Below, in pieces: positions 1 to 64,000 of a stretch of 64,000 nt of DNA (position 1 is the stretch's first letter; each line of letters starts with the position of its first letter). Under the pieces are notes generated by a model. It did no database searches, was not told the origin of the DNA, and was given only the letters and a program-made list of their open reading frames with translations. Position numbers and translations under genes: made by a program. The stretch is from Nitrosospira multiformis (lineage in GTDB: Bacteria; Pseudomonadota; Gammaproteobacteria; Burkholderiales; Nitrosomonadaceae): contig NZ_QAOK01000017.1 in assembly GCF_003050865.1 (NCBI RefSeq), forward strand, positions 1-64,000. Reading direction: 5' to 3'.

Positions 1-72
1 GAATTACCGCATGAGGGTCTTGGCTCAATGCGGTTGGAACGGTGTGATCAACCGTGTCTGATGAATGACCCA

Positions 73-118
73 TCCCCCGTTAATGGGAAAGAGCCTCCCC
101 CGTTAATGGGAAAGAGCC
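73..118. repeat. Two tandem copies of a 23-bp unit
   Basis: Two identical 23-bp copies (73-95 and 96-118) lie head to tail just before the tRNA-Ser gene. Each unit carries the near-palindrome CCCGTTAATGGG centred on TTAA followed by AAAGAGCC. The repeat sits 20 bp beyond the 3' end of the tRNA gene. Its function is unknown; it could be the edge of a mobile element or a tRNA-adjacent insertion scar. Confidence 0.75.
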
Positions 119-133
119 GACTGCTTTAGTTTG

Positions 134-231
<98 letters not shown>

Positions 232-309
232 AACAAAGCCGCATTAGGATAGCGGTTTAGAACTCGCGGGTCAAACAAAGGTTATGAAAGGAACGCGATA
301 AGTGGAATA

Positions 310-1539
310 TCATGATATCTGGTCGAGTTCGAATATCTTGTGCAACACCCGCACGGCCAATTCCATGTATTTTTCATCCACGACCACTGAAATCTTTATT
401 TCCGAAGTAGAGATCATCTGGATGTTGATGCCTTCTTCCGCCAGCGTACGAAACATTCTGCTGGCAATGCCCACGTGCGAACGCATGCCGACGCCCACCA
501 CCGAGACCTTGGCTATTCTGTCACCGCCCATGACACCGCGTGCACCGATGTGAGGCTGCACCTGGTTTTCCAGGATATCCATGGTTCTCGCAAATTCATT
601 GCGATTCACGGTAAATGAAAAATCTGTCATGCCATCGTGGCCGACATTCTGGATGATCATGTCCACATCGATATTCGCATCCGCCACGGGGCCGAGAATC
701 TGATAGGCGATACCGGGACGGTCCGGCACACCCAGCACCGTAATCTTGGCTTCGTCACGATTGAATGCGATGCCTGAAATAATCGCCCGCTCCATGTTTT
801 TTTCTTCCTCGAAAGTGATGAGGGTACCCTCTCCTTCCTCCTCGAAACTGGAGAGCACCCGCAATTTAACCTTGTATTTGCCCGCGAACTCCACTGCGCG
901 GATTTGCAGCACCTTGGAACCGAGGCTTGCCATTTCAAGCATTTCTTCAAAGGTGACAGTCTTTAGCCTGCGCGCTTCGGGCACGATTCGGGGATCGGTC
1001 GTGTAAACCCCGTCTACATCCGTATAGATCTGGCATTCATCCGCCTTGAGCGCTGCCGCGAGAGCAACAGCCGTGGTGTCGGAACCGCCTCGGCCCAATG
1101 TGGTGATACTGCCCGTCTCGTCCACTCCCTGAAAGCCCGCTACTGCCACTACATATCCCGCATTGAGGTCGGCGCGTATTTTGTCCTCATCGATTTTGAG
1201 TATGCGCGCCTTGGTATAAGCGCTATCAGTGTGAATGCGCACCTGGAGGCCGGTATAGCTCTTCGCCTTGATGCCCAGATCCATCAGCGCCATTGATAGC
1301 AGAGCGACAGAAACCTGCTCGCCGGTGGAAACCATGACATCCAGTTCCCGGGGATCCGGATGAGCCTGAAATTCCCGGGCCAGCGCAATAAGACGATTTG
1401 TCTCTCCGCTCATGGCGGACACCACGACCACTACCTGATCGCCCCGAGCTTGAAATCTCGCCACCCGGCGCGCGACATTCTTGATGCGCTCCGTGCTGCC
1501 CACCGATGTGCCACCGTATTTTTGAACAATAAATGTCAC
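310..1539 (-). CDS. lysC: Aspartate kinase
   Basis: Phosphorylates L-aspartate, the first step to lysine, threonine, methionine and diaminopimelate. The N-terminus has the kinase signature VQKYGGTSVGS, the middle carries the FQGVDETGSITTLGRGGSD substrate-binding segment, and the C-terminal third forms two ACT domains that normally bind lysine and/or threonine for feedback control. The GTG at 1539 is chosen because it starts the protein directly at TFIVQKYGG, giving 409 aa, the usual size for this class. An ATG further upstream (1578) would add 13 residues not typical of the family. The gene is transcribed alone toward the tRNA-Ser gene. Confidence 0.95.
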   Translation of the reverse strand: MTFIVQKYGGTSVGSTERIKNVARRVARFQARGDQVVVVVSAMSGETNRLIALAREFQAHPDPRELDVMVSTGEQVSVALLSMALMDLGIKAKSYTGLQVRIHTDSAYTKARILKIDEDKIRADLNAGYVVAVAGFQGVDETGSITTLGRGGSDTTAVALAAALKADECQIYTDVDGVYTTDPRIVPEARRLKTVTFEEMLEMASLGSKVLQIRAVEFAGKYKVKLRVLSSFEEEGEGTLITFEEEKNMERAIISGIAFNRDEAKITVLGVPDRPGIAYQILGPVADANIDVDMIIQNVGHDGMTDFSFTVNRNEFARTMDILENQVQPHIGARGVMGGDRIAKVSVVGVGMRSHVGIASRMFRTLAEEGINIQMISTSEIKISVVVDEKYMELAVRVLHKIFELDQIS

Positions 1540-1912
1540 GATAACCTGCTTAACTGAGAATGGCAAAGCCGCGGGCAAAATGCCATATGTCGGATCAATT
1601 CAGGGGCTTAAAGTCCCGGCATGGATATTGTGTTGGAATTTTACCTTATTACCGGAAAGAAAACCCGAGAACCTTTGCAGAAGCTTTTTCCAGGTTCCGT
1701 GATATGCAAAATGATAAACGAGAAAACCTCCAGAATATTGATACAGGTCAAATTCAGGGCTTGAAACCGCTCCATTCAGGGAAAACCTGATTGATTCAGG
1801 GGTTTCTTAATACTTGCATAGAATAAAAAAACAAATTAAATTTATGTATGTGCAATACTCCTATAACATAAAAGCGCGCCTATTCTAACTACATAACCTG
1901 TCGGGATGCCCA
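1540..1912. other. Intergenic region between lysC and the XRE gene
   Basis: No gene is supported here. The stretch contains several copies of an ATTCAGGG-type motif (near 1599, 1751, 1774 and 1795), two of them extended as AATTCAGGG(G)CTTRAA. A small inverted repeat TCAGG-N5-CCTGA lies at about 1776-1790. The last 100 bases are AT-rich and probably hold the promoter of the XRE regulator gene. The function of the repeated motif is unknown. Confidence 0.5.
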
Positions 1913-2200
1913 ATGAAACTCTTCGAAGAAATATCCAATCCTCGTGAAATTCGACGCAAGCTGGGTCTCAATCAGCATGATTTCTGGAGCAAGGTCGGTG
2001 TCACCCAAAGCGGTGGTTCCCGTTATGAGAGTGGACGAAATATGCCCAGACCGGTAAGGGAACTGGTACGACTGGTGCATATCGAGCACATCGATCTTTC
2101 CAAGATCAAGAAAGATGATCTGGCTGTTGCGGCCTTACTGAAAAGCAAGGATCCTGAACTGTACAAGAGCCTGAAGAAAGCCTCCAAGGCCAAGCAGTAG
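1913..2200 (+). CDS. XRE-family helix-turn-helix regulator
   Basis: A 95-aa DNA-binding protein. Residues about 8-60 form a Cro/C1-type helix-turn-helix (IRRKLGLNQHDFWSKVGVTQ, then SRYESGR). The lysine-rich C-terminus (KSLKKASKAKQ) resembles stand-alone NadS/HigA-like proteins of betaproteobacteria. No RelE/HigB-type toxin gene is adjacent on either side, so an antitoxin role is not supported by context. It is preceded by an AT-rich promoter region and is not part of an obvious operon. Family assignment is firm; target genes are unknown. Confidence 0.85.
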   Translation: MKLFEEISNPREIRRKLGLNQHDFWSKVGVTQSGGSRYESGRNMPRPVRELVRLVHIEHIDLSKIKKDDLAVAALLKSKDPELYKSLKKASKAKQ

Positions 2201-2272
2201 GACAATACCGGAAACCTGTCCGGATCACTTCTCAAGCTTTCATCGGAGAATCAGGAAGGAGAAAAATTCAAG

Positions 2273-3133
2273 CTATGGATTCAGCTTTACAGCGAGTCCC
2301 CGGCGTCTTATTTGTTCCGAAAATGCCTCCATCCACTCCTGCCTGATCTTCGTGAGCCGCGGTCCCTCTGGCTGCAAGGATGGACGTGCAAGACCATACA
2401 GAAGCACCCCTTCGAGTACCCCCCCCTCGCTCACGAATTCCTCGATAAATCTCAAATACGCTTCAGATTCATTTCTGGAAGGTGGCATCCCGTCGATCTG
2501 AAATACGCAGGTCTGCAACCATGTAGGGCACAGGGATGCAGACAGTTGCAGATTGCTGCGCATCTTTTTCAAGCCCATGCGCGTGTTATTGATCAGCTGC
2601 CTCCCCTCGCGGGTGACACTGTCCAGCTTGAACCATACTTCGCCATTGAATATTGCCATCCGGCTCAACCCGCGCTGGACACTGTCGCGATCTATCAGGC
2701 TGCCATTTGTGATCAATACCAGCTTAAGCGCTTCGGGCAGATCGTAATCAGCTTTTACCCGTCCGAGCAGTTCGATGACCTGCTCGAATTCCTTTGCACT
2801 GGTCGATTCGCCATTGCCGGATAAAGCGATATCATGGAGACGCCTTGCCCCGGCAGGCACCTGCCTTTGCATGAAATCGCCATATACGATTTCGTGCAGC
2901 AAAGCCCGCAACTCGGCTTCAAGTTTTGCCAGGTCAATCGCGGGAGCAGTACCTCGCGAGAGATTCGGCACCTGGCAGTAGATGCAACGCCAGTTACATG
3001 CATTGTTCGGATTAAGATTGATTCCGATCGACACACCGCCGGCACGGCGCGAAATAACGGGGTAAACATAGGTCATCCCGGTTATATCGCGGCTATGATC
3101 TGCCACATCCAATCGTTTGGAAATTTGCTGCAA
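2273..3133 (-). CDS. Radical SAM protein
   Basis: A radical S-adenosylmethionine enzyme with the [4Fe-4S]-binding triad CNWRCIYC (CxxxCxxC) about 60 residues from the start, preceded by the conserved segment GVSIGINLNPNNACNW. The substrate is unknown. Homologues in betaproteobacteria share the TYVYPVISRRAGG opening. The frame is open to 3205, but that would overlap queD on the other strand. I chose the TTG at 3133 (GGGA upstream); a GTG at 3106 and an ATG at 3076 are alternatives. It is divergent from queD, which suggests, but does not prove, a link to queuosine or pterin metabolism. Confidence 0.8.
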   Translation of the reverse strand: MQQISKRLDVADHSRDITGMTYVYPVISRRAGGVSIGINLNPNNACNWRCIYCQVPNLSRGTAPAIDLAKLEAELRALLHEIVYGDFMQRQVPAGARRLHDIALSGNGESTSAKEFEQVIELLGRVKADYDLPEALKLVLITNGSLIDRDSVQRGLSRMAIFNGEVWFKLDSVTREGRQLINNTRMGLKKMRSNLQLSASLCPTWLQTCVFQIDGMPPSRNESEAYLRFIEEFVSEGGVLEGVLLYGLARPSLQPEGPRLTKIRQEWMEAFSEQIRRRGLAVKLNP

Positions 3134-3149
3134 TGTTACAATCCCGATA

Positions 3150-3599
3150 ATGTTAATTACACGCAGGCTGGAATTCGATGCCGGCCACCGTATACCTTCC
3201 CACAAGAGCCAGTGCCGGCATCTGCACGGCCATCGTTACGCCATAGAAATCACCCTGTCAGGCGAAATTATCACTGAGCCTGGCGTCTCCGAGCAAGGCA
3301 TGGTCATGGATTATTCCGAGGTCAAACGCATCGCGAAAAAGGTGCTGGTGGATAAATGGGACCATGCATTCCTTGCATATGCGGAAGATCACAAGTTGCT
3401 GGAATTCCTTCAATCGCTGGAAGACCATAAGACCGTGCTGCTGGATACGCCACCCACGGCGGAAAATCTGGCTCTTACCGCTTTCCACATACTCGATGAG
3501 GCCTATCAGGATCGCTATGGCAATCATCTCAGGCTGCAGCAAGTGCGCCTATTCGAAACTCCCAACTGCTGGGCCGATGCAGTGCGAGGGCAACTTTGA
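3150..3599 (+). CDS. queD: 6-carboxytetrahydropterin synthase (QueD/PTPS family)
   Basis: Converts dihydroneopterin triphosphate to 6-carboxy-5,6,7,8-tetrahydropterin in queuosine (7-deazaguanine) biosynthesis. The 149-aa product has the zinc-binding histidines in FDAGHR and HLHGHR and the catalytic cysteine in SQCRHLHGH. DKWDHAFL and the late LFETPNCWA segment also match the family. The ATG at 3150 is chosen because it begins at LITRRLEFDAGH, the usual QueD N-terminus. Divergent from the radical SAM gene. PTPS-family members can differ in substrate, so the QueD assignment is by length and motif. Confidence 0.9.
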   Translation: MLITRRLEFDAGHRIPSHKSQCRHLHGHRYAIEITLSGEIITEPGVSEQGMVMDYSEVKRIAKKVLVDKWDHAFLAYAEDHKLLEFLQSLEDHKTVLLDTPPTAENLALTAFHILDEAYQDRYGNHLRLQQVRLFETPNCWADAVRGQL

Positions 3600-3781
3600 T
3601 TGTCCATCTCACCCCCATGTCCGCTGTTTGAATCGATCACAGCATAGCAATAACCGGACAGCATTCATGAAATCAAGAGGATTGAGACCGCTTGTTTTGA
3701 AGGTGGGGAATCTTCCCTTCGTTGCAACCGCACTTGCTTTTTTTGCTAACATGACATCGCGAGTAACCACTGAGGATTGAA

Positions 3782-4258
3782 ATGCTGAATCAGCCTGTTC
3801 CCGATTTTGAACTTCCTTCGACCAGTAATAAGACATTTCGTTTATCGACAGCCCGTGAAAAAAACCTGGTCATCTATTTTTACCCCAAGGACGACACCCC
3901 GGGATGCACCACCGAGGGGCAGGAATTCCGGGATGCTTACACCGAATTTACCGACGCCGATTGTGACATAGTGGGTATTTCGCGTGACAACATCAAGTCT
4001 CACGAGAAATTCAAGGCAAAAATGAATTTTCCGTTCGAGTTGCTGAGCGACACGGATGAGACGGTTTGCAATCTGTTCGGTGTGATGAAGATGAAAAACA
4101 TGTACGGCAAGCAGGTCCGTGGCATCGACCGGAGCACATTCGTAGTCGATACGAAAGGGATACTGCGGCGCGAATGGCGAAGCGTCAAAGTGCCCGGCCA
4201 TGTCCAGGAAGTCCTGGAGTTTGTGAAAACCCTGCGCAGTGAGAATCATGAGTCCTAG
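3782..4258 (+). CDS. bcp: Peroxiredoxin of the Bcp/PrxQ type
   Basis: Thiol peroxidase that reduces hydrogen and organic peroxides using thioredoxin. The 158-aa protein has a thioredoxin-like fold with the peroxidatic cysteine in DDTPGCTTEGQEF at about residue 44. Many Bcp proteins carry a resolving cysteine five residues later (C-x4-C); here that position is not cysteine, so it may act as a 1-Cys enzyme or use another cysteine (DADCD or ETVCN). A Shine-Dalgarno GAGGA precedes the ATG. Its stop codon overlaps the start of the PhoH gene. Confidence 0.93.
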   Translation: MLNQPVPDFELPSTSNKTFRLSTAREKNLVIYFYPKDDTPGCTTEGQEFRDAYTEFTDADCDIVGISRDNIKSHEKFKAKMNFPFELLSDTDETVCNLFGVMKMKNMYGKQVRGIDRSTFVVDTKGILRREWRSVKVPGHVQEVLEFVKTLRSENHES

Positions 4259-5699
4259 AAAGCCTAGTTCTTCCACGGCTTCCAAGTCATCTGCTTCCAT
4301 CCCTCCTGTCATCCGCCTGATGCCCAAGTTGTTCGTACTCGACAGCAATGTGCTGATGCATGACCCCACCAGCCTGTTCCGTTTCCAGGAGCATGACATC
4401 TACATCACGATGACCACGCTCGAGGAACTCGACAACAACAAGAAAGGGATGTCGGAGGTTGCCCGCAATGCCCGCCAGACTAGCCGTTTTCTGGATGAAA
4501 TCGTCAGCAGCGCGATAACGGATATTGACGAAGGCATTCCCTTGCAACCACATGGCACCAAGAATGCAACCGGAAGGCTATTCCTCCAGACGCAGGCGAT
4601 CACAAACGTTCTGCCGGTATATCTGGCAAGCGGCAGCGCGGATAACCAGATTATCGGGGCAGTCAAGTTTTTGCACGATACCCACCAGAACCGCGTTGTC
4701 ACACTGGTTTCCAAAGACATCAACATGCGCATCAAGGCGCGAGCCCTGGGGCTGGCGGCGGAAGATTATTTCAATGACAAGGTTCTGGAAGACACTGATG
4801 TCCTCTTTTCAGGCATTCAGGAACTGCCCGCGAATTTCTGGGATGAACACGGCAAGGACATGGAGTCCTGGCAGCAGTCGGGGCAGACATTTTATCGGGT
4901 GACCGGTCCCCTTGCCAGCGGCTTTGTAATCAATCAGTTCGTTTATCTGGAGCATGACAAACCGTTTTACGCGCAGGTCAAGGAGACCAGCGGGAGAACA
5001 GCCGTTCTGCAGACACTGAAGGATTTTACTCATCAAAAGAACAATGTCTGGGGCATCACGGCGCGGAATCGCGAGCAGAATTTCGCGTTCAATCTGCTGA
5101 TGAACCCGGAAGTAGATTTTGTCACCCTGCTGGGACAGGCAGGTACCGGCAAGACGTTGCTTACACTGGCAGCGGGCCTGATGCAGACGCTGGAGCACAA
5201 GGTGTACTCCGAAATCATCATGACGCGCGTGACGGTCCCGGTAGGTGAGGATATCGGGTTTCTGCCTGGAACCGAAGAAGAAAAGATGACCCCCTGGATG
5301 GGTGCACTGGAAGACAACCTGGACGTGCTCAACAAGACGGATAACAGTGCCGGAGAATGGGGACGAGCCGCAACGCTCGATTTGATTCGCTCCCGCATCA
5401 AGATAAAATCGCTCAATTTCATGCGGGGGCGCACTTTCATCAACAAGTTTCTGATTATCGACGAAGCGCAGAACCTGACACCCAAGCAGATGAAAACGCT
5501 TATTACCCGTGCCGGCCCTGCCACCAAGGTCGTGTGCCTGGGTAACATCGCGCAGATAGATACGCCCTATTTATCGGAGGGAAGCTCAGGGTTGACCTAC
5601 GTGGTGGACCGGTTCAAGGGATGGAATCACAGCGGCCACGTCACACTGCAACGCGGCGAACGTTCCAGGCTGGCGGATTATGCTGCGGAGATACTGTAA
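4248..5699 (+). CDS. PIN-PhoH family ATPase (YlaK-like)
   Basis: A two-domain protein of 483 aa. Residues about 25-150 are a PIN nuclease-like domain (FVLDSNVLMHDP). The C-terminal half is a PhoH-type P-loop ATPase with Walker A GQAGTGKTLL, Walker B FLIIDEAQNL and the following TPKQMKTLITRAG segment. These PhoH2-like proteins are thought to be ATP-dependent RNA helicase/RNases in some bacteria; the role here is inferred. The ATG at 4248 overlaps the bcp stop by 11 bases, so the pair is probably translationally coupled. A GTG at 4239 is an alternative start. Confidence 0.92.
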   Translation: MSPRKPSSSTASKSSASIPPVIRLMPKLFVLDSNVLMHDPTSLFRFQEHDIYITMTTLEELDNNKKGMSEVARNARQTSRFLDEIVSSAITDIDEGIPLQPHGTKNATGRLFLQTQAITNVLPVYLASGSADNQIIGAVKFLHDTHQNRVVTLVSKDINMRIKARALGLAAEDYFNDKVLEDTDVLFSGIQELPANFWDEHGKDMESWQQSGQTFYRVTGPLASGFVINQFVYLEHDKPFYAQVKETSGRTAVLQTLKDFTHQKNNVWGITARNREQNFAFNLLMNPEVDFVTLLGQAGTGKTLLTLAAGLMQTLEHKVYSEIIMTRVTVPVGEDIGFLPGTEEEKMTPWMGALEDNLDVLNKTDNSAGEWGRAATLDLIRSRIKIKSLNFMRGRTFINKFLIIDEAQNLTPKQMKTLITRAGPATKVVCLGNIAQIDTPYLSEGSSGLTYVVDRFKGWNHSGHVTLQRGERSRLADYAAEIL

Positions 5700-5768
5700 G
5701 CGCTATCGCCCGCAAGACCTGCCCACCGTCTCCGGTCTTAGCGGTAGGTCGAGCTATGCCGGATAAGT

Positions 5769-5791
5769 CGTCAGGCAAAGCCTGCCCTACA
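5769..5791. repeat. Small REP-like palindrome
   Basis: Between the PhoH gene and the end of dnaB lies GTCAGGCAAAGCCTGCCCT, with the inverted repeat CAGGC-AAA-GCCTG. There is no T-run on either strand, so it is a weak candidate for a terminator. It could be a short REP-like repeat, but other copies cannot be checked from this window. Confidence 0.35.
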
Positions 5792-5847
5792 CCTGCACTT
5801 CCAGAAGCCTGTTCTGACAATAGCGAAAGATAGTCGAACCGGCAGTC

Positions 5848-7260
5848 TTAATAATGCCCTGATCTGGCGTAGCTTTCGAATCGGGTATATTCGCCCAGGA
5901 AAGTCAGGTCGACCTTGCCGATCGGTCCATTCCGCTGCTTTCCTATAATGATTTCGGCGATTCCCTTGTCCTGTGTCTCCGGGTTATAGACTTCGTCCCG
6001 GTAGATGAAAAGAATCAAATCGGCATCCTGTTCGATCGCGCCGGACTCGCGCAGATCGGACATGACTGGACGCTTGTTCGGACGCTGCTCAAGACTTCGA
6101 TTCAACTGGGATAAGGCGACAACGGGCACATGCAGTTCTTTTGCCAGCGCCTTAAGGGAGCGGGATATTTCGGAAATCTCCGTGGCGCGGTTCTCGCCCT
6201 GGCTGGCGGCTGACATCAACTGAAGATAATCCACCACGATCAACCCCAGATCCCCATGCTGGCGATGCAACCGGCGGGCGCGCGCTCTTAATTCCAGGGC
6301 ATTCAAAGCGGCACTTTCATCAATAAAAAGCGGAGCGTCGTTCAGCTTTCCAAGCGCATGCGTCAGGCGGGACCAATCCTCGTCCAGCAGGCGGCCGGTA
6401 CGTACCTTGTGCTGATCCAGCCTTCCGACGGAGCCCAGCATGCGCATCGCCAGTTGCGCGCCTCCCATTTCCATGCTGAATACCGCTACCGGCTTTTGGA
6501 GCGTGAGTGCGACATGCTCGGCAATATTGAGCGAAAAGGCGGTCTTGCCCATCGATGGCCGGCCCGCGACGATGACAAGATCGCCAGGCTGAAAGCCCGA
6601 AGTCTTTTCATCCAGATCATGGAAGCCGGTTGCGATTCCGGTAACATCGCTTTGATTATCCTGGTTGTAGAGCGTCTCTATACGCTCCACGACCTCCTTC
6701 AGCAGCGGCTGGATATCGATAAAACCCTGCTTGCCCCGCGCACCCGCCTCGGCAATTTCAAAAACCCTGGCCTCGGCTTCATCCAGCAGCGTGGCGGCTG
6801 AACGCCCAGCCGGATTATATGCCGAATCGGTAATACCGGTGCCTACCTGGGCAAGCTTGCGCATGATCGACCGTTCGCGCACGATTTCCGCATAGCGTCG
6901 GATATTTGCAGCCGAGGGCGTGTTCTGTACGATGACCCCGACGTAAGCGAGTCCGCCGACCCCCTGCAGTTCCGCGGATATCTCAAGGGATTCCGCTACC
7001 GTGATGACATCGGCCGGTTTGCTATGCTCGACCAGTTTGCAGATATGCCGGTAGATGAGCTTGTGATCCTGCCGGTAGAAGTCATCTTCCGTGATCACGT
7101 CAGCCACCTTATCCCATGCGTGATTGTCCAGCATCAATCCACCCAGCACCGACTGCTCCGCTTCAACCGAATGCGGGGGCAATTTGTATGATTCGAGTAA
7201 TTGGTCGCTTGAAGCTGCCGTGAGAAATTGGGCCATGGAGTTACGTGACGTTGCGGGCAT
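5848..7260 (-). CDS. dnaB: Replicative DNA helicase DnaB
   Basis: Hexameric 5'-3' helicase that unwinds DNA at the replication fork. The 470-aa protein has the N-terminal domain (LPPHSVEAEQSVLGGLMLD) followed by the RecA-like ATPase with Walker A GRPSMGKTAF, Walker B LIVVDYLQLM and the arginine-finger region KRPVMSDLRESGAIEQDAD. No intein is seen. An internal ATG at 7236 would give 462 aa and is equally plausible. The gene follows the rpsF-priB-rpsR-rplI cluster but is separated from it by a terminator-like hairpin. Confidence 0.97.
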   Translation of the reverse strand: MPATSRNSMAQFLTAASSDQLLESYKLPPHSVEAEQSVLGGLMLDNHAWDKVADVITEDDFYRQDHKLIYRHICKLVEHSKPADVITVAESLEISAELQGVGGLAYVGVIVQNTPSAANIRRYAEIVRERSIMRKLAQVGTGITDSAYNPAGRSAATLLDEAEARVFEIAEAGARGKQGFIDIQPLLKEVVERIETLYNQDNQSDVTGIATGFHDLDEKTSGFQPGDLVIVAGRPSMGKTAFSLNIAEHVALTLQKPVAVFSMEMGGAQLAMRMLGSVGRLDQHKVRTGRLLDEDWSRLTHALGKLNDAPLFIDESAALNALELRARARRLHRQHGDLGLIVVDYLQLMSAASQGENRATEISEISRSLKALAKELHVPVVALSQLNRSLEQRPNKRPVMSDLRESGAIEQDADLILFIYRDEVYNPETQDKGIAEIIIGKQRNGPIGKVDLTFLGEYTRFESYARSGHY

Positions 7261-7273
7261 GTCCGGATTTTAA

Positions 7274-7289
7274 CACTGCTTGCAGTGTA
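7274..7289. promoter_or_regulatory. Perfect inverted repeat upstream of dnaB
   Basis: A perfect 16-bp inverted repeat, ACACTGC-TT-GCAGTGT, lies 14 bp upstream of the dnaB start codon and just past the rplI terminator-like hairpin. It has no following T-run. It may be an operator or a leader hairpin of the dnaB mRNA; no known regulator box is recognised. Confidence 0.45.
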
Positions 7290-7292
7290 CCA

Positions 7293-7323
7293 AAAATGAA
7301 AAAGGGCTGTTGCCAGCCCCTTT
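7293..7323 (-). terminator. Rho-independent terminator after rplI
   Basis: On the minus strand, AGGGGCTGGCAACAGCCCTT forms a GC-rich stem (GGGCT with AGCCC), followed at once by TTTTTCATTTTT. It sits 25 bp after the rplI stop and before dnaB, so it should end or attenuate the ribosomal protein transcript and may allow some read-through into dnaB. Confidence 0.8.
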
Positions 7324-7347
7324 CGAAGATGAAAAACAGAAACCTTT

Positions 7348-7803
7348 TCAGGATATCGATTCGCCCAGAACGGATACGACGATATGCGCGGCCACATCTG
7401 TGTGCAGCACGACGGTTACTGGATGATCGCCCACCTGCTTCAACGAGCCCTGCGGCATGCGTATCATGGACCTTTCAACTTCAAAACCCTGGGCTTTCAG
7501 CGCATCCTCGATATTCGCATTGGTAACTGAACCGAACAGCTTGCCATCCACGCCTGCCTTTTGAGTGATCTGCAGCATCAATCCTTCCAGCTTGGCAGCA
7601 CGAGCCTGGGCGGCGGCCAGGATATCCGCCTGGGTTTCCTCCAGTTCTGCGCGCTTTGCCTCGAACTCGGCAATAGCCGCCTGGGTGGCACGCTTTGCCT
7701 TACCCTGCGGAATAAGGAAATTGCGTGCGTAACCATTTTTAACCTTTACAACGTCACCCAGTTGGCCCAGGTTGACAACTTTCTCCATCAGTATGATCTG
7801 CAT
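7348..7803 (-). CDS. rplI: 50S ribosomal protein L9
   Basis: Structural protein of the large ribosomal subunit that binds 23S rRNA. The 151-aa sequence starts [30 protein letters not shown] as in the family (N-terminal rRNA-binding domain), then a long connecting helix rich in A, E and K, then the C-terminal domain. Last gene of the rpsF-priB-rpsR-rplI cluster, 11 bp after rpsR. Confidence 0.97.
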
Positions 7804-7814
7804 ATCAGCTCTCC

Positions 7815-8099
7815 TCAGTGCAAATCAGTATAAGGAAGCAATGCCAGAAAACGGGCGCGCTCCACGGCAGTACTCAGTTGACGCTGATACCTGGACTTCG
7901 TCCCCGTTATGCGCGCCGGAATGATCTTGCCGTTCTCGTTGATGAAATCCTTCAACAACTCGATGTCCTTGTAATCGACTGTCTTGATGCCTTCCGCGGT
8001 AAAGCGGCAGAACTTCCTGCGTTTGAATAGAGGGCGGTTAGCCTTCTTGTCCTTATCCTTGTCCTTGCCATCCTTACGTTTAGAAAAAAAACGTGCCAT
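7815..8099 (-). CDS. rpsR: 30S ribosomal protein S18
   Basis: Small-subunit protein that pairs with S6 on the platform. The 94-aa product has the conserved core [20 protein letters not shown] and the [29 protein letters not shown] end. An N-terminal lysine/aspartate-rich stretch (residues about 7-22) makes it longer than the usual 75 aa; such extensions occur in betaproteobacteria. Located between priB and rplI. Confidence 0.97.
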
Positions 8100-8137
8100 A
8101 ATTTTTCCTGTCTATTCCTGTCTATAAATGAGATCCA

Positions 8138-8434
8138 TTAGATAGGATCGATCCGGTTTACATGCAGCGCCAGCTGCAAACTCATGCGGCTTTTTCTTGC
8201 AAGAAACCCGGCGAGCTTTACTGTCGCCCCTGGAACCAGGCCTGCAACAGTTTCTGCCATCTGCGCCAAGGCTACGGCCGAAACTTCACACTCCACCTGC
8301 CTTGGCTTCCCCGCCTCGATTTGGCGGGAAACATGTCTGATCTTGAGTTCGACTACTGCCACTCCAGCCGGGCTATAACGCAAGCTGCCAATTTCCGTGA
8401 TCGTTCCGCAAATTTCAGTCCGATTGCAATCCAA
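8138..8434 (-). CDS. priB: Primosomal replication protein N (PriB)
   Basis: A single-stranded-DNA-binding OB-fold protein that helps PriA reload the replisome at stalled forks. The 98-aa length, the IGSLRYSPAGVAVVELKIRH segment and the position between rpsF and rpsR are diagnostic for betaproteobacterial PriB. It is 12 bp downstream of rpsF. The sequence is diverged from E. coli PriB, so naming rests partly on synteny. Confidence 0.93.
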   Translation of the reverse strand: MDCNRTEICGTITEIGSLRYSPAGVAVVELKIRHVSRQIEAGKPRQVECEVSAVALAQMAETVAGLVPGATVKLAGFLARKSRMSLQLALHVNRIDPI

Positions 8435-8446
8435 CGACTTGGCAGC

Positions 8447-8824
8447 CTAGGTCGCCAGCGTCGTTTCCTTGGCTTCCTCTGCGGGCTGCGGAGCGGGTTT
8501 GGCTTTCTCTTCGCGCATCATGGGTGACGGTGCGGTAATCGGCTCATCCATTTTGATGGTGAGGTGGCGCAATATGGCGTCATTGAATTTGAATGCGTGC
8601 TCCAGCTCGTCCAGCGTTTCCTGATCACATTCAATGTTCATGAGCACATAATGCGCCTTGTGAACTTTCTGGATCAAGTACGCGAGCTGTCGCCGTCCCC
8701 AGTCTTCCAGGCGATGCACCTGCCCGTTTCTGGCGGTTACAATGCTGCGATACCGCTCGACCATTGCGGATACCTGCTCGCTTTGATCGGGATGAACAAT
8801 GAATATAATTTCGTAATGTCGCAT
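8447..8824 (-). CDS. rpsF: 30S ribosomal protein S6
   Basis: Platform protein of the small ribosomal subunit, partner of S18. It starts [18 protein letters not shown] and contains [16 protein letters not shown] and HYVLMNIE as in the family. A C-terminal tail of about 28 residues is rich in P, A, E and K. E. coli S6 is glutamylated on its tail by RimK; the tail here ends in TLAT rather than glutamates. First gene of the minus-strand cluster, with GGAG in its ribosome-binding region. Confidence 0.97.
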
Positions 8825-8946
8825 GCAGTCTCCTTATGGGTAAAGCCTCCCGTGATGCGGGCACGGTGAGGCAAGGTCGAATGTTTCAAAGAGGCCGGTA
8901 CTATACTCAACCCGCTTGAAAATATCAATTTTAATCGGGGGTTATA

Positions 8947-9693
8947 TCAGGGCCTCGGGGCATATCTCTGGCGGTACGTTTCAAACAGGCAGATGCCCGC
9001 GCTCACGGAAACGTTGAGACTTTCCACACTGCCTAGCATGGGAATCGAAACAAGCTGATCGCAGTTTTCCCGCGTCAGCCGACGCATTCCTTTCTCTTCC
9101 GAACCCAGTACCCATGCGACGGGTCCATCAAGCTTGAGGGCGCCAAGCTCCGTATCGGCATCGGCAGCCGTTCCCAGGATCGTTACCCCCCGCTCCTTCA
9201 ATCCGCGCAGAGTACGGGCGAGATTCGTCACGGAAATATAGGGCACGTTATCCGCCGCCCCGCTTGCCACCTTGTGCACCGCAGCGGTTAGGCCCACAGC
9301 GCGGTCTTTCGGTGCAATCACAGCATGAACACCGAAAGCATCTGCGACACGCAGGCACGCACCGAGGTTATGAGGATCCTGGATTCCATCCAGCACCAGA
9401 AGCAGCGCAGGCTCAGTGAGGGTGTCGAGCACATCGTCGATATCCACATATGTACGGGCGGAGTCGATACGCGCAACTACGCCCTGGTGCCGGGCACCAC
9501 CCGCCAAAGCCATAAGCCTTGCGGTGTCGCATGCAATCAACCGTATGCCTTGGGTTTCTGCCAGCGTCGCCAGATCGCGGGCACGCTGATCCTTTCGCTC
9601 CGCATCGAGGAAAATCTCCCGGACGCTGGCCGCATTCTGGCGCAGCCGGCTGGTAATCGCATGGAAACCGAATATAAAGCGCGAGCCGGACAT
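8947..9693 (-). CDS. rlmB: 23S rRNA (guanosine-2'-O-)-methyltransferase RlmB
   Basis: A SpoU-family (SPOUT) 2'-O-methyltransferase acting on G2251 of 23S rRNA by family analogy. The 248-aa protein has the N-terminal substrate-binding domain, then motif 1 ([21 protein letters not shown]), motif 2 ([12 protein letters not shown]) and motif 3 ([22 protein letters not shown]). It lies directly downstream of rnr in the same orientation, the same order as in E. coli. Confidence 0.95.
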
Positions 9694-9752
9694 CTATGGT
9701 AATGAGTAATTGCAAAAAAGGATAAATGGGGAGCGGACACTCGCCGGGGAAA

Positions 9753-11960
9753 TCAACTCGCTGCCCCAGTTTTTATTTTTCCCGCACCCGGGGCGTTTTC
9801 GGCGAGCACAAAATCTATCCTGCTGGATTCCAGGTCGACTCGAACCAGCCTGACCCTGAGCCGGTCGCCCAGTCGATAGCGCTTCCCGGTGCGCTCCCCC
9901 AGCAACATGTGCCTGACTGCGTCAAAATGGAAATAATCGCTGGGCAGTTCTGAAACATGCACGAGTCCCTCGACATAAATTCCATCCAATGCCACAAAAA
10001 GACCAAAACTTGCGACACCGCTGACAACTCCCTCAAAGCATTCTCCGATTCTGTCCTGCATGTAATAGCATTTGAGCCATGTTTCGACGTCGCGCGTCGC
10101 ATCATCCGCCCTGCGCTCCGTCTGCGAACAATGCTCGCCCAATTCATGCCAATTACCCGGAGAATACCCTGTCTTGTTCAGCACGGCCTTGATGGCTCGG
10201 TGTACCAGCAGATCGGGATAACGCCTGATAGGGGATGTAAAGTGCGTGTAGGATTCATATGCAAGACCGAAATGGCCGACATTGTCCGGACTGTACACTG
10301 CCTGGCGCAAGGAGCGAAGCATGACAGTCTGCAACAATTGAGCGTCGGGCCGATCCTTTATTGTAGATAACGTACGAGCATAATCTTTCGCCTTGGGGTC
10401 GTCGCCACCCCCTAGCTGAACACCAAATTCCTTCAGAAAATCACGCAAGGCGGCAAGTTTTTCCGGTGTCGGACCTTCATGGATGCGATAGAGAGTCGGT
10501 TGTTTGTGTTTCTGCAAAAAATCGGAGGCGCACACATTGGCCGCGAGCATGCATTCTTCGATGAGACGATGCGCATCATTGCGTTTTACTGGCAGGATAC
10601 GCTCGATTTTGCCCTCATCGTTGAAAATCATTTGCGTTTCGATCGTTTCAAAATCAATCGCCCCGCGCAGATCTCGCGCTTTCAGCAATACCTTGAATAA
10701 TTTGTTGAGCAGTTGGATGTGCGGCAAAAGATCCTTGTATTGTTTCGCTTCCTCTCCCTTGGGATTCTCCAGCATGGCCGCCACTTTTGTATAGGTAAGC
10801 CGGGCGTGCGAAAACATGACTGCGGGATAAAAACGATAGTCCTTGAAGTCACCTGCAAAATCCAGGCTTATTTCGCACACCATGCATAAACGATCCACCT
10901 CCGGGTTGAGCGAACAGAGCCCATTCGATAGCGCTTCCGGCAGCATGGGGATAACGCGCCGCGGAAAATAGACCGAATTGCCACGATTGAACGCCTCCTG
11001 ATCGAGCGCATCGCTTGGCTTTACATAATGGCTGACGTCGGCAATGGCAACATAGAGTTTGTAATTCTTCCCGTCGCGCTCGCAATATACAGCGTCGTCA
11101 AAATCTCGCGCGGTTTCGCCATCTATGGTCACCAACGGCAAGTGACGGATATCTTCCCTCTTGACCAGGTCTTTTTTCAATACCTTGGATGGAAAACGGG
11201 CGGAAAGTTTTTCCACCTCCGGTGGAAACTGGTAAGGCAAGTCGTGCTTGCGAAGCGCAATTTCGATCTCCATCCCGGGGGCGGTATAGTCGCCCAAAAT
11301 CTCGATGATGCGGCCGATTGGCTGCGCATGTTTGCTCGGCTGCTGAATGATCTCTACCATGACCACTTGGCCTGCCCTTGCATTCATCGATTCTTCTTTG
11401 GGGATCAGAATATCCTGGCTGATGCGCTTGTTCTCCGCCTCCACGTACAGAATTCCGTGATCCGCATGCAATCGCCCCACCAAATGGGTTACAGCACGTT
11501 CCAACACTTCTACGATGGCCCCTTCCCTGCGGCCTCGCCGGTCAACCCCGATTTCACGCACCATCACCCGGTCGCCGTGCAGCGCTTTGCGCATTTCTTT
11601 GGCGCTCAAGAATAAATCCGGACTGCCATCATCGGGTATCAGAAAAGCAAATTCGTCCGGGTGACCCTGGACCTTCCCTTTGATAAGATCGAGCTTCTCC
11701 ACCATGCAGATATCGCCCTTCCGGTTACGCATGATCTGGCCTTCGCGCAACATGGCAGAAAGACGGCGGCTGAAGATCTCGTCTTCTTCTTCGGTGATTC
11801 CGAGCAGGTTCTGCAAGACTTCCTCGGGCAAGGGGACCCCCTGCTCTTCGAGTATCTGGAGTATGAATTCCCGGCTGGGCAGCGCGTGACCATAACGCTC
11901 TTTTTCCCGTTCAAGATAAGGGTCCAACTTGCGGAGCTTTTGTTTCTTCTTGATTGTCAA
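9753..11960 (-). CDS. rnr: Ribonuclease R
   Basis: A processive 3'-5' exoribonuclease of the RNB family that degrades structured RNA. The 735-aa protein has N-terminal cold-shock domains, the RNB catalytic centre TIDGETARDFDDAVYCE with the magnesium-binding aspartates, the SPIRRYPDLLVHRAI segment, and a C-terminal S1 domain (GVVSGVASFGLFVALDGIYVEG). It is shorter than E. coli RNase R and lacks the long lysine-rich tail. Upstream of rlmB and probably cotranscribed with it. Its start overlaps the likely tRNA-Leu promoter. Confidence 0.96.
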   Translation of the reverse strand: MTIKKKQKLRKLDPYLEREKERYGHALPSREFILQILEEQGVPLPEEVLQNLLGITEEEDEIFSRRLSAMLREGQIMRNRKGDICMVEKLDLIKGKVQGHPDEFAFLIPDDGSPDLFLSAKEMRKALHGDRVMVREIGVDRRGRREGAIVEVLERAVTHLVGRLHADHGILYVEAENKRISQDILIPKEESMNARAGQVVMVEIIQQPSKHAQPIGRIIEILGDYTAPGMEIEIALRKHDLPYQFPPEVEKLSARFPSKVLKKDLVKREDIRHLPLVTIDGETARDFDDAVYCERDGKNYKLYVAIADVSHYVKPSDALDQEAFNRGNSVYFPRRVIPMLPEALSNGLCSLNPEVDRLCMVCEISLDFAGDFKDYRFYPAVMFSHARLTYTKVAAMLENPKGEEAKQYKDLLPHIQLLNKLFKVLLKARDLRGAIDFETIETQMIFNDEGKIERILPVKRNDAHRLIEECMLAANVCASDFLQKHKQPTLYRIHEGPTPEKLAALRDFLKEFGVQLGGGDDPKAKDYARTLSTIKDRPDAQLLQTVMLRSLRQAVYSPDNVGHFGLAYESYTHFTSPIRRYPDLLVHRAIKAVLNKTGYSPGNWHELGEHCSQTERRADDATRDVETWLKCYYMQDRIGECFEGVVSGVASFGLFVALDGIYVEGLVHVSELPSDYFHFDAVRHMLLGERTGKRYRLGDRLRVRLVRVDLESSRIDFVLAENAPGAGKIKTGAAS

Positions 11961-11979
11961 AGCTGATTTCCTATAGAAT
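11950..11979 (+). promoter_or_regulatory. Candidate sigma-70 promoter of tRNA-Leu
   Basis: TTGATT at 11950 and TATAGA at 11972 are separated by 16 bp, about 40 bp before the mature tRNA-Leu start. The promoter overlaps the beginning of rnr on the opposite strand. Downstream, an inverted repeat TCTGTCC-N7-GGACAGA (11986-12006) would lie in the tRNA 5' leader. Confidence 0.5.
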
Positions 11980-12016
11980 TGCGCCTCTGTCCCATCGTTG
12001 GACAGATTCGCTCATT

Positions 12017-12103
12017 GCCCAGATGGCGGAATTGGTAGACGCACTAGGTTCAGGTCCTAGCGGTGGCAACACTGTGGAGGTTCGAGTCCTCTTCTGGGCA
12101 CCA
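12017..12103 (+). tRNA. tRNA-Leu (CAG)
   Basis: The acceptor stem GCCCAGA pairs with TCTGGGC, followed by discriminator A and CCA. The anticodon stem CTAGG/CCTAG encloses loop TTCAGGT, giving anticodon CAG. A long variable arm (CGGTGGCAACACTG) fits a class II leucine tRNA, and the T-loop GGTTCGAGTCC is intact. Length is 87 nt including CCA. Confidence 0.96.
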
Positions 12104-12744
12104 ATCAAAACATTCCCGCTGATCCCGCCTGTACCGGCCCAAATGGCACAGGAAGCGCTGCTTTTCTCAGTATAGCAGGACAGCGCATCGCACTCCGGAA
12201 TTACCCCTACCCGCCCATTTTTTCCTTCTGTTACGCTTAGGCTCTGCGGCCATTTTAGCTACGACATTACCAGATAATATCTAGCTGTAAAATTTTACAG
12301 CTATTCATGCGCCGCGATCCGTTGTCTCATAAGGCCTGTGTGCCGACATAAACCGTTCAGACGCATTGGGCAATCAAGAATAACAGATGGCAAGCTTGCT
12401 TCCCTCACACGCATATTGCTACACATGGGTCGATCCGGCGAACCTAAAGATAACCTTTTCAATCCTTGGAAAAGGGTACCAAGAGGTTCCTTTCTTGATG
12501 ACTCGATGGATAAAGGGGAAGGGATTCCTGTCGTTAAAGAACTGTGTTCAAGAAATAGGACGTGTTCCATTATGTTCCGTAACCGTATTCCCGGCATCCT
12601 GCTATCTGACGTCATCGCCTCCAGCAAGAGATCCAATAAGGGAAAAATATATCGAAAAGGATATTTCGGGGAGAATCTGTCACCCGTTTTCCGCGCGATT
12701 TTAAGTTCTTCCGACTTGAATTACAGTTACCTGAGCTCATCTAG
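12104..12744. other. Long intergenic region before the acyltransferase gene
   Basis: This 640-bp stretch has no gene I can support. Open frames exist on both strands (minus 12301-12636, plus 12338-12748 and 12387-12704), but they overlap each other, lack convincing ribosome-binding sites and match nothing I recognise. The last part presumably holds the promoter of the acyltransferase gene. Confidence 0.5.
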
Positions 12745-13533
12745 ATGAACGACATCGTGACCGCCTTTAACGAATATTTCGAAGTTATCGACGCCGACAC
12801 TCCGGAGTTATTGCGAGATGTATTTCGCCTTCGTTACCAGGTACTCTGTATCGAACAGCGCTTGCCGGGGTTTGAAGCGTCACGCTATCCTGATGGGTAC
12901 GAATATGACGATTACGATGTCCACTCCTCTCATATTCTTCTTCAACACCGTCCTTCCGGCGATTTTGTCGGCACTGCCCGCCTCATACTTCCCGATCCAC
13001 TCTCCCCGGAAAAACTGTTCCCAGTTGAGCAACATACGCAGTTGGACCCGTTCTTCAATATTAATCGGTTACCCCGACAACACACGGCCGAAGTATCACG
13101 CTTGCTGATCGCGCGGCGGTTTCGCCGCCGTAAAAGTGACAATGGTAGACGGGAAAATGAAATAGTTGTTGGAGACAGCGCTACAGGAAAACCACGCCGT
13201 TTCCCTCATCCTATCCTTGCGCTTGTTGTTGGTCTCATACGCATGTCCGCCACTCATCACATTACCCATTGGCTGTCGATCATGGACCCTGCCTTGAACA
13301 GGTTGTTAAGCCTCTACGGACTCCAGCACAACCCAGTGGGCCCATTGACCGAGTATCATGGCAGTCGGCAGCCCTATCACTATGACTTGTCCATAATGCT
13401 GGACAAGATGCGGATAAATCATACCCAGGTCTGGGAACTTCTTACAGATTACGGCAGCATCGTTCCAATGCGTCCAGCCCAGGTTCCCAGTCAAGTACCC
13501 GTTTCCGCCATTCTTGCTGATATTGAAAAATAA
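12745..13533 (+). CDS. PEP-CTERM/exosortase-system acyltransferase
   Basis: A 262-aa GNAT-fold acyltransferase related to N-acyl amino acid and acyl-homoserine-lactone synthases, matching the class found beside exosortase (EpsH) loci. The N-terminal half has FRLRYQVLCIEQRLPGFE and later DFVGTARLILPDP and AEVSRLLIARRFRRR, the motif layout of that class. The substrate is unknown. No exosortase or PEP-CTERM gene lies within this window, so any exosortase partner must be elsewhere. It is followed by 150 bp and then a signalling cluster on the same strand. Confidence 0.85.
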   Translation: MNDIVTAFNEYFEVIDADTPELLRDVFRLRYQVLCIEQRLPGFEASRYPDGYEYDDYDVHSSHILLQHRPSGDFVGTARLILPDPLSPEKLFPVEQHTQLDPFFNINRLPRQHTAEVSRLLIARRFRRRKSDNGRRENEIVVGDSATGKPRRFPHPILALVVGLIRMSATHHITHWLSIMDPALNRLLSLYGLQHNPVGPLTEYHGSRQPYHYDLSIMLDKMRINHTQVWELLTDYGSIVPMRPAQVPSQVPVSAILADIEK

Positions 13534-13683
13534 TAGCCGTACTTTTGCGGCATGCCTGACACAGCCCGGCTTCACGAGTCACTGCTTATCTCTATTTCTC
13601 ATTCCGAAAGTCCCGACTCAACTCAAGGTAAGGTCGCCACACACCCCTTCAGTGCGCATATCCCTGCCGGGTGAGTAAAAATT

Positions 13684-14133
13684 GTGACAATTAAAATAAA
13701 AATTAAACGTTTTATTTCGTTTATGTGCCTGCTGCTCGGCCTGTTATACATGACAGGCAGTGCACGGGCAGTCGAGCCCTATGAGATCGTGGCTAACTCC
13801 GGCCTCAACGAAAAAACCCTCTCCAAAAATGCCTTGCGCGCCATCTTCGGCATGCGCTTGCATACATGGCCAGACGGCACCCCCATTCATGTGTTCGTGC
13901 TGCCGGATGAAGCCCCTCTCCACATCGCATTCTCCAAGGAAAAGTTGAATGTCTTTCCCTATCAACTCCGCGCAGCATGGGACCGGCTGGTGTTCTCGGG
14001 CACGGGACAGGCGCCGGAAACGGTCGCTTCTCCAGAGGAAATGCTTGCAAAAGTCGGTAGCACACCCGGAGCAATTGGCTATTTAACCCGATCCAGAATG
14101 GATAGCACTGTCAATGTTCTGCAAGTCAAGTAA
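13684..14133 (+). CDS. Small periplasmic phosphate-binding-like protein
   Basis: A 149-aa exported protein. Residues about 10-29 form a signal peptide with a predicted cut after SARA. The mature part resembles a shortened PstS-type binding fold (SKNALRAIFGMRLHTWPDGT and a late PGAIGYLTRS segment). It is too short for a full two-lobe transporter subunit and no ABC permease is nearby. The start is a GTG; an ATG at 13723 is possible. Its last 20 bases overlap the porin gene, which points to one operon with the porin and the GGDEF-EAL protein. Confidence 0.8.
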   Translation: MTIKIKIKRFISFMCLLLGLLYMTGSARAVEPYEIVANSGLNEKTLSKNALRAIFGMRLHTWPDGTPIHVFVLPDEAPLHIAFSKEKLNVFPYQLRAAWDRLVFSGTGQAPETVASPEEMLAKVGSTPGAIGYLTRSRMDSTVNVLQVK

Positions 14134-15361
14134 CCACATTCGCCGCTGTTTGACGCGAGATGTTGTCCGGCTCGTCGTGGTGTCTGCCGTCCTTTCGAAT
14201 TGTGTGGCTTACGCGCAAAAACTGCCGATTCCTCAGAACCTGCCGAACAACCTGCAAATACATGGCTTTGCCAGCCAGAGTTGGCTCAAGAGTACGAACA
14301 ACAATAACGTTTTCGGGAAAAGCAGTTCCGATAGCGGAAGTTTTGACTTCAGGGAACTGGGACTGAATGCTTCCATGAGGCCCAAGCCCAACCTCCAGTT
14401 TTCGGCTCAGATGATTTCCCGCACGGCGGGAAAAGGGAGCCCGGGCAACATTCGGCTCGATTACGGATTCATTGATTATGCGTTTCTATCGGGAGAAGAC
14501 AGCAAGATGGGAATTCGCCTGGGCAGGATGAAGAATCCGCTCGGCTTTTACAATGCCACGCGCGATGTCCCCTTCACGCGGCCCACTATACTTTTACCTC
14601 AATCCATCTATTTTGATCGCACCCGCAAACTGGCCATCGCGGCGGACGGCGGGCACTTGTACGGTGAGCACCGCTCTGATATCGGGAATCTCTCTGTTCA
14701 GTTCGGAGCAGTACGTCCACTGGTCCGTGGCGCAGAAACTGAGGTGGCGCTATTGGGACGTGAAATGCCAGGCCACCTCAGCCCGGATATATTGTATATC
14801 GGCCAGGTAAATTATGAACTTGACGAAGGCAGGCTTCGTTTTGCATTCAGCGGGGCTCAGTTGAACATAAATTATGATCCTGCGAGTAGCGAGCGGCTCG
14901 GCGCGGGTTCAATTCGCTTTACACCTCTCATTTTCTCCGCGCAATATAACGCAGAACGCTGGAGTTTCACTTCGGAATACGCGCTCCGCCATTTCGAATA
15001 TAAAAATTTCGGCAGCCCCCCCCTCGATCTCAATTTCTGGGGAGAGAGCTATTACATCCAAGGAGTCTATCGAATCACGCCGGAATGGGAAGCAATCGCT
15101 CGTTACGATGTCCTGTATACGAACAGCGATGACCGCAACGGAAAAAAATGGGCTGCAGCTACAGGCGGCGATCCGCATCGGCGGTATGCTAAAGACATTA
15201 CTGTAGGGCTGCGCTGGAATGTCACGCCTGAGTTCATGTTGCGTGCCGAGTATCACCGCGTGAATGGAACAGCCTGGCTTTCGACTCTCGATAACCCTAC
15301 CTCGGGAGACCTGTCGCCGCATTGGAATCTGTTTTCCATCCTCGGCTCCTACCGGTTCTAA
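14114..15361 (+). CDS. Outer-membrane porin-like protein
   Basis: A 415-aa protein with a signal peptide (hydrophobic stretch VVVSAVLSNCVAYA, cut near residue 34) and a mature part with alternating aromatic beta-strand pattern. The C-terminus ends in SILGSYRF with terminal phenylalanine, the usual beta-barrel signal for BAM assembly. Segments such as GRMKNPLGFYNATRDVPFTR resemble phosphate-selective or DcaP-like porins. The transported solute is unknown. It overlaps the upstream binding-protein gene and ends 2 bp before the GGDEF-EAL gene. Confidence 0.82.
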   Translation: MFCKSSNHIRRCLTRDVVRLVVVSAVLSNCVAYAQKLPIPQNLPNNLQIHGFASQSWLKSTNNNNVFGKSSSDSGSFDFRELGLNASMRPKPNLQFSAQMISRTAGKGSPGNIRLDYGFIDYAFLSGEDSKMGIRLGRMKNPLGFYNATRDVPFTRPTILLPQSIYFDRTRKLAIAADGGHLYGEHRSDIGNLSVQFGAVRPLVRGAETEVALLGREMPGHLSPDILYIGQVNYELDEGRLRFAFSGAQLNINYDPASSERLGAGSIRFTPLIFSAQYNAERWSFTSEYALRHFEYKNFGSPPLDLNFWGESYYIQGVYRITPEWEAIARYDVLYTNSDDRNGKKWAAATGGDPHRRYAKDITVGLRWNVTPEFMLRAEYHRVNGTAWLSTLDNPTSGDLSPHWNLFSILGSYRF

Positions 15362-15363
15362 AC

Positions 15364-18291
15364 ATGCTGCAGGATAAGTATTTTCATAATCAGGCTATGC
15401 AAAGAAATGGAGCGATAGCACCTGAAAAGCCCCAGAAATTTCTGGGGCTGAAGTGGAAAGTTCTGCTGCTGAGCAGCCTCATACTGATTGCCATCGTGGC
15501 TTCGTTCACGGGAATTACCTATCTGAGCCTGATGGATGACTTCGAGAGCCAGAGAAACGCGCAGCACCAGCGCTATGCCAAGGAAGTTGAAGGACTGATT
15601 GACCAGGTTTCGATAAATTTGCATCAACTCGCAGGATTGATTCCTTTCCTGGAAGGAATGGATAAAAGCCTGCTCTCAGGTAACAAAGAATACGTCACTC
15701 AGGCATTTGATCCGTATTGGACACCTTTGCAGCTCCACAAGGGTATCGAATTACTGCGTTTTTACGACAGCTCAAATCAGCAACTGGCAAGTTGGGGAAC
15801 TTCCCAGCCTGTTACTCATGACGCATTGATGTCCGCTTGGGTACACGAGGTGAATGCGCAGGAAAAGCCGATAAGCCACCTCAGTTGCCCCAGCAGCTGC
15901 ATGCAATTTGCCGTGACGCCCCTGCTCGTGGAAGGTAACAATGTGGGGGTGATCGTCATCGGAACCCCCCCGATCGATGTGATCCTGGGTTTCAAGGATA
16001 TCTCGGGCGCTGATATCGCCTTGCTGGTGAGCGAAAAAGGCGATTTGCCCGAAAGCAGCAAGGTAAAAATTGCAAACTGGAATGTTACGATTGCTGCACA
16101 CAGCAGGGAAATGAACATTACTGTTCTGGATGACGTTGCAGCGAATTATCCGGACCTGGAGAGCCTCGAGGAGGGCATCCTGGTTTCGTGGCAGGATAGA
16201 CACCTGCAGATAAAGCCGCTGTTTCTGGAGAGAATGGCGGTCTCGGAAGACGATGCTCACTTCATGGTTGTAACTGACATCACCTCCACGATCCGTACCA
16301 TTCACAGCTCCACACAGCAAAACATGATAATTGGCCTGGTCGGGCTCATACTCTCTGAAATACTGTTATTCATCATCCTCACCAAGCCGCTGTCGCGACT
16401 CAAGCACATCGTTTTTACTCTCCCTCTTCTGGCTCGCAGCAGTTTCAAGAATTTTCGCCTGGAGCTTCGCTCCGCCGGCCAGAAACGATGGGTGAAAGAT
16501 GAGATTGACCTGCTGGATGAAACAGCGGTGGCCCTGTCGCACCAACTGGAGAAGCTCGAGGATCAGGTGGCGGACAGGACCCATATACTGGCGAGCAAGA
16601 TGCACGAGCTAAGCAAGGAGAGGGATTTCATCAACAATCTGCTGGACATTGCGCAAGTGATCGTAATCACGCAAAAGGCGGACGGTGAGATTCTCACACT
16701 CAATGCCTATGGGGAAACGCTTATTCAGTATACTGAAAAAGAGCTGCAGGGAACGTCCTTTCTCCATCTTCTGGCGCTCGACGGGAATCTGCACGATCTT
16801 CCCGTTCATCTGGAAGAGGTGCGGTGCCAGCGAAGGGATCAGCTTCGGCACGAAGCGAATATCGTATGCAAGGATGCTTCCATTCGTAATATTCTGTGGC
16901 TGCATTCACGCCTGACCCGGCACACCGAGGATGACCCCGCAATGCTATCGGTGGGCCTCGACATGACGGAACACAAGCGTGCTGAAGGGCGTCTTGCCTG
17001 GCTGGCGGATCATGATCCGCTCACGGATCTTTTCAATCGCCGCCGCTTCCAGGAAGAGCTGGAACAGATGCTGAATCTTGCCGCGCGCTACGGGTATTCC
17101 GGAGCCTTACTCTTTTTCGACCTGGACCAGTTCAAGTACATCAACGATACCAGCGGGCATCAGGCGGGGGATGCCTTACTTAAAATGGTGGCGCGCCTGC
17201 TGCTTGGCAACATTCGCAGCGTCGACATACTCGGACGCCTGGGAGGCGATGAATTCGCAGTGATTTTGCCCCAAACCACGGCCGAAGGGGCGATAGAAGT
17301 GGCAAAAAATACGCTTGCGAGCCTGAATCAGGGAAAGATTACGATAAATGGCCGCACTCATAAAGCATCAGCCAGCGTTGGTATCGCGCTTTTTCCGGAG
17401 CATGGCAGCAATGTCCACGACCTCCTGGCCGCGGCCGATCTCGCCATGTATCAGGCAAAGGAAGCCGGACGAGGAGGATGGCATCTGTTTTCTGACGAAG
17501 AGAAAACACGTGAACGCATGTACACACTCGTCTATTGGAAGGAGAAGATTGAGTATGCCCTTTCACACGAACGTTTCCTATTCTATTTTCAGCCCATCAT
17601 GCATATTCGGCGCAGGACCATCGATCATTACGAGGTGCTGCTGCGCATGCTCGACAATGATGGAACCATTCTCGCGCCCCAGTTTTTCATCCCCGCCGCA
17701 GAACAGACCGGACTTATCCATGCCATTGACCACATGGTTTTACGTAAATCGATTGCGCAATCGGCTGAAATACAGCGTGCCGGTCAGTGCATCCGTTTTT
17801 CCATAAACTTGTCGGCGCATGCATTTCACGATCCGGAACTGCTGCCGATACTGAAAGATGCATTTATCGAGTATGGCGCGGATCCCTCGAATTTCATGTT
17901 TGAAATAACCGAGACAGCGGCACTCGAGGATTTGCCCGCGGCACGGGAACTCATGGAGATGATCAAGAAGCTGGGCTGCAGTTTCACGCTGGATGATTTC
18001 GGAGTCGGTTTCTCCTCCTTCTATTACATCCGGCAACTGCCGATCGATGTTGTAAAGATCGATGGCTCATTCATACGAAATCTGGCGGACAGCCCCGATG
18101 ACCAAATACTGGTGCAGGCTTTGTGCGATGTGGCAAGAGGATTCGGAAAGAAGACAACAGCGGAGTTCGTGGAGAATGCAGCGACTTTTTCAATCCTTGA
18201 GAAAATGCAGATCGACTATGCCCAGGGATTCTTGATTGGAACACCCTCTCCCGCTTATGACACATCGTTCAGCGATTTCGCGAAGATGTGA
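15364..18291 (+). CDS. Membrane sensor with PAS, GGDEF and EAL domains
   Basis: A 975-aa c-di-GMP signalling protein. It has TM1 at about residues 32-54, a periplasmic sensor region to about 320, TM2 at 320-342, a coiled linker, a PAS domain (about 420-540), GGDEF (about 545-710) and EAL (about 725-970). The GGDEF site RLGGDEF is intact and is preceded by an RSVD inhibitory site at the expected spacing. The EAL motif reads YEVLLR, keeping the catalytic glutamate. Both synthesis and breakdown of c-di-GMP are thus possible. The ATG at 15364 follows the porin stop by 2 bp. Confidence 0.95.
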   Translation: MLQDKYFHNQAMQRNGAIAPEKPQKFLGLKWKVLLLSSLILIAIVASFTGITYLSLMDDFESQRNAQHQRYAKEVEGLIDQVSINLHQLAGLIPFLEGMDKSLLSGNKEYVTQAFDPYWTPLQLHKGIELLRFYDSSNQQLASWGTSQPVTHDALMSAWVHEVNAQEKPISHLSCPSSCMQFAVTPLLVEGNNVGVIVIGTPPIDVILGFKDISGADIALLVSEKGDLPESSKVKIANWNVTIAAHSREMNITVLDDVAANYPDLESLEEGILVSWQDRHLQIKPLFLERMAVSEDDAHFMVVTDITSTIRTIHSSTQQNMIIGLVGLILSEILLFIILTKPLSRLKHIVFTLPLLARSSFKNFRLELRSAGQKRWVKDEIDLLDETAVALSHQLEKLEDQVADRTHILASKMHELSKERDFINNLLDIAQVIVITQKADGEILTLNAYGETLIQYTEKELQGTSFLHLLALDGNLHDLPVHLEEVRCQRRDQLRHEANIVCKDASIRNILWLHSRLTRHTEDDPAMLSVGLDMTEHKRAEGRLAWLADHDPLTDLFNRRRFQEELEQMLNLAARYGYSGALLFFDLDQFKYINDTSGHQAGDALLKMVARLLLGNIRSVDILGRLGGDEFAVILPQTTAEGAIEVAKNTLASLNQGKITINGRTHKASASVGIALFPEHGSNVHDLLAAADLAMYQAKEAGRGGWHLFSDEEKTRERMYTLVYWKEKIEYALSHERFLFYFQPIMHIRRRTIDHYEVLLRMLDNDGTILAPQFFIPAAEQTGLIHAIDHMVLRKSIAQSAEIQRAGQCIRFSINLSAHAFHDPELLPILKDAFIEYGADPSNFMFEITETAALEDLPAARELMEMIKKLGCSFTLDDFGVGFSSFYYIRQLPIDVVKIDGSFIRNLADSPDDQILVQALCDVARGFGKKTTAEFVENAATFSILEKMQIDYAQGFLIGTPSPAYDTSFSDFAKM

Positions 18292-18388
18292 CGAACTCAT
18301 GCTGGCATGCCGGGAAACGTATTGAAGAAGCAGGTCATTGATCCCGAATCCACCGGCTCACTGGTCTATTGAGAGCACCACGCGTCTT

Positions 18389-19570
18389 TCACGCTTCGTC
18401 CGGCTCGGGATCCTCAGTTAGCTCCACTTTTAGATCGCTATCTGATGGGCTTTCTTCCCGGCCTTCCCTATGGTCAATCTCTCCGGAAATTTTTGGAGTT
18501 ATGCACGCAACATCCGCATTTTGTGCCCTATGGCGCAACGCATGGTCCATCAGTACCAATGCGAGCATTGCTTCCGCGATGGGTGTGGCCCGGAGACCGA
18601 CACAAGGATCATGCCTGCCGTGAGTCTCTACCATTACCGGATTGCCCGCCTTGTCTACTGAGCGTCGCGGCAGGCGTATGCTTGAAGTGGGCTTGACGGC
18701 GATGTTCACGACGATATCCTGTCCCGTCGAAATACCGCCCAATATGCCCCCTGCATTGTTGCTGAGGAACCCCCCTGGACTGATTTCGTCGGAGTGCTCG
18801 GTTCCTTTCTGACTCACAGCAGCAAATCCGGCTCCAATTTCAACACCTTTAACGGCGTTAATGCTCATCATGGCATGGGCGATTTCAGCATCCAGTCGGT
18901 CATATACAGGCTCGCCCCAACCGACGGGCACACCTTCGGCAACGACACGAATCCTGGCCCCCACCGAGTCGCCTGATTTTCGCAGCTTGTCCATGAATTC
19001 TTCCAGGCTTGGCACAATGTCCGGGTCAGCCGAAAAAAAAGGATTCTCACCCACCGCTTCCCATTGTTTGAATGGAATCCCGACAGGTCCCAGTTGCACC
19101 ATGTGACCTCGTACTACCACTCCATATTTTGCACGCAGCCATTTTTTTGCTATGGTCGCGGCCGCCACTCGTACAGCAGTTTCGCGTGCGGATGAACGCC
19201 CCCCACCCCGATAATCGCGTATGCCGTATTTTTGCCAATAAACATAGTCCGCGTGCCCGGGGCGGAAAGTGTCCATGATTTTGCTGTAGTCCTTGCTGCG
19301 CTGGTCTTCATTGCGAATCAACAGCGCAATGGGAGTACCCGTAGTTTTCCCCTCGAACACACCTGAGAGAATTTCTACAGTGTCCGACTCGCGCCGCTGG
19401 GTCACGTAACGGGAGGTACCGGGCTTGCGCCGGTCCAGATCCTGCTGGATATCCTCAGCGGACAGCTCCATTCCCGGGGGACAACCATCCACTACGCACC
19501 CTATGGCAGGGCCATGGGATTCCCCGAAAGACGTCACGCAAAACAGTTTGCCAAAAGTATTGCCGGACAT
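18389..19570 (-). CDS. aroC: Chorismate synthase
   Basis: Converts 5-enolpyruvylshikimate 3-phosphate to chorismate using reduced FMN, the last common step of aromatic biosynthesis. The protein starts [20 protein letters not shown] and contains [30 protein letters not shown] and [25 protein letters not shown], all hallmark segments. At 393 aa it is about 30 residues longer than typical, owing to an acidic C-terminal tail ending EDPEPDEA. Confidence 0.97.
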
Positions 19571-19722
19571 TTCACTTTTCTAGCCAAATCAAGGCTCGAA
19601 GTTTAACATATCCTCATAGCTTACCGTCCTCCGGTACGCCTTTCATTCCTGTTCCACCCGTAGCCGGAGGATTGACCGCGTATTATCGATCAGCAATCCA
19701 GAAAGAAGAATAAAGGGAAATC

Positions 19723-20724
19723 ATGAAAGCCATCCTGATGAATGCTCCGGGCGCACCAGAGGTATTGACACCTGCCGATGTTCCCATGCCCGATCTTGCT
19801 GGTCCGCTCGATGTGCGAGTGAAGTTGCACGCGGCAGGCGTAAACCCGATCGATACCAAGGTGCGCAAGGCCAATATGTATTACCCGGACAGGCTTCCGT
19901 CTATCCTCGGATGTGATGGGGCAGGCGTGGTTGAAGCCGTTGGCAGTTCAGTGACTCGTGTGCGCACAGGCGATGAAGTCTTCTTTTTCAATAACGGCCT
20001 GGGCGGCGCACCTGGAAACTATGCGGAATACGCGGTCGTGCATGAAGATTATCTGGCATTGAAACCCGGGAATCTGTCAATGGTGGAAGCAGCCGCCGTT
20101 CCGTTGGCTCTGATTACCGCATGGGAAGCGCTGATAAAGCGCGGCAATCTCAAGGAGGGTCAGACCGCGCTGATTCATGCGGGTGCGGGCGGCGTAGGCC
20201 ATATTGCCATCCAGCTTGCCCGATATCTGAAAGCCGGGGTTGCCACGACAATTTCGAACGAGGAAAAGGCCGCCTTCGTGCAATCCCTGGGGGCCGAGCT
20301 TACAATTGATTATCGCCGAAATGACTTTGTGGACACTGCGCTCGAATGGACGAAAGGGCTGGGTGTGAACCTCGCTCTGGATACTGTCGGTGGAGAAACG
20401 TTCTGTAAATCCTTCTCCGCCATCCGGCTGTATGGCAGGATAGTGTCGCTGCTTTCAACGGCCTGTGATGCAAAGCAACTCAATACTGCCCGGCTGCGCA
20501 ACCTGAGCATCGGCTATGTACAAATGGCTGCTCCCCTCTATTTCGGTTTACATCCCGCGCGTGTAGTCCAAACTAGCATACTTGAACAAGGTGCGAGGCT
20601 GCTCGAACAAGGCATCCTCAAGATTCACGTCAGCCGCACGCTGCCTCTGACAGAAGCCGCCGAAGCGCATCGTTTGATCGAAGCGGGACATACTCTGGGC
20701 AAGATAGTGCTGAAGATTGCCTAG
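19723..20724 (+). CDS. Zinc-independent medium-chain oxidoreductase (quinone reductase type)
   Basis: A 333-aa MDR-superfamily NADPH-dependent oxidoreductase. The N-terminal GroES-like domain (LHAAGVNPIDTKVRKANMYY, then LGCDGAGVVEAVGS) is followed by a Rossmann domain with ALIHAGAGGVGHIAIQLARY. It lacks the zinc-ligand cysteines of alcohol dehydrogenases, pointing to a quinone or enone reductase. The exact substrate is unknown. Stand-alone gene, divergent from aroC. Confidence 0.88.
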   Translation: MKAILMNAPGAPEVLTPADVPMPDLAGPLDVRVKLHAAGVNPIDTKVRKANMYYPDRLPSILGCDGAGVVEAVGSSVTRVRTGDEVFFFNNGLGGAPGNYAEYAVVHEDYLALKPGNLSMVEAAAVPLALITAWEALIKRGNLKEGQTALIHAGAGGVGHIAIQLARYLKAGVATTISNEEKAAFVQSLGAELTIDYRRNDFVDTALEWTKGLGVNLALDTVGGETFCKSFSAIRLYGRIVSLLSTACDAKQLNTARLRNLSIGYVQMAAPLYFGLHPARVVQTSILEQGARLLEQGILKIHVSRTLPLTEAAEAHRLIEAGHTLGKIVLKIA

Positions 20725-20802
20725 CGGTTTCATTCTTCCAGGCATTCCTGTTGAGCTTGGGTTTTCAAGAAGAATCCTGGATTCCAGGGTTCCTCCCGGT
20801 TT

Positions 20803-21897
20803 TCAGCTTTTTCCCTCGCCGATTGAAGCCCCCGCTTTCGATCCCAGATCCATCGCAAGTCGCTGGAGTGCTTCGCCTTCATCCAGGCCATCGAGGAAGC
20901 GCCGGGGTATCCCCGACAAGCCGACCTGGGCTCCAACGAGAGCACCGGTCAAAGCGGCCCGCGCCTGATTTTCGCCGCCGCCATTCACTGCGTGGAGCAC
21001 GGCTAATTCGAAATCATTCGGAAAACGGGCAGTGAGATGATAGGCCGCGGGAAGCTGATGATAAATGGCGCAGGTCATGCCATAAACGATGGAGACTTTC
21101 CATGCCGGTTCTATCCGGATATCCGGGTCTAGCGCAGCTGCTGCTATATATGAGGGCGTGAGCAGGGCATCCGGAGAGACAGAATATCCACTTTCGCACG
21201 GAAGGTCCTCTTGAGGGGGCTGCAAGTCAGTATGTGCCATCGTATGGAAAGGCAATTTTCCCGCCCTTGCCAATCGCATGAGCTTGCCGGAAAGACTCCT
21301 GTTGAGCTGGTGTCCCTGCACCAGGAGACTCAGCACCGACCCGTACGCGACAGTCAAGGTAACCACAGTACCGTCGATCTGGGTAAGACGGGTATTGCTG
21401 GAGATAACGGCTGCCATCTCTTGCGGCTGAAAGGCGTAACGGACCGCCAGGGCCAACGTGCGCCCTATCGCTTCAGTAGTATCGGCCTGACCTCCCGTTT
21501 GCCCCCATGGCAGGTTTTGCTGGACCCGCTTGCGCCAGGCATCGCGAATCGACTGCTGGGTATATCCGCCAGGACCGTTCACGGGCATGCCGTTAAGAAA
21601 TAGGAATATTTCCTCATCCATCCGCTGGCAGAAATCCGCTTCGTCATAGCCGCCGCGCTCGACGAGCGAGCGCAGCATGAGCCGGAGAATGATACCGGTC
21701 TGGGACAGCTGGCCTGCCTTGAGATCACTGTGGTAGCGGCCGGGCTTGGGATCGGTATAAGTCGTGATCCAGTCGCCGTAGTCGCGGCGGAGCACTGCCA
21801 GGTCGTAGTACCAGTGAGGACCGAGGCCCAGGGCATCCCCGATAAAAGCGCCCATGATGGCGCCGGCAGCGCGGTTCTGTATGGCAGGGTCGAACAT
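20803..21897 (-). CDS. ADP-ribosylglycohydrolase-family protein, metal site altered
   Basis: A 364-aa all-helical protein of the ADP-ribosylglycohydrolase (DraG) superfamily. The N-terminal signature GAFIGDALGLGPHWYYDL and the C-terminal GALVGAQVGLSGIP fit the fold. The C-terminal metal-binding motif normally reads GGDTDT-like, but here the corresponding segment is NGGGENQARAALTGALVG, which lacks the two aspartates. It may be a catalytically altered subfamily. The substrate is unknown. Monocistronic by context. Confidence 0.78.
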   Translation of the reverse strand: MFDPAIQNRAAGAIMGAFIGDALGLGPHWYYDLAVLRRDYGDWITTYTDPKPGRYHSDLKAGQLSQTGIILRLMLRSLVERGGYDEADFCQRMDEEIFLFLNGMPVNGPGGYTQQSIRDAWRKRVQQNLPWGQTGGQADTTEAIGRTLALAVRYAFQPQEMAAVISSNTRLTQIDGTVVTLTVAYGSVLSLLVQGHQLNRSLSGKLMRLARAGKLPFHTMAHTDLQPPQEDLPCESGYSVSPDALLTPSYIAAAALDPDIRIEPAWKVSIVYGMTCAIYHQLPAAYHLTARFPNDFELAVLHAVNGGGENQARAALTGALVGAQVGLSGIPRRFLDGLDEGEALQRLAMDLGSKAGASIGEGKS

Positions 21898-22099
21898 GTT
21901 CTGATCCTCCTTTTCGCAGGAAATGCCTGCGATACAAAAGTTTCAGCTTCGAATCGTGAAGCGTAACAGCAGGCGAAAGAACTGTTTTGTTACACTGATT
22001 GCATGAGGACTTGCAAACCCGCTCAATCAGAAAGGAGCATGTATCCGAACAGTTTCGATAAGCGGGAACAAGATATGAGCTGTATCCACCTGTTAAAGG

Positions 22100-23584
22100 T
22101 TAAAGGGAGCCTGAAAACAGGACCCTGAGCATCTCCACACCCCACGCCACACCAAACCCGGTCACCGGGCTTCCCACCGCGCCCAGCCCTTCCTTGTGAT
22201 TGCTCGCGGAAAGGTCCATGTGCAGCCAGGGAACGTCATCCACAAAGCGATTGAGAAATCTGGCGGCGAGAATGTGATCGGCCTCGCTCTCCAGGGTGCA
22301 CTGCCTGACATCGGCAATCTTGCTTTCCAGTTCGACATCATAATCGGCATCGAGGGGAAATCCCCAGACCCGTTCGCCTGTTACCCTCCCTGCTGCCAGT
22401 GCCTTCTGCATCAACTCTTCGCGATTGCTGAAAATGCCGCTGTAGCGCGATCCCAGCGCCACGTGCATGCTTCCTGTCAGTGTTGCGAAATCCATCATCA
22501 TATCGGGTTTCTCTCTCGCTGCCATCGTCAGGGTGTCTGCGAGCACCATTCGTCCTTCGGCATCCGTATGGACGATCTCTACAGTAGTCCCATTGAGCGT
22601 CCTGATGACATCATTCTGCTTGTAGGCATGCGGACTGATATGGTTCTGTGCGATGGCAAGCCAGCAATCGATATTCACGGGGAGGTCGGCGCGGGTTGCA
22701 GCCAACAGTATGCCCAGGGCAACAGCGGAGCCGTTCATGTCCTCGTGCATGCCATGCATGTAACGTGCCGGTTTCAGGTTATGCCCTCCGGTATCGAAGC
22801 AGATACCCTTGCCTACCAGGGCGGCTGTCTTGTCCACTTTTTTCATCCGCCGCCGCACGTGCACTATGGCTGCGTCTTCGGGATCGCTCCCCTGGGCAAC
22901 CGCAACAAAAGCGCCGGCGCCCATCTCGCGCAGCGCTTTGACATCGAAATCCTGATAATCCCAGCCTTCCCTTGTCGCCAGTTCCTGGATGCGCTTGCGG
23001 TAGAGTCCCGGCGTCAACTCATTGGGCGGCAACACCGTAAGCTCGCGTGTAAGCAGATTTCCTTCCGCCGTAGCTTTCAGCAGGGCAAAATTATCCGCTT
23101 CCTCGTGCCCGTGCAGCACGATTCGTTCGAGCCCGCGGCAGTTCTCCTCCTTTTTGCCGGTTTTGCGCGATGGCAGTAATGAACCGTTGATCCATGCTGC
23201 GTAGAGTGCCAGTTGCGCCGCCATTCGCCTTTCGCCGGAGTCGCCATAAACGATAACGCTTATTTCGGAAGGGTTTTCTTCCAGCAACAACTGCAAGGCT
23301 TTGCGCATGGATACTTGCTGCTCGAACACGGATTTGACCGGATCGATCCTCACCCATGCGCATAACGCGCCGCTCGCGAGATCGGCTGAAACCGGCGTCT
23401 CTTTGATTTCTTCCGCCTTCATTTTGCGCCGCGACAACAAGATGCTCAGCAAATCTTTTCCAAAAAAATCGAGCTCATCCGATGGTTCGGTCCGGGCCGG
23501 CAATACCACCAGGATATGAGTAGCCTTGCCTGCATCACTGACGGATACCAGGGGAGTATTCTTCTGTTCAAGCGCTGCAAGCAT
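22100..23584 (-). CDS. M17-family leucyl aminopeptidase
   Basis: A 494-aa cytosolic metallo-aminopeptidase. The metal ligands are visible in [10 protein letters not shown] (lysine and aspartate), HEDMNGSA (aspartate) and VHTDAEGRM (aspartate and glutamate), and the catalytic arginine is in the last motif. The N-terminal regulatory domain is divergent from PepA, so substrate range is uncertain. Divergent from thyA; the region between them holds a likely thyA promoter (TTAGAAT near 23603). Confidence 0.92.
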
Positions 23585-23685
23585 GGAAGCTCCTTTATTC
23601 TGTTAGAATGAAACCTCGTCCATTACTCATTATACGCGGGACGCTTCCTTTTACTATATTCCACTCGCTGACGTTACCGACTTCG

Positions 23686-24480
23686 ATGCGCCAGTACCTC
23701 GATCTCATGCAGCACGTTCTGGAACAGGGGCAAAAAAAATCCGACCGCACGGGTACCGGCACGCTTTCTGTTTTCGGCTACCAGATGCGCTTCGACCTGT
23801 CGGAAGGTTTTCCCCTGCTGACGACAAAGAAACTACATCTGAAATCAATCATTTACGAACTGCTCTGGTTTCTGAAAGGGGATACCAATATAAAGTATCT
23901 CAAAAAAAACGATGTCTCCATCTGGGATGAATGGGCGGATGAGAATGGTGATCTCGGGCCGATATACGGCCGCCAGTGGCGCTCGTGGCCGGATGGGAAG
24001 GGAGGCCATATCGATCAGATCAAGCAGGTGGTCGAGCAGATCAGGAAAACGCCCGATTCCCGTCGCATGCTCGTATCGTCCTGGAATGTGGGGCAACTGC
24101 AGGAAATGAAGCTGGCGCCGTGCCACGCGCTGTTTCAGTTCTATGTGGCGGATGGCAAGCTTTCCTGCCAGCTTTACCAGCGCAGCGCTGACATCTTCCT
24201 AGGTGTTCCGTTCAACATTGCCTCCTATGCTCTGCTTACGCTCATGCTGGCGCAGAGCTGTGATTTACGGGCGGGTGAATTCATCCATACCTTCGGCGAT
24301 GCGCATCTTTATCTCAACCATCTGGAACAGGCACGCGAGCAATTAGGGCGGCCGCCGAAAAAACTGCCCATGATGAGATTGAACCCGGCAATCAGGAATG
24401 TTTTCGACTTCCGGTATGAAGATTTCACCCTGGAAGGGTATGATCCGCATCCATCAATCAAGGCACCCATTGCAGTATGA
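23686..24480 (+). CDS. thyA: Thymidylate synthase
   Basis: Methylates dUMP to dTMP with methylenetetrahydrofolate. The sequence contains the active-site cysteine segment [32 protein letters not shown] and [12 protein letters not shown]. The ATG at 23686 gives [12 protein letters not shown] and 264 aa, the same length as the E. coli enzyme. An upstream ATG at 23608 lies too close to a probable -10 box. The stop overlaps the folA start (ATGA), so the two folate-cycle genes are coupled. Confidence 0.97.
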
Positions 24481-25028
24481 CATCGCGACTCTCGGGTTTG
24501 GCAGCTATGGCGCAAAATCGCGTAATCGGTCATAAGAACGCGATCCCCTGGCACTTGCCGCACGACCTCAAGCATTTCAAGGAGCTTACGATGGGACATC
24601 CCATCATCATGGGACGCAAGACGCATGAATCCATCGGCCGGCTTCTTCCCGGTCGCACCAGCATCATTATCACGAGACAACCGGATTATGAAGTTCCGGG
24701 CGCACTGGTTGCCAGATCCATAGGAGAAGCGCTGAGCATCTGCAGCCAGACCAAAAGCGGAGAAGGAGAGCACCTCGATCAAGTGAATGAATGTTTCGTC
24801 ATCGGGGGTGCTGACATATTCCAGCAGATGCTGCCGCTATGTGATCGCATATACATGACCGAAATCCATAGAGATTTCGAAGGTGACGCGTATTTTCCGG
24901 AATTTGACAGGAATGATTGGCGGGAGGTCTTGCGCGAAGAGCACGTGGATGACAATGGGTTGGAGTACCATTTTGCCACACTCGATCGCAAGGCAGGTCA
25001 ACAGGAACAAGGCGCTCAGCGACTCTGA
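24477..25028 (+). CDS. folA: Dihydrofolate reductase
   Basis: Reduces dihydrofolate to tetrahydrofolate with NADPH, regenerating the cofactor oxidised by ThyA. The 183-aa protein has [23 protein letters not shown] at the start, [10 protein letters not shown], and the [14 protein letters not shown] segment, all typical. Overlaps thyA by 4 bp. A strong terminator follows about 35 bp after the stop. Confidence 0.96.
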
Positions 25029-25062
25029 ACCCCGGAACTCTGATTCCTGCTCAGCGTTTCTG

Positions 25063-25106
25063 CAAAAAAAAGGCGGGCCACAGATACCTGTGACCCGCCT
25101 TTTTTA
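25063..25106. terminator. Bidirectional rho-independent terminator
   Basis: GGCGGGCCACAG and CTGTGACCCGCC form a long stem with loop ATAC (one mismatch), flanked by A8 on the left and T6 on the right. It ends the thyA-folA transcript on the plus strand and may also stop the convergent ornithine decarboxylase transcript. Confidence 0.93.
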
Positions 25107-25203
25107 TTATTCTTTATTATTATTGTCCGATCGCGCTGCCTGATCGTCCCGGAACCAGCCTGTCCAGAATCGGCTGGCAGGCTGGGATCCTGATTTCATT
25201 GAA

Positions 25204-26379
25204 TTACAGGACGACCACCTCTGGCAAAGGAAAGCCGTTGAAGTTGCTGGCGTAGGCTGTCGTATAAGCGCCGGCATTGGGGATATAAATGAAATCGCCT
25301 TCCTCAATATCCTCCGGCAGCATTTCATCCCGCATCAGGATATCGACCGAATCGCAGGTTGGCCCCGCTACAGACCAGGGGATGTTCGATCCCGTGCGAT
25401 CGGAAAGAATTTCATACCGCAAGCCCTCCGTGACCTCGATTACGCCGCCAAAGACGCCTGCATCCCAATACATCCAGCGTTTACCGTTGCGGGTTGCCGT
25501 CCCTACTACGCGGCAGACAAAATAGGCTGCATCCGAGACGAGGTAGCGCCCGGGCTCAGCCATGATGCGAATGTTCTCCGGCAGGTTAGCAATCGCTTCG
25601 TTCACGACTTCACCGATAATTTCTATCGATGGAATGGGCTTCACATGCCGCACCGGGTAGCCGCCGCCGATATTGAGCAAACGCGGTGACAATCCCGCCT
25701 GGCGCATGTCGGCGAATACCTTGATTGCGCGTTCGATGCCGACTCGCCAGTTCTGCGGATTGCGGCATTGCGAACCGACGTGAAAGGTGACTCCGGCCAG
25801 ATCAGCCTTAAGGTGGGCCGCTTCGTCAATGATTTCCTTGATCTCGGCTATATGCGTGCCGAACTTGCCGGCGAGCGGCCAGTCACTCCCGATGTTGGGC
25901 GTATCTATCCGCAAATACAGTTTCGCGTCCGGCTTCACGCTGACGATCTTGCGCAACTCCTCGACACTATCCAGCACATACCACTCCACGCCTTTGGCTG
26001 CGGCGTATTCCAGGTACGCGCGCGACTTCATCGGATTACTGTAATAAATATCCGCAGGAGGCACATCCAGGCTGAGCAGGAGGTCAAGCTCTGAAATGGA
26101 GGCAATTTCAAATCCAACGCCTTCCTCGATCAGCGTTTTCAACACGCGCGGATCAGGATTGGCCTTGACCGCATAGTGCGGCTGCACACGCGGCATGGCG
26201 GCTTTGAATCTTCGGGCTTTGTTGCGGATGATATTACTGTCAACCAGCAGAAACGGCTTGCTGTAGCCCTTTTTGAGGGCTGCCTGAACATGTTCAAAAT
26301 CCAGGCTGACTTCGGGGTGGGTGTCGAATATTTCTTCTGCTTCTACGGTTTGCCGTAGAGCGGTATTGCGCATTTGCAT
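25204..26379 (-). CDS. Type III PLP-dependent ornithine decarboxylase
   Basis: Decarboxylates ornithine (possibly also lysine) to putrescine. The 391-aa protein is of the eukaryote-like alanine-racemase fold: HYAVKANPDPRVL carries the PLP lysine, FHVGSQCRNP and LNIGGGYPV bind the cofactor, AEPGRYLV follows, and AGPTCDSVD holds the catalytic cysteine. The start at 26379 has a good AAGGA site. A strongly initiated 21-codon ORF lies 23 bp upstream and may regulate it. Ornithine versus lysine preference cannot be fixed from sequence alone. Confidence 0.93.
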   Translation of the reverse strand: MQMRNTALRQTVEAEEIFDTHPEVSLDFEHVQAALKKGYSKPFLLVDSNIIRNKARRFKAAMPRVQPHYAVKANPDPRVLKTLIEEGVGFEIASISELDLLLSLDVPPADIYYSNPMKSRAYLEYAAAKGVEWYVLDSVEELRKIVSVKPDAKLYLRIDTPNIGSDWPLAGKFGTHIAEIKEIIDEAAHLKADLAGVTFHVGSQCRNPQNWRVGIERAIKVFADMRQAGLSPRLLNIGGGYPVRHVKPIPSIEIIGEVVNEAIANLPENIRIMAEPGRYLVSDAAYFVCRVVGTATRNGKRWMYWDAGVFGGVIEVTEGLRYEILSDRTGSNIPWSVAGPTCDSVDILMRDEMLPEDIEEGDFIYIPNAGAYTTAYASNFNGFPLPEVVVL

Positions 26380-26402
26380 GATCGTCCTTCCTTTTGGAGG
26401 CG

Positions 26403-26468
26403 CTACGTTACGGGAGTATGGATGTTTACCAGATCAGCCGTGATGAAGTGGTTTGCTTTGCTTGTCAT
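26403..26468 (-). CDS. Candidate 21-aa leader peptide upstream of ornithine decarboxylase
   Basis: A very short ORF whose ATG at 26468 is preceded by a perfect AGGAGG six bases away, one of the strongest ribosome-binding sites in the window. It encodes MTSKANHFITADLVNIHTPV plus a final threonine and ends TAG, 23 bp before the decarboxylase start. The gap includes GCCTCC, which could pair with the leader's own AGGAGG. No known family is recognised. It may be a regulatory leader peptide or a small protein; the role is inference from position and initiation signal. Confidence 0.55.
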   Translation of the reverse strand: MTSKANHFITADLVNIHTPVT

Positions 26469-26698
26469 GATGACCTCCTGTCCTTCAGTTTGATATCGTA
26501 AAAAAATGCGGATTATAGACTTGATTGCGCTGGAATCAAGTGTTTTTTTGAATGAGGAAAAGACCCCTTGCTCAGCCCAAAGTTCCGCCCCCGGAACATG
26601 ACAATGCTCATCAATATTCAGGTGTTCAGTCCCGCTGCCCGAAACTTGCGCAGGTAAGCAAGGTGAGCAATTTTCGCAAAGAGAAGAACGTATGACGT

Positions 26699-27268
26699 TC
26701 AGATTTTTGGCAGTGTAACTCCATACTGGCCCTGGTATTTCCCTCCCCTGTCCTTGTAAGAGGTTTCGCAGACCTCGTCGGATTCGAAAAAGATTACCTG
26801 GGCCACACCCTCGTTTGCGTAAATCTTTGCGGGAAGAGGCGTGGTATTGGAAAACTCCAGCGTAACGAAGCCTTCCCATTCCGGCTCAAAGGGAGTGACG
26901 TTGACGATAATGCCGCAACGGGCATAAGTAGATTTTCCGAGGCAAATGGTCAGCACATTTCTCGGGATGCGAAAGTATTCAACCGTGCGCGCAAGCGCAA
27001 AGGAATTAGGCGGAATAAGACAGACGTTGCTTTTCACGTCAATAAAGGAGTTGGAATCGAAATTTTTGGGATCCACGATGGCGGAGTTGATATTGGTGAA
27101 CAACTTGAATTCATCCGAGCAGCGAATGTCGTACCCATAACTCGAAGTGCCGTATGAAACGATCTTATGCCCGTCAGGAGCATGCTTGACCTGGTTCGGC
27201 TCGAACGGTTCAATCATGCCGTGCTCCATGGCCATGCGGCGAATCCACTTATCCGACTTGATTGTCAT
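26699..27268 (-). CDS. dcd: dCTP deaminase
   Basis: Deaminates dCTP to dUTP, feeding thymidylate synthesis. The 189-aa product has [17 protein letters not shown] and [25 protein letters not shown], including the catalytic glutamate region. The ATG at 27268 ([13 protein letters not shown]) gives the family length; the frame stays open upstream but adds a non-family extension. Complements thyA nearby. Confidence 0.97.
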
Positions 27269-27379
27269 GTTGAAAGAAGGAATGCGAGGTGAATAGAATG
27301 TACAAGCGGAAAACCGGAGAGCAGGCAGGCAAGACAGTCCCGCTCCCCTTCCAGATGCCAATCCTTCCGTTTCGGGGGA

Positions 27380-28468
27380 TCAGGTATCCTCAACCACGAT
27401 CCTGGCGAACAGCGCGGAATGGTCCAGTGACAATTCGTCGATCTTCACGGCGAGGCGCCGTGCGATACTGCGATAAATTTCCGCTATTCGCCCGTCAGGC
27501 TCTGCAACGACTGTCGGACTGCCGGAATCGGTATGTTCGCGAATTTTTATATCGAGGGGCAGCGCTCCCAACAATTCCACATCGTAATCCCTGCACATTT
27601 TTTCCGCGCCGCCTGCGCCAAAAATATGCTCCTCATGCCCGCAGTTTGAACAAATGTGCGTGCTCATATTTTCGATGATGCCAATTATGGGAATCCCTAC
27701 CTTCTGGAACATCCTCAAGCCCTTGCGCGCATCGAGCAACGCAATGTCCTGAGGCGTCGTAACAATGACGGCTCCCGTCACCGGCACCTTCTGCGCAAGT
27801 GTCAACTGGATATCGCCCGTTCCCGGCGGCATGTCCACAATGAGATAATCCACCTCTTCCCACCGGGTATCGGTCAGCAATTGCTGCAGTGCCTGGGTAA
27901 CCATGGGGCCGCGCCATACCATCGGCGTTTCCGCATCGATCAGAAGCCCGATGGACATGGCCTGAATGCCATGTGCCCTCATCGGTTCGATGGTCTTGCC
28001 ATCGGGAGAATCGGGCCTGCCCGTAATGCCCAGCATTTGCGGTTGCGAGGGACCATAGATATCCGCATCCAGTATCCCGACAGAAGCGCCTTCGGCAGCC
28101 AGCGCCAGCGCAAGATTGACTGCCGTGGCAGACTTGCCTACCCCACCCTTGCCCGAGGCCACAGCAATGATATTCTTGACCCCGGGAATGAGTTTTACAC
28201 CGCCCTGCACCGCGTGGGAAACGATCCTGCTTGAGACATTCGCATTTACGTTGCCAACTCCGGGAATGGCTTTGAGCTTCTCGATCACCTGGGCGCGAAT
28301 ATTCGCCCTCACGCTTTTTGCCGGATAACCGAGCACGATATCAAGCGATACATTATTGCCCTCGATGACGACATTGCGCGCCTCGTTGGTGCTTACATAA
28401 TCCTTGCCCGTGGTGAGATCGGTAATTTCCCCGAGTGCGGCCAATATCTGCTGTTCTGTGATAGCCAT
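27380..28468 (-). CDS. apbC: Mrp/ApbC-type iron-sulfur carrier ATPase
   Basis: A 362-aa P-loop ATPase that delivers Fe-S clusters to apoproteins. The N-terminus has an MIP18/DUF59-like domain. The ATPase domain has the deviant Walker A GKGGVGKSA, then VDMPPGTGDIQLTL, and the cluster-binding CxxC in HICSNCGHEEHIFG. Divergent from metG with about 330 bp between, a neighbourhood also seen in other proteobacteria. Confidence 0.95.
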   Translation of the reverse strand: MAITEQQILAALGEITDLTTGKDYVSTNEARNVVIEGNNVSLDIVLGYPAKSVRANIRAQVIEKLKAIPGVGNVNANVSSRIVSHAVQGGVKLIPGVKNIIAVASGKGGVGKSATAVNLALALAAEGASVGILDADIYGPSQPQMLGITGRPDSPDGKTIEPMRAHGIQAMSIGLLIDAETPMVWRGPMVTQALQQLLTDTRWEEVDYLIVDMPPGTGDIQLTLAQKVPVTGAVIVTTPQDIALLDARKGLRMFQKVGIPIIGIIENMSTHICSNCGHEEHIFGAGGAEKMCRDYDVELLGALPLDIKIREHTDSGSPTVVAEPDGRIAEIYRSIARRLAVKIDELSLDHSALFARIVVEDT

Positions 28469-28800
28469 TTTTTAAACTCCTTTGATCTGGGCCCACTGAT
28501 GACTCGAATATTAACAAATATCCAGGGTTCGCGAACTCCTGCCGATGAGGATGAAGTACTCGCCCCTCTCCAGAGAGGAAATTGCCGCTCCACTCTCGAA
28601 CGCCATTTACCCGGTTCACTCAATTCATCTTATCAGCCGGGCGGTTCTCGGAACAATCTGCCAAGGGCCGCTGGTGAAAGGTAGACAGAAATGAATCAGG
28701 ACACTGAGAAATCCTTTTCGTCAGCCCCAGAGACCGCAAGCCTCACAGTTTGTTACAATTGTCATTTTGTATCTTTTCGAATCCCTTTCTTAATCGCTTG
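28469..28800. other. Divergent promoter region between apbC and metG
   Basis: No gene is supported. This 330-bp stretch must carry the promoters of both flanking genes. The metG-proximal part is AT-rich (TTGTTACAATTGTCATTTTG near 28749-28768). No riboswitch or T-box structure is recognised. Confidence 0.45.
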
Positions 28801-30987
28801 ATGAACAAACGGAAAATCCTCGTCACCTCGGCCCTGCCCTATGCCAACGGCAGCATCCATCTCGGCCATCTGGTGGAGTATATACAGACTGACATCTGGG
28901 TTCGTTTCCAGAAAATGCAAGAGCACGAGGTGCATTATGTTTGCGCGGACGACGCGCATGGCACGCCGATCATGCTTCGCGCAGAACAGGAAGGCATCAC
29001 TCCACGGCAACTGATAGACCGCGTATGGCACGAGCATAAGGCGGATTTCGATGGTTTCCATGTTGGTTTCGACCACTATTACACTACCGATTCGCCCGAG
29101 AATCAGGTGTTTTGTGAAGATATCTACCGCCAGCTCAGGGCAAGAGATCTGATTGCCAAACGTTCGGTGGAACAGTTTTATGATCCGGTCAAGCAGATGT
29201 TTCTGCCGGATCGGTATATCAAGGGCGAATGCCCCAGGTGTCATGCCGGCGACCAGTATGGAGATTCCTGTGAGGTTTGCGGAGCCACCTATTCGCCCAT
29301 TGACCTCATCGATCCCTACTCTGCCGTCTCCGGCGCCAAGCCGGAGCGCCGCGCTTCGAATCACTACTTTTTCAAGCTTTCGGATATACGTTGCCAAACT
29401 TTTCTCAAAAACTGGATATTTGAATCGATTCCGGCTCAGTCTGGCATTGCTTTAGAAACGAGGCCCCGACTTCAATCTGAAGCTGCCAATAAAATGAACG
29501 AGTGGCTTTCAGCCGGCCTCGTGGATTGGGATATTTCGCGTGATGCGCCTTATTTTGGCTTCCCTATTCCACATACCGGCGGAAAGAAATTTTTCTATGT
29601 GTGGCTGGATGCGCCAGTCGGCTATTTCGGCAGTTTCAAGAATTACTTCAAGCAGAACCAGCGAACCCAGGCCGAGATCGACGAATTCCTGCGTCCTGGC
29701 GGCAATACAGAAATGGTGCATTTCATAGGGAAGGATATTCTCTACTTTCACGCCCTGTTCTGGCCGGCGATGCTGGAATTCTCGGGATATCGCACCCCCA
29801 CTCAGATCTATGCTCACGGGTTTCTCACCGTCAACGGCCAGAAAATGTCCAAATCCCGGGGGACTTTCATCACAGCCGAGAGCTATCTGAAGCAAGGTCT
29901 GAATCCGGAATGGTTGCGCTATTACTACGCTGCCAAGCTCAACGACAGCATGGAGGATATCGATCTCAATTTCGAGGATTTTGTCGCGCGCGTGAACAGC
30001 GATCTGGTGGGGAAGTATGTCAACATCGCCAGCAGATGCGCAGGGTTCATCATCAAAAAATTCGGTGGCAAGCTTACACACAACATTTCTGAAACAAGCC
30101 GGAAATGGTTCAACCAGTTTCTTTTTTGCGAACTGGGGGAGGGAGATACTTTCCTCGGCCGTCATATGTCCATTGCAAATTTCTATGAGCGCAGGGAGTT
30201 CAGCAAAGCGATCAAGGAAATCATGTCGGCGGCGGATGTGGCCAACCAGTATGTGGATCGGATGAAACCCTGGGTATTGGCGAAAGACAGCAGGAATGAC
30301 AGGGAACTGCATGAAGTATGCAGCGTCGCGCTGAATATGTTCCGGATGCTGACGGTGTACCTGAAACCCGTGCTGCCGAAGCTTGCGATGGAAGCGGAGC
30401 AGTTCCTGGAATTAGACCCTCTTACATGGAAGGATGCGAATTCGCAGCACAGATTATTGCCGGAGGGACATCGGATCAACGATTACGAGCACCTGATGAC
30501 CCGGGTCGATCCGAAACAGATCGAAGTGCTTACCAATGCAAACAAGGAAAGCCTGGTGCCTGCAAAATCACAGCAGGCTGCACAAGCCGTAAAAACCATG
30601 GAAAAAAATTCTTCCGCCCCGCCTGCGCCTGCAAAAGCAGGAGAAGCAGGCCAAGCAGGTGCGTCACCCATCTCCATCGAGGATTTCGGCAAAGTCGATC
30701 TCAGGGTCGCAAAAATCCTCGATGCGGAGCATGTGGCGGGTGCCGACAAGCTGCTCAAGCTCACCCTGGATATCGCTTCGGAACACCGAACAGTATTTGC
30801 AGGCATAAAATCAGCCTATGATCCCGCGCAACTCAAGGGACGCCTGACGGTCATGGTTGCCAATCTCGCGCCGCGCAAGATGAAGTTCGGTATATCCGAG
30901 GGAATGGTGCTGGCCGCAGGAGACGGTGACGGCCCTTATCTGCTTTCTCCCGATGAAGGCGCACGTCCTGGGATGAAGGTGAAATAA
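28801..30987 (+). CDS. metG: Methionyl-tRNA synthetase
   Basis: Class I aminoacyl-tRNA synthetase charging tRNA-Met. The 728-aa protein has the HIGH-type motif SIHLGHL, a zinc-knuckle region ([17 protein letters not shown]), KMSKS in [12 protein letters not shown], the anticodon-binding domain, and a C-terminal tRNA-binding (EMAP-like) domain beginning about residue 620 ([17 protein letters not shown]) that supports dimerisation. The ATG at 28801 begins [17 protein letters not shown]. Confidence 0.97.
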
Positions 30988-31204
30988 CATTACGTGCGGT
31001 TTACGCCAAACTGAAAAAACACAAAATCAACTTGGCGGATTTCGGGTTTCTTGATTGAAAACCCCAACACCAATGGTCGTACACCGCTAAAGCTTGGCGA
31101 CAAAGAAGTCACGCCAAAGGCAACAATCGAACATACGTCGAAGTCATAAGGCCCGTTCGTCTGCGAATGATTTGCCTTGGCAAGCTTCCTTGCCGTGAAA
31201 AGGC

Positions 31205-31530
31205 TTATTTGGCGAGATACTCGTCCGTCGTCACGATCGTGGCGTAGGCGAACGCCAGTGCAGACATGAGAGTGGCATGGACCTGTGCTGCCGGCACCGT
31301 CTGCCCACGGAACTCAAGATCCCGCGTGCCGCATGCATCGTGAACGACAGTTGTCTTGTAACCCAAGTCCGAAGCGGCGCGGGTCGTTGCGTCGATGCAC
31401 ATATGACATCGCACCGACGATGGTCAATTCCTCGATCCTTTTTCGTCGAGCACCTGCTTCAATTCGGATTTTGAGGAATGAATTGGGATAGTTCTTCACG
31501 ATGACCGGTTCGCCCTCCTGCGGGGTGGCG
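31205..31530 (-). pseudogene. Truncated, frameshifted isochorismatase-like hydrolase
   Basis: The C-terminal half of a cysteine-hydrolase (isochorismatase family) survives. MCIDATTRAASDLGY, VVHDACGTRDLEF and VPAAQVHATLMSALAFAYA are in the 31205-31414 frame. RIEELTIVGAM and PQEGEPVIVKNYPNSFL lie upstream in a different frame. At least one frameshift separates these blocks, with a second likely near 31460. The N-terminal half is missing and is replaced at about 31520-31530 by an IS5-type transposase remnant, so the gene is dead. Confidence 0.85.
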
Positions 31531-32132
31531 GGATCTTCCGCCGGATTACGGAGGGTGGGGCAACACGCACCGCCGTTTCATACGTTGGCGGGACAAGGGT
31601 GTTTGGGAGAAGTTACTGGAGATTCTGATTGACGAGCCGGATTACGAGTGGCTGATGATTGACGCCAGCCATTGCAAGGTTCACCCGCACGCTGCTGGAG
31701 CCAGAGGAGGGAATCAGGACATGGGTCGCACAAAAGGGGGCTCAACACCAGGATACATCTGGCCGTGGATGCGCATGGTATGCCGGTCAGAGTCCTTGTT
31801 ACACAAGGTCCCACAGCGGATTGCATGCAACTGGCTGCCTGATGGAAGGGATAGTTGCCGAATGCCTGATTGCAGATCGTGGCTACGACAGCGATGCGAT
31901 CATCGAGCAGGCCATGAAGCAGGGCATGAAACCTGTCATTCCACCCAGGAAAAACCGGACAAGGCAAAGGCCGTATGATGAGAATCTCTACAAACTCCGC
32001 CATCTGGTGGAAAACGCCTTTCTCCACCTGAAACGCTGGCGAGGCATTGCAACCCGATACGCCAAAAACAGTACATCATTCCTTGCTGCCATCCAGATCA
32101 GATGCATCGCCCTCTGGCTCAACATCTCGTGA
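31517..32132 (+). mobile_element. IS5-family transposase remnant
   Basis: Pieces of an IS5-family (IS427-like) DDE transposase are spread over reading frames. GWRDLPPDYGGWGNTHRRF, then MIDASHCKVHPHAAG, GGNQDMGRTKGG and LAVDAHGMPVRVLVTQGPT, then CLIADRGYDSDAIIEQA and LRHLVENAFLHLKRWRGIA up to the ALWLNIS end. The three DDE residues are recognisable (IDASH, VDAHG, VENAF). At least two frameshifts and loss of the first third make it inactive. No terminal inverted repeats are recognised. It abuts the broken isochorismatase gene. Confidence 0.88.
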
Positions 32133-32200
32133 CTACACTATCTAGATCAATCTGTTGTTTTTGTCGTCTACTTTACGTTAACCCTCTGTGAACACCTTCA

Positions 32201-33213
32201 ATGAACCGTAAGAACCGACTAAGCAAGACGCCGGCTCGCAAATTGCGTGACCTTGACGATCATCTTCACCTCTTGCGCGAATCGCTAGCGAAACTGGTCG
32301 CAGGCGACGACGCATACCTCAAACCACTGGCGGCCGAATTGCGCGTGCTTGCATGCAAATCCAGCGGGACGGAAGGGCTCCTCTGGCGAATTCTTGACGA
32401 AATCAAGATGGAGGACGACGTACACGTCCATCTCTCCTGCAACTTGAATCGCGACCACCCGCTTACGGTGGGTCTACGGTTCTCCTTTGTACCTGTAGTC
32501 CGGGCTGGGGAGGGGGACCCACGGGTACCTCCGCGGCGGTATTCTCTTAAGGGAATCATCAAAGAGTGTGAGGCTCTCGTAGTTGCCGGAGAGGGGTATA
32601 CGCATGAGAGCCTGATTCGGTCAGTCGCAGAGCAAATGGGGTCAGCCCACGAAGATGATGGGGTCGCACCACATCTAGTTGAACTTACTAGAACGATTCT
32701 AGCCAATCAACCGATGCTGATCCGGGTATTATCCTCTGATGCGGAACTGGTATTGGAGGTAGGAGAAAGAACGCTCGCGCAACTTGAGCGCGATGAAGGT
32801 TTTGTTCGAAAAAGACGTGTGCCCGTCGTGACCTCAACGGAACCGAAAAACTTTCGTTTACCTGCTTATATCGATGGCTTCGACTTCGATTGCGCCCCGC
32901 CAACGTTACCGCCAGAGGGGACAGTGATCTTAGCGTTGATCACCCCCACCCCGACTGGAGGCAAAACGCCAACACTTATGATTTCGGCCTCTGTGCTCAG
33001 GGCAACCTGAAGGTGAGAACGACTAAGTACCCAGACAGAACGATACAATTAGTAGTTGAAGGACTCGGACCATCCATCATGACAACTCGACAAGTAATTC
33101 CCAACACGAACCAACCCGGTGTAATGGTTGGAATTTCCTGGAAGAATAGGAAAGTAATTTTCTACTTATGTGGAGAGCGTGTTGATTCCCAAGAGTATCG
33201 TGGGGTGGCTTAG
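32201..33213 (+). pseudogene. Hypothetical protein gene interrupted by one frameshift
   Basis: The first frame runs 32201-33010 (269 aa) and starts MNRKNRLSKTPARKLRDLDD. From about 32940 the sensible continuation (HPHPDWRQNANTYDFGL and VEGLGPSIMTTRQVIP, then GVMVGISWKNRKVIFYLCGE) is in another frame, ending at 33213. Adding one C to the C5 run at 32943-32947 joins them into a protein of about 337 aa reading ALITPHPDWRQN across the join. The N-terminal part is hydrophilic and alpha-helical; the tail looks beta-rich, like a lectin-type fold. Family and function are unknown. A sequencing error cannot be excluded. Confidence 0.7.
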
Positions 33214-33342
33214 AAAAACAAAAACGCTCTTTAATCGTTTGATTTTTACAAGTGCCTAGTCGGTCTGTTCCGATACAACGAGGTTCATTCCCATCTCTTC
33301 GGCAGAACAGGCCAAATGCCGCAGCGGCGTTCCTCGTAGTGG

Positions 33343-33469
33343 GAATCAATGGGGTCAGACTCGATTGATTCCCGTAACTGTCAAAACGGTTGTTTTGGCA
33401 TCATTTAATAGTTTTCGTACTTTCGGTCCTTTGCAAGGCAGAATCAATCGAGTCTGACCCCATTGATTC
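33343..33469. repeat. 127-bp element with perfect 29-bp inverted ends (REPIN/MITE-like)
   Basis: The left arm (33343-33371) and right arm (33441-33469) are exact reverse complements over 29 bp. Each contains GGGGTCAGACTCGATTGATT or its complement. The 69-bp centre has no ORF. Folding would give a long hairpin. This form matches paired REP sequences (REPINs) or a non-autonomous transposable element. I recall similar GGGGTCAGACTCGATT repeats elsewhere, possibly tied to IS200-like REP-associated transposases, but that link is not shown here. Confidence 0.85.
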
Positions 33470-33520
33470 TTGCATTGATTACTTGATCTAGCCGCATGGA
33501 TCAGGAGAGATGGGTACGAT

Positions 33521-36500
33521 CTACGCCTGCTGTCCCACCACATCCCCCGTCTCGAGCTTCAATGGTCCTTTGCCGGAATATTTGTCCAGATAGAGATAGA
33601 TCACCGGTGTGATGAACAAGGTGATCACCTGAGAAAACAGTAGTCCCCCTACCACGGCGAGACCCAGCGGTTGGCGCAATTCCGCCCCGGCTCCCAACCC
33701 CAGGGCGATGGGAAGCGCGCCCATCAGGGCTGCAAGGGTGGTCATCATGATTGGCCGGAAACGCAGCAGGCACGCAGTCCTGATCGCCTCCTGCGGCATC
33801 ATCCCTTCATTGCGCTGGGCGTCGAGCGCGAAATCGATCATCATGATCGCATTCTTTTTGACTATGCCGATCAGCATAAGGATGCCGATCATGGCGATGA
33901 TCGAGAGTTCCATATTGAACAGCCATAGCATTCCCAAGGCTCCCACCGCAGCCGATGGCAACCCTGAAAGTATCGTAAGGGGATGGATATAGCTTTCATA
34001 CAACACGCCCAGCAAAACATAGATGACCAGCAACGCCCCGATGATGAGTATCACCTGGCTTGCCTGTGAAGACTGGAATGCCGCCGCATCGCCCGCATAG
34101 CTCGTGAGAATGCTGGCGGGCACATTCAGTTCGCGCTTGAACTTCTCTATTCGGGCAGAGGCTTCCCCCAGCGCGGCCCCGGGCGCGAGATTGAATGAGA
34201 TGGTCAACGACTCGAGCTGGCCGGAGTGGTTGATCGCAAGGGGTCCCACCTGGCGTTCAACCGATGCGACACTGGAGAGCGGTACCAGCATACCGTTCTT
34301 GCCGCGCAGGTAGATTTTATCGAACGCACTCTCGTCAGCGCGGTCCTCCGGGGCTACCTGCAGGATAACCGCATAACTGTCGCTGGAAGTATAGATCGTC
34401 GACACCTGGCGTTCACCAAACGCGCTGTACAGCAGAGAACGGATATCGGACATCTGCACGCCCAGGAGATTGACCTTGTCGCGATTGATATTGAGTTGCG
34501 CCTGCAGGCCCTTCAATTGGGAATCGCTGGTGACATCGCGGAATATCGGATCTACACGCATGCGCGCCATCAGACCCTCCGCCGCAGCGCGCAGCTCCTC
34601 CGCACGCACACTGCGCATGACATACTGATAACGGCTCTTGCTGGTGCGCCCTCCCAGCCTGAGATTCTGCATGGGATTGATGAAAACGTTGACACCGGGA
34701 ATGGTACTCACCTCGCGCCGCAAATCTTCCATTACCTTGTTGAGAGAGGGACGTTCGCTCCGCGGCTTCAAGGTCATGAACAACCGGGCGCTATTGCTTT
34801 CTGTCGCATTGACGATGAGTGTGTCAACAGCCGGATTGGCGCGCATGATTTCCCCCGTTCGCTGCAACAATTCCGTCATGGCTGGAAAGGAAATATCTTC
34901 AACCGCATCCACCGTGATCAGCGCCTGCCCGATATCCTCCGTGGGGAAAAAACCTTTGGGCAAGACCACGAACAAGCCTGCCGTGGCAATGAAGGTGCCC
35001 ATGGCAATGCCGAGCACGGTACGGCGATGAAGCAACGCGAGATCAAGGACGCGTTCATAGACCCCCAGGGTACGAATGAACCCACGCTCGAACCAGGCGG
35101 TCCATTTCAGGCTTCTGCTCTCGGACTCGTGCTGGACGATATACCGGCTTGTCATCACCGGCACCAGCGTGAGAGAGACAAGCGCCGACATCATGACGGC
35201 AATTCCCACTACCCCTGCAAACTCGTGAAAAAGCAGGCCGATTACCCCCGGCATGAAGAAAATCGGAATGAAAACGGCCACCAGCGAGAGAGAAATCGAC
35301 ATGATGGTAAAACTAACCTCCTTCGACCCCACCAGAGCTGCCTGCAAGGGCGGCATACCCCTCTCGATATGGCGAACGATATTCTCCAGCATTACGATGG
35401 CATCATCCACCACCAGGCCGACCGCGAGCGTGATTGCCAGCAGCGAAATATTGTCCAGGCTGTAATCGAGCAGATACATCATTGCTACGGTTCCAAGCAG
35501 CGAGATCGGCAGCGACAGCGCCGGAATCAGCGTAGCGGAAGCCTTGCGCAGGAACAGGAAAATCACAAGCAGAACGAGTACGATCGTTACCGCCAGCGTC
35601 ACCTGCACATCATGAATCGAGTCGCGGATCGAAACCGAGCGGTCGCTGATTAGCTTGAGCTGCACCGATGAAGGCATTTGCGCGACCAACGCCGGCAGGA
35701 TGGCTTTTATGGCATCCACGGTCGCCACCGTATTCGCACCCGGCTGGCGCTGCACCGACAAGGTTATTGCCCGCTCGCCATTGACCCAGCTCGCGGTCTT
35801 GACCGACTGCACGCTGTCTTCAACCTGCGCCACTTCCGAAAGACGTACGGGATTGCCTGCATCAGAGGTCGCCACGATCAGATCCGCGAAGGCAGCCGCA
35901 TTTCCGAGCTGGCGGTTGGCCTGAATGGTAAGCGTCTGGCGCGGACCCTCGAGAGTGCCTATCGGCGTGTTGGCGTTGGCGGTGCCCAGCGCAGTGGCGA
36001 TATCGTCCAGAGTCAGATTGCGGACAGCAAGTGCTTCCGCATTGACATGGATACGTACGGCATATTTTTTCTGGCCGTTGATCTGGACCTGCGCAACGCC
36101 CGACAGCGTTGACAAGGTGGGAGCAATCAGGTCTTCGGCAAGACTGTTCAGCTCCGACAGCGACATTGAAGGCGATGTCAGTGCAAGAAAGATAATGGGC
36201 GAATCCGCAGGATTGATCTTGCGATACGAGGGTGGCGACGTCATCTCGATCGGGAGAGCGCGCTCGGCTCGCAGCAAGGCCGCCTGTACGTCAATTGCCG
36301 CGCTGTCGATATCCCGTCTCTGGTCGAATTCCAGCGTAATCGCGGTATTGCCAAGCGTGCTTGTGGAACTGATTACCGAAAGACCGGAGATCGTCGAGAA
36401 TTGCCGCTCCAGTTGCGTGGCTACAGAGGAAGCCATTGTCTCGGGACTGGCGCCCGGCAATACCGCTGTCACCGAAATGGTGGGCGAGTCATAACTGGGA

Positions 36501-36610
36501 AGTGCAGCAATAGGCAGATTACCGTAAGCCACAATGCCGGCGAGAATAGCCGAGGCTGATAGCAGCACCGTCATGATCGGGCGGCGAATGCACAGTTCCG
36601 AGAGATTCAT
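33521..36610 (-). CDS. RND efflux permease (HAE1 family, MdtC-like)
   Basis: Inner-membrane proton-driven drug or solute exporter of 1029 aa, with 12 predicted transmembrane segments and two large periplasmic loops. TM4 has the proton-relay aspartates in GLVVDDAIVMLENIVRHIERG. It begins MNLSELCIRRPIMTVLLS as in the MdtB/C and AcrB group. It lies 50 bp downstream of its adaptor gene and is surely cotranscribed with it. No outer-membrane TolC gene is adjacent. Substrates are unknown. Confidence 0.95.
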   Translation of the reverse strand: MNLSELCIRRPIMTVLLSASAILAGIVAYGNLPIAALPSYDSPTISVTAVLPGASPETMASSVATQLERQFSTISGLSVISSTSTLGNTAITLEFDQRRDIDSAAIDVQAALLRAERALPIEMTSPPSYRKINPADSPIIFLALTSPSMSLSELNSLAEDLIAPTLSTLSGVAQVQINGQKKYAVRIHVNAEALAVRNLTLDDIATALGTANANTPIGTLEGPRQTLTIQANRQLGNAAAFADLIVATSDAGNPVRLSEVAQVEDSVQSVKTASWVNGERAITLSVQRQPGANTVATVDAIKAILPALVAQMPSSVQLKLISDRSVSIRDSIHDVQVTLAVTIVLVLLVIFLFLRKASATLIPALSLPISLLGTVAMMYLLDYSLDNISLLAITLAVGLVVDDAIVMLENIVRHIERGMPPLQAALVGSKEVSFTIMSISLSLVAVFIPIFFMPGVIGLLFHEFAGVVGIAVMMSALVSLTLVPVMTSRYIVQHESESRSLKWTAWFERGFIRTLGVYERVLDLALLHRRTVLGIAMGTFIATAGLFVVLPKGFFPTEDIGQALITVDAVEDISFPAMTELLQRTGEIMRANPAVDTLIVNATESNSARLFMTLKPRSERPSLNKVMEDLRREVSTIPGVNVFINPMQNLRLGGRTSKSRYQYVMRSVRAEELRAAAEGLMARMRVDPIFRDVTSDSQLKGLQAQLNINRDKVNLLGVQMSDIRSLLYSAFGERQVSTIYTSSDSYAVILQVAPEDRADESAFDKIYLRGKNGMLVPLSSVASVERQVGPLAINHSGQLESLTISFNLAPGAALGEASARIEKFKRELNVPASILTSYAGDAAAFQSSQASQVILIIGALLVIYVLLGVLYESYIHPLTILSGLPSAAVGALGMLWLFNMELSIIAMIGILMLIGIVKKNAIMMIDFALDAQRNEGMMPQEAIRTACLLRFRPIMMTTLAALMGALPIALGLGAGAELRQPLGLAVVGGLLFSQVITLFITPVIYLYLDKYSGKGPLKLETGDVVGQQA

Positions 36611-36659
36611 CGCGCTGACTTAATGCGGGTTGCAGACCTGCCCTGCCAAAAGAATTTGC

Positions 36660-37850
36660 TCATCCGGGGTTTCTACCCGCTGGCCCGGCACCGGTCTTGA
36701 TGGAACTCGCCTCCGTTACGGCGCTGCCCGGACGGAGATTCTGCGCCCCCTCCGCGACCACATGCATCCCGGAAATAATGGCCTTTCCCTCTACTACCGC
36801 AAACCCTTCCTGTACCAAGCGCACATCGACCGGGAAAGGCTTTACCTTTCCGGTTTCGTCCAGTACATACAGGAATTTCCCTTCCGGTCCGTTCTGCACG
36901 GCCTGCACCGGCACCGTCAGAACATGGGCCAGAGTCTGCGGCGCGAGCGACACCATGACAAACATGCCTGGCCACAGGTGCCTGTCCGCATTGGGAAACT
37001 CTGCCTTGAGACGAATTGTGCCGCTTGCCGTATCGACGGCATTATCGATAAATATCAGACGGCCGGTTCTCGTCTGTTTTTGTGGCCCATTCAACTCCAC
37101 CATTACCGGCACCTCGCCTTTCGCAAAAGCCTGCTGCAAAGGTATGAACTCGCGTTCCGGCAAAGTGAAGCTGACGTTGATCGGATCGATCTGGGTAATG
37201 CTCACCAAAGCATCATTGGGCTGCACCAGGCTGCCCTGGTATACCGAAATGGCGCCGGAACGGCCAGAAATCGGGGCAGTGATTTCACTGAAACCGCGCG
37301 CGATCCGATTCGCCTGAGCCGTAGCTTCATCGACTGTAAGCTGGGCGCGCAGCGCATCCACCTGATTCTCCGCCACATCCAGGGCCGCCTGCGAAATAAA
37401 ATCCTGCCGGAACAGTTCCCGCTGGCGTTCAAGATTACGTTCCGCATTTCTCAGGTCGGCGCGTGACTTTGCCAGTTGCCCCTCGGTTCTGCGTACATTG
37501 GCATCCTCGGTGCGCGCGTCAAGCGTGAAAAGCGGCTCGCCCCTTCGAACGAATTGGCCTTCCCTGATATGCACTGCGCTGATCATTGCGCTCAGCTGGG
37601 GCCGCACGGCCACCGTCTGCTGCGCAGACACGGTACCGTTGGCAGCGAGTTGCACCGGTACATTCCGTTGGCTGATGACCGCCGTTATTACCGGCGTGGG
37701 TTCAGAAGTCTTCTTCTTTGCATCGGTCGCTCCACTCGGGCTACGCCACACCCAGGCACCTGCTATCAGGAGTGCGAGTATAAGACCAAGGATTATGACT
37801 CTCAGGCGCCGGACAGGAGCAGCCGTTTTTATTTCAGAAATAGCTTCCAT
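36660..37850 (-). CDS. RND efflux periplasmic adaptor
   Basis: A membrane-fusion protein of 396 aa. A single N-terminal anchor (residues about 18-38) is followed by a lipoyl-like/hairpin region (AVRPQLSAMISAVHIREGQFVRRGEPLFTLD), a coiled-coil hairpin (LRNAERNLERQRELFRQDFIS) and a beta-barrel region with FTLPEREFIPLQQAF. It links the downstream permease to an outer-membrane channel. First gene of the two-gene operon. Confidence 0.93.
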   Translation of the reverse strand: MEAISEIKTAAPVRRLRVIILGLILALLIAGAWVWRSPSGATDAKKKTSEPTPVITAVISQRNVPVQLAANGTVSAQQTVAVRPQLSAMISAVHIREGQFVRRGEPLFTLDARTEDANVRRTEGQLAKSRADLRNAERNLERQRELFRQDFISQAALDVAENQVDALRAQLTVDEATAQANRIARGFSEITAPISGRSGAISVYQGSLVQPNDALVSITQIDPINVSFTLPEREFIPLQQAFAKGEVPVMVELNGPQKQTRTGRLIFIDNAVDTASGTIRLKAEFPNADRHLWPGMFVMVSLAPQTLAHVLTVPVQAVQNGPEGKFLYVLDETGKVKPFPVDVRLVQEGFAVVEGKAIISGMHVVAEGAQNLRPGSAVTEASSIKTGAGPAGRNPG

Positions 37851-37971
37851 CAGTGAGACTTAACCGAATGCGATCGAATTATGATCAAGAAAGGGAGAGG
37901 AGCATACCAAGAAGTACAGCGGGAAGCACCGTCTTATCAATTCCGCGCACGGTGAGATACTTCTCGCTTCT

Positions 37972-38658
37972 TCAATCCACGATTTTTCCTCCGGCAAGCC
38001 GTATTCTCCCTGCACAGCGGCTGGAAATGGCTTCATCGTGTGTTACCAGAATGAGCGTTGTCCCCCGCTCGCGGTTCAATTCAAACATGAGCTCTATGAT
38101 TTGGGCGCCTGTCGCGGAATCAAGGTTGCCTGTCGGTTCATCCGCCAATACCAGTTGAGGCTGGGTAACAAAGGCGCGCGCAATGGCGACGCGCTGCTGC
38201 TCTCCTCCTGAGAGTTGACGCGGATAATGCTTTAGACGCTGTCCAAGCCCCACTCGTTCAAGCAATTCGCACGATGCGCTGCCTGCATCCGGCATTTTTG
38301 CAAGCTCCAGGGGCAACATCACGTTTTCGATCGCAGTGAGCGCCGGCAACAGTTGAAATGACTGGAAGACAAATCCCAGCATGCGTCCGCGAAGTGCCGC
38401 ACGCGCATCCTCGTCCAACAGAAAAATATCCTCGCCATCAAGGTGAACCTTACCGCTCGAAGGCGTATCTAATCCTGCTAACAGCCCCAGCAATGTCGAC
38501 TTTCCTGAACCCGACGCTCCTACTACGGCGACGGAATCGCCAGCATTAACGCTTAAATTGATGTTCTCCAGAATGGTGAGTTGTTCGTCGCCGGTATTCA
38601 CTTGCTTGGTCAATCCAATCGCCTGCACGATGGGCCGTACTACAACATTATCTGTCAT
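37972..38658 (-). CDS. ABC transporter ATP-binding protein (LolD/YbbA type)
   Basis: A 228-aa ATPase with Walker A GASGSGKSTLLG, Q-loop, signature LSGGEQQRVAIARAF and Walker B LVLADEPTGNLD, of the MacB/LolD/YbbA class. As in E. coli ybbA it is divergent from a TesA-type esterase. However, the large YbbP-type permease expected next to it is absent; the next gene is the RND adaptor. Its partner must lie elsewhere. The ATG used overlaps the esterase ATG on the other strand; a GTG at 38628 is an alternative start. Confidence 0.92.
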   Translation of the reverse strand: MTDNVVVRPIVQAIGLTKQVNTGDEQLTILENINLSVNAGDSVAVVGASGSGKSTLLGLLAGLDTPSSGKVHLDGEDIFLLDEDARAALRGRMLGFVFQSFQLLPALTAIENVMLPLELAKMPDAGSASCELLERVGLGQRLKHYPRQLSGGEQQRVAIARAFVTQPQLVLADEPTGNLDSATGAQIIELMFELNRERGTTLILVTHDEAISSRCAGRIRLAGGKIVD

Positions 38659-39349
38659 GAAAAATTTCCTGGTTATTCTCTATCTGGTATCAGCATTCTT
38701 TACCCCCACTTCGGGCGCAACCGTGGGGCCAGCGCCTGCACCCACTTCCGGTACCACGACCGTTATGGTATTCGGCGACAGTTTATCTGCCGGGTATGGC
38801 TTGCCTCCGGATGCAGGCTGGGTCAATCTGCTCAAGAACCGGCTGCAAACACAATCACAGACATATCTGATCAATAACAGCATCAGTGGCGAAACCGCAT
38901 GGGGAGGACGCAACCGGATCGAGAAAGCGCTCAAGACCCATCGTCCTGACATCGTCATTGTCGAGTTGGGAGGTAATGACGGGCTGAGAGGGGCGTCCAT
39001 CGGATCCATCCGGGACAATCTCGAAGCCATCATTGAAGCCTGCAAGCGGAACAATGCCACTGTACTGTTGGCCGGAATGCAATTGCCGCCAAATTATGGC
39101 ATAACATATACTCAAAAGTTTCAGGATATTTACCCTCAGCTCGCCAAACGCCACGACATCAAACTCGTGCCGTTCCTCCTGGATGGCTTTGGTAATAAAC
39201 GCGAATTTTTTCAGGCAGATGGGATACATCCCACCGCTCGGGCTCAGGAAAAAATCGTGGAAAATGTCTGGAAAGTGTTGAAAACGATGCTCGACGCTCC
39301 CCAGAAATCTTCACCACCGCTTGCTTACGACTCTCCGGGTGCGCGGTGA
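38657..39349 (+). CDS. tesA: SGNH-family arylesterase/thioesterase (TesA-like)
   Basis: An exported GDSL hydrolase of 230 aa. The signal peptide covers residues 1-21 (MKNFLVILYLVSAFFTPTSG). The catalytic blocks are VFGDSLSAGYGL (serine), ISGETAWGGR, VELGGNDGLRG and DGIHPT (Asp/His). Periplasmic esterase, thioesterase or lysophospholipase activity is known for the family. The ATG at 38657 overlaps the ATG of the divergent ATPase gene, so neither gene has its own leader. Confidence 0.92.
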   Translation: MKNFLVILYLVSAFFTPTSGATVGPAPAPTSGTTTVMVFGDSLSAGYGLPPDAGWVNLLKNRLQTQSQTYLINNSISGETAWGGRNRIEKALKTHRPDIVIVELGGNDGLRGASIGSIRDNLEAIIEACKRNNATVLLAGMQLPPNYGITYTQKFQDIYPQLAKRHDIKLVPFLLDGFGNKREFFQADGIHPTARAQEKIVENVWKVLKTMLDAPQKSSPPLAYDSPGAR

Positions 39350-39500
39350 AGCCATAGGCTGGAATCAGCTTGCCTGCGGAGTTTGTCACTGTTCAGAAAT
39401 TGAGGTAATGTAATCTTGGGCCTTATCAGGAATAGCATCATCGGAGATGACTCGGAGATCAATATTTGGTAAGTTCGGCCTGCGAATATGAATAAAGAAA

Positions 39501-40001
39501 ATGATCGGTAGCTACAGACATATTCTGCTGGCAGTGGACTTTTCGGAGCACGGAAATCACGTTATCCGAAAAGCAAGGTATCTGGCGGAAACATTTCAGG
39601 CAAAGCTCAGCATCATTCATGTGCTGGATAACATTCCCATGCCTGACATGGCTTATGGAACCATTGTCCCCCTCGAGGAATATTCAGCTTACGAGTTGCT
39701 GGAAGCGGAAAAAAAGAAGCTGGAACAGGTGGCTGACCGTTTGGGAGTGGACGTCCGGCAGCGCTGGCTGGTATGGGGCGTGCCCGCACAGGAAATAGTT
39801 CGCGTAGCAGAGCAGGAACAGGTCGACCTCATTGTTGTCGGCTCGCACGGACGCCACGGCCTTGCACTACTGCTGGGATCGACAGCAAACAGCGTTCTCC
39901 ATCATGCGAAATGCGATGTCATTGCCATTCGCCTGCAGGATGAGGTAACGAGCGAGGAATCGATACTGGAGGGATCAGCGCTCGGTCCCCTGGCGTCCTA
40001 G
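39501..40001 (+). CDS. Universal stress protein
   Basis: A 166-aa UspA-family protein. ILLAVDFSEHG opens the fold, and the nucleotide-binding motif is VVGSHGRHGLALLLGSTANSVLHHAKCDV (G-2x-G-9x-G-S/T), suggesting it binds ATP. The role in stress survival is inferred from the family. Monocistronic by context. Confidence 0.93.
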   Translation: MIGSYRHILLAVDFSEHGNHVIRKARYLAETFQAKLSIIHVLDNIPMPDMAYGTIVPLEEYSAYELLEAEKKKLEQVADRLGVDVRQRWLVWGVPAQEIVRVAEQEQVDLIVVGSHGRHGLALLLGSTANSVLHHAKCDVIAIRLQDEVTSEESILEGSALGPLAS

Positions 40002-40091
40002 CCTAAATAATTTCGAATTGTTCTCTTGCGCTCCGGGTATGAGGTGCTATACCTAAAAAAGCCCTGGAATTCGCATCCCTGGCTATGATTT

Positions 40092-40119
40092 TTGAATAGC
40101 TAAGAAATCTTTATATATA
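40092..40119 (+). promoter_or_regulatory. Candidate sigma-70 promoter of the small secreted protein gene
   Basis: TTGAAT at 40092 and TATATA at 40114 are 16 bp apart. A strong AAAGGAG ribosome-binding site and the ATG at 40143 follow within 25 bp, so the leader would be very short. The combination suggests high expression. Confidence 0.55.
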
Positions 40120-40142
40120 AGAGAGGGAAAAGGAGATTTATC

Positions 40143-40475
40143 ATGAAGACTGTAAAAACGGTATTAGCAGGAATCGGCGCAGCTGTACTGTTCAGTATGG
40201 GGCCAAGTACAATTGCTCAAGCGCAATCTGGCTTGATCAGTGTGGACATCAGAAACGTCGCGAACAATATTGCGAAAAACATCAATGTTGATGTCAGTCA
40301 GATCCCAGTCACTGTACAGGCACCTGTTTCCGTAGCTGCCACCGTATGTAACATTGCCGCAGATGTTCTAGGCACCCAAGCCGCCAGCGGAACTGGAAGC
40401 TGTACGGCAAAGAGCACTTCTAGTGCGCTGGATCAGATCGTGCTCGAACAAATAAAAGGAACGACACAAAGGTAA
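40143..40475 (+). CDS. Small secreted protein of unknown function
   Basis: A 110-aa protein with a clear signal peptide (MKTVKTVLAGIGAAVLFSMG onward, cut after AQAQ). The mature part of about 82 residues has repeated V/I/N segments (VDIRNVANNIAKNINVDV) and two cysteines 20 residues apart that could form a disulfide. It has no transmembrane segment beyond the signal. I do not recognise a named family. The strong promoter and ribosome-binding site suggest an abundant envelope or extracellular protein. Confidence 0.8.
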   Translation: MKTVKTVLAGIGAAVLFSMGPSTIAQAQSGLISVDIRNVANNIAKNINVDVSQIPVTVQAPVSVAATVCNIAADVLGTQAASGTGSCTAKSTSSALDQIVLEQIKGTTQR

Positions 40476-40602
40476 GTTGTTGCACTACATCAAGGAAACG
40501 CTGAACAAGCACTCGCAGAGTGCGCAGCCATCAAAATCAGGATGATGACTGCGATTCCATCTCCAGCTTGGTTGCCGGCAATCTCCACCTTGATTGCCGG
40601 CA

Positions 40603-41403
40603 TCACCAGAATTTCCACCAGGGCTCGCCGCTGGCCCCCGTCGAGTCGGACAGGAAACGGCTGTTTGGAAAGTTTTTTCTCATGACCCGGTCCGCATCAT
40701 CGCGCAAATCAGTCATGCCCAAGGCATCGTAGGCCTTCACCATGATGAACAAGGCCTCTTCCGTGGCCGGTGTCTGCGGATATTCCTTCACTGCATATTG
40801 GGCGCGGTTGGCTGCGGCAACATACCCTCCCCGTTTCATATAGTAGCGGGCCACCTGTATTTCATTCAGCGCTACGACGTTGACCAGATGCTTCATGCGT
40901 TGCACTGCATCCGGCGCGTACTTGCTCTTGGGAAAACGGTTCACCAGCTCCTTGAAATTTTCAAATGATTCGTGCGATGCCTTGGGATCGCGCTCGCTCA
41001 TGTCCTGGTTGAGAATTTTTTCCGTGACGATGCCCATCAACCCCAGGTCATCGTTGAAATTTGCCAGGCCCTTCAGGTAATACGCATAATCCACATTGGG
41101 ATGGTTTGGATGAAGCTTGATGAAACGATCGGCAGCTGCAATCGCCAGCGCCTGCTCGCCATCCTTGTAATGCGCATAGCCGATTTCCAACTGCGCCTGC
41201 TGCGCATAGCGCCCGTAAGGGTAGCGCGCTTCCAGCGCTTCGAACAGTTTGATGGCGGAAGCGTAATTGCCGTCGTTCAATTCCGACTTTGCCTCGGTAT
41301 AGTATTTACTCGCCGACCAGGCCTTGGTGTCCTGCGCTTCCTTGGGGAGCAGACTGCATGCCGATAGCAGCAATACGAAAAATAAAGCTACACTACGTAA
41401 CAT
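40603..41403 (-). CDS. bamD: Outer-membrane assembly lipoprotein BamD
   Basis: Essential component of the beta-barrel assembly machine. The 266-aa precursor has a lipoprotein signal with lipobox LLSAC (cysteine at residue 16), followed by TPR-like repeats (YYTEAKSELNDGNYASAIKLFEALEARYP and QLEIGYAHYKDGEQALAIAAADRFIKLHPNHP). Divergent from rluD with overlapping start codons, a conserved proteobacterial arrangement. Confidence 0.96.
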   Translation of the reverse strand: MLRSVALFFVLLLSACSLLPKEAQDTKAWSASKYYTEAKSELNDGNYASAIKLFEALEARYPYGRYAQQAQLEIGYAHYKDGEQALAIAAADRFIKLHPNHPNVDYAYYLKGLANFNDDLGLMGIVTEKILNQDMSERDPKASHESFENFKELVNRFPKSKYAPDAVQRMKHLVNVVALNEIQVARYYMKRGGYVAAANRAQYAVKEYPQTPATEEALFIMVKAYDALGMTDLRDDADRVMRKNFPNSRFLSDSTGASGEPWWKFW

Positions 41404-42457
41404 GATGAGTTCGGCGCCAGGAAAAAGGAATAACCATTATAGCGCAAAGCCTATAGTGCCCGAACCAGCGCATCCGACGCCCGAGCCGCTCGGGGGGGTT
41501 GTGGAACTGATCATTCCCGACCATTGCGCCGGCCTCCGGCTGGATCAGGCCCTGGCGCAACTATTGTCCGAGTGGTCTCGCAGTCGGCTGCAATCATGGA
41601 TTTTGGAAAAGAGGGTAAGCGTGGATGGCGCATGCAGCATCCCCCGTCAGAAAGTGTGGGGTGGGGAAAAGATCGAGCTCTATCCCGCACGTGATTCTGC
41701 TGAAACGGCGCACGCGCCGGAAGCCATTGCACTGGATATTGTCCATGAAGATAACGCTATCATTATTAACAATAAGCCCGCAGGGCTCGTGGTCCATCCC
41801 GGCAGCGGAAACTGGCAGGGCACCCTGCTCAATGCATTGCTGCACCATTCCCCGCCATTAAGCGGCATACCGCGCTCCGGTATCGTTCATCGGCTGGATA
41901 AGGAAACCAGCGGTCTCCTGGTAGTGGCAAAAACCCTGGAAGCTCAAACCAGCCTGGTGCGCCAGTTGCAAGAGCGCACGGTCAAGCGGGATTATCTGGC
42001 GCTGGTCTGGGGCAGTATTTCCTCCCACGGATGGGTTGATGCACCGGTTGGCCGCCATCCGGTACAGCGGACCAGAATGGCAGTAGTCGCGAGTGGCAAG
42101 GAAGCACGCACACGTTACGAGGTATTGGAGCAATTCACCGATTGCACGTTGCTCCGGTGCAGCCTGGAGACAGGGCGCACCCATCAGATACGGGTGCACA
42201 TGCAATCTCTTGGTTATCCCCTGGTGGGAGATCCGTTGTATGGCGGGAAAGCAAAAAAGGGCAGCAGTGCGACGATGCAGTTGGCTGCTTTTCCCCGACA
42301 GGCGTTGCATGCCCACAGGCTGGAATTGACGCATCCGCAGAACGGCCAGAGAATGGGATGGGAAGCGCCATTGCCGGAAGACATGAGCAACCTGCTGCTG
42401 ATGCTTCAGAAAGCGCGTGATAAAGAATCTCATGCAATTCCAGCCATGACCAAATGA
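41402..42457 (+). CDS. rluD: 23S rRNA pseudouridine synthase RluD
   Basis: Forms pseudouridines in helix 69 of 23S rRNA (positions 1911, 1915 and 1917 in E. coli). An N-terminal S4 domain (GLRLDQALAQLLSEWSRSRLQSWI) is followed by the catalytic domain with the aspartate motif IVHRLDKETSGLLVVAKT and LETGRTHQIRVHMQSLGYPLVGDPLYGG. The ATG at 41402 overlaps the bamD ATG; the next codon is also ATG (41405). The stop overlaps pgeF by 4 bp. Confidence 0.95.
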   Translation: MMSSAPGKRNNHYSAKPIVPEPAHPTPEPLGGVVELIIPDHCAGLRLDQALAQLLSEWSRSRLQSWILEKRVSVDGACSIPRQKVWGGEKIELYPARDSAETAHAPEAIALDIVHEDNAIIINNKPAGLVVHPGSGNWQGTLLNALLHHSPPLSGIPRSGIVHRLDKETSGLLVVAKTLEAQTSLVRQLQERTVKRDYLALVWGSISSHGWVDAPVGRHPVQRTRMAVVASGKEARTRYEVLEQFTDCTLLRCSLETGRTHQIRVHMQSLGYPLVGDPLYGGKAKKGSSATMQLAAFPRQALHAHRLELTHPQNGQRMGWEAPLPEDMSNLLLMLQKARDKESHAIPAMTK

Positions 42458-43188
42458 ACGACTGGATCACTCCCGACTGGCCTGCCCCGTCCAATGTAAA
42501 GGCGTTGTTCACTACACGTAACGGTGGAGTGAGTCATACCCCTTATGCCAGCCTTAACCTGGGTGGCCATGTGGGCGACGACACGGGAACGGTCGAACAA
42601 AACCGCGCCCTGCTACGGCGATTTTTACCCGCCGAACCTCGGTGGCTGAACCAGGTGCACGGCACGAGCACAATCGGTATCGACCGCAATGATTGTACGT
42701 CCCCCTCCTGCGGCGACGCTGCGTTCAGCCAGCGCTCCGGTCACGTCTGCGCGATTCTTGTAGCCGACTGTCTGCCCATACTGTTATGCGACCAGGAAGG
42801 AACCACAGTGGGCGCGCTTCATGGCGGGTGGCGCGGATTGGCCGGAGGAATCGTGGAACAGGCTATCTCTGCAATGGGAACAGACCCAGCTTCTCTTATG
42901 GCCTGGCTCGGTCCGGCAATCGGTCCAGAACATTTCGAGGTCGGGGAGGAAGTGCGCCTGGCTTTTACCCGGCGCGATGAAGAAGCCGCCCTCGCCTTCC
43001 GCCCGGGTCCCCATAAGGGAAAATGGTATGCCGACCTTTTCCTGCTGGCGCGGCAGCAGTTGAAGAATGCCGGTATTACCGAGGTATACGGCGGAGGGGA
43101 ATGTACTTTCAGCGATCCCGCAAGATATTTCTCTTATCGGCGCGATGGCAGCACAGGGCGCATGGCCGCCCTGATCTGGCTGGTATGA
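42454..43188 (+). CDS. pgeF: Peptidoglycan editing factor / purine nucleoside phosphorylase (YfiH family)
   Basis: A 244-aa member of the YfiH (DUF152, laccase-domain) family, which has PgeF peptidoglycan proofreading and purine-nucleoside phosphorylase activities in different bacteria. The metal-site residues appear in ALHGGWRGLAGGI (histidine) and VYGGGECTFSD (cysteine), with FSYRRDGSTGRMAALIWL at the end. Coupled to rluD, matching the E. coli rluD-yfiH order; clpB does not follow here. Confidence 0.93.
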   Translation: MNDWITPDWPAPSNVKALFTTRNGGVSHTPYASLNLGGHVGDDTGTVEQNRALLRRFLPAEPRWLNQVHGTSTIGIDRNDCTSPSCGDAAFSQRSGHVCAILVADCLPILLCDQEGTTVGALHGGWRGLAGGIVEQAISAMGTDPASLMAWLGPAIGPEHFEVGEEVRLAFTRRDEEAALAFRPGPHKGKWYADLFLLARQQLKNAGITEVYGGGECTFSDPARYFSYRRDGSTGRMAALIWLV

Positions 43189-43334
43189 ATCGGCCGGTAC
43201 AGCAACAGCAGCAATAACGGCGACAATATGCCGAATGGAATGGTCTTGCGGGCGGCTCCACTTGCGCCGTCACCGTAATTTGAGCGCAACAGCGTATAAT
43301 CGCGCCTTTTCCCGCGAGTGTCTCAATAGTATCG

Positions 43335-44132
43335 ATGTCGACCTTTGCCTGGATCATCGTCACCAGCCTGTTCGGGGGCATCCTCAGCGTATTGTTCGCT
43401 GCCGTGCTGACGCTCAACACGCGCGCCTCCTGGGTTCAGATGTTGATCTCGTATGCCATCGGGGCGCTATTGGGAGCCGCTTTTCTCAACGCACTACCAG
43501 AGGCGCTTGAACTTTCGAAAAACCCGGGACAAATGACAGCCACGGTGCTGTTCGGCATCCTGCTATTCTTCATTCTGGAAAAACTGGTATTGTGGCGTCA
43601 CTGCCATTCGGAAGAATGTGAAGTTCATGATCCTGCCCGCAGCGTAATCGCTGCCGGAACACCTCAGCACGATCACGGCCGCAGCGGCATGATGATCATG
43701 CTGGGCGACACATTTCACAATTTCGTCGATGGCATACTGATTGCTGCCGCCTTCATGGCCGACATACAGTTGGGCATTGTCACCGCCATTGCCATCATCG
43801 CCCATGAAATTCCCCAGGAAGCCAGCGATTTTCTGATACTGCTCAATTCAGGCTATACCCGGAAACAGGCACTGCTTTTCAATCTGTTGTCCAGCGGGGC
43901 CACCCTGGTTGGGAGCATGGCGGCCTACTTCATGCTGCAGGATATGAGGCACCTGATTCCGTCGCTGCTGGGTCTTGCAGCCGCCGCCATGATTTACGTG
44001 GCGATGTCGGATCTCATACCCGGCCTGCACAAGCGCCCGGAAATCGACGCGACCATCAAGCAGGTCGCCCTCATCACGCTCGGCATCAGTTCGATCTGGT
44101 TAGCCGGAAATCTGTTTGCCCATCATGCGTGA
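43335..44132 (+). CDS. ZIP-family metal transporter
   Basis: A 265-aa membrane protein with about eight transmembrane helices. A histidine-rich loop (CHSEECEVHD and QHDHGRS) may bind metal. TM4-TM5 carry the conserved HNFVDGILIAAAF and AHEIPQEASDFLILL motifs that form the transport path. Probable substrate is zinc or iron; direction and specificity are not clear from sequence. Confidence 0.93.
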   Translation: MSTFAWIIVTSLFGGILSVLFAAVLTLNTRASWVQMLISYAIGALLGAAFLNALPEALELSKNPGQMTATVLFGILLFFILEKLVLWRHCHSEECEVHDPARSVIAAGTPQHDHGRSGMMIMLGDTFHNFVDGILIAAAFMADIQLGIVTAIAIIAHEIPQEASDFLILLNSGYTRKQALLFNLLSSGATLVGSMAAYFMLQDMRHLIPSLLGLAAAAMIYVAMSDLIPGLHKRPEIDATIKQVALITLGISSIWLAGNLFAHHA

Positions 44133-44284
44133 GCTTCATTTGCTCAAGCCCTTCTCCTCCTCAAAAATCCTGAAGAGCATTCCCAACCTTCCGGGGAATC
44201 CTGAGCCAGATATTTTGTCTCTGCAAAAATACATCATTCTTCTCACTCTGACTTTCCCTTGAGGAAAGCAATATTACAAATCAA

Positions 44285-45631
44285 ATGGCATCTCTGAAAC
44301 AGCAGGCTCCCCGTATCGGCTTTGTCTCCCTCGGTTGCCCGAAAGCCTTGGTGGACTCCGAGCAGATCCTTACCCAACTGCGTGCCGAAGGCTATGAAAC
44401 TTCTTCTACCTATGAGGATGCGGACCTTGTAGTCGTCAATACCTGCGGTTTTATCGATAGCGCGGTAGAAGAGTCACTCGACGCTATCGGCGAGGCGCTG
44501 GCGGAAAACGGCAAGGTGATCGTCACTGGCTGTCTGGGAGCAAAAGAAGGCGGGGATGTAGTCAAACAAGCTCATCCGCAAGTGCTGGCGGTGACAGGAC
44601 CTCACGCCCTGCCCGAAGTCATGGCAGCGGTTCACATGCATCTGCCACAGCCGCACGATCCCTATACCAGTCTCATTCCTCCACAGGGCATAAAGCTGAC
44701 ACCCAGGCATTACGCCTATCTGAAGATTTCCGAAGGCTGCAATCACCGTTGTACCTTCTGCATTATCCCTTCGATGCGCGGCGACCTCGTCAGCCGCCCC
44801 ATCCATCAGGTCATGGAGGAGGCAGAAAACCTGGTAAATGCAGGGGTCAGGGAATTGCTCGTCATTTCGCAGGATACCAGCGCCTATGGAGTAGACGTCA
44901 AATATCGCATCGGTTTCTGGCAAGGCAGGCCGCTGAAAACGCGGATGACCGAACTGGCGCGCGCTCTGGGTGAGTTAGGGGTATGGGTTCGCCTCCATTA
45001 TGTTTACCCTTACCCGCATGTCGATGAAGTGATTCCGCTCATGGCCGAGGGAAAAATTCTCCCGTATCTCGATGTGCCGTTTCAGCATGCCAGCCCGCGT
45101 ATTTTGAAGGCGATGAAACGTCCCGCCAACTCCGAAGACAATCTTTCCCGCATTCGGCGATGGCGCGAAGTCTGCCCGTATATCACGCTGCGCAGTACCT
45201 TCATTGTCGGTTTTCCCGGAGAGACGGAGGCAGAGTTCGAACAACTCCTGGAGTTCCTTGAGGAAGCGCAACTTGACCGAGTTGGATGCTTTGCCTATTC
45301 GCCTGTCGAGGGCGCAGCGGCAAATACGCTCCCCGACCCTGTGCCGGAAGAGGTGAAAGAAGAGCGACGGGCGCGCTTCATGGCAACACAGGAAAAAATC
45401 AGTGCTGAGCGCCTCACTCGCAAAATCGGCAAGCGGGTGATCGTACTGATAGACGATGTAAACAAAAACAAGGCTATCGCCCGCAGTACTGCCGACGCAC
45501 CGGAAATCGATGGCCTGGTTTATATCAACAAAGCAAAAAACGTAAAGCCGGGTGACTTTATTGAGGTTGAAGTTACCCGCTCCGATGCACACGATCTGTA
45601 CGCGCGACAGGTCAGCGACAACTTGACGTAA
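44285..45631 (+). CDS. rimO: Ribosomal protein S12 methylthiotransferase RimO
   Basis: A radical SAM enzyme that adds a methylthio group to an aspartate of S12. The 448-aa protein has the N-terminal MTTase domain ([18 protein letters not shown] and [10 protein letters not shown] with cluster cysteines), the radical SAM triad CNHRCTFC in [18 protein letters not shown], and a C-terminal TRAM domain. This motif set separates it from MiaB. A GAGGAAAG site precedes the ATG. Confidence 0.96.
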
Positions 45632-45652
45632 GGAATCTCGGGTGGCTATCGG

Positions 45653-45680
45653 TTGACAAGCTCAGCATTAGAGCGATAAT
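45653..45680 (+). promoter_or_regulatory. Strong sigma-70 promoter of the cytochrome c'-like gene
   Basis: TTGACA at 45653 and GATAAT at 45675 are separated by 16 bp, close to consensus. It lies between rimO and the cytochrome c'-like gene on the same strand and would give a leader of about 70 bases. Confidence 0.7.
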
Positions 45681-45757
45681 CCCGGTAAAAGCTGATTGCA
45701 GGAATCATGGCCAATAACAGGTGAGTGAGTAGAAACCGAACCGGACGGGAGATCAAG

Positions 45758-46246
45758 TTGAAAAAGATTTTTGCTGTTTTTACTGTTCTACTGGCTTTTA
45801 TAGCCGCTACTGCAACCGCCAGTGAAATCGATAAGCGTCAGGTTCTCGCTCTGAATGAGCTTCAGCGCGATCACATATTGACGGAAATGCGCGTCCTGCT
45901 ATCAGGAACTCAACGTATTCTCGAGGCCCTCTCCAAGGAAGACATGGTGGCGGTAGCAGAGCATGCCCGCGCGCTGGGTATGGGCATGGCGCATAAGGGA
46001 GAAAATCATCTCCAGTCAGTACTGCCAAAGGAATTCATGCAGCTCGGCATGTCCGTGCACAAGGCGTTCGACGAAATCGCCGCTGATGCCGAGTCCCGGA
46101 AAGACCCGCGACATACGTTGCGGCAATTAAGCGAATCGATGATGAAGTGTTCCACTTGCCATGTCACTTACCAGATTCGCGTCACAGAGCAGCCAGATGT
46201 CCCATCAGGGGGTCCAGCGGCAGAACATTTCCACGGCCACCATTAG
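45758..46246 (+). CDS. Cytochrome c'-like periplasmic heme protein
   Basis: An exported protein of about 162 aa. The signal peptide is KKIFAVFTVLLAFIAATATAS. The mature part is helical, and a single heme motif CSTCH lies near the C-terminus (MMKCSTCHVTYQIRV), the layout of four-helix cytochromes c'/c-556. It ends in a histidine-rich HFHGHH. Cytochromes c' bind NO, which would suit an ammonia oxidiser; that role is inference. The TTG at 45758 has GGGAGA upstream and begins the signal peptide properly; a GTG at 45725 would add 11 residues. Confidence 0.85.
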   Translation: MKKIFAVFTVLLAFIAATATASEIDKRQVLALNELQRDHILTEMRVLLSGTQRILEALSKEDMVAVAEHARALGMGMAHKGENHLQSVLPKEFMQLGMSVHKAFDEIAADAESRKDPRHTLRQLSESMMKCSTCHVTYQIRVTEQPDVPSGGPAAEHFHGHH

Positions 46247-47115
46247 ATCAAGTTATTTGGCGATATCGCTGCGGCACATGGAAGTGAAGAGATATCGAAT
46301 GATGATCCGCGCTTTGCTCCACCCCATCCTTCATGAACAGGGTAAACCCACCGTTCGGCGGCAAGAAAATGGCTGCGTACGAATCTATCTAACCGGGGAG
46401 ATAAGGAAAAAATAATCAGAATCAGAGCCGTATTTCATTGTCAGAAGATACTGCTCCGATCCTGATTTGCTATTTATTATTATTGTCGTAGTTATTGTTA
46501 TTACTGCTCCCCTCCTCTGTATTTATCCATCGCTCAGCTTCGGGAAATCTGCCGAGGAGGAGGCGCTACTGCCCATTTTGCTTCTTGCGCTTCTTGCGCT
46601 TCTTGTCGCCCATCCCCCGAAGTTGATCAGGGACTTGGGAAGCCATGGGATACGTTAATACACCTGTTATTAAAAGGGAGTCAACAATATAATAAGCAAA
46701 TGCCGTGCCAGTTATGATGTCATTTCTAAAACAAAGGGTTATCTGTCCATCCCTGTTTTTCAGATGTAAGAGTGTAAGAAATTTCGGCAAATAGTGGGTC
46801 GATCTGGCCATGCCGTCTGGCAAAAACGGAAAAAACCGCAGCTTCCCTTCAAGCTTTCGCTGGGCGCGCATTCATTCATTTTTTCTTCCATGAGCTTAAC
46901 CATTTCTCTTTCTGTTTCTGCTCGCTCCTCGCTTGCCTCAAAAGCCTTAATGCGTTTTACTAGGAGAATGGATGGCATTGCAGTGGAACTGTTCAGCTAT
47001 ACTTTATAGGGACAATGACTGCGCCACGAGAGGAATAAAGTAACCGACACCGGGAAAGGCTGATATCAGGAAGAGCGGAAAAGCTTATCCTGACAAGTGT
47101 TTCCTGAGGATAATC
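46247..47115. other. Long intergenic region of about 870 bp
   Basis: No gene is supported with confidence. The stretch contains T-rich low-complexity sequence (about 46465-46510) and a CTTCTTGCG repeat (46578-46605). On the minus strand the latter encodes the end of a 26-residue basic peptide (GDKKRKKRKKQNGQ, 46566-46646) without a ribosome-binding site. Another minus frame (46760-46978) encodes a charged helix, also without a clear start signal. The right end presumably carries the promoter of the MCE operon. Confidence 0.45.
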
Positions 47116-48255
47116 ATGATGCCGGAGATTCAGGGCAGCAATTCACCGTTGGTATTGCGCCGCGTTGCCGGCGCCGAGGGAATTCCGTGCGTGATGGTTG
47201 AAGGGAATTGCACCCTCACTGCTATCGGCGAACGAATTCAACAGATTGCTACGGAGCTTTCCCAGTTCGCAACCGAACCGGAACTGCGGTGGGATCTTAC
47301 ACAGGTAGCCCGGATGGATGACGCAGGGGCTGTTCTCCTGTGGCGCGGCTGGGGTAATCAGCGGCCCCGATTTCTGTTTGTAAGACCTGAGCATGAAAGG
47401 CTTTTCGATCGCCTGGAAGAAACGTGGACCCCTCCTTCTGAAGCAACACTGGATCGGCTGTGGCCAATTATGGTGTTGGGAAAGGCAGTTTTCCTGTTGT
47501 GGGAGCATCTGGTCGGCCTCGTGATTCTGATGGGCCAGCTGGTACTGGAAATAAAGTATCTGGCAGGCCGCCCCTCGCGAATACCGTGGCGCGAAATTTC
47601 CGCAAATCTGTACCGGACCGGAGCGCAGGCGCTCGGTATCACGGCGCTAGTGGGATTTCTCATCGGTGTGGTGTTGAGCTATCTCTCTTCCCGGCAGCTG
47701 CAAATATTTGGAGCGGATATCTTCATCGTCAACATTCTTGGCGTCAGCGTTATCCGGGAGCTTGGACCCATGCTTGCCGCCATCCTGGTTGCCGGCCGTT
47801 CCGGTTCATCGATGACTGCGCAATTGGGTGTGATGCGGGTAACCGAGGAGCTGGATGCGCTGACGGTCATGGGTATTCCCCACAGTCTTCGGCTGATCCT
47901 GCCGAAAGTGATCGCCCTTGGTCTTGCGATGCCACTCGTTGTGCTATGGACAAGTGCTGTTGCATTGATAGGAGGAATGGTCGTTGCCGAGTTCCAGCTC
48001 GGGTTGGGCTACAAGTTTTTTTTGAGCAAGCTTCCGGATGTGGTCGCCGTCTCCAACTTGTGGCTGGGCCTGGGCAAAGGGATTGTATGCGGGATGGCAA
48101 TCGCCTTGATTTCGTGCCACTTCGGTTTGAGAATCAAATCCAATACGGAAAGTCTGGGCGAAGGCACAACGAACTCGGTGGTCACATCCATTACCGTGGT
48201 AATTATTATCGACGCCATTTTTGCCGTGATTTTTTCGGATGTGGGGTTAAGGTAA
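47116..48255 (+). CDS. mlaE: MlaE-family lipid ABC permease with N-terminal STAS domain
   Basis: Inner-membrane permease of an MCE-type lipid transporter, 379 aa. Residues about 15-110 form a STAS-like domain (CTLTAIGERIQQIATEL and RMDDAGAVLLWRGW) fused to the permease domain (ALGITALVGFLIGVVLSYLSS and ELGPMLAAILVAGRSGSSMTAQLG). The coupling segment is ELDALTVMGIPHSLRLILPK. In E. coli, the STAS protein MlaB is separate. First gene of the mlaE-mlaF-mlaD-lipoprotein operon. ATG-ATG start with TGAGGA upstream. Confidence 0.93.
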   Translation: MMPEIQGSNSPLVLRRVAGAEGIPCVMVEGNCTLTAIGERIQQIATELSQFATEPELRWDLTQVARMDDAGAVLLWRGWGNQRPRFLFVRPEHERLFDRLEETWTPPSEATLDRLWPIMVLGKAVFLLWEHLVGLVILMGQLVLEIKYLAGRPSRIPWREISANLYRTGAQALGITALVGFLIGVVLSYLSSRQLQIFGADIFIVNILGVSVIRELGPMLAAILVAGRSGSSMTAQLGVMRVTEELDALTVMGIPHSLRLILPKVIALGLAMPLVVLWTSAVALIGGMVVAEFQLGLGYKFFLSKLPDVVAVSNLWLGLGKGIVCGMAIALISCHFGLRIKSNTESLGEGTTNSVVTSITVVIIIDAIFAVIFSDVGLR

Positions 48256-48266
48256 AGCGAGAGTCG

Positions 48267-49049
48267 ATGCCGAAAGATAACTGCATTATCGAGGTGGAGG
48301 GGCTATACACCCGGTTCGGCAACCACGTCGTGCATGAAAATATTGGGCTTTGTGTGCAGTATGGAGAAGTATTGACATTGGTGGGGGGCTCCGGTAGCGG
48401 CAAGACAGCGCTCATGAGACAGATCCTGGGTCTCGAGACACCCGCACAAGGCACAGTGCGGGTTTTCGGAGAACCGTTGCGCGGCCGGAATCGCCAGCAG
48501 ACACAGAACATGCGAAACCGCTGCGGTGTGCTGTTCCAGAAAGGCGCGCTGTTCAGCGCGTTGTCGGTCTATGACAATATCGCCCTGCCCATGCGCGAGC
48601 TGCGCACGCTGGACGAAGACATGATTCGCGATCTCGTGATGCTCAAGCTCGAAATGGTGGAAATAGCGCCTGTCCATGCAAACAAGATGCCTGCCGAGCT
48701 TTCCGGCGGCATGATCAAACGTATTGCGTTGGCGCGTGCGATGGCGCTTGATCCGGAGCTCCTGTTTCTGGACGAGCCAACGGCCGGACTCGATCCGGAG
48801 CTGAGCGAGGGATTCGTCAAGCTCATCAAGACGATGCAATCCGAACTGACATTTACGATTGTCATGGCGACTCACGACCTCGACACGCTGGTTGCGCTTT
48901 CCGATCGTGTCGCGGTGCTGGCCGACAAGCGCCTGGTGGCATTGGGAACCCTGCGAGAGGTAATAAACACTGACCACGCTTTCATTTCAAATTTTTTCTG
49001 TGGCGTGCGCGGCAGGAAAACATTGAGAAACAACAGCAGCATCTTATAA
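48267..49049 (+). CDS. mlaF: MlaF-type lipid ABC transporter ATPase
   Basis: A 260-aa ATPase powering the MCE transporter. Walker A is GGSGSGKTALMRQ, the signature is LSGGMIKRIALARAM and Walker B is LLFLDEPTAGLDP. It starts MPKDNCIIEVEGLYTRFG, 11 bp after the permease stop. Partner of the upstream MlaE-like permease. Confidence 0.95.
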   Translation: MPKDNCIIEVEGLYTRFGNHVVHENIGLCVQYGEVLTLVGGSGSGKTALMRQILGLETPAQGTVRVFGEPLRGRNRQQTQNMRNRCGVLFQKGALFSALSVYDNIALPMRELRTLDEDMIRDLVMLKLEMVEIAPVHANKMPAELSGGMIKRIALARAMALDPELLFLDEPTAGLDPELSEGFVKLIKTMQSELTFTIVMATHDLDTLVALSDRVAVLADKRLVALGTLREVINTDHAFISNFFCGVRGRKTLRNNSSIL

Positions 49050-49059
49050 GGGGGCGATT

Positions 49060-49965
49060 ATGGAAAACCGTGCCCATGCCTTGGCAGCGGGTTTATTCGT
49101 AATTATTCTGAGTACGGCACTGGCGGCTGCCGTCATGTGGTTCGGGGGCGACACCATGATGCGCGCCAAATACATGCTCGTGTCGGAGGTTCCGGTCTCA
49201 GGCCTGAATTCTCAGGCAACAGTGCGTTACCGGGGAGTAACAGTCGGTAAAGTCGAGAACATCAAGCTGGATAAAAAGAACCCGCATAAGATTCTGGTTC
49301 AGATCGCAGTGGACAAGAACGTGCCTTTGACCCGAAATGCATTTGCCCAACTGGGTTACCAGGGTTTGACGGGTCTGGCATACGTGCAGCTGAATGATGA
49401 GGACGGCGAGGCCGAACAACTGGAAACTGATTCGGATGAACCCGCACAAATTCCCCTGCGCCCCTCGTTATTCGACAGCATCACCAGTTCGGGCCAGCAC
49501 CTGCTCGGCACTGCCAACGTATTGATCGAAAGAATGAATCTCCTCCTCGAAGACGAGAATCGGACGCGATTCATGCATATACTGGAAAATACGGAAAAGG
49601 CGACAGGCCGTTTGTCCAGGGTTCTCAACCAGTTGGAGCCGGGGCTCAAGGCAATCCCGGGGCTCGCTGCCGATGCAAGTTCCGTAATGAAAAATGCTGA
49701 CCGGCTTGTAGTCGACCTCAACCAGATCACATCGAGGCTGAACCGGCAGGGAGGAGCCATCGATGGCCTTTCCGTAGCCACGGTAGAGCTGGGCGAAACC
49801 ATGCGGTCATTGCGGGAAGCAACGGAAGGTATCAAAAATACCACCCGCAGTGTCGACCGGGTGCTACTCCAACTGGAAGATCAACCGACAAGCCTGCTGT
49901 TTGGCCGTCCTCCCCCGCCGCCGGGTCCCGGTGAGACAGGTTTTGTACCGCCAGGAAGTAGATGA
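49060..49965 (+). CDS. mlaD: MCE-domain substrate-binding protein (MlaD-like)
   Basis: A 301-aa inner-membrane-anchored protein. An N-terminal TM (LAAGLFVIILSTALAAAVMWF) is followed by an MCE domain (VSGLNSQATVRYRGVTVGKVENIKL and NAFAQLGYQGLTGLAYVQL), then a helical C-terminus. It is longer than E. coli MlaD (183 aa) and closer to PqiB/YebT-associated or chloroplast-type MCE proteins. It should form the hexameric lipid channel of the operon. Confidence 0.93.
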   Translation: MENRAHALAAGLFVIILSTALAAAVMWFGGDTMMRAKYMLVSEVPVSGLNSQATVRYRGVTVGKVENIKLDKKNPHKILVQIAVDKNVPLTRNAFAQLGYQGLTGLAYVQLNDEDGEAEQLETDSDEPAQIPLRPSLFDSITSSGQHLLGTANVLIERMNLLLEDENRTRFMHILENTEKATGRLSRVLNQLEPGLKAIPGLAADASSVMKNADRLVVDLNQITSRLNRQGGAIDGLSVATVELGETMRSLREATEGIKNTTRSVDRVLLQLEDQPTSLLFGRPPPPPGPGETGFVPPGSR

Positions 49966-49966
49966 G

Positions 49967-50620
49967 ATGAAAAAATACTTGGTTCTTGCAGTGGCAATTG
50001 CAACGCTGACAGCGTGCGCCGCTATTCGTAATCCAGCACCGGTAGCGGTATACGATTTTGGATTACAGCCCTTCCCTGTCCAGCCCAGCGCGGCCGATGC
50101 GGAGGGAAACAAGCAACTGCGGACAAGTCTGCTGGTCGCTGAGACCATTGCACCTGCCTGGCTCGATAGCACCGCGATCCATTACCGGCTAGCCTACGAT
50201 GACCCCACGCGATTTCTCGCTTATCGCAGCAGCCGCTGGGCCTCCACACCTGCAAAACTGCTCACGCAACGCGTCAGAACACGCATTACCGCCATTAATG
50301 AACGGGGAGTGATGAACACTGGCGAAGGTACGCGCGCAGATTATACATTGCGGCTCGACCTCGAAGAATTTGCCCAGGTGTTCGATACGCCTTCCCGGAG
50401 CAGCGCCATTGTGCGACTTCGCGCCAGCCTTATCGATCGCACCACCCGTTACGCAATTTCCCAGCGCAGCTTTGGGGTAGAGCTGCCCGCGCCAACGGCA
50501 AATGCCGCGGGTGCCGTAAAAGCCCTTACGGAGGCGAGTGATCAGTTGATTGAAAGCCTGATCGGATGGCTTGAGCAGGAACTTCGAGATAAAGGAAAGG
50601 AAGGTTTTTCGGAAGGATGA
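49967..50620 (+). CDS. PqiC/YmbA-type ABC transport auxiliary lipoprotein
   Basis: An outer-membrane lipoprotein of 217 aa with lipobox LTAC (cysteine about residue 17), matching the ABC-type transport auxiliary family (PF03886) of PqiC. PqiC sits at the outer-membrane end of an MCE tunnel in E. coli. The start codon begins one base after the mlaD stop. Its presence, with no mlaC visible, points to a hybrid Mla/Pqi-type system. Confidence 0.88.
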   Translation: MKKYLVLAVAIATLTACAAIRNPAPVAVYDFGLQPFPVQPSAADAEGNKQLRTSLLVAETIAPAWLDSTAIHYRLAYDDPTRFLAYRSSRWASTPAKLLTQRVRTRITAINERGVMNTGEGTRADYTLRLDLEEFAQVFDTPSRSSAIVRLRASLIDRTTRYAISQRSFGVELPAPTANAAGAVKALTEASDQLIESLIGWLEQELRDKGKEGFSEG

Positions 50621-50913
50621 TATTTTTCACGAGCCTGGAACTAATGGCTAAATGGCCATAGAGCATCCGCTTCCGGCATCTGCTGCTTCCCCGCTCGATT
50701 CGCCTAAGCACGGAGCTCCAGCCACACCGCTCCCCTCGCTGCAAAATCCCCCATGCCTTTACATAACGAACAGCTGGTATGACAGCGCGAATACGGGAAT
50801 CAGACACAAACCCGGTTTAAACTGCTAACCTGTCGGGCTGTCAGCCTGAACGCCTTTAAGCCTCAAACGTCATCTTTCAGGTACCACATTTGCATTTGTA
50901 TGAGGAAATATTT

Positions 50914-51957
50914 ATGAAACGTTCGCTTACCTTGGCCGCGAGCTTGGTTGCGCTGTCACTGCTCAGCGCTTGCGCAGGCAAGGTTCCCCTGCTGAAAAGC
51001 GGCTCATCCGCAAAATCCGCTGAATCGGACTATCCAACCGTGGAGCGCCCGGTCGCAGGATGCGCAGAGGGTGAAAAGCCGTTCGATTGCGACCGGCGCG
51101 CCATACTCGCCATGCAGGGTGGATACGAAGTCCAGTTTAAATTCGACGAAACCGTCGTGCTGCAGCCAGGCTACAAGCGCCGGGAGCCGAAGCGCAGCAT
51201 GGGATTCGAGTTCGTGCTCGTAGCGGAAGATACCGGCCGCAAGATTTCACTGCAACACATCCTGGTGATGGGCGGGGGTGCGATCACCAAGCACTGGCGC
51301 CAGGACTGGGTCTATGAAGCGCCAACGCGCTGGGTCTACACCGGGAGCCAGCGGTTCGAGCAACGAAAGCGCGATCCCGCTGAAGTACCGGGAACATGGA
51401 CACAACTGGTTTACGAAGTAAATGACGCGCCGCGCTATTCGGGCAATGGTAAATGGAATCACCGGTACGGTGTATCGACCTGGACTTCGGAGCGCAACTG
51501 GCGGCCGTTACCGCGTCGTGAGTACACCAAGCGCAGTGACTATCAGATCATCAATACGGAGAATCGCCATACTATTGCACCCCAGGGGTGGACTCATGAG
51601 CAGGACAATACCAAAGTCATCCAGACGCCAGATGAGAAGGATGCGGTATTGGTGCGCGAGTTCGGTTTCAATGAATACCGGCGCATCAAAGGCTACGACT
51701 TTCAACCTGCGGTAAACTACTGGAATGGTACTTCCGCCTTCTGGGCAGATGTGCGCAGACGATGGGAAAACGAGTTCGCCACCCATGGCTCGATTACGCT
51801 ATCGGTTGTCCCTGGTGATGAGTCCTTTAACATGGCGGTCCTCGATCTCGCCGATGCTAACAGGAAAAACCCGCAGGCCGATATCTACCAGAAAAAGCTC
51901 GAAGATATCTTCAGCAAATACGTCAACGTCAGGAAGACACAAACCAGCTTCAGGTAG
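50914..51957 (+). CDS. DUF6607-type lipoprotein
   Basis: A 347-aa exported lipoprotein with lipobox LLSAC (cysteine about residue 20). The mature part contains GGYEVQFKFDETVVL, KHWRQDWVYEAPTRW, RYGVSTWTSERNWRPLPRRE and HTIAPQGWTHEQDNTKV, which match the DUF6607 family as I remember it. Function is unknown. The ATG at 50914 has a GAGGAAA site; a start at 50890 would bury the signal peptide. Separated from the MCE operon by 290 bp. Confidence 0.82.
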   Translation: MKRSLTLAASLVALSLLSACAGKVPLLKSGSSAKSAESDYPTVERPVAGCAEGEKPFDCDRRAILAMQGGYEVQFKFDETVVLQPGYKRREPKRSMGFEFVLVAEDTGRKISLQHILVMGGGAITKHWRQDWVYEAPTRWVYTGSQRFEQRKRDPAEVPGTWTQLVYEVNDAPRYSGNGKWNHRYGVSTWTSERNWRPLPRREYTKRSDYQIINTENRHTIAPQGWTHEQDNTKVIQTPDEKDAVLVREFGFNEYRRIKGYDFQPAVNYWNGTSAFWADVRRRWENEFATHGSITLSVVPGDESFNMAVLDLADANRKNPQADIYQKKLEDIFSKYVNVRKTQTSFR

Positions 51958-51972
51958 CAACTCCAGATCCAT

Positions 51973-52653
51973 CTACTTGAGCGTGCCAAACACCCTGCGG
52001 ACCAGTTCGCTATCCTGATCCGCAGGGTTGTCGCGTATGGCCTGTTCCTTCTCTGCCATTAACAGATAAATTCCGTCCAGGGTTTTTTCCGTGACATGGT
52101 TTTCTATATTTGCGTGCTTTTCCGAAATCAACCCGAGCTTCGCGCCCTTCCCGGCAAAGTCATTGTATTTTTTCAGCACACCCGCCTGCTCGGTGGCTTT
52201 TTTTACAATCGGCAAAAATCGGTCGGAAAGCGAGTCGGATGAGGTGTTACGGAAGTACTGCGTCGCTCCGTCGTCTCCGACTGCAAGGATCGCTTTCGCA
52301 TCTTCCACAGGCATATTCTGCACCGCATCTATCAGCAGGGGCCGTCCCTCCGCCGCCGCCGTTTCAGCCGCGTGATTCATGGCGGCGATCAACCCATCGG
52401 CATGTTTGTTCATACCCACGGAGCGCATCAAACCCTCTACTTTCTGCAGAGAGACGGGTAACTGGATTTTTGCCTTGGGGTTATGGAGAAAACCGTTTGG
52501 AACCCCAAGTGTGTCTATCGCTGCATTTACACCCAGTGTAAGTGCTTGCTTCAGACCATCGGTTGCCTCTTCATCTGCAAGAGTATCACTTGCTGCAGCG
52601 GAAACAGGGATGGAAACGAAAAAGCAGGTAACAATAGCAGGAATGATGCGCAC
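51973..52653 (-). CDS. DUF4197-domain exported protein
   Basis: A 226-aa protein with a signal peptide (AIVTCFFVSIPVSAAAS) and a mostly helical mature part: GLKQALTLGVNAAIDTLG, PVSLQKVEGLMRSVG and DAKAILAVGDDGATQYFRN. These match DUF4197. The function is unknown. Convergent with the DUF6607 gene and downstream of lipA. Confidence 0.88.
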   Translation of the reverse strand: MRIIPAIVTCFFVSIPVSAAASDTLADEEATDGLKQALTLGVNAAIDTLGVPNGFLHNPKAKIQLPVSLQKVEGLMRSVGMNKHADGLIAAMNHAAETAAAEGRPLLIDAVQNMPVEDAKAILAVGDDGATQYFRNTSSDSLSDRFLPIVKKATEQAGVLKKYNDFAGKGAKLGLISEKHANIENHVTEKTLDGIYLLMAEKEQAIRDNPADQDSELVRRVFGTLK

Positions 52654-52727
52654 TGGAGTAACTCCTGTCGGGTTTGCGTAACCGGCCTTGAAATTCCTCT
52701 CTTGGCTGATTCTCTTCGCTAAAACCG

Positions 52728-53678
52728 CTACCTCTGTATGATGCCTGCCTCATGAGCCTGCTGATCGGCATGATAGCTGGAGCGGACCATGGGCCCGCAA
52801 GCGGCATTGCTGAAACCCATTTCGATTGCGGCACGTTCAAATTCCTTGAATGCCCCCGGGGTGACATAACGCATGACAGGAAGATGCCCGATGCCTGGCT
52901 GCAGATACTGGCCAATGGTAAGCATCTCGACATCATGCTCGCGCAAGTCGCGCATCACGTCAAGGATCTCCTCGTCAGTTTCTCCCAGTCCCAGCATCAA
53001 CCCGGATTTGGTGGGGATATCCGGGAAACGTGCCTTGAAGTCCTTCAATAACCGGAGCGAATGGGTGTAGTCCGCGCCCGGACGGCACTGCCGGTAGAGG
53101 CGGGGTACCGTTTCGAGATTATGGTTCATAACATCGGGGGGGCAAGCAAATAATTTTTCCAGCGCAATATCCAGTCTCCCGCGAAAATCCGGCACCAGAA
53201 TCTCTATCTTTGTCTGCGGCGAATGGGCTCGAACCTCGCGGATGCAATCCACGAAATGCTGGGCTCCCCCGTCCCTGAGGTCATCACGGTCAACACTCGT
53301 GATAACCACATATTTCAACTTCATGGCGGCTATGGACTGTGCAAGGTGCAGAGGTTCTTCAGGGTCCGGAGGACGCGGCCGGCCATGCGCTACATCACAG
53401 AAAGGGCAGCGGCGGGTACAAAGATCGCCCAGTATCATGAAGGTGGCAGTGCCTTTGCCGAAGCATTCCCCGATATTGGGGCAGGAAGCTTCCTCACATA
53501 CCGTGTGCAGCTTCTGCTCCCGCAAAATCCGCTTGACCTCATAAAACTCCTGGCTGTTGGAGGATCGCACTCTGATCCAGGAAGGTTTACGCAGCAACTG
53601 ATCGGGAGATTGCGGCGCGATTTTTACCGGATTGCGCGCGGTTTTTGCAACGCCTTTCTGGCGACTTTCAATTGTCAT
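52728..53678 (-). CDS. lipA: Lipoyl synthase
   Basis: A radical SAM enzyme that inserts two sulfurs into octanoyl groups on E2 and H proteins. The auxiliary cluster motif is [12 protein letters not shown] (CxxxxCxxxxxC) and the radical SAM triad is CTRRCPFC. The 316-aa length and the serine ligand near the C-terminus (MVRSSYHAD) fit. It follows lipB in the same orientation. Confidence 0.97.
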
Positions 53679-53767
53679 GATAAGGAAGAAACGTCTTCTT
53701 GATATTGATCCATATCAATCCTGAATATCCGGATCGGTTGATATCCATCTTTAAAACACTCTCGAAA

Positions 53768-54430
53768 TCATTGTTCCAGCCTGCTCCTCAGTTTTTCGGC
53801 AAGCTTTCCTTGCAGCGCTTCCAGCTCGTCGGTTATACCGAGATCGCTGGTTTGCGTAACCCTTAACCCTGCATAGCCACAAGGGTTGATAGCCATAAAC
53901 GGAGTGAGGTCCATGCTGACATTCAGAGCCAGGCCATGGTAGCAGCATCCATTTTTTATCTTCAGCCCCAGTGCCGCGATTTTTGCTCCGCCAACGTATA
54001 CCCCCGGCGCATCCTCGTTGCCGCAGGCATCGACACGATACTCACCCAGCAAGTCTACCACGGCACCCTCCATTTTTCTGACCAGGTCGCGCACGCCTAA
54101 CTTGAGGCGTCGCATATCCAGCAACAGATACGCAATAATCTGACCTGGGCCGTGATAGGTGATTTGACCACCACGATCCGTGCATACTACGGGAATGCCT
54201 GGATTGTAGAGCAAATGCTCGGGTTTGCCGGCAACACCCTGGGTATAGACCGGCCAATGTTGCAACAGCCAGATTTCGTCAGAGGTATTTTCCGTGCGAC
54301 TTGCCGTGAACGCCTTCATCGCCTGCCAGATGGAAAGATAATCCATCACAGCAGCATATCTGACTTCAAGTCCTGAAGTAATGCTGTGCACGGGAGAGGG
54401 CGCGGACTCCAGGCTAACGGACTGTATCAC
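53768..54430 (-). CDS. lipB: Octanoyltransferase LipB
   Basis: Transfers octanoate from acyl carrier protein to lipoyl domains, providing the substrate of LipA. The 220-aa protein has RGGQITYHGPGQIIAYLLLD, VGGAKIAALGLKIKNGC (catalytic lysine) and AINPCGYAGLRVTQ (catalytic cysteine). Located between the DUF493 gene and lipA. Confidence 0.96.
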   Translation of the reverse strand: MIQSVSLESAPSPVHSITSGLEVRYAAVMDYLSIWQAMKAFTASRTENTSDEIWLLQHWPVYTQGVAGKPEHLLYNPGIPVVCTDRGGQITYHGPGQIIAYLLLDMRRLKLGVRDLVRKMEGAVVDLLGEYRVDACGNEDAPGVYVGGAKIAALGLKIKNGCCYHGLALNVSMDLTPFMAINPCGYAGLRVTQTSDLGITDELEALQGKLAEKLRSRLEQ

Positions 54431-54472
54431 GGATAGAAGCTTCCGGAATCCGGAACAGGAATCAGAAACTCG

Positions 54473-54802
54473 CTAAAGTACCATTACCACTGTAGGATGA
54501 TCGCACAGTTCCTGATATAGCGCATCCAGTTGTTCGCGAGAAACAGCGCGAATCGTACACGTGAGGCTGAGATAATTGCTTTTTCTGCTGATTCTTACCT
54601 CCATGGTCGCCTCGTCAAAATCCGGGGCGTGCCGCTTCACAATCGCCAGTACGTTCTGTGCAAAATCCTGCCGCCGGTATTCCAGTGTTGCGGCACTGGG
54701 CGGAATGCCGGACGGCGATCCTACACGTCCCATGATTTTAATCGGGAAATCGCAGGGATATTCGATCAGGGTGCTCTCGTCAGATGAAGTCACAGGTTTC
54801 AC
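54473..54802 (-). CDS. DUF493 (YbeD-like) protein
   Basis: A 109-aa ferredoxin-like-fold protein of the YbeD/HP0495 family, which includes an ACT-like regulatory fold. The end YLSLTCTIRAVSREQLDALYQEL is typical. The conserved place between the aminotransferase and lipB genes suggests a link to lipoate or cell-wall metabolism, but the function is not established. Confidence 0.9.
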   Translation of the reverse strand: MKPVTSSDESTLIEYPCDFPIKIMGRVGSPSGIPPSAATLEYRRQDFAQNVLAIVKRHAPDFDEATMEVRISRKSNYLSLTCTIRAVSREQLDALYQELCDHPTVVMVL

Positions 54803-54807
54803 GACCT

Positions 54808-55668
54808 TCAGGATATCGAAGAGTTGCCTCGCATGGTGGTTTGTTTATAACTCTGGTAGAGCTGGTAAAACAATGCAAATATTTTTCCGGGTTTTCCCTC
54901 ACCCACCGGTTGGTTATCGAGACGGGTAATCGGCATGATTTCTTTGGTCGAGGATGTCAGCAAAAGTTCCTCGGCGGTGCGCACCTCATGTTCCGTAATC
55001 GCCCGAACTTCATGGGGAATGCCATTCGCCTGCGCCAGTTCCAGCACTATGTCATAGGTGATGCCCGGCAGCATCAGGTGATTTTTGGGCGGAGCCAGCA
55101 GAATTCCACTTCTTACGACAAAGATATTGCTTGCCGCCCCCTCGGTCATGAAACCGTCGCGAAACAACACCGTTTCCATGGCGCCTTCATCGATCGCCAT
55201 CTGCCGCAGCAGTACGTTGGGCAAGAGCGAAATTGCCTTGATATCGCAGCGCAACCATCGGTTATCATTGGCTGAAATCGCCACCACGCCGGTATGCAGC
55301 AGCCGGGGGGGGGGCGTCAGCAACGGATTGCTCATAATGAAGACAGTGGGCGCGACCCCTTGTGGAAAGGCATGGTCGCGCCGGGCGACCCCTCGGGTAA
55401 TATGCAGATAGATATACTGATCCTCGCCTTCATTCAGAGCGACGAGTTGTTCCAGCAAATGTGTCCATTCGCTGTCCGAATGCGGATTTCGCAGGCGAAT
55501 GCCATCAAGACTGTGCTGGAGCCGGCGCAGATGCTCAGCCAGGCGAAAAGGTTTGCGGGAATAGACAGGAATAACCTCATATACCCCGTCACCAAAAATA
55601 AAACCCCTATCCAGCACAGGGATGCGTGCTTCTTCGATTCTGAGGAAATCACCATTGAGATAGATCAT
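54808..55668 (-). CDS. dat: D-amino acid aminotransferase (class IV PLP)
   Basis: A 286-aa fold-type IV aminotransferase, probably interconverting D-alanine and D-glutamate. It has IYLNGDFLRIEEARIPVLDRGFIFGDGVYEV at the start, the PLP lysine in RCDIKAISLLPNVL, and EGAASNIFVVRSGIL. The ATG at 55668 is chosen because it starts at the family N-terminus. Downstream of the D,D-carboxypeptidase gene, so a role in D-amino acid recycling for peptidoglycan is plausible. Confidence 0.92.
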   Translation of the reverse strand: MIYLNGDFLRIEEARIPVLDRGFIFGDGVYEVIPVYSRKPFRLAEHLRRLQHSLDGIRLRNPHSDSEWTHLLEQLVALNEGEDQYIYLHITRGVARRDHAFPQGVAPTVFIMSNPLLTPPPRLLHTGVVAISANDNRWLRCDIKAISLLPNVLLRQMAIDEGAMETVLFRDGFMTEGAASNIFVVRSGILLAPPKNHLMLPGITYDIVLELAQANGIPHEVRAITEHEVRTAEELLLTSSTKEIMPITRLDNQPVGEGKPGKIFALFYQLYQSYKQTTMRGNSSIS

Positions 55669-55699
55669 GATCAGCCTGGAGATCTCGGGATTTTTGCTT

Positions 55700-56839
55700 C
55701 TAGTTAAACAGAAGCCGCATGCTATCCCATGCCCGGCCAAAAATATTCGCGGCGCTGACGGTTTCGAGCGCTACCAGCGGATGTTCAACTACCTGCTTCC
55801 CTTCGAGCGTAAACTTCACTATGCCAACTTTTTGACCCGCAGTGACGGGAGCGAGAAGTGGCTGCTTATATTCCATCCTCGCTTTGAGCTTGTCAGTCTG
55901 ATGGCGGGGAAGCGAAAAATAAACATCATTTCCGAATCCCGTCCTGAGCTTGTCCTGGGCACCTTTCCATAATGGGATAGCAATCACCTCCTGCTCTCCC
56001 GGATAGAGACGAACAGTGTCGTAGAACTGAAAACCATAATTCAGCAGGCGCTGGCTTTCCATCGCACGGGCGCTCTCCGAGGCGGTACCCATCACCACCG
56101 CAACCAACCGGCGCTGTTCCCGCCTGGCTGAAGTAATGAGGCAGTAACCGGCTGCTTCAGTGTGTCCTGTCTTCATTCCGTCGACGTTCGGGTCAAGCCA
56201 GAGCAGGCGATTCCGATTCGCCTGAGTGATTTTGTTATAGGTATATTCCTTGAGGGAATAGAGCGGATAATATTCCGGAAAATCGCGGATGATGGCGGTT
56301 GCGAGCAAGGCGAGATCGTACGCTGTGCTGTAATGATCCGGGTTCGGGAGCCCGGTTGAATTGGCAAAACGCGTGTTCTTCATGCCCAGGCGCACCGCCT
56401 CCTTGTTCATCGCTTGAGCGAATGCCTCCTCTGATCCTGAAACGGCCTCCGCCAGTGCAATGGACGCATCGTTTCCTGACTGCACGATCATGCCGCGTAT
56501 CAATTCATCGACCGTTACCGGCTTCTTCGGCTCAATGAACATGCGGGAACCTTGCGCTCGCCATGCACGTGCCGAGACTGGCACAGCTTGCGTCAAGGTA
56601 ACACGTTTCTGATACAGGGCTGCAAAAACCACGTAAGCCGTCATCAACTTCGTCAGGGACGCCGGTTCGACGCGTTCATGGGCATTTTTGCTCACAAGCA
56701 CCTGTCCGCTCTGAAGATCGGCAAGCATGTAAGACTTGGCGGCGACGGAGAGAGTTTGCGGCGGCGTGTGAAACTGGGGTTGCTGAGCGGCCAGTGGCAG
56801 GGCAAGCAGACACAGTGATAAAGGAAGCAAGCGTCTCAT
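55700..56839 (-). CDS. dacC: D-alanyl-D-alanine carboxypeptidase (PBP5/6 type)
   Basis: A low-molecular-weight penicillin-binding protein that trims pentapeptides. The signal peptide is MRRLLPLSLCLLALPLAAQ. Catalytic motifs are ASLTKLM (SxxK), QSGNDAS (SxN) and MKTGHTEAAGYC (KTG). The C-terminal beta-domain ends in an amphipathic helix (FGRAWDSMRLLFN) that would hold it at the membrane surface. First gene of the dacC-dat-DUF493-lipB-lipA operon. Confidence 0.95.
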   Translation of the reverse strand: MRRLLPLSLCLLALPLAAQQPQFHTPPQTLSVAAKSYMLADLQSGQVLVSKNAHERVEPASLTKLMTAYVVFAALYQKRVTLTQAVPVSARAWRAQGSRMFIEPKKPVTVDELIRGMIVQSGNDASIALAEAVSGSEEAFAQAMNKEAVRLGMKNTRFANSTGLPNPDHYSTAYDLALLATAIIRDFPEYYPLYSLKEYTYNKITQANRNRLLWLDPNVDGMKTGHTEAAGYCLITSARREQRRLVAVVMGTASESARAMESQRLLNYGFQFYDTVRLYPGEQEVIAIPLWKGAQDKLRTGFGNDVYFSLPRHQTDKLKARMEYKQPLLAPVTAGQKVGIVKFTLEGKQVVEHPLVALETVSAANIFGRAWDSMRLLFN

Positions 56840-56908
56840 GGCAATCTGCAAAAAAACATTATTATATCCCAGCCATACCGAAGACGTTATCCGCCGGGGT
56901 TCTGAATC

Positions 56909-56951
56909 ATTGACGTCCTCCCCTCTAAAATCAGGGGGATTCCTGCGGGGC
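56909..56951 (-). mobile_element. Solitary IS200/IS605-like end
   Basis: Read on the minus strand, GGAATCCCCCTGATTTTAGA and the following GGGGAGGACGTCAATGA form a stem with a short loop. This pattern is characteristic of the right end of many IS200/IS605-family TnpB elements, where it overlaps the omega-RNA scaffold. No tnpA or tnpB gene is near; it lies 70 bp upstream of dacC. It may be a relic or a non-autonomous element. Confidence 0.5.
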
Positions 56952-57055
56952 TCAGACATGGTTGCAAATATCCCTTACTGTCGCAGGCCACCCGCGGTGT
57001 CTTCAGCAAGAGGAGCGAATTTAAAAGTACCACGCTCCGAATGACTTTCCCGGCT

Positions 57056-57418
57056 CTACTTTTCGGCGCGGTTACGCCCGCACAAACTGAACCCGTCGTT
57101 CCATCCCAGCCGGTACTGCTTGTCTCCTGCAAACCTCTGCTCATCCTTCGCTCCATTTGCAGTCTTCTTCGCAGTTTCACAACCGTCGATATAGCCGTCC
57201 TTGAAGCTGGGCGAATAACCAGTAAGATTGTATACCGGCCGGGTAGGCTGTGGCGCGGGTGAAGGTGAAGGCGCCGTCGAAGTCGGAGGTGGCGTCGAAG
57301 TCGAAGGTGGCGTCGAAGTCGAAGGTGGAGATGCGGGTTGCGATTCCTTCTGACTTGTAGTGGTAGGGGTGCAACCCAGAATCGTGGTGACCAAAAGAAT
57401 TGCCGCGATTGCTCGCAT
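57056..57418 (-). CDS. Lipoprotein with TSTPPS-type repeats
   Basis: A 120-aa lipoprotein with lipobox ILGC (cysteine at residue 16). A proline/serine/threonine-rich linker (residues about 27-58) is encoded partly by an 18-bp tandem repeat. The C-terminal domain has GYSPSFKDGYIDGCETAKK and YRLGWNDGFSLCGRN, with two cysteines. No family recognised. The ATG at 57418 starts the lipoprotein signal; upstream in-frame codons lead to 57487. It is downstream of the HerA-like gene on the same strand. Confidence 0.8.
   Translation of the reverse strand: MRAIAAILLVTTILGCTPTTTSQKESQPASPPSTSTPPSTSTPPPTSTAPSPSPAPQPTRPVYNLTGYSPSFKDGYIDGCETAKKTANGAKDEQRFAGDKQYRLGWNDGFSLCGRNRAEK
57276..57329. repeat. Three copies of an 18-bp tandem repeat
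   Basis: Units begin at 57276, 57294 and 57312 and differ by a few bases. On the minus strand they encode the TSTPPS-type linker of the lipoprotein at 57056-57418. The repeat number may vary between strains. Confidence 0.8.
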
Positions 57419-57483
57419 TGTGCTTCCCTCGTTCAGAATGAGATATTTTGCAGGCATTTGAGTTCGTTGCGCATTCTGTTTTT

Positions 57484-59007
57484 TCAACGCCTGCGGTTAC
57501 CGCCGAACATGCCTCCCAGAATGCCGCGGAAGATTTCACGGCCGGCACGCGAACCGATGGAGCGAGCCGCGCTGCGTGCGGCAGTATCAAGAATGCCGGG
57601 CTTATATCCACCGCGCGGGCCGGTTTTGCCGAGCAGCATATCACCCAGCACATCCATCATACCCTCTTCGGATCCGGCCTTTTTTGCCTTGCCACGAGCA
57701 GGAGCTTCCTCATTTCCGGCATTCTGGGTATTCTGAGCCCGGCCTTTGAGTACTTCGTATGCGGACTCACGGTCCACCTGTTGCTCGTAATGGCCGAAAA
57801 TTATCGAGGATTTGATGATGCCTGCGCGTTCCGCATCGGTGATCGGTCCTATCCTCGATTCAGGCGGCAGGATAAACGCCCGCTCAACCATGGCGGGACG
57901 ACCTTTCTCGTCCAGCAACGAAACGAGCGCCTCGCCTACAGAGAGTTCACTGATCACCTTTTCGGTATCCAGACCGGGATTCGCACGCATGGTTTGGGCA
58001 GCCGCCCGCACCGCCTTCTGATCGCGCGGCGTAAACGCGCGTAAGGCATGCTGCACGCGATTGCCGAGCTGTCCCAGGACGGTTTCAGGAACATCGAGAG
58101 GATTTTGTGTTACAAAATACACGCCCACCCCCTTGGATCTTATCAACCTCACGACCTGTTCTATTTTCTCCAGGAGAGGACGGGGCGCATCATTGAACAG
58201 CAGATGGGCTTCATCAAAGAAAAATATCAGTTTCGGTTTCTCGGGATCGCCTACTTCAGGAAGATGCTCGAACAATTCTGACAGTATCCACAGCAAAAAG
58301 GTGGAATACAATTTGGGAGCATTCAGCAATTTGTCGGCTGCGAGGATGTTTATCATCCCCCGCCCCCTGCTGTCCACCTGCATCAGGTCATGAATATCGA
58401 GCATCGGCTCGCCGAACAGGATATCGCCGCCCTGCTGCTCAATTCCCAGAAGCGAACGCTGGATGGCACCGATCGAGGCGGCGGAAATGTTACCGTACTG
58501 CACCGTGAAGTCCTTCGCGTTGTCGCCAACAAACTGCAGCAGTACGCGCAGATCCTTCGTGTCGAGCAGCAGAAGCCCGTTATCATCCGCAATCTTGAAT
58601 ACCAGTGTCAGTACGCCCTGCTGCGTTTCGTTCAGATTGAATAATCGACCCAACAGCAGGGGGCCCATGTCGGATATGGTGGTTCGCACGGGATGTCCGG
58701 CTTTTCCGTAAATATCCCAAAACGTAACCGGATATGCAGTCCATTCAGGTTCTGGAAGGTGGAGTTGCGCAAGCCGCTCCTTCATTTTGACCGAAGCGGC
58801 GCCGGGAAAGGAGAGCCCCGCCAGATCACCCTTTATGTCCGCCATGAATACGGGCACGCCGCTCGACGAGAAGCGTTCTGCCAGTACCTGAAGCGTAACG
58901 GTCTTACCTGTGCCGGTCGCGCCCGTGATCAGGCCATGCCGGTTGGCGAAGCCAGGCAATAGACCAAGGGGATGGTCAGATTGCGCGATCAGCAACGGTT
59001 GTCCCAT
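57484..59007 (-). CDS. HerA-like NTPase (DUF853/YjgR family)
   Basis: A 507-aa P-loop ATPase of the HerA-like/DUF853 group. Walker A is [14 protein letters not shown], Walker B is [14 protein letters not shown], and [15 protein letters not shown] follows as a sensor region. The C-terminus is glycine/arginine rich ([20 protein letters not shown]). The cellular role of this family is not established; DNA translocation is a guess by analogy with HerA and FtsK. No NurA-like nuclease is adjacent. Confidence 0.9.
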
Positions 59008-59082
59008 AGTGCCCTCATAAATGCGGCTTACAAACTCTGTATATCGGCTGTATGCGAACTGTATCAGTTTTTACTTGCTTGC

Positions 59083-59994
59083 TCACCCCGCCCAGCCAGC
59101 GATCTCGAGCAACAGCATCAGAATGAGCCATAGCACCAGGGTGCGCCAGATGAGACCGACGGTACCCTGCAGAAAATCCATGTCAGCTTCTTCACCCACG
59201 CCTACCTCGGGGCGGTGATATGCGCCGGTCTCTTCTCGCAGCGGATCTCCCAAGCGCACGCCCAGCGCACCTGCGCCACTGGCAAGAATGATTCCCTGGT
59301 TCTGATCCGCCCATGATGTCGCCTGCGCGCGCCAGCAATAAACCGCATCCTCGAAGTTGCCCGCAATGGCAAAACTCAGGGCTGTTACCCTCGCGGGCAG
59401 CCAATCGATGACGTAAAACGCCTTTACCGCAAAAACACCAAAGCCATCCGGGCGCTTCCCCCAGGCATCATTCAACAATTCCGCAAGACGGTAGAGCATG
59501 GGCCCGAGCGGCCCGGGCAGCAAGGTGAACCAGACGATGACGCCAAGCATGCTACGATGAGCATGGATCAACCCCTGCTCGATGGCAATCCGCGAAATAT
59601 CCTCACTGCTGGCACCCTCCGCCTCCATCCCGTAGTATTCCTTCAAGAGATCGCGTGCAAGCGGCAAATCTTCGTTCCTGAGCGCCTCCTTTATTTCGGT
59701 CAGGGAATAGCTGAACTGGCGAAAGCCCGTGGTGAGATACAGTATCGCCACATTCCACGCCCACGCCAGCAGCGGACTGACTCCATATAGTAAATAATAA
59801 ACCAGGAGGGAGAGTATCAGGAAAGGTCCTGCCGCGGCTACCCAGGCAATGATGCCATGCCGATGGATGCCGGTGTTGAAATGACGCTCCAGCAAATCGG
59901 CATAGGAGAGGAAAGAGGAAACGATATGCTTGCGCGCGCTGCCGGAGCGCCATTGATCCAGCAGAAGAGCGAAAATCAACGAAAGAAAATTCAT
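59083..59994 (-). CDS. CobD/CbiB-family membrane protein
   Basis: A 303-aa integral membrane protein with several transmembrane helices (about 48-68, 72-90, 150-170, 280-300), related to the adenosylcobinamide-phosphate synthase family and to AmpE. The N-terminus MNFLSLIFALLLDQWR and the GLGVRLGDPLR-like end fit the betaproteobacterial CobD/CbiB-like group. With no other cobalamin genes here, a cobalamin role is unproven. Confidence 0.8.
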   Translation of the reverse strand: MNFLSLIFALLLDQWRSGSARKHIVSSFLSYADLLERHFNTGIHRHGIIAWVAAAGPFLILSLLVYYLLYGVSPLLAWAWNVAILYLTTGFRQFSYSLTEIKEALRNEDLPLARDLLKEYYGMEAEGASSEDISRIAIEQGLIHAHRSMLGVIVWFTLLPGPLGPMLYRLAELLNDAWGKRPDGFGVFAVKAFYVIDWLPARVTALSFAIAGNFEDAVYCWRAQATSWADQNQGIILASGAGALGVRLGDPLREETGAYHRPEVGVGEEADMDFLQGTVGLIWRTLVLWLILMLLLEIAGWAG

Positions 59995-60046
59995 TGCGGA
60001 AAAATCATGCTGCTTTCCTTCAAGCAGTTTCAGGGATAAGCATTAT

Positions 60047-60925
60047 TCAACCTAGTGCGGACTTGAGAACCTTGCCCATCTCGGCGGGATTTCGCGCGAC
60101 TTTAATCCCGCACTCCTCCAGTACCGCAAGCTTTTCCTGAGCGGTTCCCCGGCCGCCCGAAATAACGGCGCCGGCGTGACCCATGCGCCTGCCCGGAGGT
60201 GCTGTCAAACCCGCGATATATCCTACCACTGGTTTACGCATATTCTCCTTGACCCAGCGCGCGCAATCCTCCTCATCGGTACCGCCGATTTCCCCCACCA
60301 TTAAAACAGCATCGGTTTCATCATCTTCGTCGAACAGCTGCATCACATCCAGGTGCCTCAAGCCATTCACCGGGTCGCCGCCGGTACCGATGCATGTGGA
60401 TTGGCCTAATCCCTGTTCCATCAGTTGCGCCACCGCTTCGTAGGTGAGCGTTCCGGAACGGGAGACTACGCCGACGCGTCCCTTTCGATGAATGTAACCC
60501 GGCATGATGCCAATCTTGATCTCGTCGGGCGTAATGATGCCGGGACAGTTCGGTCCTACCAGCCGCGTTTTTCGTCCTCTCATCCTGTGACAGGTACGTA
60601 TCATATCGCGCACAGGGATACCCTCGGTGATACAAATTACCAGATCCAGTTCCGCATCCACCGCTTCATCGATTGCGGCTGCGGCAAACGGCGGCGGTAC
60701 ATAGATTACAGAAACGGTGGCCCCTGTTGCCTGCTTTGCTTCCTCTACCGTGGCGAAAATCGGGATGCCCTCAAAGTCCTCGCCCCCTTTCTTCGGATTG
60801 ACTCCGGCAACAAAGCATTCTTTTCCATAAGCATAATCGCGACACATCCGTGTGTGGAATTGCCCGGTCTTGCCGGTAATCCCCTGCGTCATGACACGAG
60901 TGTTACGGTCGATCAGGATCGCCAT
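60047..60925 (-). CDS. sucD: Succinate-CoA ligase subunit alpha
   Basis: Catalytic alpha subunit of succinyl-CoA synthetase in the TCA cycle. The 292-aa protein begins MAILIDRNTRVMTQGITGKTG and has the CoA-binding Rossmann fold, GPNCPGIITP and the phosphohistidine loop GHAGAVISGGRGTA. The ATG at 60925 lies 28 bp after the sucC stop. Confidence 0.97.
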   Translation of the reverse strand: MAILIDRNTRVMTQGITGKTGQFHTRMCRDYAYGKECFVAGVNPKKGGEDFEGIPIFATVEEAKQATGATVSVIYVPPPFAAAAIDEAVDAELDLVICITEGIPVRDMIRTCHRMRGRKTRLVGPNCPGIITPDEIKIGIMPGYIHRKGRVGVVSRSGTLTYEAVAQLMEQGLGQSTCIGTGGDPVNGLRHLDVMQLFDEDDETDAVLMVGEIGGTDEEDCARWVKENMRKPVVGYIAGLTAPPGRRMGHAGAVISGGRGTAQEKLAVLEECGIKVARNPAEMGKVLKSALG

Positions 60926-60953
60926 ACTGATTTCCCTCGTTTGCCGATTCTGT

Positions 60954-62150
60954 TCACGATCCTGTGACCGGGATGGCGGCCGAGGCGGCTGATGCAGCCG
61001 CGGTAACGGCCTTTTCCGCGGCATCCGCCATATTCCCGGCTGAAATGATGGCAAGACCTGATTCGGCCAGGATTTTTTTCCCAATATCCGCATTCGTGCC
61101 TTCGAGACGGACCACCAGGGGAACATGCAGCCTCACTTCACGCGCTGCTGTCACTACTCCCTCCGCAATGACGTCGCATCTCATGATGCCGCCGAATATA
61201 TTGATCAGTATGGCTTGCAGCCTCGGATTGCGCAGCATCAGCTTGAATGCTTCCGTGACTTTTTCAGCGGTTGCGCCTCCCCCTACGTCGAGAAAGTTGG
61301 CCGGGTTTCCTCCGTAGAGTTTGATGATATCCATGGTAGCCATCGCAAGACCGGCGCCATTTACCAGGCAACCTATGTTGCCATCGAGCGAAATGTAGGA
61401 AAGACCATATCTGGACGCCTCGATCTCTGCCGCATCTTCCTCGTCAAGATCGCGCAAGTCGGCGATATCGGGGTGCCGGAACAGCGCATTATCGTCAAAA
61501 TTCATCTTCGCATCGAGTGCTGCAATGCGGTTTTCGCCGGTGAGTATCAGCGGATTGATTTCGACGAGCGATGCATCCGTGCTGTCGTAAGCGCAGTATA
61601 AATTCTGCAACAGCACAGCCGTTTCCGCCACTGCCGCACCGGAAAAACCGATCCTGTTCGTGATGTCTTCCGCTTCTGCAGCGGTCAGTCCCGCCCCCGG
61701 ATCGATATACACTTTGTGGATCTTTTCCGGATGCTCGGCAGCAACCTGCTCGATATCCATCCCACCTTCGGCACTCGCCATCAGGCAGACACGGCGGCGG
61801 CCACGATCCACCACCAGCCCGATGTAAAACTCCTTCCTGATATCGAGGCCCTGTTCGATCAGCAGCCGTCGTACAACCTGGCCCTGGGGACCCGTCTGCG
61901 GCGTGACGAGTGTCATGCCGAGTATTTTCCCGGCAAATTGTTTCACCTCGTCGAGCGATCTGGCGATCTTCACCCCGCCACCCTTCCCGCGCCCCCCTGC
62001 ATGGATCTGGGCCTTGACCACCCATGTGCTTCCACCCAGCTTTTCAGCGGCTGCTACTGCTTCATCCACGCTGAAGCAGGGGTATCCGCGAGGTATGGGG
62101 ATACCAAACTGATGCAGGATATGTTTGGCCTGGTATTCATGGATTTTCAT
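60954..62150 (-). CDS. sucC: Succinate-CoA ligase subunit beta
   Basis: ATP-grasp beta subunit that partners SucD. It begins [22 protein letters not shown] and has [28 protein letters not shown] and [16 protein letters not shown]. The 398-aa length is typical except for an alanine-rich tail. First gene of sucC-sucD. Confidence 0.97.
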
Positions 62151-62343
62151 GATACCTCCAACGACGTGAATAGGGAGTATAGCTCAATAGCTGTGCCCGC
62201 GTACGAGGATAGGAACAGAGGTCGGACATCCTGCTTCCCCGCGGTCGAGCGACAGCCGTCCCTCTGGATTACGGATAACAACCGGCAATCGCTAATTGCC
62301 AGCAATTGCCGATACTGCCGATATTGCCGCCTGCAACCGCAAT

Positions 62344-63078
62344 CTACACATCCTCTACTTCACAGAGAATCACGGTGACATTATCTTTTCCCCCAGCTTC
62401 CAGAGCTGCCGAGATCAGTCTCTCCAATTTTTGCTCAAGAGATTCCGCGGAAGCGAGCACAATTTCGATGTCTGCATTCTCCACCATGTCGGTCAATCCA
62501 TCCGAACACAATAAAAAAATATCGTTGCCGAGCACGGCCCCTTGCACGATATCGCATGTCATCGACGAATCGGCTTCCACGACGCGCAGGAGAATGTTTT
62601 TTCGGGGGTGATGCCTTGCCTCCTCGGGCGTGAGCATGCCCCTATCCACCTGTGACTGTACCAGCGAATGGTCTTTAGTCAACTGCCGCAGCGTTCCGTC
62701 GCGCAGCAGATACACTCTGCTATCGCCCACGTGACCGATAACATACCGCCCGCCGTCGAACACGAGAAGATCTGCCGTGCATCCCATTCCTGCATCCGCA
62801 GGGTGCTGGATGATGTGTTCGAGCATGCGCCCCTTTGCCGACTCGAATACGTGCCGAATGCGATCAGGAACAGCATCTTTCGGAGGCAAAGCCAGTTCGG
62901 AAAATGCGCTTCGCACCATATCGACAAAATATTGACTGGCGGTTTCGCCGGCCGCCGCGCCACCCATCCCGTCTGCAAGTGCCAGGACCTGGGCTTGTGG
63001 TATGATCAGGTAACTATCCTCATTATTATCCCGCCACAGGCCCACGTCGGTTGCACCGGCCGAATGTAAGCTGATCAA
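62344..63078 (-). CDS. PP2C-family serine/threonine phosphatase
   Basis: A 244-aa Stp1/PrpC-like phosphatase. The metal-binding aspartates lie in WRDNNEDSYLI, LALADGMGGAAAGE, SDGLTDMV and GGKDNVTVIL. The TTG at 63078 is preceded by a perfect AGGAGG seven bases away, so it is the likely start; the frame continues upstream to 63198 without a comparable site. No partner kinase gene lies nearby. Divergent from nirK. Confidence 0.9.
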   Translation of the reverse strand: MISLHSAGATDVGLWRDNNEDSYLIIPQAQVLALADGMGGAAAGETASQYFVDMVRSAFSELALPPKDAVPDRIRHVFESAKGRMLEHIIQHPADAGMGCTADLLVFDGGRYVIGHVGDSRVYLLRDGTLRQLTKDHSLVQSQVDRGMLTPEEARHHPRKNILLRVVEADSSMTCDIVQGAVLGNDIFLLCSDGLTDMVENADIEIVLASAESLEQKLERLISAALEAGGKDNVTVILCEVEDV

Positions 63079-63199
63079 GTATAACCTCCTGTGGCTTGCG
63101 GCCGCTCGATGTGCTCGATGTATGTATTTGCCGGCCTTGATCGCGCGTCTTCGGCCTGGAGCAGCGCATGTGACCGCGGATATCGGGGAGCATTGCATT

Positions 63200-63221
63200 G
63201 CAGGAAGAACGTCCTTCCTGC
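63200..63221. promoter_or_regulatory. Inverted repeat upstream of nirK
   Basis: GCAGGAAG-N6-CTTCCTGC is a perfect 8-bp inverted repeat located 59 bp before the nirK start codon. It has no following T-run, so it is more likely an operator or RNA hairpin than a terminator. It does not match the NsrR or FNR consensus that I recall. Confidence 0.45.
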
Positions 63222-63239
63222 CCGTACGAGCTTAGCGGT

Positions 63240-63264
63240 CTTTGTATCCGCAGACTTTGTATCC
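63240..63264 (+). promoter_or_regulatory. Direct repeat just upstream of nirK
   Basis: Two copies of CTTTGTATCC begin at 63240 and 63255, a 15-bp period, ending 15 bp before the nirK ATG. They could be a tandem regulator site or two promoter-like boxes. Function is unknown. Confidence 0.4.
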
Positions 63265-63279
63265 ACCTGGGAGAAAAGC

Positions 63280-64000
63280 ATGCAAAAAACCTTTTTACTG
63301 CTTACGACCGTTTGCGCAATGTTCGGTTCCTTGTCCGCGGTCGCTGCCGAACAGGGCAGCAATAGAGGGGTTACCTACCGGCCCGATGTTACCTTTACCC
63401 TTCGCACAGACATCGGCGAGGGTAAACTGGTATTTATCGGTGAGGCGGATGCCATCGCGGGCAAAATAAACCCCGACCTGGAGGTAAGCCCGGGCGCAGT
63501 GGTACAGATCAATCTGATCAACGGCGATGGTGCGACGCATGACATCGCCATTCCCGAACTGGGCGCCAAATCGGATAATATCACGGCGAAAGGCGCTGCA
63601 ACCTCGATGGTATTTCGCGCGACCCGTACCGGCACCTTTGAATACCTCTGCACACTACCCGGGCACAAGGCTGCCGGCATGTTCGGTCGTCTCATTGTCG
63701 GCAAGCTGCGCGAGGAGGCGAAAGGGTATGTAATCAACGTAGCCCAGGACCCCCGCTCGGTCGGGGAACCGGTAGGAACCCGTGCTTCAAAGCATTTGAC
63801 ACTCGATCTCGAAGCGACCGAAATCGAAGGGCAGTTCTCGGACAAGAGCATCTATAAATACTGGACCTTCAATAACAGGGTGCCTGGACCGCTCCTCCGC
63901 GTGAAGGTGGGGGATACCATCACCGTCAATCTGCATAACAGCGCAAGCAGCACCAACATCCATTCGATAGATTTCCACGCCGTAACGGGGCCGGGCGGAG
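63280..64000 (+). CDS. nirK: Copper-containing nitrite reductase NirK with N-terminal cupredoxin (partial)
   Basis: Reduces nitrite to NO in the periplasm; cut by the window end after about 240 residues. The signal peptide spans about residues 1-22 (cut after AVAA). Residues about 35-140 form an extra cupredoxin domain with type 1 copper ligands: His near 87 (THDIAIP), Cys near 123 and His in YLCTLPGH, and Met in AAGMFG. The NirK core then starts, with HSIDFHAVTGPGG supplying early copper ligands. A GGGAG site precedes the ATG. The missing second half is needed to confirm the enzyme. Confidence 0.9.
   Translation, partial: MQKTFLLLTTVCAMFGSLSAVAAEQGSNRGVTYRPDVTFTLRTDIGEGKLVFIGEADAIAGKINPDLEVSPGAVVQINLINGDGATHDIAIPELGAKSDNITAKGAATSMVFRATRTGTFEYLCTLPGHKAAGMFGRLIVGKLREEAKGYVINVAQDPRSVGEPVGTRASKHLTLDLEATEIEGQFSDKSIYKYWTFNNRVPGPLLRVKVGDTITVNLHNSASSTNIHSIDFHAVTGPGG

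Follow-up and report, generated by a model that had tools for sequence, protein, structure and literature searches.

A conserved 21-codon leader ORF ending in Pro-x-Thr-TAG precedes a PLP decarboxylase gene in Nitrosomonadaceae and may couple its translation to putrescine by slowing termination

Comparative sequence analysis confirms a 21-codon ORF lying directly upstream of a PLP-dependent decarboxylase gene of Nitrosospira as a real, conserved leader peptide tied to that gene. The coding sequence is under selection, its ending, stop codon and distance to the gene are conserved across the Nitrosomonadaceae, and in a motif search of the order the leader lies exclusively in front of such decarboxylases. 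At about even chances, we propose that the nascent leader peptide acts in cis to slow RF1-mediated release at its UAG stop codon, such that the ribosome-binding site of the decarboxylase would be covered by the waiting ribosome; feedback by putrescine is the most likely role. The locus lies in a 64,000-nt stretch of DNA (the window), with the following features.

26534-26539, minus strand: probable -35 element TTGATT, a consensus match read from the sequence, 16 nt before the -10 element
26512-26517, minus strand: -10 element TATAAT, read from the sequence; no other promoter-like site was noticed in the interval from the upstream DNA to the leader
26474-26479, minus strand: leader ribosome-binding site AGGAGG, read from the sequence
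26403-26468, minus strand: leader ORF, 21 codons plus TAG, peptide MTSKANHFITADLVNIHTPVT; ATG at 26468, TAG at 26405-26403
26403-26417, minus strand: conserved leader end; Thr/Ile 26417-26415, Pro 26414-26412, Val 26411-26409, Thr 26408-26406, TAG 26405-26403
26380-26402, minus strand: gap of 23 nt between leader stop and decarboxylase start, read from the sequence
26396-26401, minus strand: GCCTCC within the gap, not conserved
26386-26392, minus strand: decarboxylase ribosome-binding site AGGAAGG, read from the sequence; roughly where the front of a ribosome halted at the leader stop would lie
25204-26379, minus strand: decarboxylase, fold-III PLP enzyme of 391 aa plus stop, Pfam PF02784 and PF00278; ATG at 26379

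The sequence-only reading had described an AGGAGG-led ORF of 21 codons, which is present, and a spacer of six bases to the ATG, which is in fact 5 nt long (TCATC); the 23-nt distance and the GCCTCC (26401-26396) that it placed in the gap are both seen. An AGGAGG followed by ATG 4-9 nt on occurs three times on the two strands of the window, opening ORFs of 1, 21 and 364 codons, and GGAGGTCATCATG has a single mismatch-free occurrence in the 3.29-Mb genome. Pfam gave no match for the 21-residue peptide. Among the 83 distinct upstream regions defined below, TATAAT lies 5′ of the leader in 82 and AGGAGGTCATCATG is exact at the leader ribosome-binding site in 72.

The decarboxylase was sought in 125 Nitrosomonadaceae genomes (124 with some match) and in a contig collection (80 of 107 relatives kept). 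This gave 110 loci, of which L099, having no upstream region, was left out. In all 109 loci assessed, near-copies included, the decarboxylase is preceded by an ATG-initiated ORF of 21 codons that ends in Pro-x-Thr (Pro-Val/Glu-Thr-stop). These loci, drawn from two overlapping collections, represent 85 distinct regions, and 83 are Nitrosomonadaceae or close to them by title or sequence; the 83 carry 71 distinct ORFs encoding 55 distinct peptides. Leader length is exactly 21 codons throughout the family, Pro19 and Thr21 are invariant in all 71 ORFs, His17 is kept in 70, and codon 20 is split between Glu (36) and Val (35). One Nitrosomonadaceae genome carries, besides its intact gene, three nearby partial decarboxylase-like pieces, one with an internal TAG (G010:C1:1842420-1847030).

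From the first to the third codon position, mean entropy rises from 0.53 through 0.74 to 1.12 bits. The pN/pS ratio is 0.37 in the leader frame vs 1.12 and 0.98 in the shifted frames, and none of 300 column permutations, run on a 30-sequence subset, reaches a value as low as observed. Purifying selection thus acts in the leader frame alone. Absence of the ORF or its start codon from relatives, or no excess of third-position changes, had been named beforehand as grounds for abandoning the leader; the relatives keep both ORF and ATG, and third positions are the most variable. The constraint is concentrated in the C-terminal half (pN/pS of 0.21 over codons 12-21 vs 0.52 over codons 2-11), so that peptide-level selection is strongest near the stop, as expected of termination-arrest leader peptides. 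The coding signal could also arise if the leader end constitutively slowed termination at UAG, setting a low level of decarboxylase and sensing nothing. Feedback regulation at committed steps is common, and the retention of His17 together with the pN/pS over codons 12-21 is more than the last two residues would need; we therefore consider a constitutive attenuator unlikely. It draws on the same sequence evidence as putrescine feedback and on the general influence of the penultimate and final residues on peptide release (PMC8429421).

The leader stop is TAG in 82 of the 83 distinct regions, the exception being TAA in L108. As a control matched for relatedness, the decarboxylase genes at 76 of these loci end with TAA in 43, TAG in 18 and TGA in 15; TAG also ends 52 of 284 other long open frames at those loci (at least 150 aa, shadows included) and 10 of 58 frames of at least 200 aa in the window. 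All these stop counts are non-independent owing to relatedness on the tree. UAG is decoded by RF1 alone. Such a single stop identity argues for an event at termination in cis, because a released peptide would need no fixed stop. It is thus highly improbable that the peptide works in trans after its release, for instance as an antizyme-like inhibitor of the enzyme: a conserved peptide does adjoin its would-be target, but stop identity is kept while the N-terminus is variable and the length falls to 13 residues in one relative (L138).

The leader end also shows a strong preference for ACG-TAG-C (26403-26408 in the window, and in relatives), in which ACG is the rarest Thr codon of the decarboxylase genes. 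The base after TAG is C in 72/83 regions, the terminal Thr codon is ACG in 66/71 ORFs vs 234/1248 in decarboxylase genes, and the Pro codon is CCG in 0/71 vs 703/1959. With such biased Thr and Pro codons, some of the constraint at the leader end may act at the nucleotide level, on RNA or tRNA, rather than on the peptide.

After correction of gene starts, the gap between leader stop and gene is 19-26 nt in 82 of the 83 regions (22 nt in 36) and 30 nt in one. These gaps put the leader in each of the three possible frames with respect to the gene (21, 46 and 16 of 83), and fusion into the decarboxylase by readthrough or frameshifting was rejected on this ground. The 3′ end of the decarboxylase SD lies 13-19 nt past the leader stop in 81/83, a figure based on uncorrected starts for 12 loci. 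A bacterial ribosome with the last sense codon in its P site covers the mRNA to ∼16 nt past the first base of that codon. For a ribosome at the leader stop this limit falls at about 26392, where the decarboxylase SD AGGAAGG begins; by this geometry, a ribosome waiting at the stop and 30S loading at the gene should be mutually exclusive. The median SD duplex energy is -12.3 kcal/mol for the leader and -7.4 kcal/mol for the decarboxylase, with the leader SD the stronger in 81/83 (97.6%). Translational coupling might account for these last values, with ribosomes loaded on the leader re-initiating at the decarboxylase and the peptide itself irrelevant. The strong leader SD and the short, constant gap would suit this explanation, as would two loci (L164/L243) in which the leader extends to an ATGA overlap with the gene, but selection acts on both the peptide and TAG, which makes coupling alone very unlikely.

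The AGGAGG of the leader and the GCCTCC of the gap had been proposed to pair, such that leader translation would alter RNA structure around the decarboxylase start. Both words are present in the window, and modelled pairing of the leader SD with the gap exceeds 0.5 in 12/83 regions. Against this, GCCTCC occurs in only 16/83 gaps, no complement of at least 4 nt to the leader SD stretch exists in 33/83, and the modelled pairing averages 0.17, with a value of 0.0003 for the window. Folding of the window segment is slightly weaker than that of its shuffles (z of +1.09; 177/200 shuffles at least as good), the mean z over the 83 regions is +1.06 against mononucleotide shuffles with none below -2, and RNAalifold returned an empty consensus structure for the 83 regions. 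Rfam 15 gave two tRNAs alone at gathering scores over the window and no known family, the speF element included; in 26330-26580, down to an E-value of 5, the sole hit was SNORD37 (E of 4.3, plus strand). By these predictions the switch is largely refuted, and we regard it as extremely improbable.

In the order, 60 of 300 genomes have a decarboxylase relative at 1e-60 or better, 51 of them outside the family. The upstream region was read in 48 of these 51; together with L110, L112, L203 and L204 this amounts to 52 loci, with G174 and G294 (39-40% identical) and G153 (cut off by the contig) left out. An intact leader is present in 26 of the 52, including L134, which was counted by hand since its split decarboxylase led the script to score none (script count 25). 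Where decarboxylase identity is at least 66%, the leader is intact in 26/35 loci and absent or broken in 9/35; below 66% it is intact in 0/17 assessable loci. The absence of a leader at L265 was discounted as its decarboxylase begins at a contig end. The leaders outside Nitrosomonadaceae are spread over nine further family codes of the order and measure 13-24 residues. They keep the Pro-x-Thr ending (among others HIPVT, HTPVT, QIPVT, DIPVT, HIPLT, DLPET, LVPET and LIPET), and all 26 stop with TAG; the unbiased count is 24/24, as L203 and L204 were found with a pattern that demands TAG. An intact leader also precedes the decarboxylase at L134/L190 (G244), where the gene was matched in two pieces that overlap and are shifted by >200 nt, which may reflect a frameshift, an insertion or an assembly error.

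GGTCATCATGA is retained in six loci that have no intact leader (L136, L137, L239, L243, L245 and L246), two of which are cut to seven codons and one of which has no stop before an ATGA overlap. The two short forms (L136 and L137, family code f22) keep the start and end ∼75 nt before the gene (MTRTRNY and MTRARNY), and in their sister L139 the leader is lost. In L164/L243 the leader stop is lost, with HLSVT followed by sense codons up to a TGA that overlaps the decarboxylase ATG, which suggests a shift from stop-and-gap to direct coupling. With the leader absent or broken in some relatives, certain lineages can evidently do without it. In a tree built from 81 decarboxylase rows (17 of the 83 family rows used; L134 and L265 left out), the leader label requires 5 changes, where at least 3 are forced; shuffled labels average 27.4 and 0/500 are as low. 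Resolution is poor at the base of the clade, and the long-branch L142, from outside the order, is placed inside it. Such a tree is fitting for one origin of the leader followed by several losses.

Among 399 genomes of the order, 24 carry a single match to the pattern GGAGGTCATCATG-N27-57-CC-N4-ACNTAG, and in 24/24 the match is directly followed by this decarboxylase on the same strand; the reversed-pattern control had no match among the matches listed. The pattern misses known variants, finding 9 of 13 family genomes searched. Outside the order, 0/45 upstream regions (17 class-search loci and 28 of 72 matching genomes outside the family) have a short ORF ending in Pro-x-Thr, at decarboxylases that are 31-45% identical and of which some may be paralogues.

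The closest solved relative of the decarboxylase is the lysine/ornithine decarboxylase 2plj (E of 6.7e-66), and the protein is 96-98% identical to that in records named Nitrosospira multiformis. It is probably an ornithine decarboxylase by sequence; no NCBIfam model scored over its cut-off, and the substrate is therefore probable rather than proven. The genome gave no match to AdoMet decarboxylase (PF02675), two weak spermidine-synthase-like matches and one fold-I decarboxylase. From this gene content, putrescine is likelier than spermidine as both end product and ligand. A second PLP decarboxylase gene of this genome (PF01276, L268) was scanned as well, and the stretch covered holds no short ORF with a Pro-x-Thr end.

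Taken together, the conserved C-terminus, single stop, free N-terminus, lack of a fold and constant short gap point to a termination event that is sensed in cis and in which the ribosome forms the block. We infer that the leader is translated in the cell, with its strong ribosome-binding site loading the ribosomes. The C-terminal residues, in most cases [His/Gln/Asp]-[Ile/Thr/Leu]-Pro-[Val/Glu/Leu]-Thr, would then slow RF1-dependent release at the obligatory UAG, and more so when a ligand, likeliest the pathway product putrescine, is abundant. Held at UAG, the ribosome would extend to the 5′ end of the decarboxylase ribosome-binding site, blocking loading there, such that less decarboxylase is made, whereas scarcity of the ligand would permit quick release and translation of the decarboxylase. 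The repressive direction of this effect is deduced from geometry alone. A narrower version, to which we give somewhat less than even chances, is that the leader would constitute a third, distinct bacterial leader-peptide sensor for putrescine synthesis. RF1 would be blocked at the obligatory UAG following Pro-x-Thr by putrescine or 2-hydroxyputrescine located in the exit tunnel, and repression would come from the ribosome itself.

No description of a leader before this decarboxylase was found in the open-access literature searched, with subscription papers mostly outside the search. Like SpeFL (orf34), the leader is a conserved short ORF ahead of an ornithine decarboxylase gene. The published account of SpeFL gives 34 codons and an Arg12-Arg13 pair and puts the beginning of speF at mRNA position 516, from which a gap of ∼380 nt is computed (PMC6386406). 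In contrast, the leader has 21 codons in 109/109 family loci and 13-24 in other families, its stop is TAG, codons 12-13 are mainly Asp/Leu with no Arg listed in the 71 distinct ORFs, and a gap of 19-30 nt (83/83; typically ∼22 nt, with no conserved fold) replaces the long structured region. The earlier view that the leader is unlike SpeFL is thus borne out, insofar as its published length, Arg pair and distance to the gene all differ. The two SpeFL papers disagree on the release factor: in Salmonella the stop is given as UGA, with regulation by Rho termination and long alternative folds (PMC6386406), whereas elsewhere SpeFL is described as a nascent-chain inhibitor of release by RF1 (PMC8429421). 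As SpeFL, which also precedes an ornithine decarboxylase gene, senses ornithine and blocks release by RF1 (PMC8429421), stalling on the present leader might likewise raise decarboxylase synthesis. We consider such ornithine sensing quite unlikely, because the stalled ribosome would abut the decarboxylase SD, the ∼22-nt gap is too short for a speF-type terminator, Rho site or alternative fold (PMC6386406), and no conserved fold was found.

The alphaproteobacterial odc1 element (uORF-25-1) shares with the leader a conserved short uORF of fixed length before a gene called ornithine decarboxylase; as described, it encodes 11 residues from a UUG lying two nt ahead of the main UUG, and its RBS is within a conserved hairpin with a pseudoknot (PMC8632094). 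The present leader differs in its 21 residues, its ATG start, a gene start 19-30 nt past its stop and the empty RNAalifold structure over the 83 regions, where a hairpin would sequester the RBS. This sets odc1 apart by geometry alone, its peptide sequence being outside the comparison. An in-frame test did not recover the alphaproteobacterial UUGnnUUG arrangement in the 45 regions from outside the order. Short bacterial leader peptides at whose stop a small ligand blocks the release factors are described for TnaC and MsrDL (PMC8429421, PMC10314930). TnaC differs in using UGA and RF2 where the leader here has TAG, and MsrDL in regulating an intrinsic terminator; no attenuator fits the gap of the present leader. 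The logic proposed for putrescine feedback is that of the MAGDIS uORF of mammalian AdoMetDC mRNA, where polyamine-dependent stalling at the stop lowers synthesis of the downstream enzyme (PMC4505036), although that uORF differs in eukaryotic scanning, six residues, another enzyme and an unrelated sequence.

If the proposed feedback holds, the leader would be a bacterial polyamine sensor with direct occlusion of the ribosome-binding site and a bacterial counterpart of the MAGDIS uORF, in which an easily synthesised peptide of 13-24 residues, as short as 13 in the extreme, carries a metabolite signal via UAG-specific termination. For annotation, it follows that a gene overlooked by its size precedes the decarboxylase in many ammonia oxidisers.
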